A stretch of DNA of 64,000 nt from Synechococcales cyanobacterium S06 (GTDB lineage Bacteria > Cyanobacteriota > Cyanobacteriia > Cyanobacteriales > JAABRE01): the NCBI GenBank assembly GCA_011391125.1, contig JAABRE010000021.1, positions 1 through 64,000 on the forward strand, given 5' to 3'. A model generated the notes under the pieces. It was not told where the DNA came from and did no database searches. It was given only the letters and a program-made list of their open reading frames with translations. Numbering within the stretch: position 1 is the stretch's first letter; each line of letters opens with the position of its first letter. Positions 1-64,000 of the stretch are shown here, one piece after another. The translations under genes and the position numbers were made by a program.

Positions 1-299
1 GATTTAATTAAAATTTTTTCAATCTTTTTAATAGTTCGACAAACATTTGATTCATTTAATCCATAGTCATTACCTAAATGAAAATATGTTCTATACTCCC
101 GATAATAAGCTAAGGTTAATAAAATTTGGTCTTCAATAGTTAACTTATTTTTTCTTCCAGTTTTTTTATGTTCTGAAATATGACAATTAACAACTTCAAC
201 CATTTTTTGAAAAGTTTTAGGATGTACTCCTGTTAAACGTTTAAAGTCTTCACTACTTTTATTTTTTATTTCTTCATAGTTCATATATTTTACTAACAT
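1..299 (-). CDS. IS5-like (DDE_Tnp_4 type) transposase, N-terminal part only; gene runs off the left edge
   Basis: Reverse complement reads MLVKYMNYEEIKNKSSEDFKRLTGVHPKTFQKMVEVVNCHISEHKKTGRKNKLTIEDQILLTLAYYREYRTYFHLGNDYGLNESNVCRTIKKIEKILIK, a typical helix-turn-helix N-terminus of this transposase type; open to base 1. Confidence 0.8.
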   Translation of the reverse strand, partial: MLVKYMNYEEIKNKSSEDFKRLTGVHPKTFQKMVEVVNCHISEHKKTGRKNKLTIEDQILLTLAYYREYRTYFHLGNDYGLNESNVCRTIKKIEKILIK

Positions 300-354
300 A
301 TTACGTTTTTTGAAATTATACTATACTTTTGTCTTAGAGTTTCGCAAGAGGTCT
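1..354 (-). mobile_element. Insertion sequence (IS5-type), right portion; terminal repeat near TTAGAGTTTCGCAAGAGGTCT
   Basis: Transposase N-terminus followed by an end-like sequence (rc AGACCTCTTGCGAAACTCTAA) at about 334-354. The other end is outside the window, so the boundary is approximate. Confidence 0.6.
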
Positions 355-657
355 ATTCCTTCCCTTGAATTCTCAGCTTTTTACTATGACTACAATCTTG
401 GTAAGTTTTTCCAACATGACATGGGTTACGCCTATGAGAATTCAATCAATCTAGATTTTCTCTTGAGTAATTTGGAGGGTTTCGGTACTAATTATTATGT
501 TGAAGGCAACATGACAACTGTATCTGGTAGTCAAAATTTGATTACGGTTCAACCAGCAAATTCAACCTCGGTTCCAGAACCGAGTTCTCTCCTGAGTCTT
601 GTTACTCTTGGTGCTATGATCACCACTTTTAAATCGAAGAAAAAACAGGAAGTATAG
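355..657 (+). pseudogene. C-terminal remnant of a PEP-CTERM sorting-domain protein, interrupted by the IS
   Basis: ORF 310..657 ends SVPEPSSLLSLVTLGAMITTFKSKKKQEV (PEP motif, hydrophobic helix, basic tail). Its first ~15 codons lie in the IS end and there is no signal peptide. Confidence 0.65.
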
Positions 658-669
658 AATCATTCTGTG

Positions 670-696
670 GTGGGTTACGCGGAGCATAACTCACCC
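670..696. terminator. Palindromic hairpin GGTGGGTTACGCGGAGCATAACTCACC downstream of the PEP-CTERM remnant
   Basis: Imperfect inverted repeat GGTGGGTTA..GC / GC..TAACTCACC. Confidence 0.35.
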
Positions 697-702
697 TACA
701 GT

Positions 703-830
703 TATAGTGATTCCAATTAAGATTAAAACAGTTGAAAAATAGGTTCGTAGTTGCGCTTTAGCGCTTCTTAGGACTAAAGTCCAACAACAAACTAAAAACT
801 TTTGTTTAATTTTTATTTGGAATTACTATA
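703..830. mobile_element. MITE family A, copy 1 (128 bp including TA flanks)
   Basis: Terminal inverted repeats TATAGTGATTCCAA / TTGGAATTACTATA (13/14). Interior nearly identical to 62016..62143, also 128 bp. Confidence 0.8.
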
Positions 831-833
831 ATT

Positions 834-898
834 AGAAATCCGATTTTTAACCAAAATTAAACGAGAAGAATAAACAAACTGGCAAAAATCGGATTTCT
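834..898. terminator. Inverted repeat AGAAATCCGATTTTT ... AAAAATCGGATTTCT with a ~35-nt loop
   Basis: 15-bp perfect arms just downstream of the cyclase gene; the same arms occur in the hairpin at 63187..63219. Confidence 0.5.
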
Positions 899-909
899 TA
901 GGCTCGTAA

Positions 910-2058
910 CTACGAAATTTCATAGATTTCAATGGTTTGTTGTTTACCTCGCGGTTGAATATTATCTAACCAATTAGAGTTAATAGAATTGGGTTTTTTA
1001 AGATTATTAATTACCTCACCACTGGTAATAATTGAACAGTTATATTCTTTGGTTAATTCCTGAAGTCTCGCTGCTGTATTCACCACATCTCCAATTACGG
1101 TGGAATCCATGCGAGAATTAGCGCCAATTGTCCCAATTAATGCCTTACCAGTGTGAATACCAATCCCAATCTTAATCGCTGTTTCTAAGTTATATTCCCT
1201 AAGATTTTGATTAAAGTCTTCTAAACTTTTATTCATTAATATAGCCGCATTAATTGCGTCACCACAATGGTGCTCATTTCTATCAAAAACCGCCATTAAA
1301 GCATCACCTAAAAATTTATCAATAAAGCCATTTTCGCTTACTATTATCTCATTCATTAAGGTAAAAAATACGTTTAACCATTGAAAAGTATTACTCGCAG
1401 ATTGGTTTTCAGAAATAGTCGTAAAACCCCGAATATCACAGAATAAAATCGTCACTTCTTCCTCATTTCCATGACCTAATTTAATGGAATCTACTCCCGT
1501 GGGAGCAATTCTAGTTAAAAATTGTTCTGGTACAAATAAGCGTAATTTGTCCGAGACTTTTTCCTCGGTTACTGCTTTAATATTTGCCTTTTGTCTGAGT
1601 TTATGTAAGTCTAAAATATTCTTAACTTTTGTCAGTAATAAATTCGTGTTAATGGGCTTGGTTAGATAGTCATCTCCCATCAATTCTAACCCACGAATGC
1701 GGGAATTATCATCATCTAAAGCAGTTAAAAATACGATGGGAATTGTTTGTAAATCAGGATTTTCTCGTAGTAAACGACACACTTCAAAACCGTCTAAATC
1801 TGGCATCATTATATCCAGTAAAATTAAAGCAGGTTGAGACTCTTTTGCTATTTCTAACGCTTCAAAACCCGAATTAGCAGAAATGGTTTTATATCCTTCA
1901 TCTAATAATAATTCCTCTAACAATAACAGGTTAAAAGGTTCGTCATCAACTAATAAGATATAAGGATAAGAATTAATCATAATTGTAACTTTATTTCGGT
2001 GGTAATTAACTTTTGCAAGAGTGGTTTCTAATAAGGTTATATTATTTATTATTGTCAT
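910..2058 (-). CDS. Response regulator receiver domain plus adenylate/guanylate cyclase catalytic domain
   Basis: REC motifs YILLVDDEP, LILLDIMMPDLDGF and LTKP; CHD motifs VTILFCDIRGFTTISE, NGFIDKFLGDALMAVF and GKALIGTIGA. True start may be the internal Met at MINSYPYILL. Confidence 0.9.
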   Translation of the reverse strand: MTIINNITLLETTLAKVNYHRNKVTIMINSYPYILLVDDEPFNLLLLEELLLDEGYKTISANSGFEALEIAKESQPALILLDIMMPDLDGFEVCRLLRENPDLQTIPIVFLTALDDDNSRIRGLELMGDDYLTKPINTNLLLTKVKNILDLHKLRQKANIKAVTEEKVSDKLRLFVPEQFLTRIAPTGVDSIKLGHGNEEEVTILFCDIRGFTTISENQSASNTFQWLNVFFTLMNEIIVSENGFIDKFLGDALMAVFDRNEHHCGDAINAAILMNKSLEDFNQNLREYNLETAIKIGIGIHTGKALIGTIGANSRMDSTVIGDVVNTAARLQELTKEYNCSIITSGEVINNLKKPNSINSNWLDNIQPRGKQQTIEIYEIS

Positions 2059-4291
2059 TTTTATTGAGTAAAAAATGGATAGAATTCGTTAATTTTTCCA
2101 AGTCTAAAGGTTTACTTAAATAATCGTCAGCTCCTGCTTCTAAACAACGTTTGTTATCCCCTGACATGGCCATCGCAGTAACAGCAATTACCGGCACATT
2201 ACACCATTTTTCATTGGCTTTTAAATAACCAATAAGTTGCAATCCATCTATATTTGGTAACTGAATATCCATCAAAATTAAATCAGGTAAATTTTGAGCA
2301 TTAATTAACGGACTTTCGATAATATCTAACATTGTACCACCATCATAAACAATCTCCACTTTATAACCTTCTATCTCTAACACTTCGGTAATTAATGCTT
2401 GGTTAAAAGGCTGATCTTCCACTACCAAAATTCTTTTTTGATCCGGATTTATAGCCGACTCTCTATTTTCGGATAAGGAATTATTTGCTAAACTAAATTC
2501 CGAGTTTTTTAAGGCATTTAATTGAATACGATGTTCCGTTAATGGTAACCAAACCCGAAAAGTGCTACCTTCATTTTCCCTCGATTCTATCGAAACAGTT
2601 CCCCCATGAAGTTCTGCTAAACGTTTAGTTAATGCTAACCCTAAACCTGTTCCTTCATGTCGTCTTGTTAATGAAGAATCTACCTGTTGAAACGGTTTAA
2701 ATAATAAATTTTGCTGGTCAAGGGGGATACCTATTCCCGTGTCAGAAACCTCTAAACAAAGGTAAGGTGTGCTAGTATTTATGGGACTAGAATCGGGTCT
2801 ATTTTCTGTTAATAACTCCGCTCCATAAGCCAATTTTACTGATAATTTTATTTTCCCTTGTTCGGGAGTAAATTTAACCGCATTTGACAATAAATTAATT
2901 ACAATTTGTCTCACTCGACGTTCATCTAAAATAGCTTCTTCAATATTATAATCGAATTCAAAAGAAACAGTTAATCTTTTTTTCTCCGCTCGTGGCCGAA
3001 TCATTTTTAAGCAATCTGTACATAATAATTGAATCGATACTGGTTGTAAATTTAACTCACTTTTTCCCGCTTCAATTTTAGATAAATCGAGAATATCATT
3101 TATTAATTGTAATAAATGTTGTCCACTTTTAGAAATTGTTTGAATATGATTAACTTGACGAAGTGATAAATCATTTTTTCCCTGTCTTTGTAACAATTCA
3201 GAAAAACCAATTATACTATTTAAAGGTGTTCTTAATTCGTGGGACATGGAGGCCAAAAATTCTGATTTTAACCGTGAAGCTCGTTCTAATTCCTGATTTA
3301 CTTGTCGTAAATGTGCTTCTGATTGTGCTCTTTCGATGGCAAAACCAAGGGTTCGACAAGCTGCTAATAACATATCTTGTTCGGCAGTTTTTTCTAATCC
3401 ATTTTCGGTTCGAGATTCTAATGTTAATACCCCAATTATTTTCCCTGATAAACCCGGAATTGGAAAAATTCCCAATTTACCGAGACTCGGGAGACGAAAA
3501 TTAGGTAATGATTGAGGGTGATCTTGGTAATTTTCCACCAACAAAGGTTGACCTGTTTCTACTACTTGCCACAATAAACCTTGACCATAAGGAATACCTT
3601 GTTTGAGTAGCTCTTCCATTTCTTTGACTGTTTCCCCATAAGTGGCAATGAATTCAGAAGAAACTTCATTAGTCAACATCCCAGCTTGACGATTTTCGCC
3701 ATCTCCTGAGATGACCTTAACATCACCGAAAGAAGCTTTCATGGCTTTGACGAGATAGGCGAGGGCGAATTGACCAATTTCGGTAATTTCAGTGGCCGAT
3801 TGTAACCTTTCAGTCAAACCGAGGAGGAATTTGAGCTTTCTGACCTCATATTTTAACTTACCTCTGGATTTTTGTTCATTGCTGACATCCCGTAAATTGA
3901 GTAATTTTGAACCATTACAAGTTACAGTTACAGATAATTCTAAATAGAGATTTTCACGGGGTTGAATCAGACAATTAAAACATTCAAAAAGTTGATCGGG
4001 ATTTGTTTCCAATAAAAATGAAGCGATTCTTTCTCCTTTCTGGGTTGATAAATAACCTTCCGTGATCAGTCTTTGACAAACTTCCTGAACGTGGGGATGT
4101 TGATTTAACCAGTCGGATGGTAAATTTAACATTTGTACCAATTTACCGTTAAATAAAATCAAACGGTGGTTTGAGTCAAATAAGGCGATCGCCTCTGTAA
4201 CCTGATTTAAAATCAACTCTTGTTGTTGTTTAATTTCTTGCAGCTTTGATTCAACTGATTCTGATTGCATACTCGGAGAAGTCCCCACCAT
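2042..4291 (-). CDS. Hybrid sensor histidine kinase (PAS-like, GAF, HisKA, HATPase_c, C-terminal REC)
   Basis: FLASMSHELRTPLNSIIGF H-box, N box LLSNAVKFTPEQG, G boxes DTGIGIP and GTGLGLAL, C-terminal RILVVEDQPFN...LILMDIQLPNIDG. Overlaps the cyclase gene by 17 nt. Confidence 0.95.
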   Translation of the reverse strand: MVGTSPSMQSESVESKLQEIKQQQELILNQVTEAIALFDSNHRLILFNGKLVQMLNLPSDWLNQHPHVQEVCQRLITEGYLSTQKGERIASFLLETNPDQLFECFNCLIQPRENLYLELSVTVTCNGSKLLNLRDVSNEQKSRGKLKYEVRKLKFLLGLTERLQSATEITEIGQFALAYLVKAMKASFGDVKVISGDGENRQAGMLTNEVSSEFIATYGETVKEMEELLKQGIPYGQGLLWQVVETGQPLLVENYQDHPQSLPNFRLPSLGKLGIFPIPGLSGKIIGVLTLESRTENGLEKTAEQDMLLAACRTLGFAIERAQSEAHLRQVNQELERASRLKSEFLASMSHELRTPLNSIIGFSELLQRQGKNDLSLRQVNHIQTISKSGQHLLQLINDILDLSKIEAGKSELNLQPVSIQLLCTDCLKMIRPRAEKKRLTVSFEFDYNIEEAILDERRVRQIVINLLSNAVKFTPEQGKIKLSVKLAYGAELLTENRPDSSPINTSTPYLCLEVSDTGIGIPLDQQNLLFKPFQQVDSSLTRRHEGTGLGLALTKRLAELHGGTVSIESRENEGSTFRVWLPLTEHRIQLNALKNSEFSLANNSLSENRESAINPDQKRILVVEDQPFNQALITEVLEIEGYKVEIVYDGGTMLDIIESPLINAQNLPDLILMDIQLPNIDGLQLIGYLKANEKWCNVPVIAVTAMAMSGDNKRCLEAGADDYLSKPLDLEKLTNSIHFLLNKNDNNK

Positions 4292-4362
4292 TAAAATACT
4301 TAATTTTATTATACTTTACAAAAATTAATAACCCAATTTATGTGTGAACAAAAAAGGAAAAA

Positions 4363-5496
4363 TTGACCATGAACAATCAAATAGAACAATTAGAAAAAGA
4401 TTTACGTTCTCATTTATCAGAATATAAACACAAAGATCAGGAAATTATTATTACCTGGTTATGGGGAGAAAATCGAGAAAAAATGAGCCTTTGTAACCCT
4501 GAAGAATTAAAAATTAAAGCACAAGGGTTTTATTTCAGAATTAAACTATTAGAAAAACATTATTTAAACATTAATCCAAGTCAAGCTTATTCTAACTTAA
4601 TTAAACGCCTAAATTCTTTAGTAATAATACGAGAAAAAATCCGTACTTGGTTAGCACAAAGTCGAAATCGACAACAAACAATTACCGACGTAATTCAAGA
4701 AGTAATACAGGAAATGTTAAAAAGCGATCGTTATATTCAAGAACAAATTAATTGGATTGCTAAATGTACAATAGACAATCGTTTACGTAATATCTTAATG
4801 TTAGTTACCCTAGAAGAATATTGTTTACGACCAATTCGCAATCAACCCTTATTTACCTATCGTTTTGTTAACTTTTTACGTCGTCAAGAAAGAGGAGGAT
4901 TAACCCAAGTACCTCGTAATGATATTATTCGTTTAATTTCCGAAGAATTAAAACCCGAAGAAAGCGAAACTTGCTTAAGTTTATTTGACTCCCAAGCGAT
5001 CGCCCAATATGAAAGTCAACAGCAAATAGAAGAACAACAAAAATTGCGTCTTCAAGTACAACAGGAATTAGAGTTATATTTAGCCGAAAAACTTGGTCCA
5101 GAGGCCGTAACTTGGCTAAAATTATATCTTCAGGGACATTCTCAGGAAGTAATCGCTCAAACCATGAACCTTCCCGTCAAACAAATTTATCGACTGAGGG
5201 AAAAAATCAACTATCATACCATCAAAGGATTTACACTGAAAGTAAAACCAGAATTGGTGACTAATTGGTTAGAAATTTCCTTATCAGCACATAATTTTGG
5301 TTTAACACCCCAACAGTGGAACACATACTGGGAAAAATTAACACCGATACAACAATCCATTATTAATTATGTTAAAAAAGGAGTAAAAATCGAAGACATA
5401 GCTAAAAACTTAAACCTGAAAAATAGTCAAATAATGTCCGAATGGACTAACATTTATTTAGTCGCTCAAACAGAAAGAAATCAAACTAATCATTGA
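4363..5496 (+). CDS. HetZ-related / HTH-containing regulatory protein (tentative)
   Basis: 377-aa helical protein with two sigma-region-4-like HTH segments (LQGHSQEVIAQTMNLPVKQIYRLREK; VKKGVKIEDIAKNLNLKNSQIMSEW). HetZ relatedness is from memory of the family. Confidence 0.45.
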   Translation: MTMNNQIEQLEKDLRSHLSEYKHKDQEIIITWLWGENREKMSLCNPEELKIKAQGFYFRIKLLEKHYLNINPSQAYSNLIKRLNSLVIIREKIRTWLAQSRNRQQTITDVIQEVIQEMLKSDRYIQEQINWIAKCTIDNRLRNILMLVTLEEYCLRPIRNQPLFTYRFVNFLRRQERGGLTQVPRNDIIRLISEELKPEESETCLSLFDSQAIAQYESQQQIEEQQKLRLQVQQELELYLAEKLGPEAVTWLKLYLQGHSQEVIAQTMNLPVKQIYRLREKINYHTIKGFTLKVKPELVTNWLEISLSAHNFGLTPQQWNTYWEKLTPIQQSIINYVKKGVKIEDIAKNLNLKNSQIMSEWTNIYLVAQTERNQTNH

Positions 5497-5514
5497 GAAT
5501 AATCTGACAAATCT

Positions 5515-6516
5515 ATGCTTAAATATTCGGAAATAAACCAAGAAAAAACCTTTGCAATAATTGATACAATTTTAACCTTAGAATCCTGTTTATATCATCA
5601 GATTATTCCCATTTCCCTAGAGGAAAATATTTTAACAGTTGGTATGATCAAACCACATGACGAATTAATATTAGATTATTTAAAATCCATCTTACCCTCT
5701 CACCAACAAACCCTCCAAGTCGAACAAATTAGTCCAGAAACCCATAACTTAATTATTTCCTCCTATCAAAAATACACGAGTAGCTTGCAAAAATCATCGC
5801 AAATAAATAAAACCCAAAAAAAACAATTAAACCGCAGCGATGAAGAAAATAACAGTCTTTTAAACAGTAAAGAAACCTTTATTATTAACTCACAAATCAT
5901 TGAGAAAATCAAACATAATAACCCAAATATAGCATCCTTAAAAGTTAACTCCAGCTATCAAGATCAACCCTTAGAAAGCTTAACTGACTTAACATCCGAA
6001 CAACTTTGGCAAGAATTATTAGTTAGACTTATAAAAGATGGAATTGGCCGTTTATTTTTGGAGCGAAAAAAAGAATTTGGTCGTCTAATTATTACCAATA
6101 ACGGTGTAGTGACATCCTCCTTAGAAACCGTAGATTTAGAAGTATTTAACGACATATTTAAAGCAGTTAAAATTTTAGCTAATATTGGGGAAAATCCCTT
6201 GGAAAAAAACCGCCGAATTGAACTCAAAAGAATCTATCAAAAACAAAATTTATTATTACGTTTTCAGCTTTTTCCGGGTAAATTTGGCGAAGAAGGGAAT
6301 ATACAAATTTTAAGAGATAAAGCCCTTTCTTTTTATCAAGAAAAACAAATGAATAGTTTAGGAGAACAAGTCCTACGTCTCACTAAACAATTAGACAGAA
6401 AATTACATCAAATTCAAGACTTACAACGTATTAACCCCACGGAATTAGAAGTATTACCGCAAATTAGAGTCATCCAAGCAAAAATTTTAGAAAAACTAGA
6501 ATCACTAGATAATTGA
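5515..6516 (+). CDS. Protein with MshEN/GspE-PilB N-terminal-like domain
   Basis: N-terminus IPISLEENILTVGMIKPHDELILDYLKSILPSHQQTLQVEQISPETHNLIISSY resembles the T2SSE N-terminal domain; no Walker A seen. 18 nt after the preceding gene. Confidence 0.4.
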   Translation: MLKYSEINQEKTFAIIDTILTLESCLYHQIIPISLEENILTVGMIKPHDELILDYLKSILPSHQQTLQVEQISPETHNLIISSYQKYTSSLQKSSQINKTQKKQLNRSDEENNSLLNSKETFIINSQIIEKIKHNNPNIASLKVNSSYQDQPLESLTDLTSEQLWQELLVRLIKDGIGRLFLERKKEFGRLIITNNGVVTSSLETVDLEVFNDIFKAVKILANIGENPLEKNRRIELKRIYQKQNLLLRFQLFPGKFGEEGNIQILRDKALSFYQEKQMNSLGEQVLRLTKQLDRKLHQIQDLQRINPTELEVLPQIRVIQAKILEKLESLDN

Positions 6517-6536
6517 TACTCGGAACAGGACAAACA

Positions 6537-6564
6537 GTAGGGGTAAACGGCCGTTCACCCCTAC
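6537..6564. repeat. 28-bp palindrome GTAGGGGTAAACGGCCGTTCACCCCTAC
   Basis: Near-perfect palindrome with related copies at 7869, 8045 and 46434. Confidence 0.85.
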
Positions 6565-6586
6565 AATAGTTGTTAATTCTCAATGA

Positions 6587-7036
6587 TTAATTGTCAATTG
6601 AGTTTTTTCCCATTACTTGAGATTTTAAAGCCTTAAATTCAGCAAACAATTCCGAACGATTTGACTCGCGTAACAAATAACGATAAACAAACCAAGCACT
6701 ATATGATAAACCCACCAATTCCAACAAAGGAGATAGTAAAGGAATATCATTAATGGCATCTAAAACCGCTAAAGTAACATAAACCGTAACTCCACCCGAA
6801 ATCAGTAATAACAGAGTGAGTAAAGGTTTTTTGTAGTCAGAGAAAAAGAAACCGACATCATCAGGTAACTTACCCAGAAAATCAAAGACTGGTTTAACCC
6901 ACTCTTCCCAAGGTTGGTCAGTAATGGGAGAACTAGATTTAGACACCATTTTACCTGGAGTTTCGAGACTCACACCAACACTTTTTTGTTCTTCACCTAA
7001 CTTAACATCAGGAAAATCTTTGTTAGAATCCGTCAT
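6587..7036 (-). CDS. CAAD domain / CURT1-like thylakoid membrane curvature protein
   Basis: Two TM segments in [51 protein letters not shown], characteristic of CAAD proteins. Confidence 0.8.
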   Translation of the reverse strand: MTDSNKDFPDVKLGEEQKSVGVSLETPGKMVSKSSSPITDQPWEEWVKPVFDFLGKLPDDVGFFFSDYKKPLLTLLLLISGGVTVYVTLAVLDAINDIPLLSPLLELVGLSYSAWFVYRYLLRESNRSELFAEFKALKSQVMGKNSIDN

Positions 7037-7145
7037 AATTCACCTATTTTGTAATTGTAATTAAAAGAATAGCCTATAAATAAAGACTAACTTTTGCTCA
7101 TCTTATCAGACAGTTTCGATACAAAATTTAATTACTTAGCACTAT

Positions 7146-7424
7146 TTATGACTCAGAATCCGGCCATAGTAAACGTAAAGCCATGATAGCAAAACAGATC
7201 GCCGCAGTTCCCTTCAACAACTGAGCAGGTAAAAAATGTGCCATTCCTCCACCCGCAATTACTCCGAGGAAACTAGCTAAAATTAGGGCCGTAATTGAGC
7301 CGAAAAACACCGCTCTGGGCGATTTTGAGCTCCCTCCGAGGGCGATCGCAGCCAACTGACTTTTGTCGCCAATTTCCGCTAAAAAAACCGTAATAAAACT
7401 TAAACCTAATAATTGCCAATCCAT
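7146..7424 (-). CDS. TMEM165/GDT1 (UPF0016) family half-transporter, second subunit
   Basis: Family motif E-x-G-D-K-(S/T): FLAEIGDKSQLAAIALGG. Confidence 0.85.
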   Translation of the reverse strand: MDWQLLGLSFITVFLAEIGDKSQLAAIALGGSSKSPRAVFFGSITALILASFLGVIAGGGMAHFLPAQLLKGTAAICFAIMALRLLWPDSES

Positions 7425-7426
7425 AG

Positions 7427-7768
7427 TTAAGAAACCAGATCTCCAATCAATAAACCCGTAATCATCAATAACAACATGGCCACAGTCAAATCAAGGGTTT
7501 TGGGGGCCAGACGTTTAGCCAACCAATAACCAATCATGACACCCAGCAAACTTGTTGCGATTAAAGCCAAAGCTGATCCCAAAAACACCACCCAAGGAGA
7601 CTGAGACTCAGCACTCATCAACAACGTCGCTAATTGGGTTTTATCACCCATCTCGGCCGCAAAAATCGTCAAAAAAGTGGAACTAAAAACCGTCCAAAAA
7701 GGATTTTTAGCCTTTGTTACCGTGTTTTTTTCCCCGTCATTGACTTGTTTAGATAATGTCACCGTCAT
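7427..7768 (-). CDS. TMEM165/GDT1 (UPF0016) family half-transporter, first subunit
   Basis: FAAEMGDKTQLATLLMSA motif; 2 nt from the following half-gene. Split Mn-exporter arrangement (Hmx/Mnx type). Confidence 0.85.
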   Translation of the reverse strand: MTVTLSKQVNDGEKNTVTKAKNPFWTVFSSTFLTIFAAEMGDKTQLATLLMSAESQSPWVVFLGSALALIATSLLGVMIGYWLAKRLAPKTLDLTVAMLLLMITGLLIGDLVS

Positions 7769-7868
7769 TAATTTTAAGTTTTGTTAACTTTCATATTTTT
7801 CTCATTATCTCTCAAAATTAAAAATTCCGCTAGAATAACCTAGTTTCTTTATTTCATCAATTGTCATT

Positions 7869-7916
7869 TCAATTAACTGTAGGGGTTAATGGCCGTTAAC
7901 CCCTACAGTTAATTGA
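7869..7916. repeat. 48-bp palindrome TCAATTAACTGTAGGGGTTAATGGCCGTTAACCCCTACAGTTAATTGA
   Basis: Arms match with one mismatched pair. Confidence 0.85.
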
Positions 7917-8008
7917 TTAAAAAAATTAATAAAAGATAGTCTCTTAAATCGGCTCACCAAGGCCGCTTATTTTACAGTGTGTTATTTTACATTAAACGGT
8001 GTCATTTC

Positions 8009-8046
8009 AGTTATCAACTGTCAACTATCAACTATCAGTTATCAGT
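8009..8046. repeat. Degenerate heptameric repeat (TATCAAC/TATCAGT units)
   Basis: cagttatcaactgtcaactatcaactatcagttatcag. Confidence 0.55.
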
Positions 8047-8072
8047 AGGGGTTAATGGCCGTTAACCCCTAC
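8045..8072. repeat. 28-bp palindrome GTAGGGGTTAATGGCCGTTAACCCCTAC
   Basis: Same family as 7869..7916, 153 bp away. Confidence 0.85.
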
Positions 8073-8274
8073 ACCGACCTAGTTCCTAGTCAATAAAGAT
8101 GTTTTTTGCTATATTAGTCAGTGTCAATAAGACATTTTTGTATTATTTAGCAAGGGATTTTGGGCTATTGAGATAAATTACAATTGAAATAAACCCGAAA
8201 GAATATTCAGTAAAAAATCAAAATCAGGCAAAAAAGGGGAAATTGCCTTCTCAATAATCGGTCACAATGGATAA

Positions 8275-8628
8275 TTATTCATTGTCAATAGCCAGTAAAT
8301 AACGTTGCATTTCCTCACTATCTTCCCCGTAAACGCCTTCAATCTGTTGACAACAGCAATCAATGGCAAAATCATTAAACTCCGACTCCGTGATGGCGTA
8401 CATTTGGGCAAAATTTTCGGGTAACACACGACAGAAACTTGGTCTGTCATCGTAAATACGACATTCGCGATTATCTTGGTCATAATTGACACACCAGCCA
8501 TCTTCCCCCACCAGACTGAGATAGAGTTGCAAATTTTCAGGGGTTAAATATTGGTCTAAATCTGGACGGTCATCTGGATTAAGATTACAACAAGCTCCAC
8601 AATTTTTCAGACAAAGCCATTGGGACAT
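8275..8628 (-). CDS. YkgJ family cysteine cluster protein
   Basis: Cys pattern MSQWLCLKNCGACC...C.V...CRIYDDRPSFCR...CCC. Confidence 0.85.
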   Translation of the reverse strand: MSQWLCLKNCGACCNLNPDDRPDLDQYLTPENLQLYLSLVGEDGWCVNYDQDNRECRIYDDRPSFCRVLPENFAQMYAITESEFNDFAIDCCCQQIEGVYGEDSEEMQRYLLAIDNE

Positions 8629-8761
8629 ATTTTCAAACTCCTTAACAATAGTTTATATATTTTTGTGTAGCAAAGAAAAAAGAGCGGATAATGAACAGGT
8701 ACTATATATAATAAGTTTTTATCTGATTAACTCACTTGCTTGGGGAAAAATAGGAGAACAC

Positions 8762-8881
8762 ATGGATTTTATCACCAATTTAAACTTTGAAGTCATTTTT
8801 CAATTAGTTTTCGTAGCTTTAATTATGATTGCAGGACCAGTAGTAATCTTTTTACTGTATAGCTTAAAAGGAGACCTTTAG
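8762..8881 (+). CDS. psb30: Photosystem II protein Psb30/Ycf12
   Basis: MDFITNLNFEVIFQLVFVALIMIAGPVVIFLLYSLKGDL, 39 aa, matches the Psb30 pattern (NFEVIxQL...IAGPxxIFLL). The ORF-track start at 8663 is upstream of the likely start. Confidence 0.85.
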   Translation: MDFITNLNFEVIFQLVFVALIMIAGPVVIFLLYSLKGDL

Positions 8882-8885
8882 AAAA

Positions 8886-8933
8886 ATAAAAAGTAAAAAG
8901 TAAGAAGTAAGAAGTAAAAAGTAAAAAGTAAAA
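8886..8933. repeat. Heptameric STRR (GTAAAAA/GTAAGAA)n
   Basis: aaaaagtaaaaagtaagaagtaagaagtaaaaagtaaaaagtaaaa. Confidence 0.75.
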
Positions 8934-9129
8934 TCAAGTACATCTAATAATCAACTATTATGTGCTTTTTATTTTTTCAGACATCAGAAACCAGTTAATT
9001 TGTATTCGCATTTAACCTCATCTTATGTTTTTACTTCCTACTTCTCGGTTTTAAATTTCCGTCTTTTCTTGATGGACAATACATTAAAACTTAGTTAAAC
9101 TAACAACTAAGTTTTAAAAATCGAAATAT

Positions 9130-10023
9130 ATGATTTCCATTTACATATTGACCTATAACGAAGAAATAGACATAGCTCCCTGTATCGAATCAGCACTTTT
9201 AAGTGATGATATTATTGTTATAGATTCATTTAGCACCGATAGAACCGTGGAAATTGCCTCCCGTTATCCCGTGACAATAGAACAACATAAATTTGAAAGT
9301 CATGGGAAACAAAGGACATGGATGTTAAGAGAAGTTCCTTGTAAATATGAATGGGTATATATTCTCGAAGCTGATGAAAGAATGACCCCCAAGTTATTTC
9401 AAGAATGTTTAGAAGCAATTAAGAACGCCGAAATAATCGGTTATTATGTAGCAGAAAGGGTGATCTTCATGGGGAAATGGATTAAACATTGTACCCAATA
9501 TCCCCGTTATCAAATGCGTTTATTTAAAAAAGAGCAAGTTTGGTTTAGTGATTTTGGTCATACCGAACGAGAAGTTTGTGAGGGGAAAACTAGCTTTTTA
9601 AAAGAAACCTATCCCCACTATACATCAGGAAAAGGAATCAGTCGCTGGTTAGAAAAACATAACCGATATTCCACCGATGAAGCAAGAGAAACCATTAGAC
9701 AACAACAAGAAGGAAAAATAAATTGGCAATCCCTATTTTTTGGTCAATCAGAAGTTGAAAAAAGACGCTCCTTAAAAGATTTATCTTTGAGACTTCCTTT
9801 TCGACCTTGGATTCGGTGGGTTTATATGTACTTTATATTAGGAGGAATCTTAGACGGAAAAGCCGGATTTGCTTGGTGTACTTTACAAGCATTTTATGAA
9901 TATTTAATATTATTAAAAGTAGCCGAACTTAAACAGTTAAACTCCCAAGAAATCGAGAACTGGTTTTCCCCCGACTCACCTTTATTACCCGAAATTTATG
10001 ACAATTTTAAACAGATAAAATAA
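9130..10023 (+). CDS. Glycosyltransferase family 2 (WaaE/KdtX-like)
   Basis: ISIYILTYNEEIDIAPCIESALLSDDIIVIDSFSTDRTVEIA; EWVYILEADERMTPKL. Confidence 0.85.
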   Translation: MISIYILTYNEEIDIAPCIESALLSDDIIVIDSFSTDRTVEIASRYPVTIEQHKFESHGKQRTWMLREVPCKYEWVYILEADERMTPKLFQECLEAIKNAEIIGYYVAERVIFMGKWIKHCTQYPRYQMRLFKKEQVWFSDFGHTEREVCEGKTSFLKETYPHYTSGKGISRWLEKHNRYSTDEARETIRQQQEGKINWQSLFFGQSEVEKRRSLKDLSLRLPFRPWIRWVYMYFILGGILDGKAGFAWCTLQAFYEYLILLKVAELKQLNSQEIENWFSPDSPLLPEIYDNFKQIK

Positions 10024-10073
10024 ACACAAGATTCAAAAATTAGCACAAAATAAACAAGGAGTAAACCCCCATT

Positions 10074-11033
10074 ATGTTAGCATATCTCTTGGCGATCGCC
10101 ATCGCTATAGGCAGTTTAGGACTTTATGTAACTGCATTTTTACGGCCGAATTTACACCGTCGAGACGATTTCCTCTGGAGTGGAGTTGGCTTATTTTACG
10201 CATTAGTTTTGTGGATTTGTGCTGGAAGGATTACTGGAGCAGTATTATTAGGACAAACGGCCTCCGTCTTATTATTAGGGTGGTTTGGTTGGCAAACCAT
10301 GATTTATCGTCAGGCGATCGCCTTTCCCGATCAACAAGAAACCCTACTCAAATTTTCCCTGTTAGATTTGGTTGAGAGTAAAATAAAAGCGAAAAAACCC
10401 GTAATTTCAGCACCGAAAACACCAATTGTCAAAGAAGAAATCACCACAGAAAATAGAGAAACAGTGACAGAAACCGAGGAAAAACCGGTTACAACTCCAA
10501 CGGAAACCACTGACATTAAACAGGAAGAAATTACAGGAATTAACACAGAAACCGAGGAAATAGTAGCAGAGGAAACTAAACAAGAAGAACCCATTAAACA
10601 AGTAATTGAAACTCCAAAAAGTGAGGAGAAAAAAGGCTTTTCATTTGGTAAATTAGTTAGCCAAATTTCCGCACCATTTAGCAAGAAAAAAATTACCAAA
10701 GAAACTCAACCCAAAACCAAAGAAAACCTCAAAACCGAGTCAGTTTTAGCTGACATTTTTGAAGAAGAGGAAGAGCAAAATATCGAAACTAAGACAACTG
10801 AAATACCCACAGAAATAAGAACAGAAACCACAGAACAGTTAACAGTAGAAACCGAAAAAGTAGAAGCTACAATTGAACAAGTGCAAGAAGTTAAACCAGA
10901 AACAACCACAGAAAACTTAGTTAATTTAGGGATAAAAGAGGAACAAAACGAAGTTAAACCCGAATCAAAAACAGCAGAAAAAGAACAAGGAGCAAAGGAA
11001 GATGAAAATCCTTTCAAAGAACTAACCTCATAA
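10074..11033 (+). CDS. Ycf66 family protein with a long Glu/Thr/Lys-rich low-complexity tail
   Basis: N-terminal MLAYLLAIAIAIGSLGLYVTAFLRPNLHRRDDFLWSGVGLFYALVLWICAGRITGAVLLGQTASVLLLGWFGWQTM is Ycf66-like; ~200-residue acidic tail. Confidence 0.8.
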   Translation: MLAYLLAIAIAIGSLGLYVTAFLRPNLHRRDDFLWSGVGLFYALVLWICAGRITGAVLLGQTASVLLLGWFGWQTMIYRQAIAFPDQQETLLKFSLLDLVESKIKAKKPVISAPKTPIVKEEITTENRETVTETEEKPVTTPTETTDIKQEEITGINTETEEIVAEETKQEEPIKQVIETPKSEEKKGFSFGKLVSQISAPFSKKKITKETQPKTKENLKTESVLADIFEEEEEQNIETKTTEIPTEIRTETTEQLTVETEKVEATIEQVQEVKPETTTENLVNLGIKEEQNEVKPESKTAEKEQGAKEDENPFKELTS

Positions 11034-11157
11034 GAAAAAGAAGACTCAAATTTAAGATCAGAAATGATCTTAAATTTAAAATCAATCTGAATGTGTGATC
11101 GCAATTACTTGTTTGACCAGCCTAGTGAGACAACCCATACTATAGATTCAACCTGAA

Positions 11158-11190
11158 CCTTTGCGCCTTTGCGTCTTTGCGTGATCAAAC
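11158..11190 (+). repeat. TTTGCG-type repeat CCTTTGCGCCTTTGCGTCTTTGCGTGA
   Basis: Direct-oriented relative at 11252; identical inverted copy at 14976..15003. Confidence 0.7.
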
Positions 11191-11251
11191 ACACCTCAAA
11201 AAACAAGCCCAGCTTGCCTTATCTAACAACAAAGAAACTAAACTCAACTTG

Positions 11252-11285
11252 AACCTTTGCGCCTTAGCGCCTTTGCGTGAGCAAA
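11252..11285 (+). repeat. TTTGCG-type repeat, second copy
   Basis: aacctttgcgccttagcgcctttgcgtgagcaaa. Confidence 0.65.
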
Positions 11286-11304
11286 AAAAATCCTGATTAA
11301 GGGC

Positions 11305-11333
11305 TTGACAAACTTCACTTGATCTGCCATACT
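11305..11333 (+). promoter_or_regulatory. Candidate sigma70-type promoter TTGACA-N17-CATACT
   Basis: Consensus -35 at 11305..11310, partial -10 at 11328..11333; reads toward a micro-ORF at 11344. Confidence 0.35.
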
Positions 11334-11415
11334 ATAAGTTATAATGGGAAAAGACCGTGCCAAAAAAAACAGGTTTAAAAAGACAAACAGGCAAATCCTC
11401 GACAAAAACTAATTT

Positions 11416-14283
11416 TCAGGGTTTTTTTGAGAGTAAATTTTTTAAGTAGAAACCAGTGTAGGAATTAGGAAAATTAGCCACAGTTTCAGGAGTACCTTGG
11501 GTAACAAGATGACCTCCTTTTTCTCCTCCTTCGGGACCTAGATCAATAATCCAATCACAACAGTGAATGACATCTAAATTGTGTTCAATTACCACAATGG
11601 AATTCCCCTTATCCACTAAACGTTGTAGCACATTGAGCAAATGGTGAACATCGTAGAAAGATAAACCTGTAGTTGGCTCGTCGATCAGGTAAATGGTTTT
11701 TCCTGTCGCTCTTTTTGACAATTCCGTTGCCAGTTTCAACCGTTGAGCTTCTCCGCCAGACAAAGTAGGTGCAGATTGGCCTAATTTTAGATATCCTAAA
11801 CCCACATCGAGCAAAGTTTGTAATTTTTTGGCAGCTTTGGGTATGTTTTTAAAAACATCTAAAGATTCTTCGACGGTCATATTTAAAACATCGGCGATGG
11901 AAAACCCTTTATATTTAACTTGGAGGGTTTCTTGGTTGTAACGTGCTCCTTTACACACGTCACATTGAACATAGACATCAGGGAGGAAATTCATTTCGAT
12001 AATATTAACACCTTGGCCGTTGCAAACTTCACAACGGCCTCCTTTGACGTTAAATGAGAAGATACCTGGTTTGTAACCCCTTGTTTTTGCCTCGATGGTT
12101 TCGGCAAATATGGCGCGAATGGGATCAAAAATTCCCGTATAAGTTGCGGGATTGCTTCTAGGTGTTCGACCAATGGGTGATTGATCGATAATGATTACCT
12201 TATCTATTACTTCTAAACCCTGAAGATTGCCTAATTTTTTCGGGAAGGGAAATTTACGGGTTAAATGGTGTTGGAGGGAAGGATATAATAACTCGTTTAC
12301 TAAAGTTGACTTTCCTGATCCAGAAACTCCCGTGATACCAACTAATTTTCCTAAAGGTATTTCGACGGTGATATTTTTGAGATTATTTTCGTGACAATTT
12401 TCCAGTAATAAAGAGAATCCATTTCCTTCTCGACGGGATTCAGGAATGGGAATCTTTTTCTTTCCAGATAAATAAGCTCCTGTGAGGGATTTTTCAGAGG
12501 AGAGTAATTTTTTTAGGTCTCCTTGAACGACTATTTCTCCTCCGTGAATTCCAGCTAATGGTCCGATGTCAACTATTTGATCAGCACTTTTAATTGTGTC
12601 TTCGTCGTGTTCGACTACAATTAATGTGTTACCTAAATCCCGCAGGTTTTTCAAAGTAGTTAATAAACGATCATTATCTCTTTGATGGAGACCAATACTT
12701 GGTTCATCTAACACATATAAAACTCCCGTCAACCCCGAACCAATTTGAGTTGCTAATCGAATACGTTGAGCTTCTCCTCCAGATAAAGTCATGGCACTTC
12801 GATCTAAAGTTAAATATTCCAAACCCACGTCTAACAAGAATTGTAACCTGTTTTTAATCTCTTTTAAAGCTAATTCTCCGATCGCCTGTTGACGTTTTGA
12901 GAGGGATAAATTGTTAACCTTTTCTAAACATTCAGAAAGGGAAACACCAGTTAAATCGGTAATTTTGTAGTTTCCTAAACGAACAGATAAAGACTCAGGT
13001 TTAAGACGTTTTCCTTGACAAACTTCGCAGGGATGATTGACTATATATTGGGATAATTTCTGTTTAATTAAATCGGAATTTGTTTCTCGGTAAGTTTTCT
13101 CTAACAGGGGAATAACTCCGGCAAATTTTTTCGAGTAACTTTTCCATTTTCCTTCCCAATAAAGTGGTTCATCTGTACCAAATAAAATTAACTGTTGTTG
13201 TTCCTTCGTTAACTGATTCCATGGAGTCTCCAGACTAAAATTATAAGCCTCCCCTAACTGACTTAAAATATTCAGATAATAAGGGTCTTCTTTATTTGCC
13301 CAAGGGGCGATCGCCTCCTCAACTTTGGCCTCTGGGTAAGGAATAATCAATTCCTGTGCAAATGTCTCCACACTCCCTAAACCATGACAACTAGGACAAG
13401 CTCCATAGGGGGAATTAAAAGAGAATAATCTCGGTGACAATTCCTCCATTACGGCTCCATGTTCGACACAAGCAAAATGTTCAGAAAAAATAATATCTAT
13501 ATCATTTTCAGATTGGGAATTAGGATTTTTTTTGGCAGTATTTCGGATTCGGCGATCGTCCGCTTTCGGTGTATAATTTAATACATTGACCAAAACTAAG
13601 CCAGTAGAAACACGGAGAGCAGTGGTAACAGAATCGGCTAAACGTTCGTATATATCAGGTTTTTTAATAAGGCGATCGACTAGAACTTCTATGGTATGTG
13701 TATAATTTTTATCTAGTTCGATGTTGTCTGCAAGCTCGGTCATGTTTCCGTCAACCCTCACCCTGACAAAACCTTGACTGGCTAAACTCGACAACAATTG
13801 TTGGTGAGTTCCCTTTTTTCCTCTGACGACAGGAGCAAGGAGATGAAACTTTGTGCCATCAGGGAAAGCCATAATTTGGGCGCAAATTTCGTCAAGAGAT
13901 TGGGGAGAAATGGGAGCATCACAAATGGGGCAAAAAGGCTCACCTGCTCGACCAAATAATAATCTAAAATAATCGTAGATTTCCGTAACTGTACCCACCG
14001 TAGAACGAGGATTGTGATTAGTAGATTTCTGGTCAATACTAATAGCAGGAGAAAGCCCTTCAATACTATCAACATCCGGTTTATCTAATTGACCTAAAAA
14101 TTGTCTAGCATAAGCACTTAAAGATTCAACATAACGTCGTTGGCCTTCCGCAAAAATAGTATCAAAAGCCAAAGAAGATTTACCACTACCAGACACTCCT
14201 GTAAACACAATTAGCTTATTTCTCGGTAAATCTAAGTCAATATTTTTTAAATTATGCTGTTTTGCTCCCCTAATTTTTATCAT
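11416..14283 (-). CDS. uvrA: Excinuclease ABC subunit A
   Basis: MIKIRGAKQHNLKNIDLDLPRNKLIVFTGVSGSGKSSLAFDTIFAEGQRRYVESLSAYARQFL; zinc-finger Cys motifs; two ABC signatures (TLSGGEAQR). Confidence 0.98.
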   Translation of the reverse strand: MIKIRGAKQHNLKNIDLDLPRNKLIVFTGVSGSGKSSLAFDTIFAEGQRRYVESLSAYARQFLGQLDKPDVDSIEGLSPAISIDQKSTNHNPRSTVGTVTEIYDYFRLLFGRAGEPFCPICDAPISPQSLDEICAQIMAFPDGTKFHLLAPVVRGKKGTHQQLLSSLASQGFVRVRVDGNMTELADNIELDKNYTHTIEVLVDRLIKKPDIYERLADSVTTALRVSTGLVLVNVLNYTPKADDRRIRNTAKKNPNSQSENDIDIIFSEHFACVEHGAVMEELSPRLFSFNSPYGACPSCHGLGSVETFAQELIIPYPEAKVEEAIAPWANKEDPYYLNILSQLGEAYNFSLETPWNQLTKEQQQLILFGTDEPLYWEGKWKSYSKKFAGVIPLLEKTYRETNSDLIKQKLSQYIVNHPCEVCQGKRLKPESLSVRLGNYKITDLTGVSLSECLEKVNNLSLSKRQQAIGELALKEIKNRLQFLLDVGLEYLTLDRSAMTLSGGEAQRIRLATQIGSGLTGVLYVLDEPSIGLHQRDNDRLLTTLKNLRDLGNTLIVVEHDEDTIKSADQIVDIGPLAGIHGGEIVVQGDLKKLLSSEKSLTGAYLSGKKKIPIPESRREGNGFSLLLENCHENNLKNITVEIPLGKLVGITGVSGSGKSTLVNELLYPSLQHHLTRKFPFPKKLGNLQGLEVIDKVIIIDQSPIGRTPRSNPATYTGIFDPIRAIFAETIEAKTRGYKPGIFSFNVKGGRCEVCNGQGVNIIEMNFLPDVYVQCDVCKGARYNQETLQVKYKGFSIADVLNMTVEESLDVFKNIPKAAKKLQTLLDVGLGYLKLGQSAPTLSGGEAQRLKLATELSKRATGKTIYLIDEPTTGLSFYDVHHLLNVLQRLVDKGNSIVVIEHNLDVIHCCDWIIDLGPEGGEKGGHLVTQGTPETVANFPNSYTGFYLKNLLSKKP

Positions 14284-14341
14284 CTCAAATAAGTTTTAAA
14301 TTATGAAATCAACTGTAAACTATCCACTGATTACTAAATAA

Positions 14342-14920
14342 TCATTTAGTAATACGATTAAGTAACCAAAGAGAAGAAGCAATACCGGTAAAATGAGCTA
14401 AAATTGTATTAGTATTAGCCTGAACAATTAACAAATCAAGGGATTTTACTAACTGACTAGCAGTGGTTCCCGTAGTAGCAATGGCACCTTGAGGTACAGA
14501 CAAAGACTTGGCTAACACGATTCCCACAATACTTTGTGCTCCTAAAATTGTAAACAACATTCCCACTAAATTAACAATCAAACCAAAACGAATTACTTGC
14601 AAAGTATCTGACCTTTTAGGCCGTAAAGCAGGATCAGGATTTTGTAACATTTTGGCAATGGTACTATAACGAAAAGCAAAATAAATTCCTAATGCTAAAG
14701 CAATTAAACCACAGGCTGCGCAAAATAATCCAAAACCTGTTCCTTTTGAGGTTTGATCTTGAGAACCGGTACTTGCTAATAATAATATTACACTTGATAC
14801 CACTCCTAATACTAATTGCACCCAAAATCCGATTATTCCCGACCATTTTAAGTTCGTTGAAACTTGTCTCACAGCAGGAGGTAATGATGATGATGGGGTA
14901 AGATCGGATTTTCTATTCAT
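14342..14920 (-). CDS. DUF3611 family membrane protein
   Basis: N-terminus LPPAVRQVSTNLKWSGIIGFWVQLVLGVVSSVILLLA with four predicted TM segments. Confidence 0.75.
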   Translation of the reverse strand: MNRKSDLTPSSSLPPAVRQVSTNLKWSGIIGFWVQLVLGVVSSVILLLASTGSQDQTSKGTGFGLFCAACGLIALALGIYFAFRYSTIAKMLQNPDPALRPKRSDTLQVIRFGLIVNLVGMLFTILGAQSIVGIVLAKSLSVPQGAIATTGTTASQLVKSLDLLIVQANTNTILAHFTGIASSLWLLNRITK

Positions 14921-14975
14921 AAAGGTTTAATTATTTGTTTACTTTGTTATTTTATCTTAAGTTATTTTGTTTTTA

Positions 14976-15003
14976 TCACGCAAAGACGCAAAGGCGCAAA
15001 GGG
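14976..15003 (-). repeat. TTTGCG-type repeat, inverted copy
   Basis: tcacgcaaagacgcaaaggcgcaaaggg is the reverse complement of the copy at 11158. Confidence 0.7.
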
Positions 15004-15056
15004 GGTTTTTCCTTTTGTTATGGGATAATTAAAGGGGAAATATATGAGGATTTTTT

Positions 15057-16052
15057 ATGAGAGCTATTTTAATGAAGTCACCCGGTGATGTGAATGTCCT
15101 AAACTTAGAAGATGTTACTCCACCAGAAATTACTCAATCCCATCAAGTTTTAGTCCGAATTAAAGCAGCTGGAGTTAATCCCATTGATACTAAAATTCGC
15201 AGTTGCGGAACTTTTTTCCCCGAGGAAATGCCTACTATTTTAGGTTGTGATGGAGCTGGTATTATTCAAGCTATTGGTGACTCTGTTTCCCGTTTTCAAG
15301 TAGGAGATGAAGTCTATTTTTGTCAAGGTGGTTTGGGTAAAAAAAATACCGGTAATTATGCTGAATTTGCCGTGGTAGATGAACGTTTTATCGCTTTTAA
15401 ACCCAGGTCTCTTTCTTTCCCTGAAGCAGCCGCTGCTCCGTTGGTTTTAATTACAGCTTATGAATCTCTTTATGATCGGGGAAATCTTCAAAATGGGCAG
15501 AAAGTCTTAATTCATGGTGGTGCAGGAGGCGTTGGTCATGTAGCCATTCAATTGGCAAAGCTCAGAAATGCGGAAGTTTGTACAACCATTGATAGTATCG
15601 ACAAGGAACGATTGGTTCGTCAGTTTGGTGCGGATTTGCCCATTTTTTATAAGCAAAATAATTTTGTTCAAGCTGTTTTAAATTGGACTAATAATAAGGG
15701 AGTAGATTTGGCTTTTGATACCGTAGGAGGCCAGACTTTTTTTGATACTTGTAATGCTGTTAAAATTTATGGCGATTTGGTAACTATTTTACAACCAGAT
15801 GGCGATTTAAAAGTAGCTCGTAATCGTAATTTAAGGATTGGTTTGGAGTTAATGTTAACTCCTATGTTAATTAATTCCATTCCTGATCAACAATATCACG
15901 CCCATATTTTAACTCAATGTGCTAATTGGATTGATCAAGGTAAGTTGAAAATCCATCTTGCTCAAACTTTTCCTTTACATGAAGCACGTTTTGCCCACCA
16001 AGCGATCGAAACTGGTTCTACTACAGGAAAAATTGCCTTAATTTGTGATTAA
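15057..16052 (+). CDS. Zinc-dependent alcohol dehydrogenase / NADPH:quinone oxidoreductase family
   Basis: GADH N-terminal fold, NGQKVLIHGGAGGVGHVAIQLAKL. Confidence 0.88.
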   Translation: MRAILMKSPGDVNVLNLEDVTPPEITQSHQVLVRIKAAGVNPIDTKIRSCGTFFPEEMPTILGCDGAGIIQAIGDSVSRFQVGDEVYFCQGGLGKKNTGNYAEFAVVDERFIAFKPRSLSFPEAAAAPLVLITAYESLYDRGNLQNGQKVLIHGGAGGVGHVAIQLAKLRNAEVCTTIDSIDKERLVRQFGADLPIFYKQNNFVQAVLNWTNNKGVDLAFDTVGGQTFFDTCNAVKIYGDLVTILQPDGDLKVARNRNLRIGLELMLTPMLINSIPDQQYHAHILTQCANWIDQGKLKIHLAQTFPLHEARFAHQAIETGSTTGKIALICD

Positions 16053-16339
16053 TTATTGATGATAATTCATCTTAATTTAACCCAAGAATTCGAGTTAAGT
16101 TCCCTTAGCAAACCACTTTTTTCTTTTGATTTGTAATTAAGAAAAGTGACCAAAAAAAGTTTCAGGTTTCCTCCCTTGGGAAAGGGATAAAAAAAGATAA
16201 TTCCTGATTTCAAGCTACCAAATTACCAAATTTGAAAACTATCACGATTCCATTAAAAGTCCTGAAAAAGCCCTAATCAAAATAAACTCAATTAATAATT
16301 AGTAATTAAAAAAATTACTAATTATTAATTGTTAATTGT

Positions 16340-16699
<360 letters not shown>

Positions 16700-17191
16700 T
16701 TATTTATTAATAAACTAACCTGTGACTTTTTATCATTATCAGGTCAGACAATTTTGTCATACTCAGTACATTTTAAGTTACAATCCCTAAAATCCTCTCA
16801 AATTACTCCCCAAATTATTTTTTTTGCTGGCAATTTCGCCCATGCACACTTTTAGCACTTTGTCAAACATTTGTTACATTCCTTAACAAGGCTTGAAAAG
16901 AAGTTAAACAAAATTCTTGTTTGAACAATACTAAAATACCATTGTGCAGCGTAAAAAGGCTGATGGAGCAACCTATTTACAGGGGTTTCAAGCTAATAAT
17001 TTTAAAAACACCATAAATTGCACTCTATTCTTAAAATAGCAAAATCCCTAGGAGATTGCAATCACGTCCACAATTAATAATTATTCTCAATAAGTTGTCA
17101 GGGTTTCTTGACATTAAGTTTTGTAAACAAAGTTTTTGATACAAATATTAAAACTAAACGTAAAAATAGATAAGAGAAACTAATACTTGAC

Positions 17192-17302
17192 GAGGGAAGA
17201 GGGAAGAGGTAATAGGTAATAGGTAATAGGTAATAGGGAAAAGGGAAAAGGTAAGAGGTAAGAGGTAAGAGGTTTTTTAGGTAATAGGTAAGGGGTAAGA
17301 AG
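17192..17302. repeat. Heptameric STRR block (AGGTAAT/AGGGAAA/AGGTAAG)n
   Basis: About 110 bp of 7-bp period repeat with changing unit sequence. Confidence 0.8.
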
Positions 17303-17425
17303 TTTAACCTTTCCCATGGGACAATTGAACAAGGGACAAACATTTTTTGATCAAATTAATTAAATTGACAATTATTAATTGATCAGAGATAATTAATCAG
17401 AAATAACTAATAATAAATAATTAAA

Positions 17426-18469
17426 ATGACAAATAATATATATCCAGTGGTATGGCAAGATGAGCGAGTTTTGTTAATAGATCAAACCAAATTGCCTCTT
17501 GAATATAATTTGGTTGCTATTAGTCGTTATGAAGATATGGCCTTAGCGATTAAAAATATGATTGTTCGCGGAGCTCCGGCCATTGGAGTAGCTGCTGGTT
17601 ATGGAATGTACTTAGGAGCTAGGGAAATTCAGACTGATGATGGTAAAATTTTCCTCCAAGAATTACAGAAAATTGCTGTTATCTTAAGGGAAACTCGTCC
17701 CACGGCCGTTAATTTATTTTGGGCTATTTCTAGGATGTTAAAAATAGCCCATGAAAGTATCGGGAATGTAACAGAAATTAAGGCAAATTTATTGGCAACT
17801 GCTCAACAAATTCAGTTAGAAGATTTACAAACTTGTCAAGCAATTGGTGATCATGGTTTAGCTGTTTTGCCTAAAAAACCAGACAAGTTAACCATTTTAA
17901 CCCATTGTAATACAGGTTCACTGGCCACCGCTGGCTATGGTACAGCATTAGGAGTGATTCGCTCTGCTTGGCGAGATCATCGGTTAGCCCGGGTGTATGC
18001 TGATGAAACTCGGCCACGTCTTCAGGGGGCAAAATTAACCGCTTGGGAGTGTGTTCAGGAGCAAATTCCGGTAACGGTGATTACCGACGGAATGGCCGCT
18101 CATTGTATGCAGCAGGGTATGATTGATGGGGTGATTGTGGGGGCTGACCGCATCGCGGTTAATGGTGATACCGCCAATAAAATTGGCACTTATTCATTGG
18201 CGGTGGTGGCCAAATCCCATAATGTACCGTTTTTTGTCGCTGCTCCTATTTCTACCATTGATTTTGAGTTGGAAAATGGCAGTCAAATTCCCATTGAGGA
18301 GCGTCATCCTTCGGAGATTTATCAAGTAGGAGAAACGGTGATTTGTCCCCCGGGAGTAGAGTTTTATAACCCAGCTTTTGACGTTACTCCTGCTAATTTA
18401 ATTACGGCAATTATTACGGAAAAAGGTGCTTTTCATCCCGATGAATTATTAGCTAAACTAAAAAGGTAG
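17426..18469 (+). CDS. mtnA: S-methyl-5-thioribose-1-phosphate isomerase
   Basis: [77 protein letters not shown]. Confidence 0.95.
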
Positions 18470-18473
18470 TTTA

Positions 18474-18500
18474 AGAAGTAAAAAGTAAAAAGTAAAAAGT
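18474..18500. repeat. Short heptameric STRR (AAAAAGT)n
   Basis: aagaagtaaaaagtaaaaagtaaaaagt. Confidence 0.6.
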
Positions 18501-18573
18501 CCTAACTTTTAATTGATTATTTTTGAGGACTTTTATCTTATTAGTAAGAACGTTTAATAATCTAATAAAAAAT

Positions 18574-19233
18574 ATGAGTCAACATGAATCTAAAGATAAG
18601 TCGGAAAATCCCGATCAACCCCGTCAATCTATTGCTAACCGGTTAAAAAATATTTTAATGACCGAAATTACCCCTCCTCATTTGGGGATGCAGGATTTAA
18701 TTGCCAATATGATTCACCGTCAGAAAGATACCAATATTCGCACAGAAAATGCTGAATATACTAGGTTAAGGGATTTGTTAGCCCAAGGAAACTGGAAAGA
18801 AGCAGATCAAGAAACCTGGAAAATTATCTGTTTCGTGGTCGGAAGGGCACAAGAAGGTTGGCTAGAATCTGATTCTTTGGTTAATTTTCCCTGTGAAGAC
18901 CTGCTTTTGTTGGACCAACTTTGGGTAGAATTTAGCCAAGGACATTTTGGTTTTAGTGTTCAAAAACGGATTTATCAGAGTTTGGGAGGGAAAAATATTT
19001 TCGATGACAAAATTTGGCAATCCATGGGCGATCGAGTCGGTTGGCGTAGTCATGGCCATTGGCTCAATTATCTGGAACTTAAATTTGATAAACACGCCTT
19101 AGAAGGCCATTTACCCGTCGAGCCAATTAAAGTCACCATGGGTGCTAATCCTACCACCTATACTAAAAGGGGTATGGTATCTTTTAGTGTATTTTCCCGT
19201 CTTGAAATCTGTCAAAAACAGTCAGTAAAATAA
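18574..19233 (+). CDS. GUN4 domain-containing protein
   Basis: YTRLRDLLAQGNWKEADQETWKIIC...FPCEDLLLLDQLWVEFSQGHFGFSVQKRIYQSLGG is a GUN4 core. Met at 18574 more plausible than the 18523 ORF start. Confidence 0.9.
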   Translation: MSQHESKDKSENPDQPRQSIANRLKNILMTEITPPHLGMQDLIANMIHRQKDTNIRTENAEYTRLRDLLAQGNWKEADQETWKIICFVVGRAQEGWLESDSLVNFPCEDLLLLDQLWVEFSQGHFGFSVQKRIYQSLGGKNIFDDKIWQSMGDRVGWRSHGHWLNYLELKFDKHALEGHLPVEPIKVTMGANPTTYTKRGMVSFSVFSRLEICQKQSVK

Positions 19234-19285
19234 ACTTAGAAATATTCATTTTAACTAAAAAATATCACAGAAAGGAGAGCAAAAG

Positions 19286-19570
19286 ATGGTTCAAATTATC
19301 GAAAAACCGGCCAATTCTACTCGTCGAAAACACGCTCCAAATTACAAAGTTTTGCTACATAATGATGACTTCAATTCCATGGAATATGTCGTACAAACCT
19401 TGATGGAAACTATCGGAGGAATGACTCAACCTCAAGCAGTTAATATCATGATGGAGGCACATACTAATGGTATGGCCTTAGTGATTACTTGTGCTTTAGA
19501 ACACGCAGAATTTTATTGTGAAACCCTGATAAATCACGGGTTAATTAGTACCATTGAACCTGACGAATAA
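19286..19570 (+). CDS. clpS: ATP-dependent Clp protease adaptor ClpS
   Basis: YKVLLHNDDFNSMEYVVQTLM...VITCALEHAEFYCETLINHGLISTIEPD. Confidence 0.95.
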   Translation: MVQIIEKPANSTRRKHAPNYKVLLHNDDFNSMEYVVQTLMETIGGMTQPQAVNIMMEAHTNGMALVITCALEHAEFYCETLINHGLISTIEPDE

Positions 19571-19591
19571 ATTTGAGAGGAAAAAAAGCTA

Positions 19592-20401
19592 TTGAAATTA
19601 GATTTTTACCGTATTTCAAAATACCCAGTATTTACCAGACTGGGTATTTTTATAATAGCATTATTGTTAAGTTGGCTACCATTAGCTATACCTATTTATT
19701 TCTTAATTTCTGACACTAATTTAGTGAGTATTATCACCATGGGATTATTATTTATTAATTTTCTGGTGTTGGTAAAAATTTGGGGAAAATTGGTTTATAA
19801 AGAGAGTAAAATTTTTGCCAAATACGGGTTAAAATTTAATCTAACTAACGGAAATTACTTCATAAAAGGTTTAAGTATCGGATTAATATTTACCCTAAGT
19901 TTATTTAGCCTAGAAAATTTATTGGGATTAATTGAAATACAAAATAATCAAACAAATTTAATTAAGATAATATTTGAAGGATTTTTAACCGGAATAGGAG
20001 TAGGAATTGCCGAAGAAATATTTTTTCGAGGTTGGTTATTAAACGAATTAGAAAAAGACTACCCTGAAAAAATCAGTTTAGGAATAAACGCGTTAATTTT
20101 TGCCACCTTACATTTTATTAAACCCCTACCAGAAATTATCAGGACATTTCCCCAATTTCCCGGATTAATCTTACTAGGAATCATCCTAGTTTCTGCAAAA
20201 AGAAAACATCGAAACCTACTCGGAATTGCCATCGGAATTCATGGGGGATTGGTCTGGGGATATTATATTTTTAACGTAGGAAATCTAGTCGAATATTCCC
20301 CTAATATTTCCCCCTTAATTACCGGAGTTGACAATAACCCCTTAGCTGGTTTAATGGGAATATTATTATTATTAATATTATGGTTTGTCAGCAGAAAATA
20401 A
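19592..20401 (+). CDS. CPBP family intramembrane glutamic endopeptidase
   Basis: EEIFFRGWLLNEL, ALIFATLHF and GIAIGIHGGLVWG motifs; TTG start. Confidence 0.88.
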   Translation: MKLDFYRISKYPVFTRLGIFIIALLLSWLPLAIPIYFLISDTNLVSIITMGLLFINFLVLVKIWGKLVYKESKIFAKYGLKFNLTNGNYFIKGLSIGLIFTLSLFSLENLLGLIEIQNNQTNLIKIIFEGFLTGIGVGIAEEIFFRGWLLNELEKDYPEKISLGINALIFATLHFIKPLPEIIRTFPQFPGLILLGIILVSAKRKHRNLLGIAIGIHGGLVWGYYIFNVGNLVEYSPNISPLITGVDNNPLAGLMGILLLLILWFVSRK

Positions 20402-20459
20402 TTACTGACTTTCTGGCTAGATAGTTATATAACTACTTGGTAATAAAGAATTATGCGGT

Positions 20460-21344
20460 TTAGTTGGTAAATTTAAGTATCTGATTGGCCGTTATTTCTG
20501 GTTGTTCTAAATGAGGAACATGACCACAATTTTTAATCCAAATTAATTTACTATTCGGAATAATTTGCTTAAATTTTTCAGCGTCTTTTGTACCTAATAT
20601 TTGATCCTGCTTTCCCCACAAAATCAAGGTGTTTTTCTCAATTTCAGGTAGTTTTTCCTTAAAATTACCATATCCTCCACTTTTCGTAAAGCTAATTAGA
20701 CCTCGATTCCAGTTCGGGCATTTTAGATGTAAACTAGCGCAAATATTCGCATCTAAATTAGCAAATTTTTTGTCATAATATGACGCTTTACTGATACTTT
20801 GTCTCACGTTTTTATTACGCAAAAATTCCGTCAATAAATAGTCTAAAGGAGGAAACATAAATTTACCTGCTCTGGGTGGATTGGCTAGTCCAGCGCTGTC
20901 AATTAAGACCAATTTTTCCACACATTGAGGGTAAGTTAAGGTGAAATCAATGGCCGTTGCTCCTCCCATGGAAGCTCCTACTAAAATAACCGGTTTTTGG
21001 ATTAATGTTTTCCAAACATAATACAAATGAGTCTTAATTGTTACAGGATTAATATCAAGATTAATCCGTCTTTCGGTAAACCCAAAACCCAATAAATCAA
21101 GCGCAAAAGTCTCATTTTGACGAGCTAAACATGGTAAAAGTCGCCTAAATTCTAATAGTGAACTATCAAAACCATGGATGAGTAAAATTGGTATTCCTCC
21201 CTCACCTTGTCTGACATAAGTAGTAGCAATAGATTCACTAATTAAATTAGTGGTAATCTTTTCACACTCAATTTTTTCCACTAATTTAAGTGAGGTTTCT
21301 TCGCTTAAATTTTTAATTTCTTCTTGAATTAATTTGGTTAACAT
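20460..21344 (-). CDS. Alpha/beta hydrolase
   Basis: LLIHGFDSSLLEFRRLLPCLA, nucleophile elbow GASMGGA, ILWGKQDQILG, CGHVPHLEQPE. Confidence 0.9.
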   Translation of the reverse strand: MLTKLIQEEIKNLSEETSLKLVEKIECEKITTNLISESIATTYVRQGEGGIPILLIHGFDSSLLEFRRLLPCLARQNETFALDLLGFGFTERRINLDINPVTIKTHLYYVWKTLIQKPVILVGASMGGATAIDFTLTYPQCVEKLVLIDSAGLANPPRAGKFMFPPLDYLLTEFLRNKNVRQSISKASYYDKKFANLDANICASLHLKCPNWNRGLISFTKSGGYGNFKEKLPEIEKNTLILWGKQDQILGTKDAEKFKQIIPNSKLIWIKNCGHVPHLEQPEITANQILKFTN

Positions 21345-21407
21345 AAATTAATGATAAATAATGAAACAATCAACAATTATCAAGCAATAATTGTTAATTG
21401 TTTCTGG

Positions 21408-22319
21408 TTAATTGCTAATTATTATGGTACGATGACGGGGACTATTTTCGATAATTTTAGGAGCTTTAAAACCCGTTTCTTGACAAATTTGTGCCAAATC
21501 TAAACTGAAATATTGGTCCAAATATGGCTCTGTACTTTTCAATAAGGTTAGTACATAAGGGGGCATTTTCGCAAAAACTTCGGATTTGGGGTTCATGTCC
21601 ATGATGGTAAAATAACCACCGGGTTTGAGCAATCTTTTTGCTTCCCGAAATATTGCTTTGGAAGGCTCTTGGGGCAATTCGTGAAACATTAAACAAGCAG
21701 AAACTAAGTCAAAGGAAGCATCCGGCAATCCAGTTGATTCTGCCGCCTCGTTGACCCAGTTAACTTTGTTTTGTTGATCTTGATATTGGGCGATCGCCAA
21801 AAAGTAGGGAGATAAATCAAGTCCCGTTAACTTGGCTTCGGGGTAAAGTTCTTGTAGAGCAAAGGTACTCATTCCGACGCTACAACCCAAATCTAGTATG
21901 GTTTTGGGACTGATTGGCAATTCTTTTTTGAGTACATTGTGATAGCTTGACCGTAACATCGAATCCCCTTCGGGACCAGCATTCGGCCAAATTTTGGCGT
22001 GGACAGCATGGGCGGCTGATTCAACTTCCCAAGCGGCAGTCCAACTTAAATTGCCTTTTTCGTACGCATGAAAGGAAGTGACATAATAGTCAGGATAGGT
22101 TAAATTCGGGTTTTTTACGCTATTTAGGTCGTTTTCCCAGTCTCTTGCAGCATATTGCTTGACATTTTCCCGCCAAGGTACGCCGATCGCCTCGGCGCGT
22201 TGTATCATCATATTACGGGCGCGGTTTTTGGCGAAGTCGGCCAAAGGTTTAATGCTTAAAACCCCATTAACCAAACGGGAAGCGAGTCCTAATTGACTGG
22301 TTGTACTAATTGCGGTCAT
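21408..22319 (-). CDS. Class I SAM-dependent methyltransferase
   Basis: ILDLGCSVGMSTFALQELYPEAKLTGLDLSPYFL; FDLVSACLMFHELP; LLKPGGYFTIMDMNP. Confidence 0.9.
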   Translation of the reverse strand: MTAISTTSQLGLASRLVNGVLSIKPLADFAKNRARNMMIQRAEAIGVPWRENVKQYAARDWENDLNSVKNPNLTYPDYYVTSFHAYEKGNLSWTAAWEVESAAHAVHAKIWPNAGPEGDSMLRSSYHNVLKKELPISPKTILDLGCSVGMSTFALQELYPEAKLTGLDLSPYFLAIAQYQDQQNKVNWVNEAAESTGLPDASFDLVSACLMFHELPQEPSKAIFREAKRLLKPGGYFTIMDMNPKSEVFAKMPPYVLTLLKSTEPYLDQYFSLDLAQICQETGFKAPKIIENSPRHRTIIISN

Positions 22320-22378
22320 ATAAAATTTTTAGTAAAATTATTGACAAGATATAATAATGATATTACAAAAAGGGAAAT

Positions 22379-22678
22379 TTGGCGATGAAACTTAAAAAAA
22401 TACTCGAAGAAAAACGAACGGAAATAATCAAAATAGCGGAAAAACATGGAGCTTATAATATTAGAATTTTTGGTTCTGTTGCTAGAGGTGAAGAAACTGA
22501 AAACAGTGATATAGATTTATTAATTGATTACGATTTAGATAAAATTACTCCTTGGTTTCCTTCTGGTTTAAGGCAAGATTTACAAGTTTTTTTGCAAAGA
22601 AAAGTTGATATTGTTACCGTCAATGGATTAAATAAACGGATTAAAGATAGAGTATTAAAAGAGGCAATTAATTTATGA
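22379..22678 (+). CDS. MNT-type nucleotidyltransferase (MntA-like antitoxin of an MNT-HEPN module)
   Basis: IRIFGSVARGEETENSDIDLLIDYD = GSxxRGxxxxxSDIDLLV. Confidence 0.9.
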   Translation: MAMKLKKILEEKRTEIIKIAEKHGAYNIRIFGSVARGEETENSDIDLLIDYDLDKITPWFPSGLRQDLQVFLQRKVDIVTVNGLNKRIKDRVLKEAINL

Positions 22679-23010
22679 GAAATGACAAAGAAAGATTGCA
22701 AGATATTTTAGAATCAATTGAGAAAATTGAAAAATATTTACAAAAAGGTAAGGATAAATTTTATACTGATGAATTAATTCAAACTTATATTATACATCAT
22801 TTACTAATTATTGGAGAAGCAGCCAATCATATTTCTGAAAATCTAAGAAAACAATATAATAATGTACCATGGGTGGGTACAATTGACGTTAGAAATATTA
22901 TAGCTCATGAATATTTTAGGGTTGATTTGGATATTATTTGGAACATTGTCCAGAAAAATTTACCAGATTTGAAAAGAAAAATAAGGGAAATTTTGGTTAA
23001 AATAGGTTAA
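22675..23010 (+). CDS. HEPN (DUF86, HepT-like) RNase toxin
   Basis: R-x4-H catalytic motif in RNIIAHEYFRVD; overlaps the MNT gene by 4 nt (ATGA). Confidence 0.9.
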   Translation: MRNDKERLQDILESIEKIEKYLQKGKDKFYTDELIQTYIIHHLLIIGEAANHISENLRKQYNNVPWVGTIDVRNIIAHEYFRVDLDIIWNIVQKNLPDLKRKIREILVKIG

Positions 23011-23016
23011 AAAGTA

Positions 23017-24405
23017 TCAATTTTTCAACCTAATTTGTGTTAGAAAATCTCGAATTTCTTTTATTAACCAATCTTGTTCGACAGAGGTTAAACCATTGCC
23101 AAATTTATACCAATGATAATTTTCGCCTCGGTGTTCAATGGTACAATAGAAACCGTATCTTCCTTGGGAATTAATATCCTTTGTTACAGATAAATTAGTA
23201 ATATCATTAGTATAACCACTTCTTTCATATTTTAAATTAAATAATTGTCTAGTAATTATAAAAATATCCCGATTAATTTTAATTTCTAAAGTCCCCAAAA
23301 TACGCCATAAAAATCCGACTAAAAAAAATAAACTTAGGCAAATTAATAGCAAAATTATTAACAAGAAAAAATAAGGAATATTATTAGCAAATATCGCTAA
23401 AATTAACGGAATAATTAGTGCTAAACTAATAGTAATTACAGCAATTGCGGTTAAAAATGTATACCAAGTTTCGAGATTCCAACCAGCAGAATCTAGTTTA
23501 ATCTTAAGTTCATTATCACCCCAATTTAAGTTTATTTTACTACCTTTAGGAGGACGATGGGAGACAGATTTTAACTCAAAATTGTCAGTTATTTTACGTT
23601 TTTTTTGTAATATTTGTAACGCTTCTGTGGCGGAATGGTATCTTTCTTCAAATGTAGGTGCAGTCATTTTATCTAACCAGTGGGCGAATTCTTCAGACAC
23701 GGAAATTTTACTTCTAAATTCGATTTTTAAACGTTGATTTGGTAATTCGGCTGGCGATCGATGGGTCAATAAAAAGATTAAAGTTGCACCTAAACTGTAT
23801 AAATCAGAAGCAAAAAAAGCTCGACCACGAAATTGCTCCGGGGGCATATAGCCGAAAGTTCCAACTATTGTGCCAGTTAAATTTAAAGTGTTGTGATATA
23901 AATCTTGTACTGCTCCAAAATCGACCAAATAAATTTGATTTTCTTCGTTACAAATGAGGTTTTGGGGTTTAATATCGCGATGAATTACTGGGGGAGATAA
24001 TTGATGAATATAATTGAGAATTTCTAACACTTGAATCCCGATATTTTTCACTTCTTCTTCTGTAAAATGTAAACCTTTTTTTACTAAGTTAAATAAGGAT
24101 TCTCCAGTGACTAATTCTTGGACTAAATAAAACCTTCTATCGGTGTCTGTGTCAAGGTAAAAATAGTCTAAATAGTTAGGAATAAAGGAGTGATTTAAGG
24201 TTGCTAAAACTTTCGCTTCTCTCTCAAATAAATCTAAGGTTTTCCAGTCAGTTATTCCGCTTAAAAATACTGCTTTAATCGCTACTTTTTCACCATTAAT
24301 TAAGTCAATTGCTGAGTAAGTCTTACCTGTACCACCTTGACCTAATAGGGTGACAATTTGATAGCGTTCATCTATAATATCTCCACAGTAATGTAAATTT
24401 TTCAT
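23017..24405 (-). CDS. Serine/threonine protein kinase with C-terminal membrane segment
   Basis: YQIVTLLGQGGTGKTYSAIDLINGEKVAIKAV; HRDIKPQNLI; VDFGAVQD; GTFGYMPPEQFRG; two TM helices. Confidence 0.95.
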   Translation of the reverse strand: MKNLHYCGDIIDERYQIVTLLGQGGTGKTYSAIDLINGEKVAIKAVFLSGITDWKTLDLFEREAKVLATLNHSFIPNYLDYFYLDTDTDRRFYLVQELVTGESLFNLVKKGLHFTEEEVKNIGIQVLEILNYIHQLSPPVIHRDIKPQNLICNEENQIYLVDFGAVQDLYHNTLNLTGTIVGTFGYMPPEQFRGRAFFASDLYSLGATLIFLLTHRSPAELPNQRLKIEFRSKISVSEEFAHWLDKMTAPTFEERYHSATEALQILQKKRKITDNFELKSVSHRPPKGSKINLNWGDNELKIKLDSAGWNLETWYTFLTAIAVITISLALIIPLILAIFANNIPYFFLLIILLLICLSLFFLVGFLWRILGTLEIKINRDIFIITRQLFNLKYERSGYTNDITNLSVTKDINSQGRYGFYCTIEHRGENYHWYKFGNGLTSVEQDWLIKEIRDFLTQIRLKN

Positions 24406-24408
24406 CGT

Positions 24409-26652
24409 CTAATCGTTTAATATTTTCGCTAAAATTTCGACATTAACTTGAGTAAAATATTGCTTGTTAAATTGTTCTTCACCCACGCAATCTAAAAATT
24501 CTAATAATTGTTCTTCAAAATCAGATTGATCTGGTTCAATTTTGCTAAATTTTAACTCATTTTCTTGGATTTCGGGGACTAAACCAATTTTGGCTAAAAT
24601 GAGCAAACCTAACTGTAAATTAGTTAAACTTAAGCCTAATTTATCAGCTAATTGCTCCCGATTAACACTGGTTTTTTTAGCAGCTAAATATTTAGCTATT
24701 CCTAACAGTTGTTGCCAAATTTCTAAGGGAGTTAATTTTTGGTTGTAATGATAATTTAAAACTAATTTTTTGTGAGATTTTTTAGCAATCTTAGCCTGTT
24801 TTTGCAATTCTTGCCAACTACGAGGACATTTATCTATTACTACCATATTTGAGGTAATTTCTTGACTGTTTTTATTTCTTAAATCAATCAGAAAAGTCTC
24901 ATTTTTAGAGTCTAAATTCTCAGTAGGTTTTCTAAAGTCAATTAATCTTACTCTAATATTGTCTGTTTTTTTGCTAGCATTAAAATCCCTTTCTATAATC
25001 ACATCAAATCTAGTATTTTCTGGTAATTGATCATTATTATTACACCAAAATATTCCCCAAAAACCCTGTTTTGTTGACTCATCTTTAAGACTAAATGTAA
25101 TTTTCGAGTAAATAACTCGATTTTTGTCATATATTTTATCTTTTTTTACCTGTTCAAACCAACAGTTTTTCACCAAAAATTTAGGAACTTTATTTCCCAT
25201 TCCACAGGGTTCTAAATATTTAACTTCCTTTAATAATTCGCCACATAAATCAGCGACTGTAACCACCATATCTAGCTCAATTGTGGGATTAAAATCTAGG
25301 TATTGTTGTCTGAATTTTTGGTTAATATTATTAGTAAAAAGCTCAATATTTTCGGTTAATAAACTTAAACCAGCTGCCAAAGGATGACCACCAAAATTAA
25401 GTAATAAATCCTCCTGTGATAAAATTAAATTATACAGGTCAATTTTGTTAGTTGATCTCGCTGAACCTCGGGCCATATTTTCCGTTATACTTAATAAAAT
25501 AGTAGGCCGTCCGTATTCCTCAGCAATTTTCCCTGCTACTAATCCTAATACTCCCAATTCCCACTGATTATCGGCTAAAATTATCACATTTGTCGTCGAC
25601 AAATCCACTCTTTTAAGCTTTTTTTTCACGTCTTTAATGACATCTTCCTGTAAACTTTTACGACGTTCATTGACGAATTCTACTTGCTCAACTAAATTCT
25701 GGCATTTTTTCTGGTCAGTTTCTGTTAGTAATTCCACACAAAAATTGGCATCTCCATAAATACGACTAACCGCATTTATTCTCGGTCCAATTCCATAGGA
25801 AATATCCGTAGGACGGTCTCCTTTTCTCTTAGATGATTCTACTAATTTTTTAACACCAATTCGAGTAGTTTTTTGTAATTTCTTAATCCCAATTTGGGTT
25901 AAATAACGGCAATCGTCTTTTAATTCTACCAAGTCAGCAATCAGTCCAATGGCAACTAAATCAAGCAATTCTTCGGGATTAAATTGATTATATTTTTGCC
26001 AATTATCTGCCAAACATTCCATCAATTTATAAGCAACCGCAACCCCCGAAAGGTGGTATAAAGGGTGAGTTTCTGGTAAATAACGAGGATTAATAATTGC
26101 GCTAACATTGGGGCGATTTTCTGGTAAGGTATGATGATCAGTAACAATAATATCAATTCCTAATTCATTAGCATAATTAATTTCCTGAAAATTCGTGCTA
26201 CCCGTATCACAAGTAACAATTAATTTAACATTTTGATTCGCTAATTTATCCAGACCAATTTTATTTAAACCATGGGATTCAGTTAAACGATTAGGAATAT
26301 AATAAAATAGCTGTTTATTCCGTTCAAAATACGCCGATAATCCCTCCCATAAAACGCTGGTGGCCGTCACCCCATCCGCATCAAAATCTCCCCAAATAGC
26401 CACATTTTCTCCTTGAATAAGAGCATTTTCTAAACGATCTTTAGCGGCTAAAATTTCAGTGCCAAATTCAAGATAGCTACTAGGTTGATAATCTTGATCA
26501 TTCAAAAAAGTTTTTACTTGATCTTCTGATTTAAGATTACGTTGCCATAAAAATTGTGCTAAATAATGACCATGGGATAAATCGGTATATTTCCTAATTA
26601 AATTTATAAATTCATCGGGTAAAGAAAATTTTTCTAAGATTTGCCATTTCAT
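24409..26652 (-). CDS. recJ: Single-stranded-DNA-specific exonuclease RecJ
   Basis: VAIWGDFDADGVTATSVLWE; VTCDTGSTN; IVTDHHTLPE; GPRINAVSRI; NFGGHPLAAGLSL. Confidence 0.96.
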   Translation of the reverse strand: MKWQILEKFSLPDEFINLIRKYTDLSHGHYLAQFLWQRNLKSEDQVKTFLNDQDYQPSSYLEFGTEILAAKDRLENALIQGENVAIWGDFDADGVTATSVLWEGLSAYFERNKQLFYYIPNRLTESHGLNKIGLDKLANQNVKLIVTCDTGSTNFQEINYANELGIDIIVTDHHTLPENRPNVSAIINPRYLPETHPLYHLSGVAVAYKLMECLADNWQKYNQFNPEELLDLVAIGLIADLVELKDDCRYLTQIGIKKLQKTTRIGVKKLVESSKRKGDRPTDISYGIGPRINAVSRIYGDANFCVELLTETDQKKCQNLVEQVEFVNERRKSLQEDVIKDVKKKLKRVDLSTTNVIILADNQWELGVLGLVAGKIAEEYGRPTILLSITENMARGSARSTNKIDLYNLILSQEDLLLNFGGHPLAAGLSLLTENIELFTNNINQKFRQQYLDFNPTIELDMVVTVADLCGELLKEVKYLEPCGMGNKVPKFLVKNCWFEQVKKDKIYDKNRVIYSKITFSLKDESTKQGFWGIFWCNNNDQLPENTRFDVIIERDFNASKKTDNIRVRLIDFRKPTENLDSKNETFLIDLRNKNSQEITSNMVVIDKCPRSWQELQKQAKIAKKSHKKLVLNYHYNQKLTPLEIWQQLLGIAKYLAAKKTSVNREQLADKLGLSLTNLQLGLLILAKIGLVPEIQENELKFSKIEPDQSDFEEQLLEFLDCVGEEQFNKQYFTQVNVEILAKILND

Positions 26653-26722
26653 AAGTAATAATTGCTCGCTATGTAATATAATAAATTATAATAAATTAAG
26701 CACTTAAAAAGGAGAAAAAACC

Positions 26723-27316
26723 ATTTATACTCCACCATTAGCTCGTTTAATCGAACAATTACAAAAATTACCAGGAGTCGGTCAAAAAAGCGCTCAAAGA
26801 TTAGCTTTTCACATTCTCAAACGCCCCGAAACCGAGGTGGAAACCTTGGCCAAATCTTTAATTGATGCCAAAAAACAGGTGGGATTGTGTAAAATTTGTT
26901 TTCATTTATCCGCCGAACCAATTTGTAGTATTTGCAGTAATCCTAAGCGAGATCATACCACAATTTGCGTAGTAGCGGATGCCCGAGACGTAATTGCTTT
27001 AGAAAAAACCCGCGAATATCAAGGAAAATACCACGTTTTAGGGGGAGTTATTTCGCCCATGGATGGCATTGGACCAGAACAATTATATATTCAAACATTA
27101 ATTAAACGAGTCAGTCAAGATAAAATTAAAGAGGTAATTTTAGCCATTGGTCCTAGTATTGAAGGAGAAACTACAACAATGTATATCGGCCAACTTTTAA
27201 AACCATTTACTAAAGTCACAAGAATAGCTTTTGGATTACCCATGGGAGGGGATTTAGAATATGCTGATGAAATAACCTTAACCCGAGCTTTAGAAGGAAG
27301 AAGAGAATTAGATTAA
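26723..27316 (+). CDS. recR: Recombination mediator RecR, proposed ATT start
   Basis: In-frame extension upstream of the 26837 GTG reads (ATT)[38 protein letters not shown], followed by the RecR Cys4 zinc finger and TOPRIM. AAAGGAGA lies just upstream; stop TAA at 26705. Confidence 0.85.
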
Positions 27317-27332
27317 TTAATAAGTAAAACTC

Positions 27333-28430
27333 ATGAAAAAAATGTTAAAACCGATCGCAATTTCTCTATTGATTAGCTTATCTTTAAGTAGTTTACCAGT
27401 CAAAGCTGAACTAAAAGTTCCCCGAATTATTGCCCAAGCAAATAATAGTCAACAATTAAATAATTTATTACGTCAAGGAAAGCAATATGTGGATGCTGGC
27501 AATTATGCTCAAGCAATTAATAGTTATCAACAAGCGGCAAATATTGATCGACAAAATGCCAGAATTTTCTCAGGATTAGGTTATTTATACACACGTCAAG
27601 GTAACTTTATTGAAGCTGCTAAAAACTATCAACAAGCTGTGGCATTAGAACCAAATAATGGCGAATTTTATTACGCCTTGGCCTATAGTTTAGGGAATTC
27701 GGGCGATAATATTGGAGCAGCATCAGCTTATTATCGCGCAGCACAACTTGAGCCAAATAATGTTAATAATTATCTGGGTTTAGGGGCAGTATTATTGAGA
27801 GAAGGGGAATATAATGGCGCAATTCAAGCTTATCAAAAAGCCTTAAGTATTGATTCTAAGAATAAAGAAACTTACCAAATTTTGACTTCAGCTTTACTTA
27901 AAGAAAATCGAATTCAAGAAGCAATAATTTTCCTCGAAAAAGCGACACAAACCTATCCAAATGATGCCAATTTACGGTTACAATTAGCGGTAGCTCAGAT
28001 TAATCAAGGAGAGATAATAAAAGGAAGACAAAATTTAGAAGCAGCACAAAAATTAGAGCCAAATAATTTTATGATTCCCTTCAAAATTGGCAAATTATTA
28101 GAAAAACAAAGTGATTTTGATGGTGCATTATTAGCCTATCAAAGAGCAGCCCAAATTGCGCCTCAAGCCATGGAAGTTCAACAAGCAAAAGCGGAACTTT
28201 TTCTGAAAAAAAAGGACTATATTAATGCTATTATTGCCTATAAAGAAATAACCTCAAAACATACCACTGATGCTTTATCTTTTTACAATTTAGGTATAGC
28301 ATTAAAAGAAAGAAATCGGACAGATGAAGCAATTACCGCTTTAGAAGAAGCGCGAAGATTGTATCTTTTACAGAATAATCCAGAAGGAGTAAAAAATACG
28401 GAAAGCCTCTTACAAAAACTACAAAAATAA
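27333..28430 (+). CDS. TPR repeat protein with signal peptide
   Basis: Multiple TPR units, e.g. [52 protein letters not shown]-terminal hydrophobic signal. Confidence 0.92.
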
Positions 28431-28438
28431 TTATAATT

Positions 28439-29203
28439 ATGCCAATTACTACCCAACAATTAATTAAATGGAAACAAGAAAATCGCCCGATTATTAGTTT
28501 AACAGCTTGGGATTATCCCCTTGCCCAAATTTTAGATGAAGCTGGAATCGATATCATTTTAGTTGGTGATTCCTTGGCCATGGTGGCGTTGGGGTATCCT
28601 ACCACTCTCCCCGTCACTCTTGACCAAATGATCCATCATGCCGCTGCGGTTTGTCGAGGAGTTAAGCAAGCAATGGTGGTTTGTGACTTGCCTTTTTTAA
28701 GCTATCAGGAAAGTGTTGCTCAGGCGATCCATTCAGCAGGTAGGATTTTAAAAGAAACAGGCGCAAAAGCCGTCAAATTAGAGGGAGGCCATCCCATGAT
28801 GGTGGAGACAGTGCATAAATTAACAACTATTGGTATTCCGGTCATGGGTCATGTTGGTTTAACTCCCCAATCAGTCCTCAACCTTGGCTATAAACAACAA
28901 GGAAAAACGGATTCGGAAGCGGCACGAATTATAGAGGAAGCTGTCAACTTGTGGCAAGCGGGCGCATTTGCCATTGTTTTAGAGCATATTCCGGCTCAAT
29001 TAGCAACAGAAATTACCAAAAAAATAGCGATACCCACCATCGGAATTGGGGCAGGAAATGGCTGTGATGGCCAAGTTTTGGTAACGGCTGACTTATTAGG
29101 TTTAACTCAAAAACAGCCCCCTTTTGCTAAAGCCTACCTTAATTTGCGTCAATTAATTACTACAGCAGTACAAGAATTTGCTGCGGATGTTAGAAATGGT
29201 TAA
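28439..29203 (+). CDS. panB: 3-methyl-2-oxobutanoate hydroxymethyltransferase
   Basis: [59 protein letters not shown]. Confidence 0.96.
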
Positions 29204-29303
29204 TATTTATTAGTAGGGTGCGTCAAAGAAAAAATGATTAATTTAATTATTAATTTTAAAAGGTGACGCTCTAGATAAGAGAATTAAATTTAAGAGGTGA
29301 AAA

Positions 29304-29504
29304 ATGTTTGTTGTTCAATATTCTAACAATTGTTTAATCGGTAGTTCAAAATATCTCGAAGATATTGAGATATTAAAGGAACAATATCCACAATTAACTT
29401 ATTTTCAGGTAGAAACCGGCCTAGAAAATTATGTTTTTTCTATTCCGATAACTGACGCACAATTGCTAAAAATTGCCAAGTCTAATCCCCTTTTACTTAT
29501 GTAA
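29304..29504 (+). CDS. Small uncharacterised protein (66 aa)
   Basis: Open frame between panB and aroK; no family recognised. Confidence 0.5.
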   Translation: MFVVQYSNNCLIGSSKYLEDIEILKEQYPQLTYFQVETGLENYVFSIPITDAQLLKIAKSNPLLLM

Positions 29505-29580
29505 TTTTAGCTTTTTGTCCAAATGCTTTTTTGTCTATTCTTATGATGTTTCAATAGTTTTTTCTCAAAATCAATCCATT

Positions 29581-30132
29581 ATGAATAATTTATTAAAAGG
29601 CCTTAATATTTATTTAATTGGCCTAATGGGAACGGGTAAAAGTACCGTGGGAAAAGTGATTGCTCACGAGTTAGGTTATCGCTTTTTTGATACGGATATT
29701 TTAATCGAAAAAGTAGCACAGAAAACGATTAATGAAATTTTTGCCACCCAAGGTGAAGAGTATTTTCGCGATTTAGAAACCAAGGTTTTAGATCAAGTTT
29801 CCCTTTGTACCAAAAGTGCGATCGCCACTGGCGGTGGTATAATTTTAAAACGGCAAAATTGGAGTTATTTGCGTAACGGTTTAATCGTCTGGTTAGACGT
29901 GCCAATTCCGGTAATTGTACAACGTTTAAAAGAGGATAATACAAGGCCATTATTACAGGAAACTGACATAAAAGATAAGTTAAAATTACTCTTAGAAAAC
30001 CGTCAAAACCTATATAATCAAGCAGATTTACACATTAAAATAAGTGAAACTGATACCACTGAACAAATAGCGCAAGAAATAATAAATCTGATACCCACCG
30101 TATTAAAAGAAGATTCCATCATTAATGAATGA
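29581..30132 (+). CDS. aroK: Shikimate kinase
   Basis: NIYLIGLMGTGKSTVGKVIAHELGYRFFDTDILIEK; ATGGGIIL; VWLDVPI; RPLL. Start at 29581 rather than 29473. Confidence 0.94.
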   Translation: MNNLLKGLNIYLIGLMGTGKSTVGKVIAHELGYRFFDTDILIEKVAQKTINEIFATQGEEYFRDLETKVLDQVSLCTKSAIATGGGIILKRQNWSYLRNGLIVWLDVPIPVIVQRLKEDNTRPLLQETDIKDKLKLLLENRQNLYNQADLHIKISETDTTEQIAQEIINLIPTVLKEDSIINE

Positions 30133-30283
30133 CAAATTTGAGCCGATTTACGACCCTTACAAGGGAAAATCATTGCTTAATCTGATGATTTTATTTAACT
30201 TAATTTATTTAATGATTAAAGGATAATCTAATAACTGGAGCAGGGAATTTAGGTTCTCTGCTCCAGTTAGAAATCAAGATAAT

Positions 30284-32278
30284 TTATTCAGTTAAATTAG
30301 CAGAAGATCGGCGACGACGACGACGAATAATAGGTGGTTCTTCGTCCTCATTACTATCAGAATCATCTTCAGCTAAAAGAAGTTCAGTTAAGGAAAATTC
30401 GGGTTGAAAATCCAGTTCCGATTGACTGATTAATGGGGCAGGAATTTCCGGTTCAATAACAGGTGAAGGGGGAATTTCTGTCACCAGGGGAGTCGTAATT
30501 TCCGGTTCATTAATAGTAGGTAAAGCCGTTTCTTTGCTAACAGAAATACGGACTAATTCTGGGGCAATTTCACCAGGAGACTTAACCGAAACAATGACAT
30601 TTTTAGGAGCGGAAAATTCTCGACCTAAACGTACTAAAGGAGACACACCCATTAAAGCATAAACATCCTTTTCTAGCTCCGACATTTCCACTTCCACCAC
30701 TTCTAAATTTGGAACTTCGCGTTTGGGAGTTCGAGGAGCAATTCTTTCTTTCAACTCTGGAGTCGTAGTCAACTCCGTGGGCGCAATGACCTCGCGAGTA
30801 GGAGCGACGGTGGCTACTTTTTCGAGTTCCTCATCTTTAAGATTAATACGGCGACGGCGACGACGGACTCCATTTAACCCACCTTGTTCATGGTAATTGG
30901 GATGGTTTAAAAGGTCTAATTCTCCTTCAGTACCATCATCAAAGGAATCATCAAAGGAAAAATCAACGTCAGGGACAATGGTTTCCAAGGGTTTTGAACC
31001 TAAAGAAACCGGAGCAGGTAACTCTAAAGCTTGTAATTGAGCCTCTCCGGGTAAATGAACCAAATGACCAACGCCGCCGCAAGTGGGACAAGTTTTTCCG
31101 AATAATTCATAAAGATTTTGCCCTTGACGTTTGCGGGTTAATTCCACCAAGCCTAACTCAGAAAGTTGAGCAATTTGTGGTCTTGCTTTATCCGCTCTCA
31201 GGGTTTTGTTAAAATGTTCAAGCAAAGTAAGTTGATCGCGACGGGAATCCATGTCAATGAAGTCAATGATAATCACCCCACCAATATTGCGCAATCTTAA
31301 CTGACGAGCAATTTCCGTGGCTGCTTCACTATTAGTCCACAGTACAGTTTCCCGGGAGGTGGCTGAACGAGTAAACGAACCGGAGTTAACATCAATTACC
31401 GTCAACGCTTCCGTGGGTTCAATGATAATATAACCACCAGAAGGTAATTCCACCCGTGGTTTGAGCGCTTCTCGAATCGCAGCATTAACCCTGAAATATT
31501 CTAAAATCGGTTGACGTTCTTTGTGATGATCAATTAATACGCCTTCCGGAGGACGACCCGCACCCCAATTCATCAATTGTTGTTTAACTCGTTTAACACT
31601 GTGGGGTGAATCGACCACAATGCGGTTAACTTCAGCGCTGTACATATCCCGCAACACACGCTGAATAAAGTCGTCATCTCGGTTAAGTAAAGCTGGCGCT
31701 CGGTTGGCTTGTGCTTCTTCATGAATGGATTCCCATTGTCTTTGCAGATTTTCCAGATCCTCGATAATCGCTTCTTCTGCTTTTCCGTCAGCTTCCGTCC
31801 GTACTAATAATCCCATCCCTGCTGGCTTGATCAGAATAGCTAAAGCCCGTAAGCGACTGCGTTCATTTTCATCTTGGATGCGACGGGATAAGTTGACTCC
31901 TCTGCCATGGGGCATTAAAACCAAATAACGACCAGGTAAACTAATATTACCCGTTAATCGGGGTCCTTTGTTCCCCGTTGGTTCTTTCATGACTTGAACC
32001 AAGACTTTCTGTTGGGGTACTAATAATTCTGTAATGGCTGCGGCACTTTTTTTCAGACGTAAAGGGCCTAAATCTGTCACATGAATAAAACCGTTACGCT
32101 CCGCATCACCGATATTAACGAAGGCCGCATCAATACCTTGAATTACATTCTCAACGACACCTAAATAAATATCACTCACCTGTTGGTTGCCTGTTGCAAC
32201 CACTAATTCTTGAATTTGGTCTTCCCAAAAAACCGCCGCTATGTGATGTTGTTCAGCAATAATAATTTGTTTTGGCAT
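30284..32278 (-). CDS. rne: Ribonuclease E/G (cyanobacterial RNase E)
   Basis: S1 domain DIYLGVVENVIQGIDAAFVNIGDAERNGFIHVTDL; GGVIIIDFIDM; CPTCGGVGH zinc link; C-terminal RRRRRRSSA. Confidence 0.96.
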   Translation of the reverse strand: MPKQIIIAEQHHIAAVFWEDQIQELVVATGNQQVSDIYLGVVENVIQGIDAAFVNIGDAERNGFIHVTDLGPLRLKKSAAAITELLVPQQKVLVQVMKEPTGNKGPRLTGNISLPGRYLVLMPHGRGVNLSRRIQDENERSRLRALAILIKPAGMGLLVRTEADGKAEEAIIEDLENLQRQWESIHEEAQANRAPALLNRDDDFIQRVLRDMYSAEVNRIVVDSPHSVKRVKQQLMNWGAGRPPEGVLIDHHKERQPILEYFRVNAAIREALKPRVELPSGGYIIIEPTEALTVIDVNSGSFTRSATSRETVLWTNSEAATEIARQLRLRNIGGVIIIDFIDMDSRRDQLTLLEHFNKTLRADKARPQIAQLSELGLVELTRKRQGQNLYELFGKTCPTCGGVGHLVHLPGEAQLQALELPAPVSLGSKPLETIVPDVDFSFDDSFDDGTEGELDLLNHPNYHEQGGLNGVRRRRRRINLKDEELEKVATVAPTREVIAPTELTTTPELKERIAPRTPKREVPNLEVVEVEMSELEKDVYALMGVSPLVRLGREFSAPKNVIVSVKSPGEIAPELVRISVSKETALPTINEPEITTPLVTEIPPSPVIEPEIPAPLISQSELDFQPEFSLTELLLAEDDSDSNEDEEPPIIRRRRRRSSANLTE

Positions 32279-32653
32279 TAATTAATGTTCCTCTTTTTGT
32301 GCCAGTTTAAAAATTCTTTGTTGTTCGTCGATTTCCGTAAAATTTTTCCTAGTTCTCTTGTAGGGGTATTCTACCTAGTCAAGATTAATGGGCTCACTGT
32401 TTCTAAGGGAATCTCCCTAGCTGTGTTGAGTTTTGTTCTGTCTTAGAAAGGTACGGTTAGCAAAGAAAAAATACTTCTTTTACTAACAAAAGTCCTTCGA
32501 CAAATGATCCAAACTGATGTTTTGCAAACAGTTTTTGCCGAGCTTTGTCTTATTGTTTTAGGGTAGCAGGCAAAATACTTGTCACCCAAAATTGGCAAGA
32601 AATACTTAAGAATTTACTTTAATCTCACTATAACCTTAATTGTCTCCTTGTGA

Positions 32654-33814
32654 TCAAAAAACTTGAGACTTTCGTAAGGTTTTTACCGTTTTAATGATTG
32701 CTTGACCTACTTCCTCCATTTCGGCCATGGTGTTAAACCTTCCGATTCCCACTCTTAATGAGGCATAAGCCAATTTGTCCGCTCTCCCCAAGGCCGTTAA
32801 AACATGGGATGGAGCCACATTGGTGGAGGAACAAGCCGATCCCGAAGCTAAGGCTACCACGGAACGTAACCCCAATAACAGGGCATTGCCATCCACTCCT
32901 TCTATACTTACGTTCAAATTCCCCGCTAATCCCTCGGTAGGATGCCCATTTAGGTGGATTCCCTCTATTTTACCGCAAATTTGCCATAATCTGTCTTTTA
33001 AGCCCTTTATGCGCTCATTTTCTGCGGGTTGTTCTTCTAAAGCAATGGCGATCGCCTGACCAAAACCGACAATTTGCGGTGTACATAGTGTACCCGATCG
33101 CCTCCCTTGTTCTTGGCCGCCTCCTTGAATTTGGGGCGCTAATTTAACTTTGTTGGGGCTCCGACGTACGTATAAAGCACCGATTCCCTTTGGTCCATAT
33201 ACTTTGTGGGCTGTTAAGGACATTAAATCAATGTTCATAGCTTGAACATCTAAGGGAATTTTGCCGATCGCCTGGGCGGCATCGGTGTGAAATAAGACGT
33301 TATATTGCTTACAGATTGCGCCAATTTGGGCGATGGGTTGCAAAACTCCAATTTCATTATTAGCAGCCATCACCGATACTAAAATGGTATCAGGGCGAAT
33401 ACTTTTTTCTAGCAGTGCTAAATCAATTAGACCATCACTTTGAACGGGTAAATAGGTAACTTCAAAACCTAATGTTTCTAAATATTTACAAGGGTCCAAA
33501 ACCGCTTTATGCTCAGTTTGTACCGTAATAAGATGTCTCCCTTTGCTAAAATAGGCTTCAGCTACCCCTTTAATGGCTAAATTATTCGCTTCCGTAGCTC
33601 CGGAGGTGAAAACAAGCTCATTCGGTGTACTATTGATAGCATGGGCGATGGTTTCCCGGGCTTTGCTGACTGCGGCTTCTGCTTCCCAACCGTAAACATG
33701 ACCAATACTTGACGGATTGCCAAAATGCTCCCGAAAGTACGGTAACATGGCATCTAATACCCTCTGATCCATCGGTGTGGTAGCATGATTATCTAAATAA
33801 ATAGGTAAGTTCAT
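32654..33814 (-). CDS. Cysteine desulfurase (NifS/IscS family)
   Basis: MNLPIYLDNHATTPMDQRVLDAMLPYF; HTDAAQAIGKIPLDV; SLTAHKVYGPKGIGALYVRR; GSACSS. Confidence 0.96.
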   Translation of the reverse strand: MNLPIYLDNHATTPMDQRVLDAMLPYFREHFGNPSSIGHVYGWEAEAAVSKARETIAHAINSTPNELVFTSGATEANNLAIKGVAEAYFSKGRHLITVQTEHKAVLDPCKYLETLGFEVTYLPVQSDGLIDLALLEKSIRPDTILVSVMAANNEIGVLQPIAQIGAICKQYNVLFHTDAAQAIGKIPLDVQAMNIDLMSLTAHKVYGPKGIGALYVRRSPNKVKLAPQIQGGGQEQGRRSGTLCTPQIVGFGQAIAIALEEQPAENERIKGLKDRLWQICGKIEGIHLNGHPTEGLAGNLNVSIEGVDGNALLLGLRSVVALASGSACSSTNVAPSHVLTALGRADKLAYASLRVGIGRFNTMAEMEEVGQAIIKTVKTLRKSQVF

Positions 33815-33907
33815 CGAAATTAATAATTAAAAAAATATCGTTAAGTTGTAATTGGTTACTTATTAATTGTAGATTGTTAATTGTAAATTGTTAATTGTTA
33901 TTTATAT

Positions 33908-35791
33908 ATGGCTTTAATTACTCAGGATAGAACCGTTTTAACGGCTCAAGAAATTGTTGACATTCTCTTAGGAACTGGTGTCACTGTTAGCAATATTAGC
34001 ATTACTGGTGATCTCAGGGCGATCGGTTCTTTTGTTGATGAAACAAGAGACAGTATTGGTATTTCGGAAGGGGTGATCCTTTCTTCTGGAAATATAGCAG
34101 ATGCTACGGGTCCAAATACCGAAGATGGTAAAACCTCGAGTTTTGGTACACCAGGAGATGCAGACTTAAACGCACTTTTGCCCTCGGGACAAACTACCAA
34201 TGATGCTGTTGTCCTCGAATTTGATTTCATTCCCAATAATGAGCAATTCCTCTTTGAATATGTATTCGCTTCTGAGGAATATAATGAATTTGCGGGTAGT
34301 TCTTTTAATGATATTTTCGCCTTTTTCTTAAATGGGGAAAATATTGCTTTAATTCCGGGGACAAATACTCCAGTTTCCATTAATAATATTAACGCTACTA
34401 ATAATAGTGCCTTTTTCCTAAATAATGATTTTGGTGATCTGACTGCCCCTTATCCTTATAATACGCAATTTGACGGTTTCACTACCACTTTTGCAGCTTC
34501 TGCTTTAGTTACCCCCAATCAAAAACAGCGTTTGAAAATCACGATCGCCGATACTAGTGATAGTATTTTAGACTCGGCCGTATTTTTAAAACAGGGTAGT
34601 TTATCCACCTTGGGACAAATTGATGACGCTATTATTGTTAATAATGGTCGAGATATTTTTACGGTTGAAAGTCTTTCTGATACGGCCGGTTTTGCTAATT
34701 TAGAATTAACTTTAAAGTCCACTAATAGTGGTCAAATTAATGAAATTGGTATCTTTAAAGTAGATGATGATCAGGGTACTATTAATGGTATTAAACCAGG
34801 TCAAGATGGTTATGATCAATTAGCTTTAACTGGTTCTCAAAGTCGGGTTATTTTTACTGGACTTCCTGAACAAATGGGAACTAATACCACCCGTAATTTG
34901 AAAAATTTTAATGTGGGTGATAAGTTCGCTTTTTACATGATTACTAATGGTACAACAGATGAGGTTTTATACGATGAACTGTTAACACAACCTACTGTTA
35001 ATACTAATAATTTATTTACTCCCGAAGGCGATCGTGTTGAATCTATTTCTAAACCAGCTAATCCTTTTTCCCCCGGATTAAATGTCTTTTTTAGTTTTGC
35101 TAACCAAAATACCGACGGCCAAGATCATCTTAATGTTAGTCAAAATAATGACACTTTCCAATTATCTTGGGAAGAAGAATTAAATGGCAGTAATCCCGAT
35201 TTTAATGACTTAATTTTTGATCTCAAAGTCACAAATGGAGAAGCTCCCCAAGGTATTAGACAACAAGGATCAATTCAAAGGGAACTCATTGATTTAAGTG
35301 CCTTTTCTGATAACCCAAATTTAAACGCAACTTTTGAGGTTAAAAGTGAGGCTGCTTTTAATAATACCGTCGGATTATATCAGATTGAAAATGCTCAAGG
35401 AACTGTGGTTGATCCCCTAACTGGAGGTACTTTAATTCCTAGTGATACAGGTTATGCTGAAGCTGCTTTAAGAAATCGAGTAGTTAGTTTCGATCGCAAT
35501 GGCAATGTCATTGAAGGTACAAATAATATTAACGATATTATCAGTAATAACGGTTTAGTGGCACCATTTATTATTTCTAATGGTACATTCTCTGAATGGT
35601 TAAATGATAATTCCAATAATACAATTTTTGGTGAAAAAGCTATTGCTTACTTCCCCTTTATTGATGCTAATCCTGACAAAGGAGATCACGTTGTTTTACT
35701 TGGTAATAATACCTTTGGTTTTGAAGATTTACCCGGTGGAAATAGCGATTTTGATTACGATGACATGACCTTACAAGTTAACTTGTTTTAA
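33908..35791 (+). CDS. Choice-of-anchor L domain protein with DUF4114-like domains
   Basis: Choice-of-anchor L pattern ISEGVILSSGNIADATGPN...LEFDFIPNNEQFLFEYVFASEEYNEFAGSSFNDIFAFFLNG; two DUF4114-like segments. Confidence 0.85.
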   Translation: MALITQDRTVLTAQEIVDILLGTGVTVSNISITGDLRAIGSFVDETRDSIGISEGVILSSGNIADATGPNTEDGKTSSFGTPGDADLNALLPSGQTTNDAVVLEFDFIPNNEQFLFEYVFASEEYNEFAGSSFNDIFAFFLNGENIALIPGTNTPVSINNINATNNSAFFLNNDFGDLTAPYPYNTQFDGFTTTFAASALVTPNQKQRLKITIADTSDSILDSAVFLKQGSLSTLGQIDDAIIVNNGRDIFTVESLSDTAGFANLELTLKSTNSGQINEIGIFKVDDDQGTINGIKPGQDGYDQLALTGSQSRVIFTGLPEQMGTNTTRNLKNFNVGDKFAFYMITNGTTDEVLYDELLTQPTVNTNNLFTPEGDRVESISKPANPFSPGLNVFFSFANQNTDGQDHLNVSQNNDTFQLSWEEELNGSNPDFNDLIFDLKVTNGEAPQGIRQQGSIQRELIDLSAFSDNPNLNATFEVKSEAAFNNTVGLYQIENAQGTVVDPLTGGTLIPSDTGYAEAALRNRVVSFDRNGNVIEGTNNINDIISNNGLVAPFIISNGTFSEWLNDNSNNTIFGEKAIAYFPFIDANPDKGDHVVLLGNNTFGFEDLPGGNSDFDYDDMTLQVNLF

Positions 35792-35803
35792 AGTTCATCT
35801 TAC

Positions 35804-35828
35804 CACGAGCGAACGGCCGTTCGTGGTG
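35804..35828. terminator. Palindromic hairpin ACGAGCGAACGGCCGTTCGTGGT
   Basis: Imperfect dyad around AACGGCCGTT between convergent genes. Confidence 0.45.
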
Positions 35829-35845
35829 CAGTAACAAAAAACCAA

Positions 35846-36367
35846 CTATTGACAATTGTCATCACTTGTGGTATAGAGATAACCAAAAATAGTTTTAACA
35901 ATAATACATTTTTTAAAAGCCGGTGAATCATTTTGAAAAGCAAAAATGATTTTTTCATTGGTTTTAAGCTGACTTTCTGGGTGAATTTTACCCTGATAAT
36001 CAAAAATAATCTTGCTACCCTCCGTTAAGACTAAGTTAAATTTATCCGTATCTTTAGCCAAATCTTGCCAAGAAGGAGAATTGGGGATAGTGTTTACACT
36101 CGTTTGTTTAGGGTAAACTTTATATTGGGGTATTAACCCATCTTGTTGTAAAGCCACGGTATAAGCTGAACTTTCTTTCATTGCCTTTTGTTGAGCATTA
36201 ATCAAAACACCGTATAATTGTTCATTAGTCTCATTAAGTCTCTGATTGGCAAGATAACCAAAAAAGTTAGGTGTACCCATAGCTGCAAAAATGCCGATTA
36301 CGAAAGTAACCACAATTACCTCAGTTAAAGTAAAACCTTGATTTGTAATTTGCTTAAATTTGTTCAT
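35846..36367 (-). CDS. Prepilin-like (GspH-type) protein of an hps-like cluster
   Basis: Type IV prepilin signal QGFTLTEVIVVTFVIGIFAAMGTPNFFGYL. Confidence 0.82.
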   Translation of the reverse strand: MNKFKQITNQGFTLTEVIVVTFVIGIFAAMGTPNFFGYLANQRLNETNEQLYGVLINAQQKAMKESSAYTVALQQDGLIPQYKVYPKQTSVNTIPNSPSWQDLAKDTDKFNLVLTEGSKIIFDYQGKIHPESQLKTNEKIIFAFQNDSPAFKKCIIVKTIFGYLYTTSDDNCQ

Positions 36368-36399
36368 AATATAAACAGAGGGAGTAAAAAATAAAATAG

Positions 36400-37389
36400 C
36401 TAATCTCCTGATTGTTTTTGAATAACTCCCTTAGTCATTACCTGAGTTTCTAGGGGAATTAAAGAGTCTGTAGTTTGATAACCAGTTTGACCTTTAGCAT
36501 TACCCGTCAAGAAGATTTTTACATCTTGATAACTGTCGGGAGTTGAATTGCTATCCTGATCTACAAAACTCACACAAGCAAAAAATCCCCGACTATAATC
36601 ATCATCATCAGCTGAATCATAAGTAGGACTGGGATAAATGTTCTCATCAGGGTTAACAATACAATCAGGAAGAGAAGGCAAACTAGAAGGGTCATTGCTA
36701 TAAACAAAATCGACTAAAGGTTCAGTTTGGCTGGCTAAAGAACCCAGAGCTTGTTGATTTGTGCCATCAAAAAAAGGCCAGTCACCGAAACTCGTTTCTC
36801 GACGAGGATCAGCATAACCGGGGTTTTTTGTCAAGCTATTGGTATTACTATATTTGCGTAATTCATAACGTTCAAGTCGGGATTGGCCTTTCCAAGATTT
36901 AGGATCAGAATCATCGGTGGATTGTAAATAAACAACTAAAGTATAAGTATTACGTTCAATTTTTAAACTATTACATTCCTCTTTTAAATCTTCATCGGCA
37001 AAACTAGCACAATCATTAGGAAGATTACCGGTGTTATCATAGGGAACAGATTCGATTTTCCAGAAAGCTAAAACCGGTTTTTTAGTATTAGGAAAAGATG
37101 GTAAATAGGGAATTATTTTATTATCTAATTGTTCACCCTTATAAATATAAACCGCTTCCCGTAATTCTTCTGCGATATAATTTAAGGCCGTTTTCATCTG
37201 TTGCTGACTTTTGCTACGAGCAACTTCTTTTTGGGAATCACTAATAACGTTAGTTGTCAAGGACAAAATACTACCACTAACGATAAGTCCTATAAAAGCG
37301 GCCAATAGTAACTCAGGTAAAGTAAAGCCACTTTGATGATATTTTTGGGTGTAAATTTTTCGGGTTTTTACTAACATATTGAGTCCCAT
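36400..37389 (-). CDS. Pseudopilin (PulJ/HpsC-like)
   Basis: Prepilin motif QSGFTLPELLLAAFIGLIVSGSILSL. Confidence 0.78.
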   Translation of the reverse strand: MGLNMLVKTRKIYTQKYHQSGFTLPELLLAAFIGLIVSGSILSLTTNVISDSQKEVARSKSQQQMKTALNYIAEELREAVYIYKGEQLDNKIIPYLPSFPNTKKPVLAFWKIESVPYDNTGNLPNDCASFADEDLKEECNSLKIERNTYTLVVYLQSTDDSDPKSWKGQSRLERYELRKYSNTNSLTKNPGYADPRRETSFGDWPFFDGTNQQALGSLASQTEPLVDFVYSNDPSSLPSLPDCIVNPDENIYPSPTYDSADDDDYSRGFFACVSFVDQDSNSTPDSYQDVKIFLTGNAKGQTGYQTTDSLIPLETQVMTKGVIQKQSGD

Positions 37390-37424
37390 AAATTAAGGTT
37401 AAAAAAGATTTTTCAGTGGTAAAT

Positions 37425-38111
37425 TTACTGATTTTCAAGGTATTCTTTATACTTAAGTAAAGAAAGCTTAGAATCTCCTCTAATTATTTCGGTATTAATA
37501 GCGGCTAAAGGTTTTTCAATTTGATCTTTAATATTAGTAAAAAGGGTAGAAGCGAGTTCTCCAGAAGTATCTAAATTAGCTAAATTATCCTTAGCAGCAA
37601 TGGAATAAACCCGAACTCCCATTTTAAAGAAAGCAACTTGATCCTTAGTTTTCCCTCCACTGTCGAAATCAAAACCTGGATTGCGAAAAAGCTGCACCAA
37701 AAAATCGGCTTTACCATCACCATCATAATCTAATTCCAGAGCTTTACTGCTGTCAGTAAGGTCATTACGATCAGTAACAGTAGCTTCGGGAGGATTTAAA
37801 GCGTCAAATTGTTCGTCAGTAACAGGGGGCAATATCCCCAAAGTCTCATTTTTCTTGACACCTTTGGCCATCAGTGTTTGTACTCGGTCAATTTCGCTAC
37901 TGGCCACAGCTGAAGCTTGTTCGGCTCTTAGACTATTTAAACGATAGGCCGCCGACATCAAAAATAAAGGAGCGAGAAGAGCCAAGACTATGGAACTTAT
38001 CATCATAGAGACTAAAATTTCAGTTAAACTTAGCCCTTGTTCTGAATTTTTAGTTAACTTGAGTAAAATTAGGGGTAGTGATTGACCTTTAACCATGATT
38101 GAATCCTCCAA
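37425..38111 (-). CDS. Pseudopilin (PilV/HpsB-like)
   Basis: Prepilin motif EQGLSLTEILVSMMISSIVLALLAPLFLMSAAYRLNS. Confidence 0.78.
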   Translation of the reverse strand: MEDSIMVKGQSLPLILLKLTKNSEQGLSLTEILVSMMISSIVLALLAPLFLMSAAYRLNSLRAEQASAVASSEIDRVQTLMAKGVKKNETLGILPPVTDEQFDALNPPEATVTDRNDLTDSSKALELDYDGDGKADFLVQLFRNPGFDFDSGGKTKDQVAFFKMGVRVYSIAAKDNLANLDTSGELASTLFTNIKDQIEKPLAAINTEIIRGDSKLSLLKYKEYLENQ

Positions 38112-38120
38112 AAATCCAGT

Positions 38121-41100
38121 TTAATTACAATCAGTGGCATTTTGATCCACTAAGCCGCCATTCGGATTAGCTGCGCAACGCAGTTGCTTGACATACGGGT
38201 CATCTACGGGTAATTCGCGGTAAAATTCACTGCGAGGAGTACCTTCAGAGACAAACCTCGCGGCCACCGGACCAGGAGGATTATATTGCAGTGCTACGTC
38301 ATAACCCCAACGACGGTTAGGAGCACGATAATGGGGCAGTTTTTCGCCACTTTTACCAACACCACCGGGTTCCCAAGCTTGTTTTTCTAGGTCAAAAAGA
38401 CTGCTAGCAGAAGTGCTAAAGTTAAGTTGGATAAATGAACCGGAAATAAACAGGTCTTTACCATCCCAATTTTCAAGGAAACGGGGGAAGTTATGGAGAC
38501 CACCGTAGGATGAACCTGGCCGAGACGGAGTCAAACCGCTAACAATAATGGTATTCACCCTTTGATTATCAACTCCAGTTCCTATAGTTCGGTTGCTTTC
38601 CATGGAGTTATAGTTGTCGCTATTGCTAAATTCATATTTGGTAGTACCGCGCCAAGCGAAACCGTTGCGATCTACTAAAATTGGTAAAGTAAGATTAGTC
38701 GTTGTATCATCTTCCCGATTCCAGGAATTGTCGTCTTTACCTTTAATGGTGTAATTGCGATAGGAGGAATTACCACCACTAGGACAACTGGTATTAGGAT
38801 CGGTACTATTTGTACCTTTGAAACCATCTTCAATTGTGCCATCACAAAAGCTATTAGAAAGGATGTTAACTGCATCAGAAATAACCTCGGAAGGTCTCCA
38901 GCTGTCTGAACTTGGTTTCGCAAAGGTATTACTTAAGGTCGTTCGGTCATAGAAGTTACTCCAATTATCTGCTAATAATTGGGTAAATTCTTCTAACAAA
39001 TTAGAGCCATGTAAATTAAAGTTACCTTGAATATAAACGGGTTGATCACTGATGAAGGATAAACCCCGATTGCCTGGCCGTGACAAATTGCTACCATTAC
39101 GGAGACGGAAACCGTGGGGGCGACGTTCGGGATCGGGGTATCCATCAACTGCCTTGGGGCTAACTCCGGTGTCACCGTTACGGGGAGGATATTGGGGGTT
39201 AGTAACTTTAGGTCTCATGCGACAATTTGCATTACCAGTAGTTAAGGCCGTTTCTGTACCACAGGTTGACCATGTACCGTTGGCAGGACGGGCGATCGCA
39301 TCTTCGCGGACAGCATCTTCCCGGAAAGCGTAAACCATACCCGTTCTTGGTAGCCAAGTATCAGCACCGATGTTATTATTGCGCAATAAATTGAGGTCAA
39401 CATCTAAAACTCGAAGGGCCATAAGTTCCCTACCGTCAAAGATACCTTTATCAAGGAAAGGAACATAATAAGGTGTACCGAGATAGGTAATCTGGTTACG
39501 AATATTACTATTAGTGGTGGTGTAAGGGAGTTCCCAGTCAGTTAAAAGCCTAGGTTGCAGTGTAATAGCGGTTAAATCTTCAGTACCATCTTCGGTAGCA
39601 TTACTGTTAGTATCAGCAATCACTTTGTAGGTAAAGCCAGTGTTAACACCTTGAATGTAGGTATCGGCGATATATTCTTCGCCCGTTGGTTGAGTTCCAC
39701 CACCATCATGGTTATGATCTTCTTTGGGGAACAGGTAATACAGGGAAGGATATTTAGGAGCTTGAGTAAGGGGTTGGTCGGGATAATCTTGAGGGGAACA
39801 AAAAGCCATGGCTAAAGCCACTTTGCGATCGTCAAAACCAGGAGCGTTAGGATTAGCATTAAAAGCCGAGGAAAAGATGTTGGGATCACAAGCGGTTCTA
39901 AAGGTGACAAAGTCATTACCCTCTTTTAAGCTTACTTCACCAGTATTGGGGTCCCAATCTAAACTACCGGGGACTTTCTTCTTTAAACTACTAACTACAC
40001 CGGGTTTAAAACCCAAGGTGCGATCGTCATTAATTGACCTTTCAGCGTTGACATCAAGATTAACTATTCCTTCTATAGCTTGTCCCAAAAGTTGAGCTGC
40101 GGCAATATACTCAAGTTTTTTGTCATCGTTTAAACCCTGTTTCTCTAAAATTGCCTCCTCAAATTGAGCTTGGGTAAACTGAGCATAAAAGTTAGTTGCA
40201 CAGGTTTTATCATTATCATCTACACATTCTTGGGGCTTTTTGTAACGGTCATAACCAGGAGGAAATGAGACTTTAGGATCAATTAAAGTATTAATCTTAT
40301 TATTAGCATTACCAGTACCACTAACTAAATCCGATAAATGTTGAGCAAAAGCAACCATACCAGGTAAAACAAGGGCATTATTCAGCGCTGTTTGAGCTTG
40401 CTGTTCCAGTAGTATTTCGGCATCTTTTTCCTGCTCTTCTTTATTTTTGACATTGTATGCCAACATTCCCAAGTTACAGGAAGCGGTGTGCAGGGTGGTT
40501 TGATCCGCAATGCTCAAGTCATCGTAATCTACCCCAGCATCTAAACGAGCAATTACCCGACGCAAATTAGAATAGTTGCCCCACATGGTTAACTGAGGAT
40601 AGGGGTGAATAATACTTCCGCTAGTTTCCTGTTTGGGGGGAAATGCACCATCGGGATCACCAGCAAAATAGGCCAGATTTGTTAACGCTATTCTTAAGGG
40701 TTTGGTGGGAGAATTAATCGCGGTGGCAAATGCGCTACTACTGCTAACATTGCCCGGAGCGTTAAATTCCCAGCCATTTGTCCCAGTACCGGTTAAAAAG
40801 TCAGTGTCAAGAAATGTTGTACCATTAACGCTTATTTGTTCAAACTTGGTGCTATTGGCAATAGTTTGGCTGCTCCCGGGGTGCGCTGTAAAAGCCATAC
40901 AAGCGACGGGAAAGTCTTGGTCATTGTTAGCTTGATGATAAACAGCCATACTCTGGACCGCAGCTAAGTTATCGCGAAGGGTTTTTCTTTGCCTTGCTTC
41001 GCTGTCTAAAGCGTTATCATTAATGGGGTACATGGGGTCATTATTAGCTCTCCAACCAAAAACGTTACCAAGTTCTAATCTTTGGCCAACAATTAATCTT

Positions 41101-42581
41101 AGTCCTTCTAATCTGGCCCTTCTTTCCCAATAACCGTCTAAACCGACATCTTCTTCTGAACCTGCTGCGAGGTCCTTTTTAGTCATGATTTCTTCATCCC
41201 CAGAGCCAATTAATTTACCATTATTGGCGGCGGTTACATCAATAATTAAATTACTACCAGGAGGACTATATCTAGGTTTTGGTCCGTAACGATCATCCGC
41301 TCTATAGGTATCATCTACATAGGGTTTTTTCTGTAGTTTATTGAAAATTCTTTTATTAAGATCACTGTTATTCCAATTAGCATCTCTGACAGAAACATTA
41401 CTTTTATCTGAGCTATTTCTGGAGAGGGATTTATCTTCGGTAAAAAGTACAATGGGATCTAAGGAATAATCATAGGGTTTACCAACATTTTTAACCGAAT
41501 CTGTGCCACTATCTAAAGTTTTAGGAGACGCTGGTTTTTTACCCGCTCCGGGATATAAATAAATCTTAGCATTACCACCAAATGTATTTTGTTTACTATC
41601 AAAAGTCATTATTTGACCCTGAAATTCGATTTCATCACTGCCATTATCTTTTAAATATTGTGCAATACTAATTTCTGAAGCATCTTCGGTATAAAGACAG
41701 GATTTTGGCGAGCTAATTAGGTGTAAATTAATTTTATCTGATTGTTGTCCTAACATTAAGTTTCCACCGGTATGAACTGCTCCATTCCAGTTAAAATCAG
41801 GGCCTGGAAATATCTCTAAATCATATCTAAACCAAGCAGCCCATTTATTACCTTTATCCATTTGTCTGTCTTGCTGAAATTCCATCGCTACTACGCTTCT
41901 ATTTCCCGCATTCTTGTTAGCAACTACCGCATTTATTTGTACACTTTTTCTGATGGATGCTTCGCTAACTTTATACCATCCTCCTCCCACCTTTAATTGT
42001 TCTATTCCACAAGCGGCTGCGTTTGAATTTGATTGAATGTTTAATGGTCCGCTACGAGTAACTAAGTTTTCGGCTTTTAAGGCTAAATCATCATCCTCTA
42101 TGGTCACTCCACCGCCTTCTTCTTTGGTTAAAATTGAATAAGCAACCGTTTCACCGTTGTCCGTTTCATACACCCAAGCGTTATCTAGGCCTCCACCATT
42201 AATATCTATTCTTTCCTCATCTGGTAAGGTGTATTTATCCTCGTTTTTCATGTCAGCTTCAATCTTTGACCCAGCAGGTTCACCAGCTGGAGCATCTTCG
42301 TTAAAATAATATTCAATTTTCGCTTTGGCCCTTTCAATGGCCGGAGTTGCAGCGTTATAAACTTTTTTATTTTCTCTAGTCGTCAAGACCTGTTCACTTT
42401 GTTGACCACTGCGAATCAACATTGTGGTTACACTTAAACTCAATACTAATAGTAACATCATTGATAAGGGCAACACAAAGCCTTTTTCGGGCTCTTTTGT
42501 CACTACCTGCATTACATAACGAATTAAGCCGACATTGAGTCTAGGTTCAGTCTTTGGCGGGATATCTTGACTTTTTTTCAT
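38121..42581 (-). CDS. hpsA: HpsA-like hormogonium polysaccharide biosynthesis protein (1486 aa)
   Basis: N-terminus EKGFVLPLSMMLLLVLSLSVTTMLIRSGQQSEQVLTTRENKKVYNAATPAIERAKAKIEYYF, large size, and position ahead of three pseudopilins match hpsA loci. Confidence 0.72.
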   Translation of the reverse strand: MKKSQDIPPKTEPRLNVGLIRYVMQVVTKEPEKGFVLPLSMMLLLVLSLSVTTMLIRSGQQSEQVLTTRENKKVYNAATPAIERAKAKIEYYFNEDAPAGEPAGSKIEADMKNEDKYTLPDEERIDINGGGLDNAWVYETDNGETVAYSILTKEEGGGVTIEDDDLALKAENLVTRSGPLNIQSNSNAAACGIEQLKVGGGWYKVSEASIRKSVQINAVVANKNAGNRSVVAMEFQQDRQMDKGNKWAAWFRYDLEIFPGPDFNWNGAVHTGGNLMLGQQSDKINLHLISSPKSCLYTEDASEISIAQYLKDNGSDEIEFQGQIMTFDSKQNTFGGNAKIYLYPGAGKKPASPKTLDSGTDSVKNVGKPYDYSLDPIVLFTEDKSLSRNSSDKSNVSVRDANWNNSDLNKRIFNKLQKKPYVDDTYRADDRYGPKPRYSPPGSNLIIDVTAANNGKLIGSGDEEIMTKKDLAAGSEEDVGLDGYWERRARLEGLRLIVGQRLELGNVFGWRANNDPMYPINDNALDSEARQRKTLRDNLAAVQSMAVYHQANNDQDFPVACMAFTAHPGSSQTIANSTKFEQISVNGTTFLDTDFLTGTGTNGWEFNAPGNVSSSSAFATAINSPTKPLRIALTNLAYFAGDPDGAFPPKQETSGSIIHPYPQLTMWGNYSNLRRVIARLDAGVDYDDLSIADQTTLHTASCNLGMLAYNVKNKEEQEKDAEILLEQQAQTALNNALVLPGMVAFAQHLSDLVSGTGNANNKINTLIDPKVSFPPGYDRYKKPQECVDDNDKTCATNFYAQFTQAQFEEAILEKQGLNDDKKLEYIAAAQLLGQAIEGIVNLDVNAERSINDDRTLGFKPGVVSSLKKKVPGSLDWDPNTGEVSLKEGNDFVTFRTACDPNIFSSAFNANPNAPGFDDRKVALAMAFCSPQDYPDQPLTQAPKYPSLYYLFPKEDHNHDGGGTQPTGEEYIADTYIQGVNTGFTYKVIADTNSNATEDGTEDLTAITLQPRLLTDWELPYTTTNSNIRNQITYLGTPYYVPFLDKGIFDGRELMALRVLDVDLNLLRNNNIGADTWLPRTGMVYAFREDAVREDAIARPANGTWSTCGTETALTTGNANCRMRPKVTNPQYPPRNGDTGVSPKAVDGYPDPERRPHGFRLRNGSNLSRPGNRGLSFISDQPVYIQGNFNLHGSNLLEEFTQLLADNWSNFYDRTTLSNTFAKPSSDSWRPSEVISDAVNILSNSFCDGTIEDGFKGTNSTDPNTSCPSGGNSSYRNYTIKGKDDNSWNREDDTTTNLTLPILVDRNGFAWRGTTKYEFSNSDNYNSMESNRTIGTGVDNQRVNTIIVSGLTPSRPGSSYGGLHNFPRFLENWDGKDLFISGSFIQLNFSTSASSLFDLEKQAWEPGGVGKSGEKLPHYRAPNRRWGYDVALQYNPPGPVAARFVSEGTPRSEFYRELPVDDPYVKQLRCAANPNGGLVDQNATDCN

Positions 42582-42722
42582 AATTTTTTAATAATTAAAT
42601 TTTTACTTGTTTTTTTTTACAAGTTACAAGATGTAACTATTTTTTTCTATATTATCTTACAAAGTGTACCCACAAAGTATCTTGGAGCGATCATTTTTTT
42701 TTGTGTTTGTTATATTAAAATA

Positions 42723-42740
42723 AGGTGATCAAGATCACCT
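42723..42740. promoter_or_regulatory. Inverted repeat AGGTGATC-AA-GATCACCT in the folK leader
   Basis: 8-bp perfect arms, 14 bp before the folK ATG. Confidence 0.5.
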
Positions 42741-42754
42741 CGTTAATTTGGCTT

Positions 42755-43267
42755 ATGTCTCAATGCGCGATTGCCCTTGGTAGTAATTTAGGGGATTCTT
42801 TAACTATTCTTGAAACTGCTATCAATTGCTTAAAAGAAATTCCAGAGTCTGAATTTATTAGCTGTTCAAAATGGTATAGAACTAAACCCGTAGGACCACC
42901 ACAACCTGATTATATAAACGGTTGCGCTGTTTTTAGCGTACAGTTAACACCCCAAGAATTGCTAATAAAACTGTTAGAAATTGAGCAAAAATTTGGGCGA
43001 ACTCGTGAAATTTATTGGGGACCTCGGACCTTAGATTTAGATATTATTCTTTATGATGACCTAATTTTAGAAACTGCTAGTTTACAAATACCCCATCCTA
43101 GAATGCGAGAAAGGGCATTTGTCCTCGTACCCCTAGCACAAATTGCGCCTTTTTGGATCGATCCTGTAACAAAACTTAATATTAGTGAATTGCTAGGAAA
43201 AATAGATATTTCGGGAGTAGAATCCCTCACCCCCCAACCCCCTCTCCCCGTGGGTGAGGGGGAGTAG
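42755..43267 (+). CDS. folK: 2-amino-4-hydroxy-6-hydroxymethyldihydropteridine diphosphokinase
   Basis: CAIALGSNLGDSL; PPQPDYINGCAVF; GPRTLDLDIILYDDL; IPHPRMRERAFVLVPL. C-terminus ESLTPQPPLPVGEGE is encoded by the 47-bp repeat. Confidence 0.95.
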   Translation: MSQCAIALGSNLGDSLTILETAINCLKEIPESEFISCSKWYRTKPVGPPQPDYINGCAVFSVQLTPQELLIKLLEIEQKFGRTREIYWGPRTLDLDIILYDDLILETASLQIPHPRMRERAFVLVPLAQIAPFWIDPVTKLNISELLGKIDISGVESLTPQPPLPVGEGE

Positions 43268-43313
43268 AATCCCTCACCCCCCAACCCCCTCTCCCCGTGG
43301 GTGAGGGGGAGTA
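43214..43313. repeat. 47-bp tandem duplication, ~2.1 copies, with internal CCCTCACCC/GGGTGAGGG dyad
   Basis: Two identical units GGAGTAGAATCCCTCACCCCCCAACCCCCTCTCCCCGTGGGTGAGGG starting at 43214 and 43261. Confidence 0.9.
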
Positions 43314-43326
43314 AGAGTCATTCACA

Positions 43327-43468
43327 GTAGGGTGGGCAAAACGGACAACAAGATGGGGAACGTGTTTTCACTCATCAACCGTTTAGCCCACAATTATTTG
43401 GTGGTGGGCAATGGTGTAAGAATAGCTAAAATATTAGCATAAATTAATCGCACCATTGCCCACCCTAC
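43327..43468. mobile_element. MITE-like element, 142 bp, 12-bp perfect terminal repeats
   Basis: GTAGGGTGGGCA (43327..43338) / TGCCCACCCTAC (43457..43468), plus inner inverted repeat GTGGGCAATGGTG (43404) / CACCATTGCCCAC (43451). Confidence 0.65.
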
Positions 43469-43513
43469 CTAATTATGATAAGATCAAATATTAATCAATA
43501 ATTAATATTTTTT

Positions 43514-44056
43514 ATGTTCAAAGAATTACCCCAAATATTGCAGAAACGTCTCTTTTTTCAAGGTAGAAAATTTAGTTTTGAAGTTAATAAATTGCGTCTT
43601 CCTAATGGTGTGGAAGGTGAATGGGAATGTGTGAGACACCCCGGAGGAGCGTTAATTATTCCTGTTACTAATGATGGTAAATTAGTTTTAGTTCGTCAAT
43701 ATAGATTTGCGGTATGTGGAAGATTATTGGAGTTTCCAGCAGGTACAATTGAACATAAGGAAAGTCCAGAGGAAACTGTGAAAAGAGAGATTCAAGAAGA
43801 GACAGGATATAAAGCTAATAAATGGCGAAGTTTAGGTAAGTTTCCCTTAGCTCCGGGATATTCTGATGAATATATTTACGCTTTTTTAGCAATGGATTTA
43901 GAAAAGTTAGAAACACCTCCAGAAATGGATGATGATGAAGATATTGAGGTGGTATTAATGACTCCCAAAGAGTTAGAAACTGCTATTTTAAATGGTGAAT
44001 TAATAGATGCTAAATCCATTGCTAGTTTCTTTTTAGCGCGTCCTTTTTTAACCTAA
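43514..44056 (+). CDS. NUDIX hydrolase (ADP-ribose pyrophosphatase type)
   Basis: Nudix box GTIEHKESPEETVKREIQEETGYKA. Confidence 0.93.
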   Translation: MFKELPQILQKRLFFQGRKFSFEVNKLRLPNGVEGEWECVRHPGGALIIPVTNDGKLVLVRQYRFAVCGRLLEFPAGTIEHKESPEETVKREIQEETGYKANKWRSLGKFPLAPGYSDEYIYAFLAMDLEKLETPPEMDDDEDIEVVLMTPKELETAILNGELIDAKSIASFFLARPFLT

Positions 44057-44100
44057 TTTTAATTAAGAAAAAGGGCGATTATTTCGCCCTAAATGAGAAA

Positions 44101-44919
44101 TTATTGCTGGTTTTCTAAGGTTTTTTTAATAAGGTTAATATCGAGGTTTAATTTAACGGCAATTTCCTCAATACTTAACCCTAATTCCCTCAATAAAGGT
44201 GCAGTTTCTAACTTACCTTCTCGTTTACCTTCTTGTTTACCTTCTCGTTTACCTTCTCGTTTAAAATCTTCACCAACTTCTCGAAAATATCGAGTTTGTT
44301 TTAATTCTTGTAAGGAAAACATATTTTCAATCTCCTGACGACTTAAACTGGTTAATTTATAGACAATAATCGTTTCTATCAATTCTAAAACTTTTTGAGA
44401 GAGGGTCTGATCTTTAATTTCCATTTTAGCTTGGTTAAAGAGAGAAGGGGCTTTGTCTAAAACAACTTGCTCTGTACCGACGATTAATGAGATAATTTCT
44501 TTAGCTAAAGACGGTTGATTGGCTGTATTTTCTAACTCATTCAGATAAATTATTTTTATTTGTTGAGTGTTTAAAAAACCACGATATTGCTGGGGAAAAG
44601 TTGGCTCTAAATTCCGATGAGCAAAAATAGCTATGGCACACCAATCATTTTTTGGCTGATATTGTCCTAAGTAAAGCATAATTTCCGTGAAAAAACGCCA
44701 ATAAAAATCAGTTTTTGGCTGAAATTGAACCTCAATAAAATAAATAGGTTGTTCAAAAAGGGCTTCAGGAGGAGTAAAAATACCATCAAAACGACGACTT
44801 AATTCTTTAATTTCTGCTGAGGAAAATTGATAACCAGGAATAACTGGAGAGTTAATTAACTCAAACACAAGGTTAGGAAAAGTTAGAAAAAGTTGGTAAA
44901 AAATTGTGTCAGTTTTCAT
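44101..44919 (-). CDS. Rpn family recombination-promoting nuclease / DUF2887-like
   Basis: FPNLVFELINSP...RFDGIFTPP...PIYFIEVQFQPKTDFYWRFFTEIMLYL (D..ExQ nuclease motif); C-terminal (REGK)n. Confidence 0.87.
   Translation of the reverse strand: MKTDTIFYQLFLTFPNLVFELINSPVIPGYQFSSAEIKELSRRFDGIFTPPEALFEQPIYFIEVQFQPKTDFYWRFFTEIMLYLGQYQPKNDWCAIAIFAHRNLEPTFPQQYRGFLNTQQIKIIYLNELENTANQPSLAKEIISLIVGTEQVVLDKAPSLFNQAKMEIKDQTLSQKVLELIETIIVYKLTSLSRQEIENMFSLQELKQTRYFREVGEDFKREGKREGKQEGKREGKLETAPLLRELGLSIEEIAVKLNLDINLIKKTLENQQ
44213..44263. repeat. 12-bp tandem repeat encoding (K-R/Q-E-G)n
   Basis: ttaccttctcg-ttt period-12 repeats. Confidence 0.8.
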
Positions 44920-44970
44920 AATTTTAACCTTATATAATCTAATTAATTATAATGTATTTTTAAGGAAAAA

Positions 44971-46401
44971 ATGTCTAATTTAATTGTATTTTGGCATCGT
45001 AAAGATTTAAGGATTTCTGATAATATTGGGTTAACAGAAGCTAGAAAAAATAGTGATCAAATCATAGGTTTATTCTGTTTTGATCCGAATATTTTAAACC
45101 GTGATGACATCGCTCCAGCTAGGATTAAATATATGTTAGGTTGTCTGGCAGAATTACAGCAATCCTACCAAAAAATTGGCAGTCAATTGTTAATTTTAAA
45201 TGGTAATCCTGCAACTTCTATTCTTACATTGGCTAAAACATTAAATATTAGCTCAATTTACTACAATCAAGATGTAGAACCCTACGCCATTGCCAGAGAT
45301 AAACTGGTAAAAAATGCTTTAACAAAAGAAGGCATTTCTTGTCATGGTTTTTGGGATCAATTGTTACATTTTCCTGAAGAAATTGTCACTAAAACTAATG
45401 AAAATTATAAGGTTTATACTCCTTTTTGGAACAATTGGATTGCCAAAAGTAAGCCTTCTCTAGCACAAAACATTGAAAATGTCAAGGGGTTGACCGAAGA
45501 ACAAATTACCTTGGCAAAATCAGCCGGAATAGTTAATTTACCCACTTTAAAAGAGTTAGGTTATGTGTGGGAAAATGACTTATTTTTAACCCCCGGAGAA
45601 ACTGCAGCCAAACAACAATTAAACTACTTTTGTGACTCGTTAATTTATGAATATAATGAGCAGAGAAATTACCCTGCAATTGAGGGAACTTCCCAGTTAA
45701 GTGCTGCTTTAAAATTTGGGGCGATCGGAATTAGAACGGTTTGGCAAGCTGCGGTCAATTGTTATGAAAACTGTCGCAGTGACGAAGCCAGAGACAATGT
45801 ACAAACTTGGCAAAAAGAGTTAGCATGGCGGGAGTTTTATCAGCATTGTTTATATAATTTTCCCGAATTAGAACAGGGTCCCTACCGCAAAGAATTTAAG
45901 GATTTTCCATGGGAAAACGACGAAAAACTATTTCAAGCTTGGTGTGAAGGAAATACTGGATATCCCATAGTTGATGCAGCCATGCGTCAGTTAAATGAAA
46001 CAGGTTGGATGCACAATCGTTGTCGGATGATTGTGGCAAGTTTTCTTACAAAAGACCTAATTATTGACTGGAAATGGGGGGAAAAATACTTTATGCAAAA
46101 ATTAGTTGATGGAGATTTAGCTGCTAATAATGGTGGTTGGCAGTGGAGTGCATCAAGTGGCATGGATCCCAAACCTTTAAGAATATTTAATCCCGCATCT
46201 CAGACACAAAAATTTGATCCCGAAGGGGAATATATTAGGACATGGATACCAGAATTAAGCTCCATTGATACACCCTATTTAATAACAGGAAATATTCCTA
46301 GTTTAGAACGTCATAGATGTGGTTATCCTCAGCCAATTGTCGATCACAAAATTCGCCAAAATGAGTTTAAAAACCTCTATAAAATGCAGAAAATCAATTG
46401 A
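44971..46401 (+). CDS. phr: Deoxyribodipyrimidine photolyase (cryptochrome/photolyase family)
   Basis: LIVFWHRKDLRISDNIGL; WREFYQHCLYNFP; MRQLNETGWMHNRCRMIVASFLTKDLIIDWKWGEKYFMQKLVDGDLAANNGGWQWSASSGMDPKPLRIFNP. Confidence 0.96.
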   Translation: MSNLIVFWHRKDLRISDNIGLTEARKNSDQIIGLFCFDPNILNRDDIAPARIKYMLGCLAELQQSYQKIGSQLLILNGNPATSILTLAKTLNISSIYYNQDVEPYAIARDKLVKNALTKEGISCHGFWDQLLHFPEEIVTKTNENYKVYTPFWNNWIAKSKPSLAQNIENVKGLTEEQITLAKSAGIVNLPTLKELGYVWENDLFLTPGETAAKQQLNYFCDSLIYEYNEQRNYPAIEGTSQLSAALKFGAIGIRTVWQAAVNCYENCRSDEARDNVQTWQKELAWREFYQHCLYNFPELEQGPYRKEFKDFPWENDEKLFQAWCEGNTGYPIVDAAMRQLNETGWMHNRCRMIVASFLTKDLIIDWKWGEKYFMQKLVDGDLAANNGGWQWSASSGMDPKPLRIFNPASQTQKFDPEGEYIRTWIPELSSIDTPYLITGNIPSLERHRCGYPQPIVDHKIRQNEFKNLYKMQKIN

Positions 46402-46433
46402 TAATTAGGTTCGTTGTTGCCCAAATCTGGCTA

Positions 46434-46461
46434 GTAGGGGTGAACGGCCGTTCACCCCTAC
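46434..46461. repeat. 28-bp perfect palindrome GTAGGGGTGAACGGCCGTTCACCCCTAC, nested in a MITE-A-like context
   Basis: Flanks GGTTCGTTGTTGC ... GCAACAACAAACT resemble the ends of the MITE A core. Confidence 0.85.
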
Positions 46462-46526
46462 CAGCAACAACAAACTATTTTTAAACTGTTATATTTTAGG
46501 TAAATAAAAACATATTAAGATTATTT

Positions 46527-47078
46527 ATGGCACGCAGACCACCTCGATATTATGACTCACCACCCCAACCGTCACGGAATCAGCCTTCAACGGGGAAAAA
46601 CTGGTTAAATTACACTTCCATCGCCATTTTTGGTGGTATTTTCGTATTAGGGGTAGGAGTGGGCATTGGTTTCAGTTCCACCGCAAGTTTTACACCGGAA
46701 AACGTTGCATCCAGGGAGGTAATTGACCGCAGCGCCCCTAATGCTGAATTATGCGTACAATATGGCGCAAGTGCCATGGTTGCTGATATGCGCATCTTTT
46801 TAAGCTTAAACCCTTTTAGCGTTTATGTGACTCAACCGACAATGCGCCCCGGATGTGTGCTACGTCGCAATAATTGGGCAATTTTAGAACAAAAAGGATT
46901 GGTTTCACCGGATCAAGTTAGGGATTGTAAAAATAGGATGAATACTTTTGGTTTTACCGGGGTTTTGGAAGGTTCTCCACGCATTGATTGTGTATATCAA
47001 AACGATGCCGCTGGAAACCTGTTCTTAAATCAACCCGGAACTAATAGTAATACTAAACGTGAGTCAGATAGTTTTTAA
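46527..47078 (+). CDS. DUF3172 domain-containing protein
   Basis: NAELCVQYGASAMVADMRIFLSLNPFSVYVTQPTMRPGCVLRRNNWAILEQ. Confidence 0.85.
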   Translation: MARRPPRYYDSPPQPSRNQPSTGKNWLNYTSIAIFGGIFVLGVGVGIGFSSTASFTPENVASREVIDRSAPNAELCVQYGASAMVADMRIFLSLNPFSVYVTQPTMRPGCVLRRNNWAILEQKGLVSPDQVRDCKNRMNTFGFTGVLEGSPRIDCVYQNDAAGNLFLNQPGTNSNTKRESDSF

Positions 47079-47094
47079 GGGAGAGGGATTATAA

Positions 47095-48975
47095 ATGTGT
47101 GGAATTGTTGGATATATTGGAACACAAACTGCGACGGATATTTTAATTGCAGGATTAGAAAGGTTAGAATATCGCGGGTATGATTCAGCCGGAATCGCTA
47201 CTATTTTAGAGGATAAATTGTATTGTGTGCGAGCAAAGGGGAAATTATATAACTTAAGAGAAAAGTTACAAACGGAAATAAATCCATCTCAGATTGGCAT
47301 TGGTCATACCCGTTGGGCCACCCATGGAAAACCAGAGGAATATAATGCCCATCCCCACTTAGATATGAGTGGAAAATTAGCAGTTGTCCAGAATGGAATC
47401 ATTGAAAACTATCGAGAATTAAAGGAAAATTTACTTGCAAAAGGAATCATTTTTACTTCTGATACTGATACTGAAGTAATACCCCATTTAATTGCTGATT
47501 ATTTATCCTCTGGTAAACTTTCCCTGATGGAAGCTGTACAAAAAACCATTATTGATTTAAGCGGCGCATTTGCCATTGCCGTCATTAGTTCTGATTTCCC
47601 TGATGAACTCGTGGTAGCTCGTCAACAAGCGCCCTTAATTTTAGGTTTTGGTCAAGGTGAATTTTTCTGCGCTTCAGATTTAACCGCTTTAGTACCCCAT
47701 ACTCACGCAGTTTTAAGTTTAGAAAACGGGGAAATGGCGCGATTAACACCTTTAGGAGTGGAAGTTTATAACTTTGCAGGAGTGCGTCAGAAAAAATATC
47801 CGCGTACCCTTGATTGGAATCCCATAATGGTTGAGAAACAGGGATTTCGTCACTTTATGCTGAAGGAAATCTATGAACAACCGGGGGTAGTTAGAACTTG
47901 TTTAGAAGCTTATCTCAATGATAATTGGCACGCCGAAAATAACCCTGATTTTAGCCCAATTAACTTGGGTATTTCCAAGGATTTACTAACAGATTTGCAA
48001 CAGGTTCAAATATTAGCTTGTGGTACAAGTTGGCACGCGGGATTAGTCGGGAAATATTTAATCGAACAACTAGCTGGAATACCCACAAAAGTGGATTATT
48101 CCTCTGAATTTCGTTACGCTCCTGCGCCAATTACTGCTAATACTTTAACCATTGGTGTTACCCAATCGGGAGAAACTGCTGATACCCTGGCAGCTTTAGA
48201 ATTAGAAAGACAAAGAAGATCCAGTTTAGACAATCAATATAAAGCAAGATTATTAGGTATTACGAATCGTCCAGAAAGCACAATTAGCCAGTTAGTAGAG
48301 CATATTATTAATACCCATGCGGGAATAGAAATTGGTGTAGCAGCGACTAAAACCTTTGTAGCACAATTGATGGGGTTTTATTTCTTAGCTTTAGAATTGG
48401 CCTATCAAAGAAAGAGTTTATCTTTAGTAGAACTTGAAAATATTACTAAAGAATTACGGCAATTACCAACACAAATTGAGACAATTTTAGAGACTCAAGA
48501 GCGTTATATTGAGGATTTATCTCACCAGTTTTCAGAAACTCAAGATTTCATCTTTATCGGTAGGGGAATTAACTTTCCCATCGCCTTAGAAGGTGCTTTA
48601 AAACTAAAGGAAATTAGCTATATTCATGCGGAAGGATATGCTGCGGGAGAAATGAAACATGGACCGATCGCCCTCTTAGATGCTAAAGTACCAGTAGTGG
48701 CCATTGCCATCGCTGGAAGTGTCTATGAAAAAGTGATTTCCAACGCTCAAGAAGCGAAGGCCAGAGATGCGAAATTATTAGGAGTAGTTACGGTTAAAAA
48801 GAATGATAGTAATAGCGTATTTGATAAATTATTACCCATCCCAGAAGTGAATGAATTACTATCACCAATTCTCACAGTTGTTCCCTTGCAAATTTTAGCT
48901 TATCACATTGCGGCGCGTCGTGGTTTGGATGTAGATCAACCTAGAAATTTGGCTAAATCTGTTACCGTTGAATAA
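47095..48975 (+). CDS. glmS: Glutamine--fructose-6-phosphate aminotransferase (isomerizing)
   Basis: MCGIVGYIGTQ; LERLEYRGYDSAGIA; GHTRWATHGKP; two SIS domains; C-terminal QPRNLAKSVTVE. Confidence 0.98.
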   Translation: MCGIVGYIGTQTATDILIAGLERLEYRGYDSAGIATILEDKLYCVRAKGKLYNLREKLQTEINPSQIGIGHTRWATHGKPEEYNAHPHLDMSGKLAVVQNGIIENYRELKENLLAKGIIFTSDTDTEVIPHLIADYLSSGKLSLMEAVQKTIIDLSGAFAIAVISSDFPDELVVARQQAPLILGFGQGEFFCASDLTALVPHTHAVLSLENGEMARLTPLGVEVYNFAGVRQKKYPRTLDWNPIMVEKQGFRHFMLKEIYEQPGVVRTCLEAYLNDNWHAENNPDFSPINLGISKDLLTDLQQVQILACGTSWHAGLVGKYLIEQLAGIPTKVDYSSEFRYAPAPITANTLTIGVTQSGETADTLAALELERQRRSSLDNQYKARLLGITNRPESTISQLVEHIINTHAGIEIGVAATKTFVAQLMGFYFLALELAYQRKSLSLVELENITKELRQLPTQIETILETQERYIEDLSHQFSETQDFIFIGRGINFPIALEGALKLKEISYIHAEGYAAGEMKHGPIALLDAKVPVVAIAIAGSVYEKVISNAQEAKARDAKLLGVVTVKKNDSNSVFDKLLPIPEVNELLSPILTVVPLQILAYHIAARRGLDVDQPRNLAKSVTVE

Positions 48976-49083
48976 TCTATTCAAAAGTTTGGTTTTTAGA
49001 AAAAATCGGATTTTTGAGCAGGTAAAAAAATAGAGTGACAAGTTAGGTTAAAATAGACTGAATACAAAAAAAATATAGTAATC

Positions 49084-49422
49084 ATGGCCAAAATTGAATT
49101 TTCCCAAGGAATCACAGAAGAAACCGTACCTGATATCAAATTAACTCGTGCGAGAGATGGTAGCAGTGGTACTGCAACATTTTATTTTGACTCCCCCAGA
49201 ATTTTAGATACAGACAGAAACGAAGAAATCACTGGGATGTATTTGATTGACGATGAAGGTGAAATCGTCACCAAAGAAGTGAAAGGCAAATTTGTTAATG
49301 GTAGAGCTAAGGCAATTGAAGCTTTGCTCATTATGCGCTCGGCCGAAGAATGGGAGCGTTTCATGCGTTTTATGGAAAGATACGCGGAAGATAACGGTTT
49401 AGGGTTTACTAAAGCAAAATAA
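49084..49422 (+). CDS. psb28: Photosystem II reaction center protein Psb28
   Basis: [38 protein letters not shown]...[11 protein letters not shown]. Confidence 0.96.
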
Positions 49423-49427
49423 TAAAT

Positions 49428-49459
49428 AGTTGATAGTTGATAGTTGATAGTTGATAGTT
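49428..49459. repeat. Heptameric STRR (AGTTGAT)n
   Basis: agttgatagttgatagttgatagttgatagt. Confidence 0.8.
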
Positions 49460-49494
49460 TTTAATAATTGTTAATAAAAAACTTTTTCAACTAT

Positions 49495-49599
49495 TATAGA
49501 CTTTTCATTTGACATTTTACCTCTCTTTCCCCCCCTCTCCCTTTGGTTGGAGGGGGTAGGAGGTGAGGGATAAATAACATTTAATCGAAAATTGCTATA
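49495..49599 (-). mobile_element. MITE family B, copy 1 (reverse orientation, 105 bp)
   Basis: Reverse complement TATAGCAATTTTCGATTAAATGTTATTTATCCCTCACC...AAAGGGAGAGGGGG... aligns with the copy at 53805..53909. Confidence 0.65.
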
Positions 49600-49632
49600 A
49601 CTAAAATAATTATTTAAAATAAGGTAAAAATA

Positions 49633-50145
49633 GTGAGTAAATTTACACCGCATCCTGATGAAAAACAAGATAAAATTATTATTAATTGTGCCGTAATTAC
49701 TGTTAGTGATACTCGAACAATAGAGACTGATAAAAGTGGTCAATTAATTAAGAAATTACTAACAGAAATAGGTCATAAAATAGACTATTTTAATATTATA
49801 AAAGATGAACCTGAGCAAATTAAACAAGAATTAGAAATTATTAATAATAAGGAAATTCAAGTAGTCATTTTTAATGGTGGCACAGGTATTGCTCCTCGGG
49901 ATACTACTTATGATGTTTTGCAAGGTTTATTAGAGAAAACTTTGCCCGGTTTTGGGGAATTATTTCGCTTTTTAAGTTATCAGGAAATCGGTTCTCGTGC
50001 CATGGCTTCTAGGGCAACAGCAGGAATTTATCGAAGTAAAATAATTTTCTCGCTTCCGGGTTCAAGTAATGCGGTAAAATTAGGATTAGAAAAGTTAATT
50101 TTACCGGAAATAAGGCACTTAGTCAAACAAATAAATAACAACTAA
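49633..50145 (+). CDS. moaB: Molybdenum cofactor biosynthesis protein B
   Basis: INCAVITVSDTRTIETDKSGQLIKKLL; FNGGTGIAPRDTTYD; LPGFGELFRFLSYQEIGSRAMASRATAGIY; LPGSSNAV. GTG start. Confidence 0.94.
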   Translation: MSKFTPHPDEKQDKIIINCAVITVSDTRTIETDKSGQLIKKLLTEIGHKIDYFNIIKDEPEQIKQELEIINNKEIQVVIFNGGTGIAPRDTTYDVLQGLLEKTLPGFGELFRFLSYQEIGSRAMASRATAGIYRSKIIFSLPGSSNAVKLGLEKLILPEIRHLVKQINNN

Positions 50146-53100
50146 TTATTTTTAGAGAGAATTAAATTAACGATATTTAACTCATTAGAATTAAATAAAT
50201 ATTTATCAGTTAAAATATTATTTCTAATTTCTCCTAAACTATAACTGGTAAAGAAAATAAAGGGAAAATCTTGATAATCACTACCCAAAGGTAAGACATT
50301 TCCAACGGGATATAAACTCCGAATATATTGTTCTAAAATATAACGAAATCTATCTTTTATATCCTTTTCAGTTTCGATTAATAAATAATCTTCCATTGCT
50401 TTTTTATTGAGAAAGATAAACAAAGGAATCGCATAATATTCATCATTTCTTTGACTATGTTGCTGAAATTTTTGACTCCTATCTAAAGTTTCAGAGTACA
50501 AATCTTCCATTAAATCAATTGCATCTTTAGTCGCAAAAATTAGATTCTTATTATAATAAGAATTACGGCGAATTTTAGCTAAAATTTCTAATAATTGTTC
50601 AGCCTTTTTTAAGAGTTTATCTAAACTAATATAATAGGTTTCTTCGAGTTTATTATTCTTAGTTGGTACAATTAATAAATTACCAAAAATGTAACCGGAT
50701 TCTATGTTATTGTAACTTAATAAATTATCAAATCCATTTTGGATTGACTTTAAAAATTGACTGTCGATATTTTTGATTAAATTAAGATAAGATTGGGGAT
50801 TATTTTGAGGAGGAGTAACTACAAAATCCGCATTATTAAGTAATTCTTGTAATAACATTTCTGCTTTTTCTAAATCTTTGTGACTTGGTTTAATTTTATA
50901 CTCATTTTTTAACTCCCGTAATAAATTAGACAATCTTTTCGTGAAACTTTCCCCTGCACTTGAAACCGATTTTCCCCCAATGGGAATAATTAAAAAGTTA
51001 TCATCACCTATTTTTCCGACACCATTAATTCTAGTTAAAATTGCCGTTTTTAAAAGTAATAATATGTTTAAAACATTCAGTAAACTTTCATTTAAAGATA
51101 ATTCTATGTTTTCTTCTTGATAATAAACGGCTTTTTCTGCCAAGTAAAAAATTAACTGTTTATCCTGTTGATCTATTTCTTGATTTCCCCTTCCTCGATA
51201 AATAACTTGGATAATTTCCATCAAATTATTTTCCACTTGAAAACGGGGAATATCCACTAAAATATGTTTCACTTTCGGGAAAGATAAACCCCGACTTCCC
51301 GAAGAAGTCATAAAGATAATTTTCACGTCATTAAGATATTTATGCAAATCTTTTTTGTCATTATCACTTATATTGGCGTGAACTTCTAGGTATTGTTTAT
51401 TCTTCTGAAATTGGGGATAAATGATTTCTAATTCCCTAATTAAATCCTGTAATTTTTGTTTATTCTGAATATAGACTAAAATTTGTCCATCTTCCTGGTA
51501 AAGATTTTCAATATCCCTAATAATTTCGATTTCTAATGTTTCTTGTAATTTATCTTTATCAAGTTTTAAACTATCCTTTTCTTGAAAAAGAGTGGAATGT
51601 AAAATTATTTTATAGCTAATATTTAAACTATGAGCAGGATAGGAATTGGTATTAATAATAGTAGCAGGTAACTTTTGAAACTCAAACCTTTCTAAAGATA
51701 AAGAAACCTCATCATTTACTACATTTCTAAAAAATATTTTATCAGGTTCAGGATGGGATTTTTCTAAGTGTTGTTTAATGACGTCTTTATCAACAATGGA
51801 AGCATCAGCCACAATTATTTTAGTATTAAAACCGTGTTTCCCATCTAATAATTCATATTCCCTCAACTGTTTTCTAATTCCATTGAGAAATTCCGCTCCA
51901 CTATCATCTCCGGTGATTTCATCAATCATTATAAAGATATGTTTAATCCGTTGGGCAATTTCCTGCATTTTCTCGGGAATAACTTCACCTTGTTTACTAT
52001 TATATGCACCTTTAAAGATGTTACCAAAATGTTTTAAAGTGTCTCCATTTTGGGTTTTTTTCAAAGATTGAATCGAAACCGCAGCGACAATTTGATTAGA
52101 AATTTTATGATCAATTAAAGCATGAATTCCCTGACAAATACTATCAATAACTCCTTGAGATTTTCTGTTAGTTGTCGTTACTAATTCCTGATTTTGTCTA
52201 ATGGTTGCGGAGTGATTGTCAGAAAAGACAATGACTTCTTCACTTTGAGGAATAAAATCTACATTGCTTTCTTTAAAGGTATCATTCCTTTGATTTGAAA
52301 AATATTGAACTATATATTTTCCCTTATTACTATCAATTATTTTCCGATCAGTATTAATACAAAATAACTGCTCACAAGATTTAGTATTGTCTTTACTTTC
52401 CTTAAATTTTTCGATAATATCTAGGTTAACTTGTGTACGAGGACTGACATAAAAGAACAAAAAACCTTCATCAGAATTCTCTTTCAAAAAATTAGCGATG
52501 GCCGTAGTTTTTCCGATACCCGGATTTCCCGTTAAAAAGAGATAAATATCCTCAGAAACTAAGGCTTTTTTAATTAAATCTGCGTGAGCATTTCTTAAGG
52601 TTTTCCCAACAGGATTATAATAGTTACTATCAATATTATGTTTAGTTTCTGAGGTAATTTCTCCCGCAGTATTCGCAAAATTATCCAACTTTTCCTGATG
52701 CATAATCACCTTAGTTTCATTCGGTTTTAAACTAAATAAACCCTTGATAAAATCTCCACTGTGGCTAAAACTTGCTCTAACTTTTAGTTTAATAAAATCG
52801 ACTATTTCTTGTCTAGCTTTTTCAATATCTTTTGGACTAAAATCACGTTTATAAATTTCATAACAAGGTTTTAAAAGTTGCAAATTATCTTGATTTACGG
52901 TCATACTACTTAAATTGCGATCGCTATAACCGATGGAATTAATGGTAAAATTCATCGTGGGGGAAAATATACCAATTTTCTGCAAAAAAGTAGCGAAACT
53001 ATAGCCATAACCTGCTGCTTGAATCAGTTTACTACTCTCTTTATCTTCATATTTAAAAGCGGTAAAATACTTTTTTAATTCATCTGAAAAGCAAAAATCA

Positions 53101-53795
53101 AGGTCATTTCCTGTATCAATTCTTAAATGGGAAAACACACTTTTGGAACGAAAATAATTAACTTCCCTAACCATTTTTTTTCTAATTAAGTCCAGATAAT
53201 TATCATCACTAATTTCTGACTCCATTTTCAAAGAAAATAGAGAAGTATCGACAGCTAAAATGCGATAATCTTTCTGACGATAACGAAATAAAATTAAAGT
53301 ATCAGCCTTAAGAAATTCCCCTTTTCTTTTATAATTCTCCACATAATTGTTTAAACTTGTTGCATCAAAACCATTGACATTATTGCTAAATTGTGTTAAT
53401 AAAGTATTAAGATATGGGTCTTCACCTTGATGGTTAATACCCAAACTATTCTCATTTCTAAAACAACATTGAAAATAAAGAATTTCCAGCTTTTTTAACT
53501 CTCTCTCTTGCACCCAACCAGCGGATTTAAGGTATTCTCGGAAAAAATTTAAACCCCCAAGAAAACCTCGCCAAAGCAAAAATTGAGTCCAATTAGAAAT
53601 AATTTCTCGATCTAAAGAACTCAGAGAATCTTCTTGCTTAATTAAAGCTTTTAAAAAGGAATTAAACTTAAGCTTTTGCAAATCTTCACGATAAAACTCA
53701 ACCCAATTTTGACCTAATTTTTGCTGTTCAAAACAGGCCAAAATACCAATATTAAAACCTACCTCAAAAATGCGCCCCTGATTTTCGGATTTCAT
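50142..53795 (-). CDS. Large (1217 aa) SF2-helicase-like ATPase of unknown function
   Basis: Walker A LFLTGNPGIGKTTAIANF; Walker B IFIMIDEITGDD; motif V-like IIFMTSSGSRGLSF; motif VI-like EIIQVIYRGRGNQ. N-terminal ~400 aa unassigned. Confidence 0.75.
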   Translation of the reverse strand: MKSENQGRIFEVGFNIGILACFEQQKLGQNWVEFYREDLQKLKFNSFLKALIKQEDSLSSLDREIISNWTQFLLWRGFLGGLNFFREYLKSAGWVQERELKKLEILYFQCCFRNENSLGINHQGEDPYLNTLLTQFSNNVNGFDATSLNNYVENYKRKGEFLKADTLILFRYRQKDYRILAVDTSLFSLKMESEISDDNYLDLIRKKMVREVNYFRSKSVFSHLRIDTGNDLDFCFSDELKKYFTAFKYEDKESSKLIQAAGYGYSFATFLQKIGIFSPTMNFTINSIGYSDRNLSSMTVNQDNLQLLKPCYEIYKRDFSPKDIEKARQEIVDFIKLKVRASFSHSGDFIKGLFSLKPNETKVIMHQEKLDNFANTAGEITSETKHNIDSNYYNPVGKTLRNAHADLIKKALVSEDIYLFLTGNPGIGKTTAIANFLKENSDEGFLFFYVSPRTQVNLDIIEKFKESKDNTKSCEQLFCINTDRKIIDSNKGKYIVQYFSNQRNDTFKESNVDFIPQSEEVIVFSDNHSATIRQNQELVTTTNRKSQGVIDSICQGIHALIDHKISNQIVAAVSIQSLKKTQNGDTLKHFGNIFKGAYNSKQGEVIPEKMQEIAQRIKHIFIMIDEITGDDSGAEFLNGIRKQLREYELLDGKHGFNTKIIVADASIVDKDVIKQHLEKSHPEPDKIFFRNVVNDEVSLSLERFEFQKLPATIINTNSYPAHSLNISYKIILHSTLFQEKDSLKLDKDKLQETLEIEIIRDIENLYQEDGQILVYIQNKQKLQDLIRELEIIYPQFQKNKQYLEVHANISDNDKKDLHKYLNDVKIIFMTSSGSRGLSFPKVKHILVDIPRFQVENNLMEIIQVIYRGRGNQEIDQQDKQLIFYLAEKAVYYQEENIELSLNESLLNVLNILLLLKTAILTRINGVGKIGDDNFLIIPIGGKSVSSAGESFTKRLSNLLRELKNEYKIKPSHKDLEKAEMLLQELLNNADFVVTPPQNNPQSYLNLIKNIDSQFLKSIQNGFDNLLSYNNIESGYIFGNLLIVPTKNNKLEETYYISLDKLLKKAEQLLEILAKIRRNSYYNKNLIFATKDAIDLMEDLYSETLDRSQKFQQHSQRNDEYYAIPLFIFLNKKAMEDYLLIETEKDIKDRFRYILEQYIRSLYPVGNVLPLGSDYQDFPFIFFTSYSLGEIRNNILTDKYLFNSNELNIVNLILSKNN

Positions 53796-53804
53796 AATAA
53801 TTGA

Positions 53805-53909
53805 TATAGTATTTTCTGATTAAGTGTTAGATACCCTCACCCCCCAACCCCCCTCATCCCAAAGGGAGAGGGGGGCAAAAGAGACAAAATATCAACTAAA
53901 AATACTATA
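53805..53909 (+). mobile_element. MITE family B, copy 2 (105 bp)
   Basis: TIR TATAGTATTTT / AAAATACTATA (perfect 11 bp); core CCCTCACCCCCCAACCCCCCTCATCCCAAAGGGAGAGGGGGG. Confidence 0.75.
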
Positions 53910-53945
53910 ATTGATAAGTATATTTTCATAAATAAAACATCAATG

Positions 53946-53985
53946 AATAAAGGTCTGTTGTTGCGCTTTAGCGCTCCCTAAAATA
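53946..53985. repeat. Truncated MITE A core fragment
   Basis: ggtctgttgttgcgctttagcgctccctaaaataaagac shares TTGCGCTTTAGCGCT with MITE A. Confidence 0.5.
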
Positions 53986-54114
53986 AAGACAAAATTAAAT
54001 AATAATTTTCATTTTTACGGATAATTATGACCACCTACTTAATTGATAATTATTAACTGAAGAAAGAAAAGCAATTAACTTCTTTTTCTTTCTTTAATTA
54101 TTAATTGCTAATTG

Positions 54115-56127
54115 CTAATTATCAATGCTAACCAAATCAAGCATTTCTCGGAAGCGAATCTCATCCCGTTGAGGATCGGCTCTACTAACTTGAAGCTCAA
54201 TGCGATGTCCCAAGGAAACAGCGCGCTCAAAACGGTGAGGCAATTCCAAGCCTAAATCTTCTAACAAAATCAAAGCTAAATTTTCATCTTCGCGCAACCA
54301 ACGCAAAACCAACGCTGGCCAAACTTGTTCCGCATTGCGTCGCAAAAATTCAAGCGCCCAATAACGATTAGTTTGCCTTTCCACCAACGTAGCTTCATAG
54401 GCCGAACTACCAATACTATAAAGCAGTTCCTGCATTTCTTCGCCGCTAAAAGGCAACTTATCACCGCGCAAATGAGCCTTAATTTGAAAATGCGCCAACA
54501 AATCCGTATAACGACGAATGGGCGAAGTTACCTGACTGTAACCATTTAAACCGAGACTGGCATGGCGTGCAGGATTAATCGACATTTCGCTGCGGGGCAT
54601 ACAACGACGCACTGCACAGAAACGCACCGGACCTGCTGGTAACAACAACAATTCCTGATCCGGCGGCAAATCCGGCTGAATTTGACTGCGGAAAGGCAAG
54701 GGAATGCCGTTGGTCTGTCCATAATGAGCGCCAATTTCCCCAGCCAAAATCATCATTTCCGCCACTAATTGCCGTGACGCGGTATCTTCTAATAATTCAA
54801 TGACAATCTCATCATTATTTTTGACTTTGATGTAAGATTCTGGCATTTGAATGGTAATCGAGCCTTGAGATTTACGCCATTGGCGACGTTGTTGAGCGCA
54901 TTTGGCCAAGTCGTTAATTTCTGGTTCAGAAGCAATGCCCCATTGCAACATTTCCGAAACATCTTCGTAAGTCAGGCGATAGGTTGGCTTAATCCAACTA
55001 GGATGAATGCTGTAGTTATTGACTGAGCCATCTTCGTTTAAGGTGACACAAAAACTCAAAGCGGCGCAAATTTTACCCTGAATCAAGCTCATTGGTCCAG
55101 CTGCTAGTTCCAGCGGAAACATGGACACCATCCCTGTCGGTAAATATAAGGTGGTACTGCGTTTTCTCGCTTCTAAATCTAACTCATCTCCCGGGGAAAA
55201 CAAACGGGTAGGATCGGCAATATGAATCCAAATTTTCGGAGTTTCACCTGCCCCTAAATATTCAATACTTAAACCGTCGTCAATTTCTTGGGTGCTTTCG
55301 TCATCAATGGTATAAACCTTGAGATGGGTTAAATCAAGTCGGTTGTGATCCGGATCACGTGGTGGTGATTCTAAGCAAGAGTGAGCCACTTCAATTACCT
55401 TTTTCGGGAAGTTTACAGGGTAGGAGCTACGGCGTAAAAACAAATTTTCGTGTTTACTCCACAACCCTAAATCTACCAGTAATTCAAAGGCTGCTTCAGG
55501 AGTTTGTTGTTTTCCTAATAGCTCAAGAATTTCTGACCCTTGACGGGAATTATTTTCTGGTTGTAGAACGAATTTTTCGATGGCTTCTAGCCGCGTGCGA
55601 TCGCTTTCAGACCATTCTACCTTGTTTCCGGCCAAAGCTTGCTGTAAATTACTCAAAAATTGCGCTTTTTCTTGTTCCCTTTGTTGTTCAATTTCTAACT
55701 GATGTTTAATTTCTGAAACTTGATTCACGGAACGGGGTTCGTAGCGATCGCCCTTTCTCTTAAAATAAATCTTATCATCGGCCAAGAGTAAATGAGCGGC
55801 ATAGGCCAACGGGGGACTTTGGTCAGAAAATAATAACAAAGCCAAGTCATCGGGGTTAACTCCTTCCCCGTCTTCGATCAACAATTCCCAAGCGACTTCC
55901 AAACTGCTCGGATCAAAATAGTCTCTAGCTTGTGCCAAAAAAGCCGGTATGTCTGATGGTTGATAAGGACCTCCACCAATAGTATAGTCAACTCGTTGAG
56001 GGCGCAGTTTATGACCTTGTCCCCCTGCATCAACAACGATCCAGTCTTTTTTGCCTTCCGGTCTATCTACGACTGCGAGACGACGGTCTCCATGTAGTCT
56101 AAATTCTATTAGTGTTCCCTTTTCCAC
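54115..56127 (-). CDS. RNB-domain ribonuclease (RNase II/R family)
   Basis: TIDDESTQEIDDGLSIEYLG...IWIHIADPTRLFSPGDELDLEARKRSTTLYLPTGMVSMFPLEL; YSQVTSPIRRYTDLLAHFQIKAHL. Confidence 0.95.
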   Translation of the reverse strand: MEKGTLIEFRLHGDRRLAVVDRPEGKKDWIVVDAGGQGHKLRPQRVDYTIGGGPYQPSDIPAFLAQARDYFDPSSLEVAWELLIEDGEGVNPDDLALLLFSDQSPPLAYAAHLLLADDKIYFKRKGDRYEPRSVNQVSEIKHQLEIEQQREQEKAQFLSNLQQALAGNKVEWSESDRTRLEAIEKFVLQPENNSRQGSEILELLGKQQTPEAAFELLVDLGLWSKHENLFLRRSSYPVNFPKKVIEVAHSCLESPPRDPDHNRLDLTHLKVYTIDDESTQEIDDGLSIEYLGAGETPKIWIHIADPTRLFSPGDELDLEARKRSTTLYLPTGMVSMFPLELAAGPMSLIQGKICAALSFCVTLNEDGSVNNYSIHPSWIKPTYRLTYEDVSEMLQWGIASEPEINDLAKCAQQRRQWRKSQGSITIQMPESYIKVKNNDEIVIELLEDTASRQLVAEMMILAGEIGAHYGQTNGIPLPFRSQIQPDLPPDQELLLLPAGPVRFCAVRRCMPRSEMSINPARHASLGLNGYSQVTSPIRRYTDLLAHFQIKAHLRGDKLPFSGEEMQELLYSIGSSAYEATLVERQTNRYWALEFLRRNAEQVWPALVLRWLREDENLALILLEDLGLELPHRFERAVSLGHRIELQVSRADPQRDEIRFREMLDLVSIDN

Positions 56128-56250
56128 CAGCTGCCTTCTCGTTTGTTTCTTTACAACAATGTACCTGATTTTGTACCGAATCAGTTATCAATTATCTTAA
56201 TAATTTTTGATAATTGAGCGATGGGTTTGGAGACCAAACCCCTAACTGAT

Positions 56251-56466
56251 TTAGCCTTCGGCGTTGACAAATGGCAACAAAGCTATTTGACGAGCTTGTT
56301 TGACTGCGGTGGTTAAATCCCTTTGTTGTTGGGATGTTAAACCTGTGATTCTTCTGGGTAGAAGTTTTCCCCTTTCACTTAAAAATTTGCGCAGTAATTC
56401 CAAATCTTTGTAATCAATGGGTTGTTTCGGGGAAATGGGTGATAAACGTTTACGATAATAAGCCAT
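56251..56466 (-). CDS. rpsR: 30S ribosomal protein S18
   Basis: [62 protein letters not shown]. Confidence 0.98.
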
Positions 56467-56516
56467 AATTTCTCTTTTTTCCTTGACTTTTGGTCTATTT
56501 TATGATACGCAAAAAC

Positions 56517-56711
56517 TTACTTAATTTCTTTGTGCACAGTATGTTTGTTACAGTGACGACAGAATTTTTTAAGTTCTAATCTAGCTGTCGTATTACGACG
56601 GTTTTTGCTCGTAGTATAACGGGAGACACCCTTGGAACGTTTCGCCGGATTAGTACGGCATTCAGTACATTCAAGGGTTATGATTAAACGGACACCTTTT
56701 TTACTTGCCAT
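56517..56711 (-). CDS. rpmG: 50S ribosomal protein L33
   Basis: [21 protein letters not shown]...[37 protein letters not shown]. Confidence 0.98.
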
Positions 56712-56758
56712 GGTTCTTTAAACAACCAAAATAATTATTTTAATTTTCACACAAATTA

Positions 56759-57289
56759 TCATTTTCTCATATTCTGTCGTATTTGTGCAAGCAGTTTTTT
56801 AAATCTTAAATCAAGGGAAAATCCCCTCCGAGTTTGAATAATTAAAGTATTGCTTATTTGATCGTGCCAAGCTTGATAATAATGTTCATCACCTAAAGCC
56901 ACGACACAATCCACAACTAAGGGTGTGACTAAGATTAACATAGAAAGAGGATTGAATATCCCAATATTTAAGCCAATCATCGCTAATAAGGACAAAATTC
57001 CGATAATTCCCTCTCTTTTCGCTAAATTGGCTAGGGTGGGAATCCTACTTGACTGGTCAATTATTGTTAAATCTAAAGCCCAACGACCTAAACTTTGCCC
57101 CCTATTTCTATCCACTAAAAATACTCGTAAACCGAACCAAGTTAACAGAAATACGAGCCATTTTAAGATACCCGTACCTAATAGACTACTTATGAGCCAA
57201 ACTGTCACAAAATCAATCAAAAAAGCCGAAACTCGTCTTTCTAAGGGAACTGTAGGAAGTCGTCGCAATTCTCGTTTATCCCTGTCCAT
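56759..57289 (-). CDS. RDD family membrane protein
   Basis: RVSAFLIDFVTVWLISSLLGT...DRNRGQSLGRWALDLTIID. Confidence 0.88.
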   Translation of the reverse strand: MDRDKRELRRLPTVPLERRVSAFLIDFVTVWLISSLLGTGILKWLVFLLTWFGLRVFLVDRNRGQSLGRWALDLTIIDQSSRIPTLANLAKREGIIGILSLLAMIGLNIGIFNPLSMLILVTPLVVDCVVALGDEHYYQAWHDQISNTLIIQTRRGFSLDLRFKKLLAQIRQNMRK

Positions 57290-57467
57290 AGCGCTAAAAA
57301 TTTTGATATATTATCTATTTTCTTATTTTCGTTGGTTTTGACCAGATTAATTTTTGTTAACACTTGTCATTTTCTCAAAAAAATGTAAAAATAGATACAG
57401 AAAAAAAAAACAGCTTGTCTATTAGCAAAGCTCAACCCATAAAAAACTAATTTTAAAAAATTTTGAG

Positions 57468-57875
57468 GTGAAAATGCAATTATCTTATCGTGGAGTTCCT
57501 TTTGAAAAGAACTCTTTAAGTTTGGAAATGAAGGAAGGAGAAATTATCGGCCAATATCGAGGTCATGAAATTCATCAGAAATACCCTCGACATATTCCCC
57601 AAATTCAGCCGAAATTTGACCTTCAATATCGAGGTGTAGCTTATAGTATCAGCGCTATGCCCATCGAAAAACCTAGCAAATTGGCAATTAATCCAAGTCA
57701 TAATGGGTGTCCAGTTTCCATTAGAAAACAGCTGAAAATTGAAGATAATTTAACTCAAATTCACCTCGATAATGTTAAACGCAATTTAGAAAGAAGAATA
57801 CAGGTTGCGAAATCAAAGGGTGATTCGAGTTTGGTTAATTTACTATATCAAGAACAATTGGCCCTAGAATGTTAA
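57468..57875 (+). CDS. DUF4278 domain-containing protein
   Basis: MQLSYRGVPFEKNS...IIGQYRGHEIHQKYPRHIPQIQPKFDLQYRGVAYS. Confidence 0.85.
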   Translation: MKMQLSYRGVPFEKNSLSLEMKEGEIIGQYRGHEIHQKYPRHIPQIQPKFDLQYRGVAYSISAMPIEKPSKLAINPSHNGCPVSIRKQLKIEDNLTQIHLDNVKRNLERRIQVAKSKGDSSLVNLLYQEQLALEC

Positions 57876-57888
57876 TAATTATTTAATC

Positions 57889-57922
57889 AAAAAACCGACT
57901 TTTTTTCAAAAGTCGGTTTTTT
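57889..57922. terminator. Bidirectional terminator hairpin AAAAAACCGACTTTT-tttc-AAAAGTCGGTTTTTT
   Basis: 15-bp perfect arms between convergent genes, flanked by A and T runs. Confidence 0.85.
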
Positions 57923-57932
57923 AAATGACAAT

Positions 57933-60152
57933 TTATAATTGACTTTCTTCGGTTAATTCTTCATTGGCATCTTCGGGAGGGTTATTTCCTGTTAAGGTAA
58001 AGGTGAAACTATTACCCTGTTTAATAACATTTTCTACCTCGTTATAAAAGGGATAATTACCAATTCCACTTAAATTAACCCAACCACGACTCCTTGTTAA
58101 GGCCACAAATAATTGGTTTCTCAAGGTAGGATTAGTTTCATTTTTGGCAATGTTATCTAACCCGATTAAATACACAAAATCCGCTTCATTTCCCTTGGCG
58201 CGATTAACAGAAGTTATGGTAATTCCTCGATCGCACCAAAATTGATCAGGTTTGGTATTAAGATATTTACTATCAGCATTATTTAGTTTTTCTGAACCTG
58301 AGATATAAACATCAATGCCCTGATCGAGCAAAAAATTAGCTACTTTTATTTCTAACTTATTATCTCCTAAAACAATAATTAAAATACTACGAGTAGCTGG
58401 TAATTTATCCTCTGTTAAATTAAGTTTAATCTTCTCAACTAAACTGAATAATTCCTCGTCTCTTTCCCTATATTTATTAAATTCAATCAAGGAATTTTCC
58501 CATAATTGAGAAATCGGATTCGGAGAATTTTCTGAAGGCCTTTTAATTGTAATTGGTTCGTTTTTTTTGCGAAAATCTCCCTCGACTTCAAAACCAATGG
58601 CCTGTAAATCTTTTTTGCGGAGGCGATCGGGTCGAATAATACCTCCACTACGCAATAAACCTGTACCAAGGGCATAAGCTGAAGTTAAAATCAGATCGGG
58701 AGTCCGATAACACCTTTCCATATCGTAACCCTTGCGAATGTCACCTTTGTAGATACCACCCCCTTGACCTCCTAACATTCCACTAAGTTGAAGTCCGAAG
58801 ATTTCTTTGGCTTCGGGAGCAACAGAGGCAGCGGAATGAATGGTTTGTGCTTCATCATAAGCCCAAATGAGACGTTTTTGGGGAGGAGTATCAGAATTGA
58901 CGGTTTTTAATGATTGATATGCCAACCAGTAAATTGCTTGTTTTTGATCGCCATTTTTAGAGGTCAATTTTAAATCATTTTCAGTAATAAAATCCTGGCC
59001 TTCATCAATAATTATGGCATCAAAAATCGGCTTAATTGGGGTAGTTTTTTGTAATTTTATGCAGAGTTCAGCTAATCGACGATGAGCATTTTTTTCGGAA
59101 GCATCTTTTACTCCTAATGGTGTTTGTTTATTGACTTTACAAATTAAGCGATAAAAACCATTTCTATTTTTTGCCCCCCAAGCGTGTAAAATTTGGAAAT
59201 TAGATTCCTCGGAATTATAATCGATTTCACCATTAGTAAAATGCTTAAACCATAAGTTAACTAAAGTTTCGATTTGATTGTATAAACTGCGGGTAAAAAA
59301 CACAAAAGCAATTTTCCAATCAGGGTGTTTTAAGTGCATTATAACCGCTTTTTGAGCAAAAAGAATAGTTTTTCCAGAGCCAGCAATTCCCCTCACTCGT
59401 TGTGGACCTGGGGGAATAGATTTGCCAATCCATTCCTGTTTTACATCCCATTCATACATTAAATTTTGTGCTTCTATTAAGGTATTTGCTCTAGTTTTAC
59501 CGTCATGTTTGGGAATATTAGATAACTGTTTTCTGAGGATATAAGTACCACTAATAACGCTCAAAAGTTCTTGATATTGGGTATCATTTAAACTTGTTCC
59601 TGTAATAAGAGGTTGTGCTTTTTCGATGCTATTTCTTAAGGTAACTTCTCCCAATTGGTTATTAAAAATAAAAGCTGATTCTTCCTCCATTCCCGTGTAA
59701 ATTTTTCCTTGCCATTCTGGGGAACTAATATTCGGAAAAACGATTAAATTTCGGCTAATTACCTGATTATTTAACAGCGAATTTTCTTGACAATAACTAT
59801 TTAAAACCTGGTTATATTGAGCGTAATTTTCTAAATTGTGATTAAATTGTGTGAAAGTTTCAGTGAAAATAATGGTCTTATTTTCCAGCGAAATAATATC
59901 ATTAATTGTCGCCAAACATACATTAATGATAATGATACCCCATTCCTGATCTACCATTAAAATATCGGCTTCTTGACGTTTATTATGTACCTCTAAAAAC
60001 AGGGGATAACGCCAATAACCAATACTATTATTACGGGGAGAAAAAGCCGTTTTTACTGAATCCCAAACTTTTTGATAACTGTCTTGATATTCACTTTCAA
60101 TTGCTTCCGTGGTAATAAAACGAGATAAACCTTGCCTAGTTTTTTCTGTCAT
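57933..60152 (-). CDS. NERD-domain + SF1 (UvrD-like) helicase
   Basis: NERD-like EADILMVDQEWGIIIINVC; Walker A GIAGSGKTILFAQKA; motif II AIIIDEGQDF; motif VI LFVALTRSRGWVNLSG. Met of MTEKTRQGL at 60152 is the likely start. Confidence 0.88.
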   Translation of the reverse strand: MTEKTRQGLSRFITTEAIESEYQDSYQKVWDSVKTAFSPRNNSIGYWRYPLFLEVHNKRQEADILMVDQEWGIIIINVCLATINDIISLENKTIIFTETFTQFNHNLENYAQYNQVLNSYCQENSLLNNQVISRNLIVFPNISSPEWQGKIYTGMEEESAFIFNNQLGEVTLRNSIEKAQPLITGTSLNDTQYQELLSVISGTYILRKQLSNIPKHDGKTRANTLIEAQNLMYEWDVKQEWIGKSIPPGPQRVRGIAGSGKTILFAQKAVIMHLKHPDWKIAFVFFTRSLYNQIETLVNLWFKHFTNGEIDYNSEESNFQILHAWGAKNRNGFYRLICKVNKQTPLGVKDASEKNAHRRLAELCIKLQKTTPIKPIFDAIIIDEGQDFITENDLKLTSKNGDQKQAIYWLAYQSLKTVNSDTPPQKRLIWAYDEAQTIHSAASVAPEAKEIFGLQLSGMLGGQGGGIYKGDIRKGYDMERCYRTPDLILTSAYALGTGLLRSGGIIRPDRLRKKDLQAIGFEVEGDFRKKNEPITIKRPSENSPNPISQLWENSLIEFNKYRERDEELFSLVEKIKLNLTEDKLPATRSILIIVLGDNKLEIKVANFLLDQGIDVYISGSEKLNNADSKYLNTKPDQFWCDRGITITSVNRAKGNEADFVYLIGLDNIAKNETNPTLRNQLFVALTRSRGWVNLSGIGNYPFYNEVENVIKQGNSFTFTLTGNNPPEDANEELTEESQL

Positions 60153-60267
60153 ACTATACTCCTGGCATCTACAATTAGGATGTAGAAGCAAGTATAGGGC
60201 AATTGCGTAGATTTTGCAACCCTAGCAATTGACTAATCAAGGGCAAAAGTCAGCAAATCTTGACAAT

Positions 60268-60363
60268 TATAGCATTTTCTGATTAAGTGTTATATACCCC
60301 CAACCCCCTCCTCCCAAAGGGAGAGGGGGAAAGAAAGACAAAATATCAACTAAAAATGCTATA
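60268..60363 (+). mobile_element. MITE family B, copy 3 (96 bp)
   Basis: TIR TATAGCATTTT / AAAATGCTATA (perfect 11 bp); core CCCCCAACCCCCTCCTCCCAAAGGGAGAGGGGG; shares CTGATTAAGTGTTA and GACAAAATATCAACTAAAAAT with copy 2. Confidence 0.78.
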
Positions 60364-60605
60364 AGCTATTTCACCAATTAACCTTATTAAAGGTTGATAA
60401 ATATCAAGAACTAACTTATCAAGCAAAAGCTGAAAAGGAAATTGAGATTTTAAGAGTAAATGGTAAAACTTGGGAAAAAGCAAGAATATTAGAAATCGAA
60501 ATGAGTTTAAATATTGATAACTGTGAAGATATAATAACCCAATATGAATCACCCTTAGATGACATTAGACAAATGATTAAAAATGGTGAAATAAATTGCG
60601 ATTAA
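60364..60605 (+). pseudogene. C-terminal fragment of an uncharacterised protein, 5' end lost at MITE B
   Basis: + strand reads LFHQLTLLKVDKYQELTYQAKAEKEIEILRVNGKTWEKARILEIEMSLNIDNCEDIITQYESPLDDIRQMIKNGEINCD*, open up to the MITE edge with no ATG start. Confidence 0.5.
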
Positions 60606-60706
60606 AATGTAGGGTAAAAAGTTACTTAAATTATCGCTATAATTAATTATTAATGTTTAAAAATTTCCCCGCTTACAAAAATTTTACATGAGAAAATTAG
60701 CTTAAT

Positions 60707-61057
60707 ATGTTATTAAGAGAAATTGTTAGTCATCTTTATATAGATGAGCGTAAACTTACTGAATATGCACTAAATTATGATAATCCCAAGGGAAAAGAAA
60801 AGGCAATTATGTTTGAAAAACATCTTGGTTTTACTCCTAATAATTATCAATTATTACTTCAGCAAATTTATGAAAAAACCCTTAATCATACTGCAATTTT
60901 ACAACAAAGCGAGCACCATGGTGACAGGTATCAAGTCGATTTAACCATTACAGGTGTTAAGATAGGACAAGAAGAAATTGTGAGAACAGGTTGGCTGGTT
61001 GAACAAAATAGTAATACAGCTAGATTAATAACTTTATTTATCAAAAAAAGAAAATGA
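60707..61057 (+). CDS. DUF6883-like protein
   Basis: LTEYALNYDNPKGKEKAIMFEKHLGFTPNNYQLLLQQIYEKTL...VDLTITGVKIGQEEIVRTGWLVEQNSNTARLITLFIKK. Confidence 0.7.
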   Translation: MLLREIVSHLYIDERKLTEYALNYDNPKGKEKAIMFEKHLGFTPNNYQLLLQQIYEKTLNHTAILQQSEHHGDRYQVDLTITGVKIGQEEIVRTGWLVEQNSNTARLITLFIKKRK

Positions 61058-61410
61058 TTAAACCAGAATATTTTGACATTGTGGAATTATTAATAGATTT
61101 ACCCCAATATAACTTAAGTATAGGAGAACAAGGGGCGATCGTTGAATGTTTTGAAGATGATAGTTATGAGGTGGAATTTACTAATTCCGATGGTGAAACT
61201 TTAGCTTTGTGTAACTTATCTAATTACCAATTTATTGTAATTTGGAAATCAGCAACTAAAACCTGGTTATCCTTAGCAGATAAAATTAATTTAATTATTA
61301 ATATTTTGCCTGATTCTACTCAAAATGAGGTCTTAGATTTTGCCCATTTTTTATATAAAAAATATCAGTTTAGTAATAATAATGACTTAAAAAATAAGGT
61401 GCTTAATTAG
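61054..61410 (+). CDS. DUF4926-like protein
   Basis: FDIVELLIDLPQYNLSIGEQGAIVECFEDDSYEVEFTNSDGETLALCNLSNYQFIVIW; 4-nt ATGA overlap with the upstream gene. Confidence 0.75.
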   Translation: MIKPEYFDIVELLIDLPQYNLSIGEQGAIVECFEDDSYEVEFTNSDGETLALCNLSNYQFIVIWKSATKTWLSLADKINLIINILPDSTQNEVLDFAHFLYKKYQFSNNNDLKNKVLN

Positions 61411-61438
61411 ATAATTTGAAATATAAGAGGTTAAAATT

Positions 61439-62020
61439 ATGACCACAATTAGTGTAATAGAAAAGGTAGAATTATCAGGTATAAGTTGGGAAACCTACGA
61501 AAATTTATCCAGGGAATTAGATAAAAGTCGTCGCTTACGTTTAAGCTATTATTATGGAGATTTAGAAATTATGACTCCTTCCCCTGAACATGAAATTTAT
61601 AAAGCAGTTGTTGGCCGTTTTGTTGATACTTTAGCGGAGGAATTAGATGTTTATATTTATCCCTTAGAATCGACTACTTTTAAGAAATTTAAACAAATTA
61701 GTGCCGAACCTGATAAGTGTTTTTATCTGAAAAATAGGAAAGCAGTTCAAGGAAAAAAAAGATTAGATGAAAACGATCCTCCTCCAGATTTAGTAATAGA
61801 AATTGATGTTACCAGTAGTTCACAAAAAAGGTTAGAAATTTACGCAGAAATGAGATTTCCTGAAATATGGCGTTATGATCTAAGATTATTTAAAATCTAT
61901 CATTTAGTAGGCCAGAAATATCAAGAATTTCCCGAAAGTTTGGCATTTCCTAATATTCCTTTATTAGAAATTGCTACTTTTTTAAAACAAGTGGAAACCA
62001 CCGAATATTTAGATTTATAG
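61439..62020 (+). CDS. Uma2 family (DUF820) putative endonuclease, truncated by MITE A
   Basis: RRLRLSYYYGDLEIMTPSPEHE...DPPPDLVIEIDVTSSSQKRLEIYAEMRFPEIWRYD. Stop TAG falls inside the MITE terminal repeat. Confidence 0.9.
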   Translation: MTTISVIEKVELSGISWETYENLSRELDKSRRLRLSYYYGDLEIMTPSPEHEIYKAVVGRFVDTLAEELDVYIYPLESTTFKKFKQISAEPDKCFYLKNRKAVQGKKRLDENDPPPDLVIEIDVTSSSQKRLEIYAEMRFPEIWRYDLRLFKIYHLVGQKYQEFPESLAFPNIPLLEIATFLKQVETTEYLDL

Positions 62021-62143
62021 TAATTTCAATTAAGATTAGAACAGTTAAAAAATAGGTTCGTAGTTGCGCTTTAGCGCTTCTTAGGACTAAAGTCCAACAA
62101 CAAACTAAAAACTTTTGTTTAATTTTTATTTGGAATTACTATA
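62016..62143. mobile_element. MITE family A, copy 2 (128 bp including TA duplication)
   Basis: TIR TATAGTAATTTCAA / TTGGAATTACTATA; interior nearly identical to 703..830. Confidence 0.88.
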
Positions 62144-62188
62144 GTTCGTTTATTTAGAAACTGGATTAGAACGCAAATTAACAATTAA
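62144..62188 (+). pseudogene. Displaced C-terminal 14 codons of the Uma2 gene
   Basis: GTTCGTTTATTTAGAAACTGGATTAGAACGCAAATTAACAATTAA = VRLFRNWIRTQINN*. Confidence 0.75.
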
Positions 62189-62228
62189 TCTGGTTAAAAT
62201 TATGGTAAAAACTGTTAGAAAATAATTT

Positions 62229-62312
62229 TGTCAATGCGATAATTTTCACGGTCAAAGTTGCGGTATGAAAAATAATTTAACTGTCGATCATCTCATTCCT
62301 TTAGCAAACTAA
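62229..62312 (+). pseudogene. Possible HNH endonuclease remnant
   Basis: Reads CQCDNFHGQSCGMKNNLTVDHLIPLAN*; LTVDHLIPLA resembles the HNH core; frame broken after it. Confidence 0.35.
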
Positions 62313-62506
62313 CACCGTCAATTAAGTTGGATTAATAATTATTGATCAGTTTTAACGAGTAAAATTTTCTGCAAAAGTCAAATATGAATCATCAACGCTA
62401 CACCAAATTTTCACCTTTTTAAATTATAATTTATTCTAGTTTTGTTGATTAATAACATCATTAAATCTGCTTAAAGAATAATTGAGATTAAATTATCAGA
62501 AAAAAT

Positions 62507-62857
62507 ATGAAACAACTAGCACTGCTGATCCTAATTCTAATGGGCCTTTGTTCTCAAAGTGCGATCGCCCAAACAATGGAGGAAGAGGAAAAATTTGATC
62601 AAAGTATTGAACACTTTGGTTACTTATCGGGGATGGCCTTTCAATGCGCTGATTTGAATCAAGCCGAAAGCATGGAAATGGATGCCTTAAAAGCATTCAC
62701 GGGAATTACCCGTTTATTTGGTTCTGATACCGCATTTTTTTATGCCGCATCCTACGGAGTCGGTGCAACGAACAAGATTGATCGCAGTAAATGTGCCGAA
62801 TATATCCGTCAATTTCAAGAAAGCATGGAAGTAACTCCCCTGAAAAAAGGAGAATAA
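62507..62857 (+). CDS. Small secreted uncharacterised protein
   Basis: Signal peptide MKQLALLILILMGLCSQSAIAQ; no family recognised. Confidence 0.65.
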   Translation: MKQLALLILILMGLCSQSAIAQTMEEEEKFDQSIEHFGYLSGMAFQCADLNQAESMEMDALKAFTGITRLFGSDTAFFYAASYGVGATNKIDRSKCAEYIRQFQESMEVTPLKKGE

Positions 62858-62859
62858 CC

Positions 62860-63150
62860 ATGAAAAAACGTTTGATTTGGGTTAATTTGAGCCTAATTTC
62901 CTGTGTCGGCTTGTTGAATCTGGCAATGCCCTTAAGTGTACGGGCCGATTGTCATGGAGCGATTCGGCGGGAAGTTCGAGAAGGTGCGCGAGAAATTAGC
63001 AGGGAGCGTCGTGAAGCGACGAGGGAAGTCTTAAGATCGGATAATCGCTTTGAGGCCCGTCGAGAAGTGCGGGAGGGGATTCGAGAAGTACAACGGGAAA
63101 GACGAGAATTGCGACGGGAAGTACGACGGGAAATTAGGAGGAGATGTTAA
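62860..63150 (+). CDS. Secreted Arg/Glu-rich repeat protein (96 aa)
   Basis: Signal peptide ...LNLAMPLSVRADC then REVREGAREISRERREATREVLRS...REVREGIREVQRERRELRREVRREIRRRC; GGAG upstream of ATG 62860. Confidence 0.65.
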   Translation: MKKRLIWVNLSLISCVGLLNLAMPLSVRADCHGAIRREVREGAREISRERREATREVLRSDNRFEARREVREGIREVQRERRELRREVRREIRRRC

Positions 63151-63186
63151 CACCACTGTCAGGAAATCTTGATCAATAGGGTGTTT

Positions 63187-63219
63187 AGAAATCCGATTTT
63201 GCTGAAAAATCGGATTTCT
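63187..63219. terminator. Hairpin AGAAATCCGATTTT-GCTGA-AAAATCGGATTTCT
   Basis: 14-bp perfect arms between convergent genes; same arms as 834..898. Confidence 0.8.
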
Positions 63220-63224
63220 GTTAT

Positions 63225-64000
63225 TTATTCTTCTTCAAATAAATTGGGTTGAATAAAATTAATTTGCTCTTCTTTTTGTGCTTTTTTAAAGGTTAATTCT
63301 CCTCGACTTAAATCGAAATATTCAGCTTTTTTATTTCCTAATAATAATTCTTCGATAATTAATATTTGGATAATCGGATAATTTTGCCCATTTCCTGCTT
63401 GATAAAAACCCGCTTTGGCTGCTTCTTGAACCATGGGTTTTGTCGGTGGAGTTAAGGTAATAAATAGTCCCATTTTTGCCTTATTTGCTGTCATTGTACC
63501 GGATAAATCTCGTATCATAGCCGCTCCGACATTTTTGCCCCCTTTTACACTCACAATTATCTTTTCTGTGGTGGTTTTATTTTTATTTTTCATGCTATCT
63601 TTGCAATCTTTAAAGTAAATTATACCGTCTATTCCTGTGTCTGATCCTTTTTTCTTACCTTGATAAGGTTGAGCATTGACTAAGGAAACCGCCCACCATT
63701 GAAATTGATACGCATCTCGATTAAATAAATCTAAAGCTGCAGCCACATCTTTGGGTGTTCCTTCTACTTCAAATTCGATCCCTTTTACTGTTATTAATTT
63801 ACTCGTTTTTTCATCTTCAATTTGACGATTTGGAAACGCATCTTTTAGTCTTTTTTCGATCGCCGAAATTGCCAAATGGGTAATATCAATTCCGATCCAA
63901 TTTCGGCCTAGTTTTTCTGCCGCATGAACCGCAGTTCCACAGCCACAAAAAGGGTCTAAAATTAAGTCATTTTCCTTACTACTAGCATTAATTATTCTCT
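63225..64000 (-). CDS. DNA methyltransferase (N6_N4_Mtase type) fused to an Mrr-like restriction endonuclease domain; N-terminus off the right edge
   Basis: Reading in from 64000: RIINASSSKENDLILDPFCGCGTAVHAAEKLGRNWIGIDITHLAISAIEKRLKDAFP (motif DPFxGxGT), then SDTGIDGIIYFKD...KIIVSVKGGKNVGAAMIRDLSGTM. Confidence 0.85.
   Translation of the reverse strand, partial: RIINASSKENDLILDPFCGCGTAVHAAEKLGRNWIGIDITHLAISAIEKRLKDAFPNRQIEDEKTSKLITVKGIEFEVEGTPKDVAAALDLFNRDAYQFQWWAVSLVNAQPYQGKKKGSDTGIDGIIYFKDCKDSMKNKNKTTTEKIIVSVKGGKNVGAAMIRDLSGTMTANKAKMGLFITLTPPTKPMVQEAAKAGFYQAGNGQNYPIIQILIIEELLLGNKKAEYFDLSRGELTFKKAQKEEQINFIQPNLFEEE

What the first reader, a model, noticed from the sequence alone, without database searches (positions are those of the whole stretch)
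61990..62190. MITE inserted in a Uma2 gene at a TA; exact excision restores the reading frame
The Uma2 ORF ends ...TTEYLDL-TAG, with the stop inside the MITE inverted repeat. Directly after the element the sequence reads VRLFRNWIRTQINN*, a typical Uma2 C-terminal tail. Removing 62018..62143, which leaves one TA, gives GAT TTA GTT CGT, i.e. LDL-VRLFRNWIRTQINN*. This fixes the element ends (TAG...CTA), the TA target duplication and the ancestral protein. The TA duplication suggests an IS630/Tc1-mariner-type transposase acting in trans.
Basis: partly seen in the sequence, partly recalled or inferred. Interest (0 to 1): 0.72.

Follow-up and report, generated by a model that had tools for sequence, protein, structure and literature searches.

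The report
Mini-transposon split a Uma2 gene
A 124-base mini-transposon, one of about 140 near-identical copies in this cyanobacterium, jumped into the last codons of a Uma2 nuclease-like gene and cut 14 amino acids off the protein; this is a clear but ordinary case of a known kind of event, with the small twist that the element carries a separate palindromic repeat inside it.

Summary
A 124-bp element (62018-62141, TAGTAATTTCAA...TTGGAATTACTA) lies between two TA dinucleotides, and its first three bases give the TAG stop of the Uma2 ORF. Removing element plus one TA (126 bp) gives a 207-aa Uma2 protein whose tail (VRLFRNWIRTQINN) aligns with Uma2 proteins of relatives; an FRxW(V/I)R motif is conserved there.

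The element is a MITE with roughly 140 copies in this 4.8-Mb cyanobacterial genome. Of 75 copies examined, 71 have TA on both sides. Exact removal also rejoins an Hsp70 and a DUF2887 gene. The same genome holds 946-bp IS630-family elements, related to ISY100 of Synechocystis, with matching left and right ends: the probable transposase source. No intact single-ORF copy was found.

Two refinements. The 'excision' is a reconstruction of the pre-insertion site; no actual excision or orthologous empty site was seen. The MITE core is not IS-derived: it is a dispersed GTAG-type palindromic repeat that also occurs alone. Another cyanobacterial genus has MITEs with similar ends around a different palindrome. 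A similar nesting is published for Anabaena variabilis.

Verdict: real, well explained, a new member of a known kind.

The parts
61439..62020 (+). Uma2 family gene, truncated: 193 aa, stop TAG supplied by the element
   Evidence: Pfam PF05685 Uma2, 63 bits, E 3.1e-17; ORF
62016..62017 (.). TA, left copy of the target-site duplication (inside codon TTA)
   Evidence: sequence; 71 of 75 copies have TA on both sides
62018..62141 (+). 124-bp MITE, IS630/ISY100 type, high-copy family; identical to at least six other copies in the genome
62018..62044 (+). left terminal inverted repeat; the family consensus end matches the left end of the genome's IS630 elements at 22-23 of 27 positions
62115..62141 (-). 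right terminal inverted repeat; matches the right end of the genome's IS630 elements at 20-22 of 27 positions
62053..62105 (+). core: palindromic-repeat hybrid dimer (GGTTCGTAGTTGCGCTTTAGCGC...GGACTAAAGTCCAACAACAAACT), a repeat that also occurs outside the MITE; edges approximate
   Evidence: 310 hits of GTWGTTGCGCTTTAGCGC in own genome, standalone copies, core-only matches in other cyanobacterial genomes
62142..62143 (.). TA, right copy of the target-site duplication
62144..62188 (+). severed Uma2 C-terminal tail VRLFRNWIRTQINN and its original stop
   Evidence: alignment with Uma2 proteins of relatives
705..828 (+). second copy of the same MITE in the window, TA on both sides, other sub-family (4 differences)
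53957..53974 (+). half of the core palindrome outside any MITE

Best explanation
A 124-bp non-autonomous element (MITE) inserted at a TA 14 codons before the end of a Uma2 gene. The TA was duplicated, and the element's terminal TAG fell in frame, so the gene now stops there and lacks its conserved C-terminal FRxW(I/V)R segment. The MITE has the two ends of an ISY100-like IS630 element present in the same genome and was most probably moved by that transposase by cut-and-paste at TA sites (inferred). Between its ends it carries a dispersed GTAG-type palindromic repeat instead of IS sequence. The insertion looks recent: the copy is identical to at least six others and the rest of the gene is undamaged. 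Shown: ends, TA duplication, copy number, tail homology, partner IS with matching ends. Inferred: mobilisation in trans, direction (insertion into an intact gene), loss of Uma2 function.
For: Exact boundaries and restored frame. Tail: the top Uma2 homologues align to residues 202-207 of the 207-aa restored protein, while the own copy stops near 195; F197, R198 and W200 are kept in 9 of 9 homologues that reach the tail, with V/I at 201. Family: 75 fetched copies, 70 of exactly 124 bp with 1-5 differences from the consensus, 71 of 75 TA/TA, target preference A-N-T-TA-A-N-T; about 144 exact left ends (62+82) against 0 in the control. Independent restorations: exact removal rejoins an Hsp70 domain (Pfam 125-458, junction at 228) and a DUF2887 domain (3-128, junction at 61). 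Partner: DDE_3 transposase genes flanked by TAGTRATTCC ends and TA; full-length copy 946 bp, same as the ISY100 copy on pSYSA; left and right MITE ends each match the corresponding IS end; about 70% DNA identity to ISY100. ISY100 needs only about 24-30 bp of each end plus transposase and targets TA (PMC2170065).
Against: No orthologous empty site: the genus is represented only by this genome. No uninterrupted single-ORF transposase was found; the full-length copies have an A9 run that splits the frame and other copies are truncated at contig ends. Pfam's Uma2 model does not reach the tail, so it neither supports nor contradicts the restoration (62.9 bits restored, 63 truncated).
Confidence: 0.95

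Rival explanations
1. The element is a palindromic repeat (REP-like) spread by a RAYT/IS200-type single-strand mechanism, and the IS630-like ends are incidental.
For: The core is an independent dispersed palindrome of GTAG type.
Against: Boundaries, copy number and TA duplication follow the TAG...CTA ends, not the palindrome; a 77-bp copy without the palindrome still has the ends and TA/TA.
Confidence: 0.02
2. The Uma2 gene naturally ends at LDL-TAG and the downstream open stretch is coincidence.
For: The ORF with the element is a complete 193-aa frame.
Against: The joined tail matches the FRxW(V/I)R tail of Uma2 proteins from many genomes; the stop lies inside the mobile element; exact removal restores other genes too.
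Confidence: 0.01
3. The MITE was moved by a transposase that is now lost or supplied from outside (plasmid, other strain), and the IS630 copies in this genome are dead relatives.
For: No intact single-ORF copy in the assembly; A-run lengths vary 8-10 between copies.
Against: Contigs break inside IS copies, so an intact copy may be missing from the draft. The ISY100 copy on pSYSA read here also has A9 and is 946 bp, whereas the published ISY100 is 947 bp with one 282-aa protein; so one-base variants of this run coexist with functional elements, or slippage may restore the frame.
Confidence: 0.25

Closest known systems
ISY100 (ISTcSa), IS630/Tc1-mariner family, Synechocystis PCC 6803
   Same: Partner IS: length (946/947 bp), TAGT...ACTA ends, TA duplication, DDE transposase, about 70% DNA identity. 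The MITE ends resemble both ISY100 ends.
   Different: The MITE has no transposase and only 124 bp; its internal sequence is a palindromic repeat.
Cyanobacterial MITEs that make pseudogenes (Anabaena sp. 90, PMC3542288; Nezha in Anabaena, cited in PMC10969869)
   Same: High-copy, hairpin-forming, mostly intergenic: 132 of 147 there; here only 6 of 73 lie in an ORF of at least 100 aa, against 47% of control TA sites.
   Different: In Anabaena sp. 90 no matching IS was found ('type II'); here an IS with matching ends is in the same genome.
GTAG-15 REP dimers nested in TATAGGA...TCCTATA palindromes, Anabaena variabilis (PMC3733652)
   Same: A GTAG palindrome dimer sits inside a longer TA-bounded inverted repeat.
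   Different: Different ends and repeat; no partner IS is named in the passages read.

Membership tests
IS630/Tc1-mariner-derived MITE | TA target-site duplication | tested here: met
   71 of 75 copies TA/TA
IS630/Tc1-mariner-derived MITE | terminal inverted repeats shared with an autonomous IS | tested here: met
   left 22-23/27, right 20-22/27 identical to IS630 ends in the same genome
IS630/Tc1-mariner-derived MITE | no coding capacity, short, high copy number | tested here: met
   124 bp, stops in all six frames, about 140 copies
IS630/Tc1-mariner-derived MITE | DDE transposase gene in the partner element | tested here: met
   PF13358 DDE_3 hits over cut-off
IS630/Tc1-mariner-derived MITE | intact, expressed transposase available | tested here: inconclusive
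   only frame-split or truncated copies in the draft assembly
IS630/Tc1-mariner-derived MITE | mobilisation in trans | not testable with these tools
   needs a transposition assay
GTAG-type REP (core of the element) | dispersed palindrome occurring independently | tested here: met
   310 hits in own genome, many outside MITEs; present in other cyanobacteria
GTAG-type REP (core of the element) | unpaired GTAG tag next to the stem | tested here: inconclusive
   GTAG or GTTG precedes the stem, but in dimers it can pair with the partner (sequence; fold)
GTAG-type REP (core of the element) | association with a RAYT transposase gene | not tested
Uma2 | Uma2 domain | tested here: met
   PF05685, 63 bits against cut-off 27
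Uma2 | C-terminal FRxW(V/I)R tail seen in homologues | tested here: met
   met only after removing the element

The most novel reading that the evidence does not exclude
ISY100-type MITEs in cyanobacteria are repeatedly built around GTAG palindromic repeats: this genome (GCGCTTTAGCGC type) and another genus in a different family (GGGGCGCAAGCATTGCGCCCC type) have closely similar MITE ends around different palindromes, so the palindrome may help such MITEs to form or spread.
Probability: 0.3. Interest if true: 0.55.

Novelty: new member of a known kind. Interest (0 to 1): 0.35.

Why it matters
It fixes the exact ends, target and likely transposase source of a high-copy MITE family found in one genome, and gives clean before/after evidence in three genes. 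If the nesting of GTAG palindromes inside IS630 MITEs proves recurrent, it would offer one way by which REP-like repeats spread in cyanobacteria.

Tried and rejected
Orthologous empty site: the genus holds only this genome. Uma2 relatives by genome-contig scan: none confirmed. The MITE by exact ends in 85,462 species genomes: one hit in 'Unicellular cyanobacterium SU3' without TA on both sides, taken as chance or unrelated; none in viral contigs or, by similarity, in plasmids. Rfam: no match. PDB: no Uma2 relative at E 0.001. The joined flanks of a MITE inside another IS630 gene gave no uninterrupted copy in the genome, so that is not an empty site either. Restoration as proof of real excision: rejected, since it shows only the pre-insertion state.

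Full report
Observation. The sequence at 61439-62190 is as described. The Uma2 ORF stops at TAG 62018-62020, the first three bases of a 124-bp element 62018-62141. TA lies on each side. The terminal inverted repeats are 28 nt with 79% complementarity when the flanking TA are counted, and the strand folds with z = -6.7. Removing 126 bp gives a 207-aa Uma2 protein ending LDLVRLFRNWIRTQINN. Because 124 + 2 = 126 is a multiple of three, the insertion itself does not shift the frame; the gene is broken by stops inside the element, which has stops in all six frames.

Tail. A search of 60 relatives with the restored protein found matches in 58; nearly all of the listed homologues align through residues 201-207, while the window's own copy ends near residue 195. 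In the alignment, F, R and W of FRxW are kept in all nine homologues that reach the tail, and V or I follows. The closest homologue (62% identity) reads YLDLIQEFRNWVRSKI against YLDLVRLFRNWIRTQI. The Pfam match ends before the tail, so it is silent on this point.

Family. The own genome (4.81 Mb, 168 contigs) has 114+119 strand hits of the full exact-end pattern (a near-palindromic copy usually hits on both strands) and 144 exact left ends. I fetched 75 distinct copies: 70 are 124 bp, 1-5 differences from consensus, 71 of 75 have TA on both sides, and flanks prefer A-N-T-TA-A-N-T. The Uma2 copy is identical to at least six others, so it belongs to a recently active sub-family. Only 6 of 73 testable copies lie inside an ORF of at least 100 aa, against 47% of control TA sites in the same flanks. 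Exact removal in two other genes rejoins an Hsp70 and a DUF2887 domain across the junction, which independently confirms the boundaries.

Partner element. The genome holds DDE_3 (IS630) transposase genes. Two full-length copies (contigs 63 and 159) have TAGTRATTCCCA ends and TA flanks; the one measured is 946 bp, like the ISY100 copy on plasmid pSYSA of Synechocystis PCC 6803. Other copies with TAGTRATTCCAA ends are cut by contig ends. The MITE left end matches IS left ends at 22-23 of 27 positions and the right end matches IS right ends at 20-22 of 27. Published work shows that ISY100 transposase alone moves a mini-element with 30 bp of each end into TA (PMC2170065); by analogy the MITE should be a substrate of its own IS, but this is inferred. 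The full-length copies carry a run of nine A that splits the frame, as does the pSYSA copy; the published ISY100 is 947 bp with one ORF, and a truncated copy here has ten A. No intact copy was found in the draft.

Core. Between the ends the element is not IS sequence. Its core GTAGTTGCGCTTTAGCGC...GGACTAAAGTCC is a dispersed palindrome with 310 half-site hits in this genome, many standalone, and it occurs without the MITE ends in other cyanobacteria. A 77-bp copy lacks the palindrome and a 155-bp copy has a more perfect one. In 391 genomes of the order the left-end sequence occurs only here and in three genomes of one genus of another family. Several of those elements have TA-flanked MITE ends around a different palindrome, GGGGCGCAAGCATTGCGCCCC. 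A published survey reports GTAG-15 dimers inside TATAGGA...TCCTATA palindromes in Anabaena variabilis (PMC3733652). So the nesting has precedent.

Verdict. 'Exact excision' should be read as reconstruction of the empty site. The finding is a well-resolved new member of a known kind; the recurrent palindrome core is the part that deserves a further look.

Noticed in passing
L010:1418 (G000:C101) and L014:96-219 (G000:C124): An autonomous IS630 end and a MITE copy sit at the same TA with an identical 95-bp left flank inside another IS630-type transposase gene. Shared hot spot, or an assembly effect at contig ends.
   Followed up: partly
G000:C10:2580-2703, C132:26456-26579, C33:20763-20886: Other genes split by the MITE: an Hsp70 homologue, a DUF2887 gene, and a gene cut about 9 codons before its end.
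   Followed up: partly
L013, L012, L096, L152: A run of nine A splits the transposase frame in ISY100-like copies here and in pSYSA; other copies have 8 or 10. Possible slippage control.
   Followed up: no
L205, L206, L207, L211 (G036, G059, G193): Related MITEs in another cyanobacterial genus carry a different palindrome.
   Followed up: partly
L137:706-782 and L110:2838-2992: A 77-bp MITE copy without the palindrome and a 155-bp copy with a more perfect one: possible stages in gain or loss of the core.
   Followed up: partly
G000:C115:21544-21788 (L115): Two MITE copies lie head to tail, overlapping by a few bases at the junction: insertion at or beside another copy's end.
   Followed up: no
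window 62209-62308: Sequence just downstream of the Uma2 gene has an 89% similar stretch at G000:C117:26834-26933; function unclear.
   Followed up: no
window 36839-36850 and 37232-37243: Further IS630-like end sequences with one mismatch.
   Followed up: no
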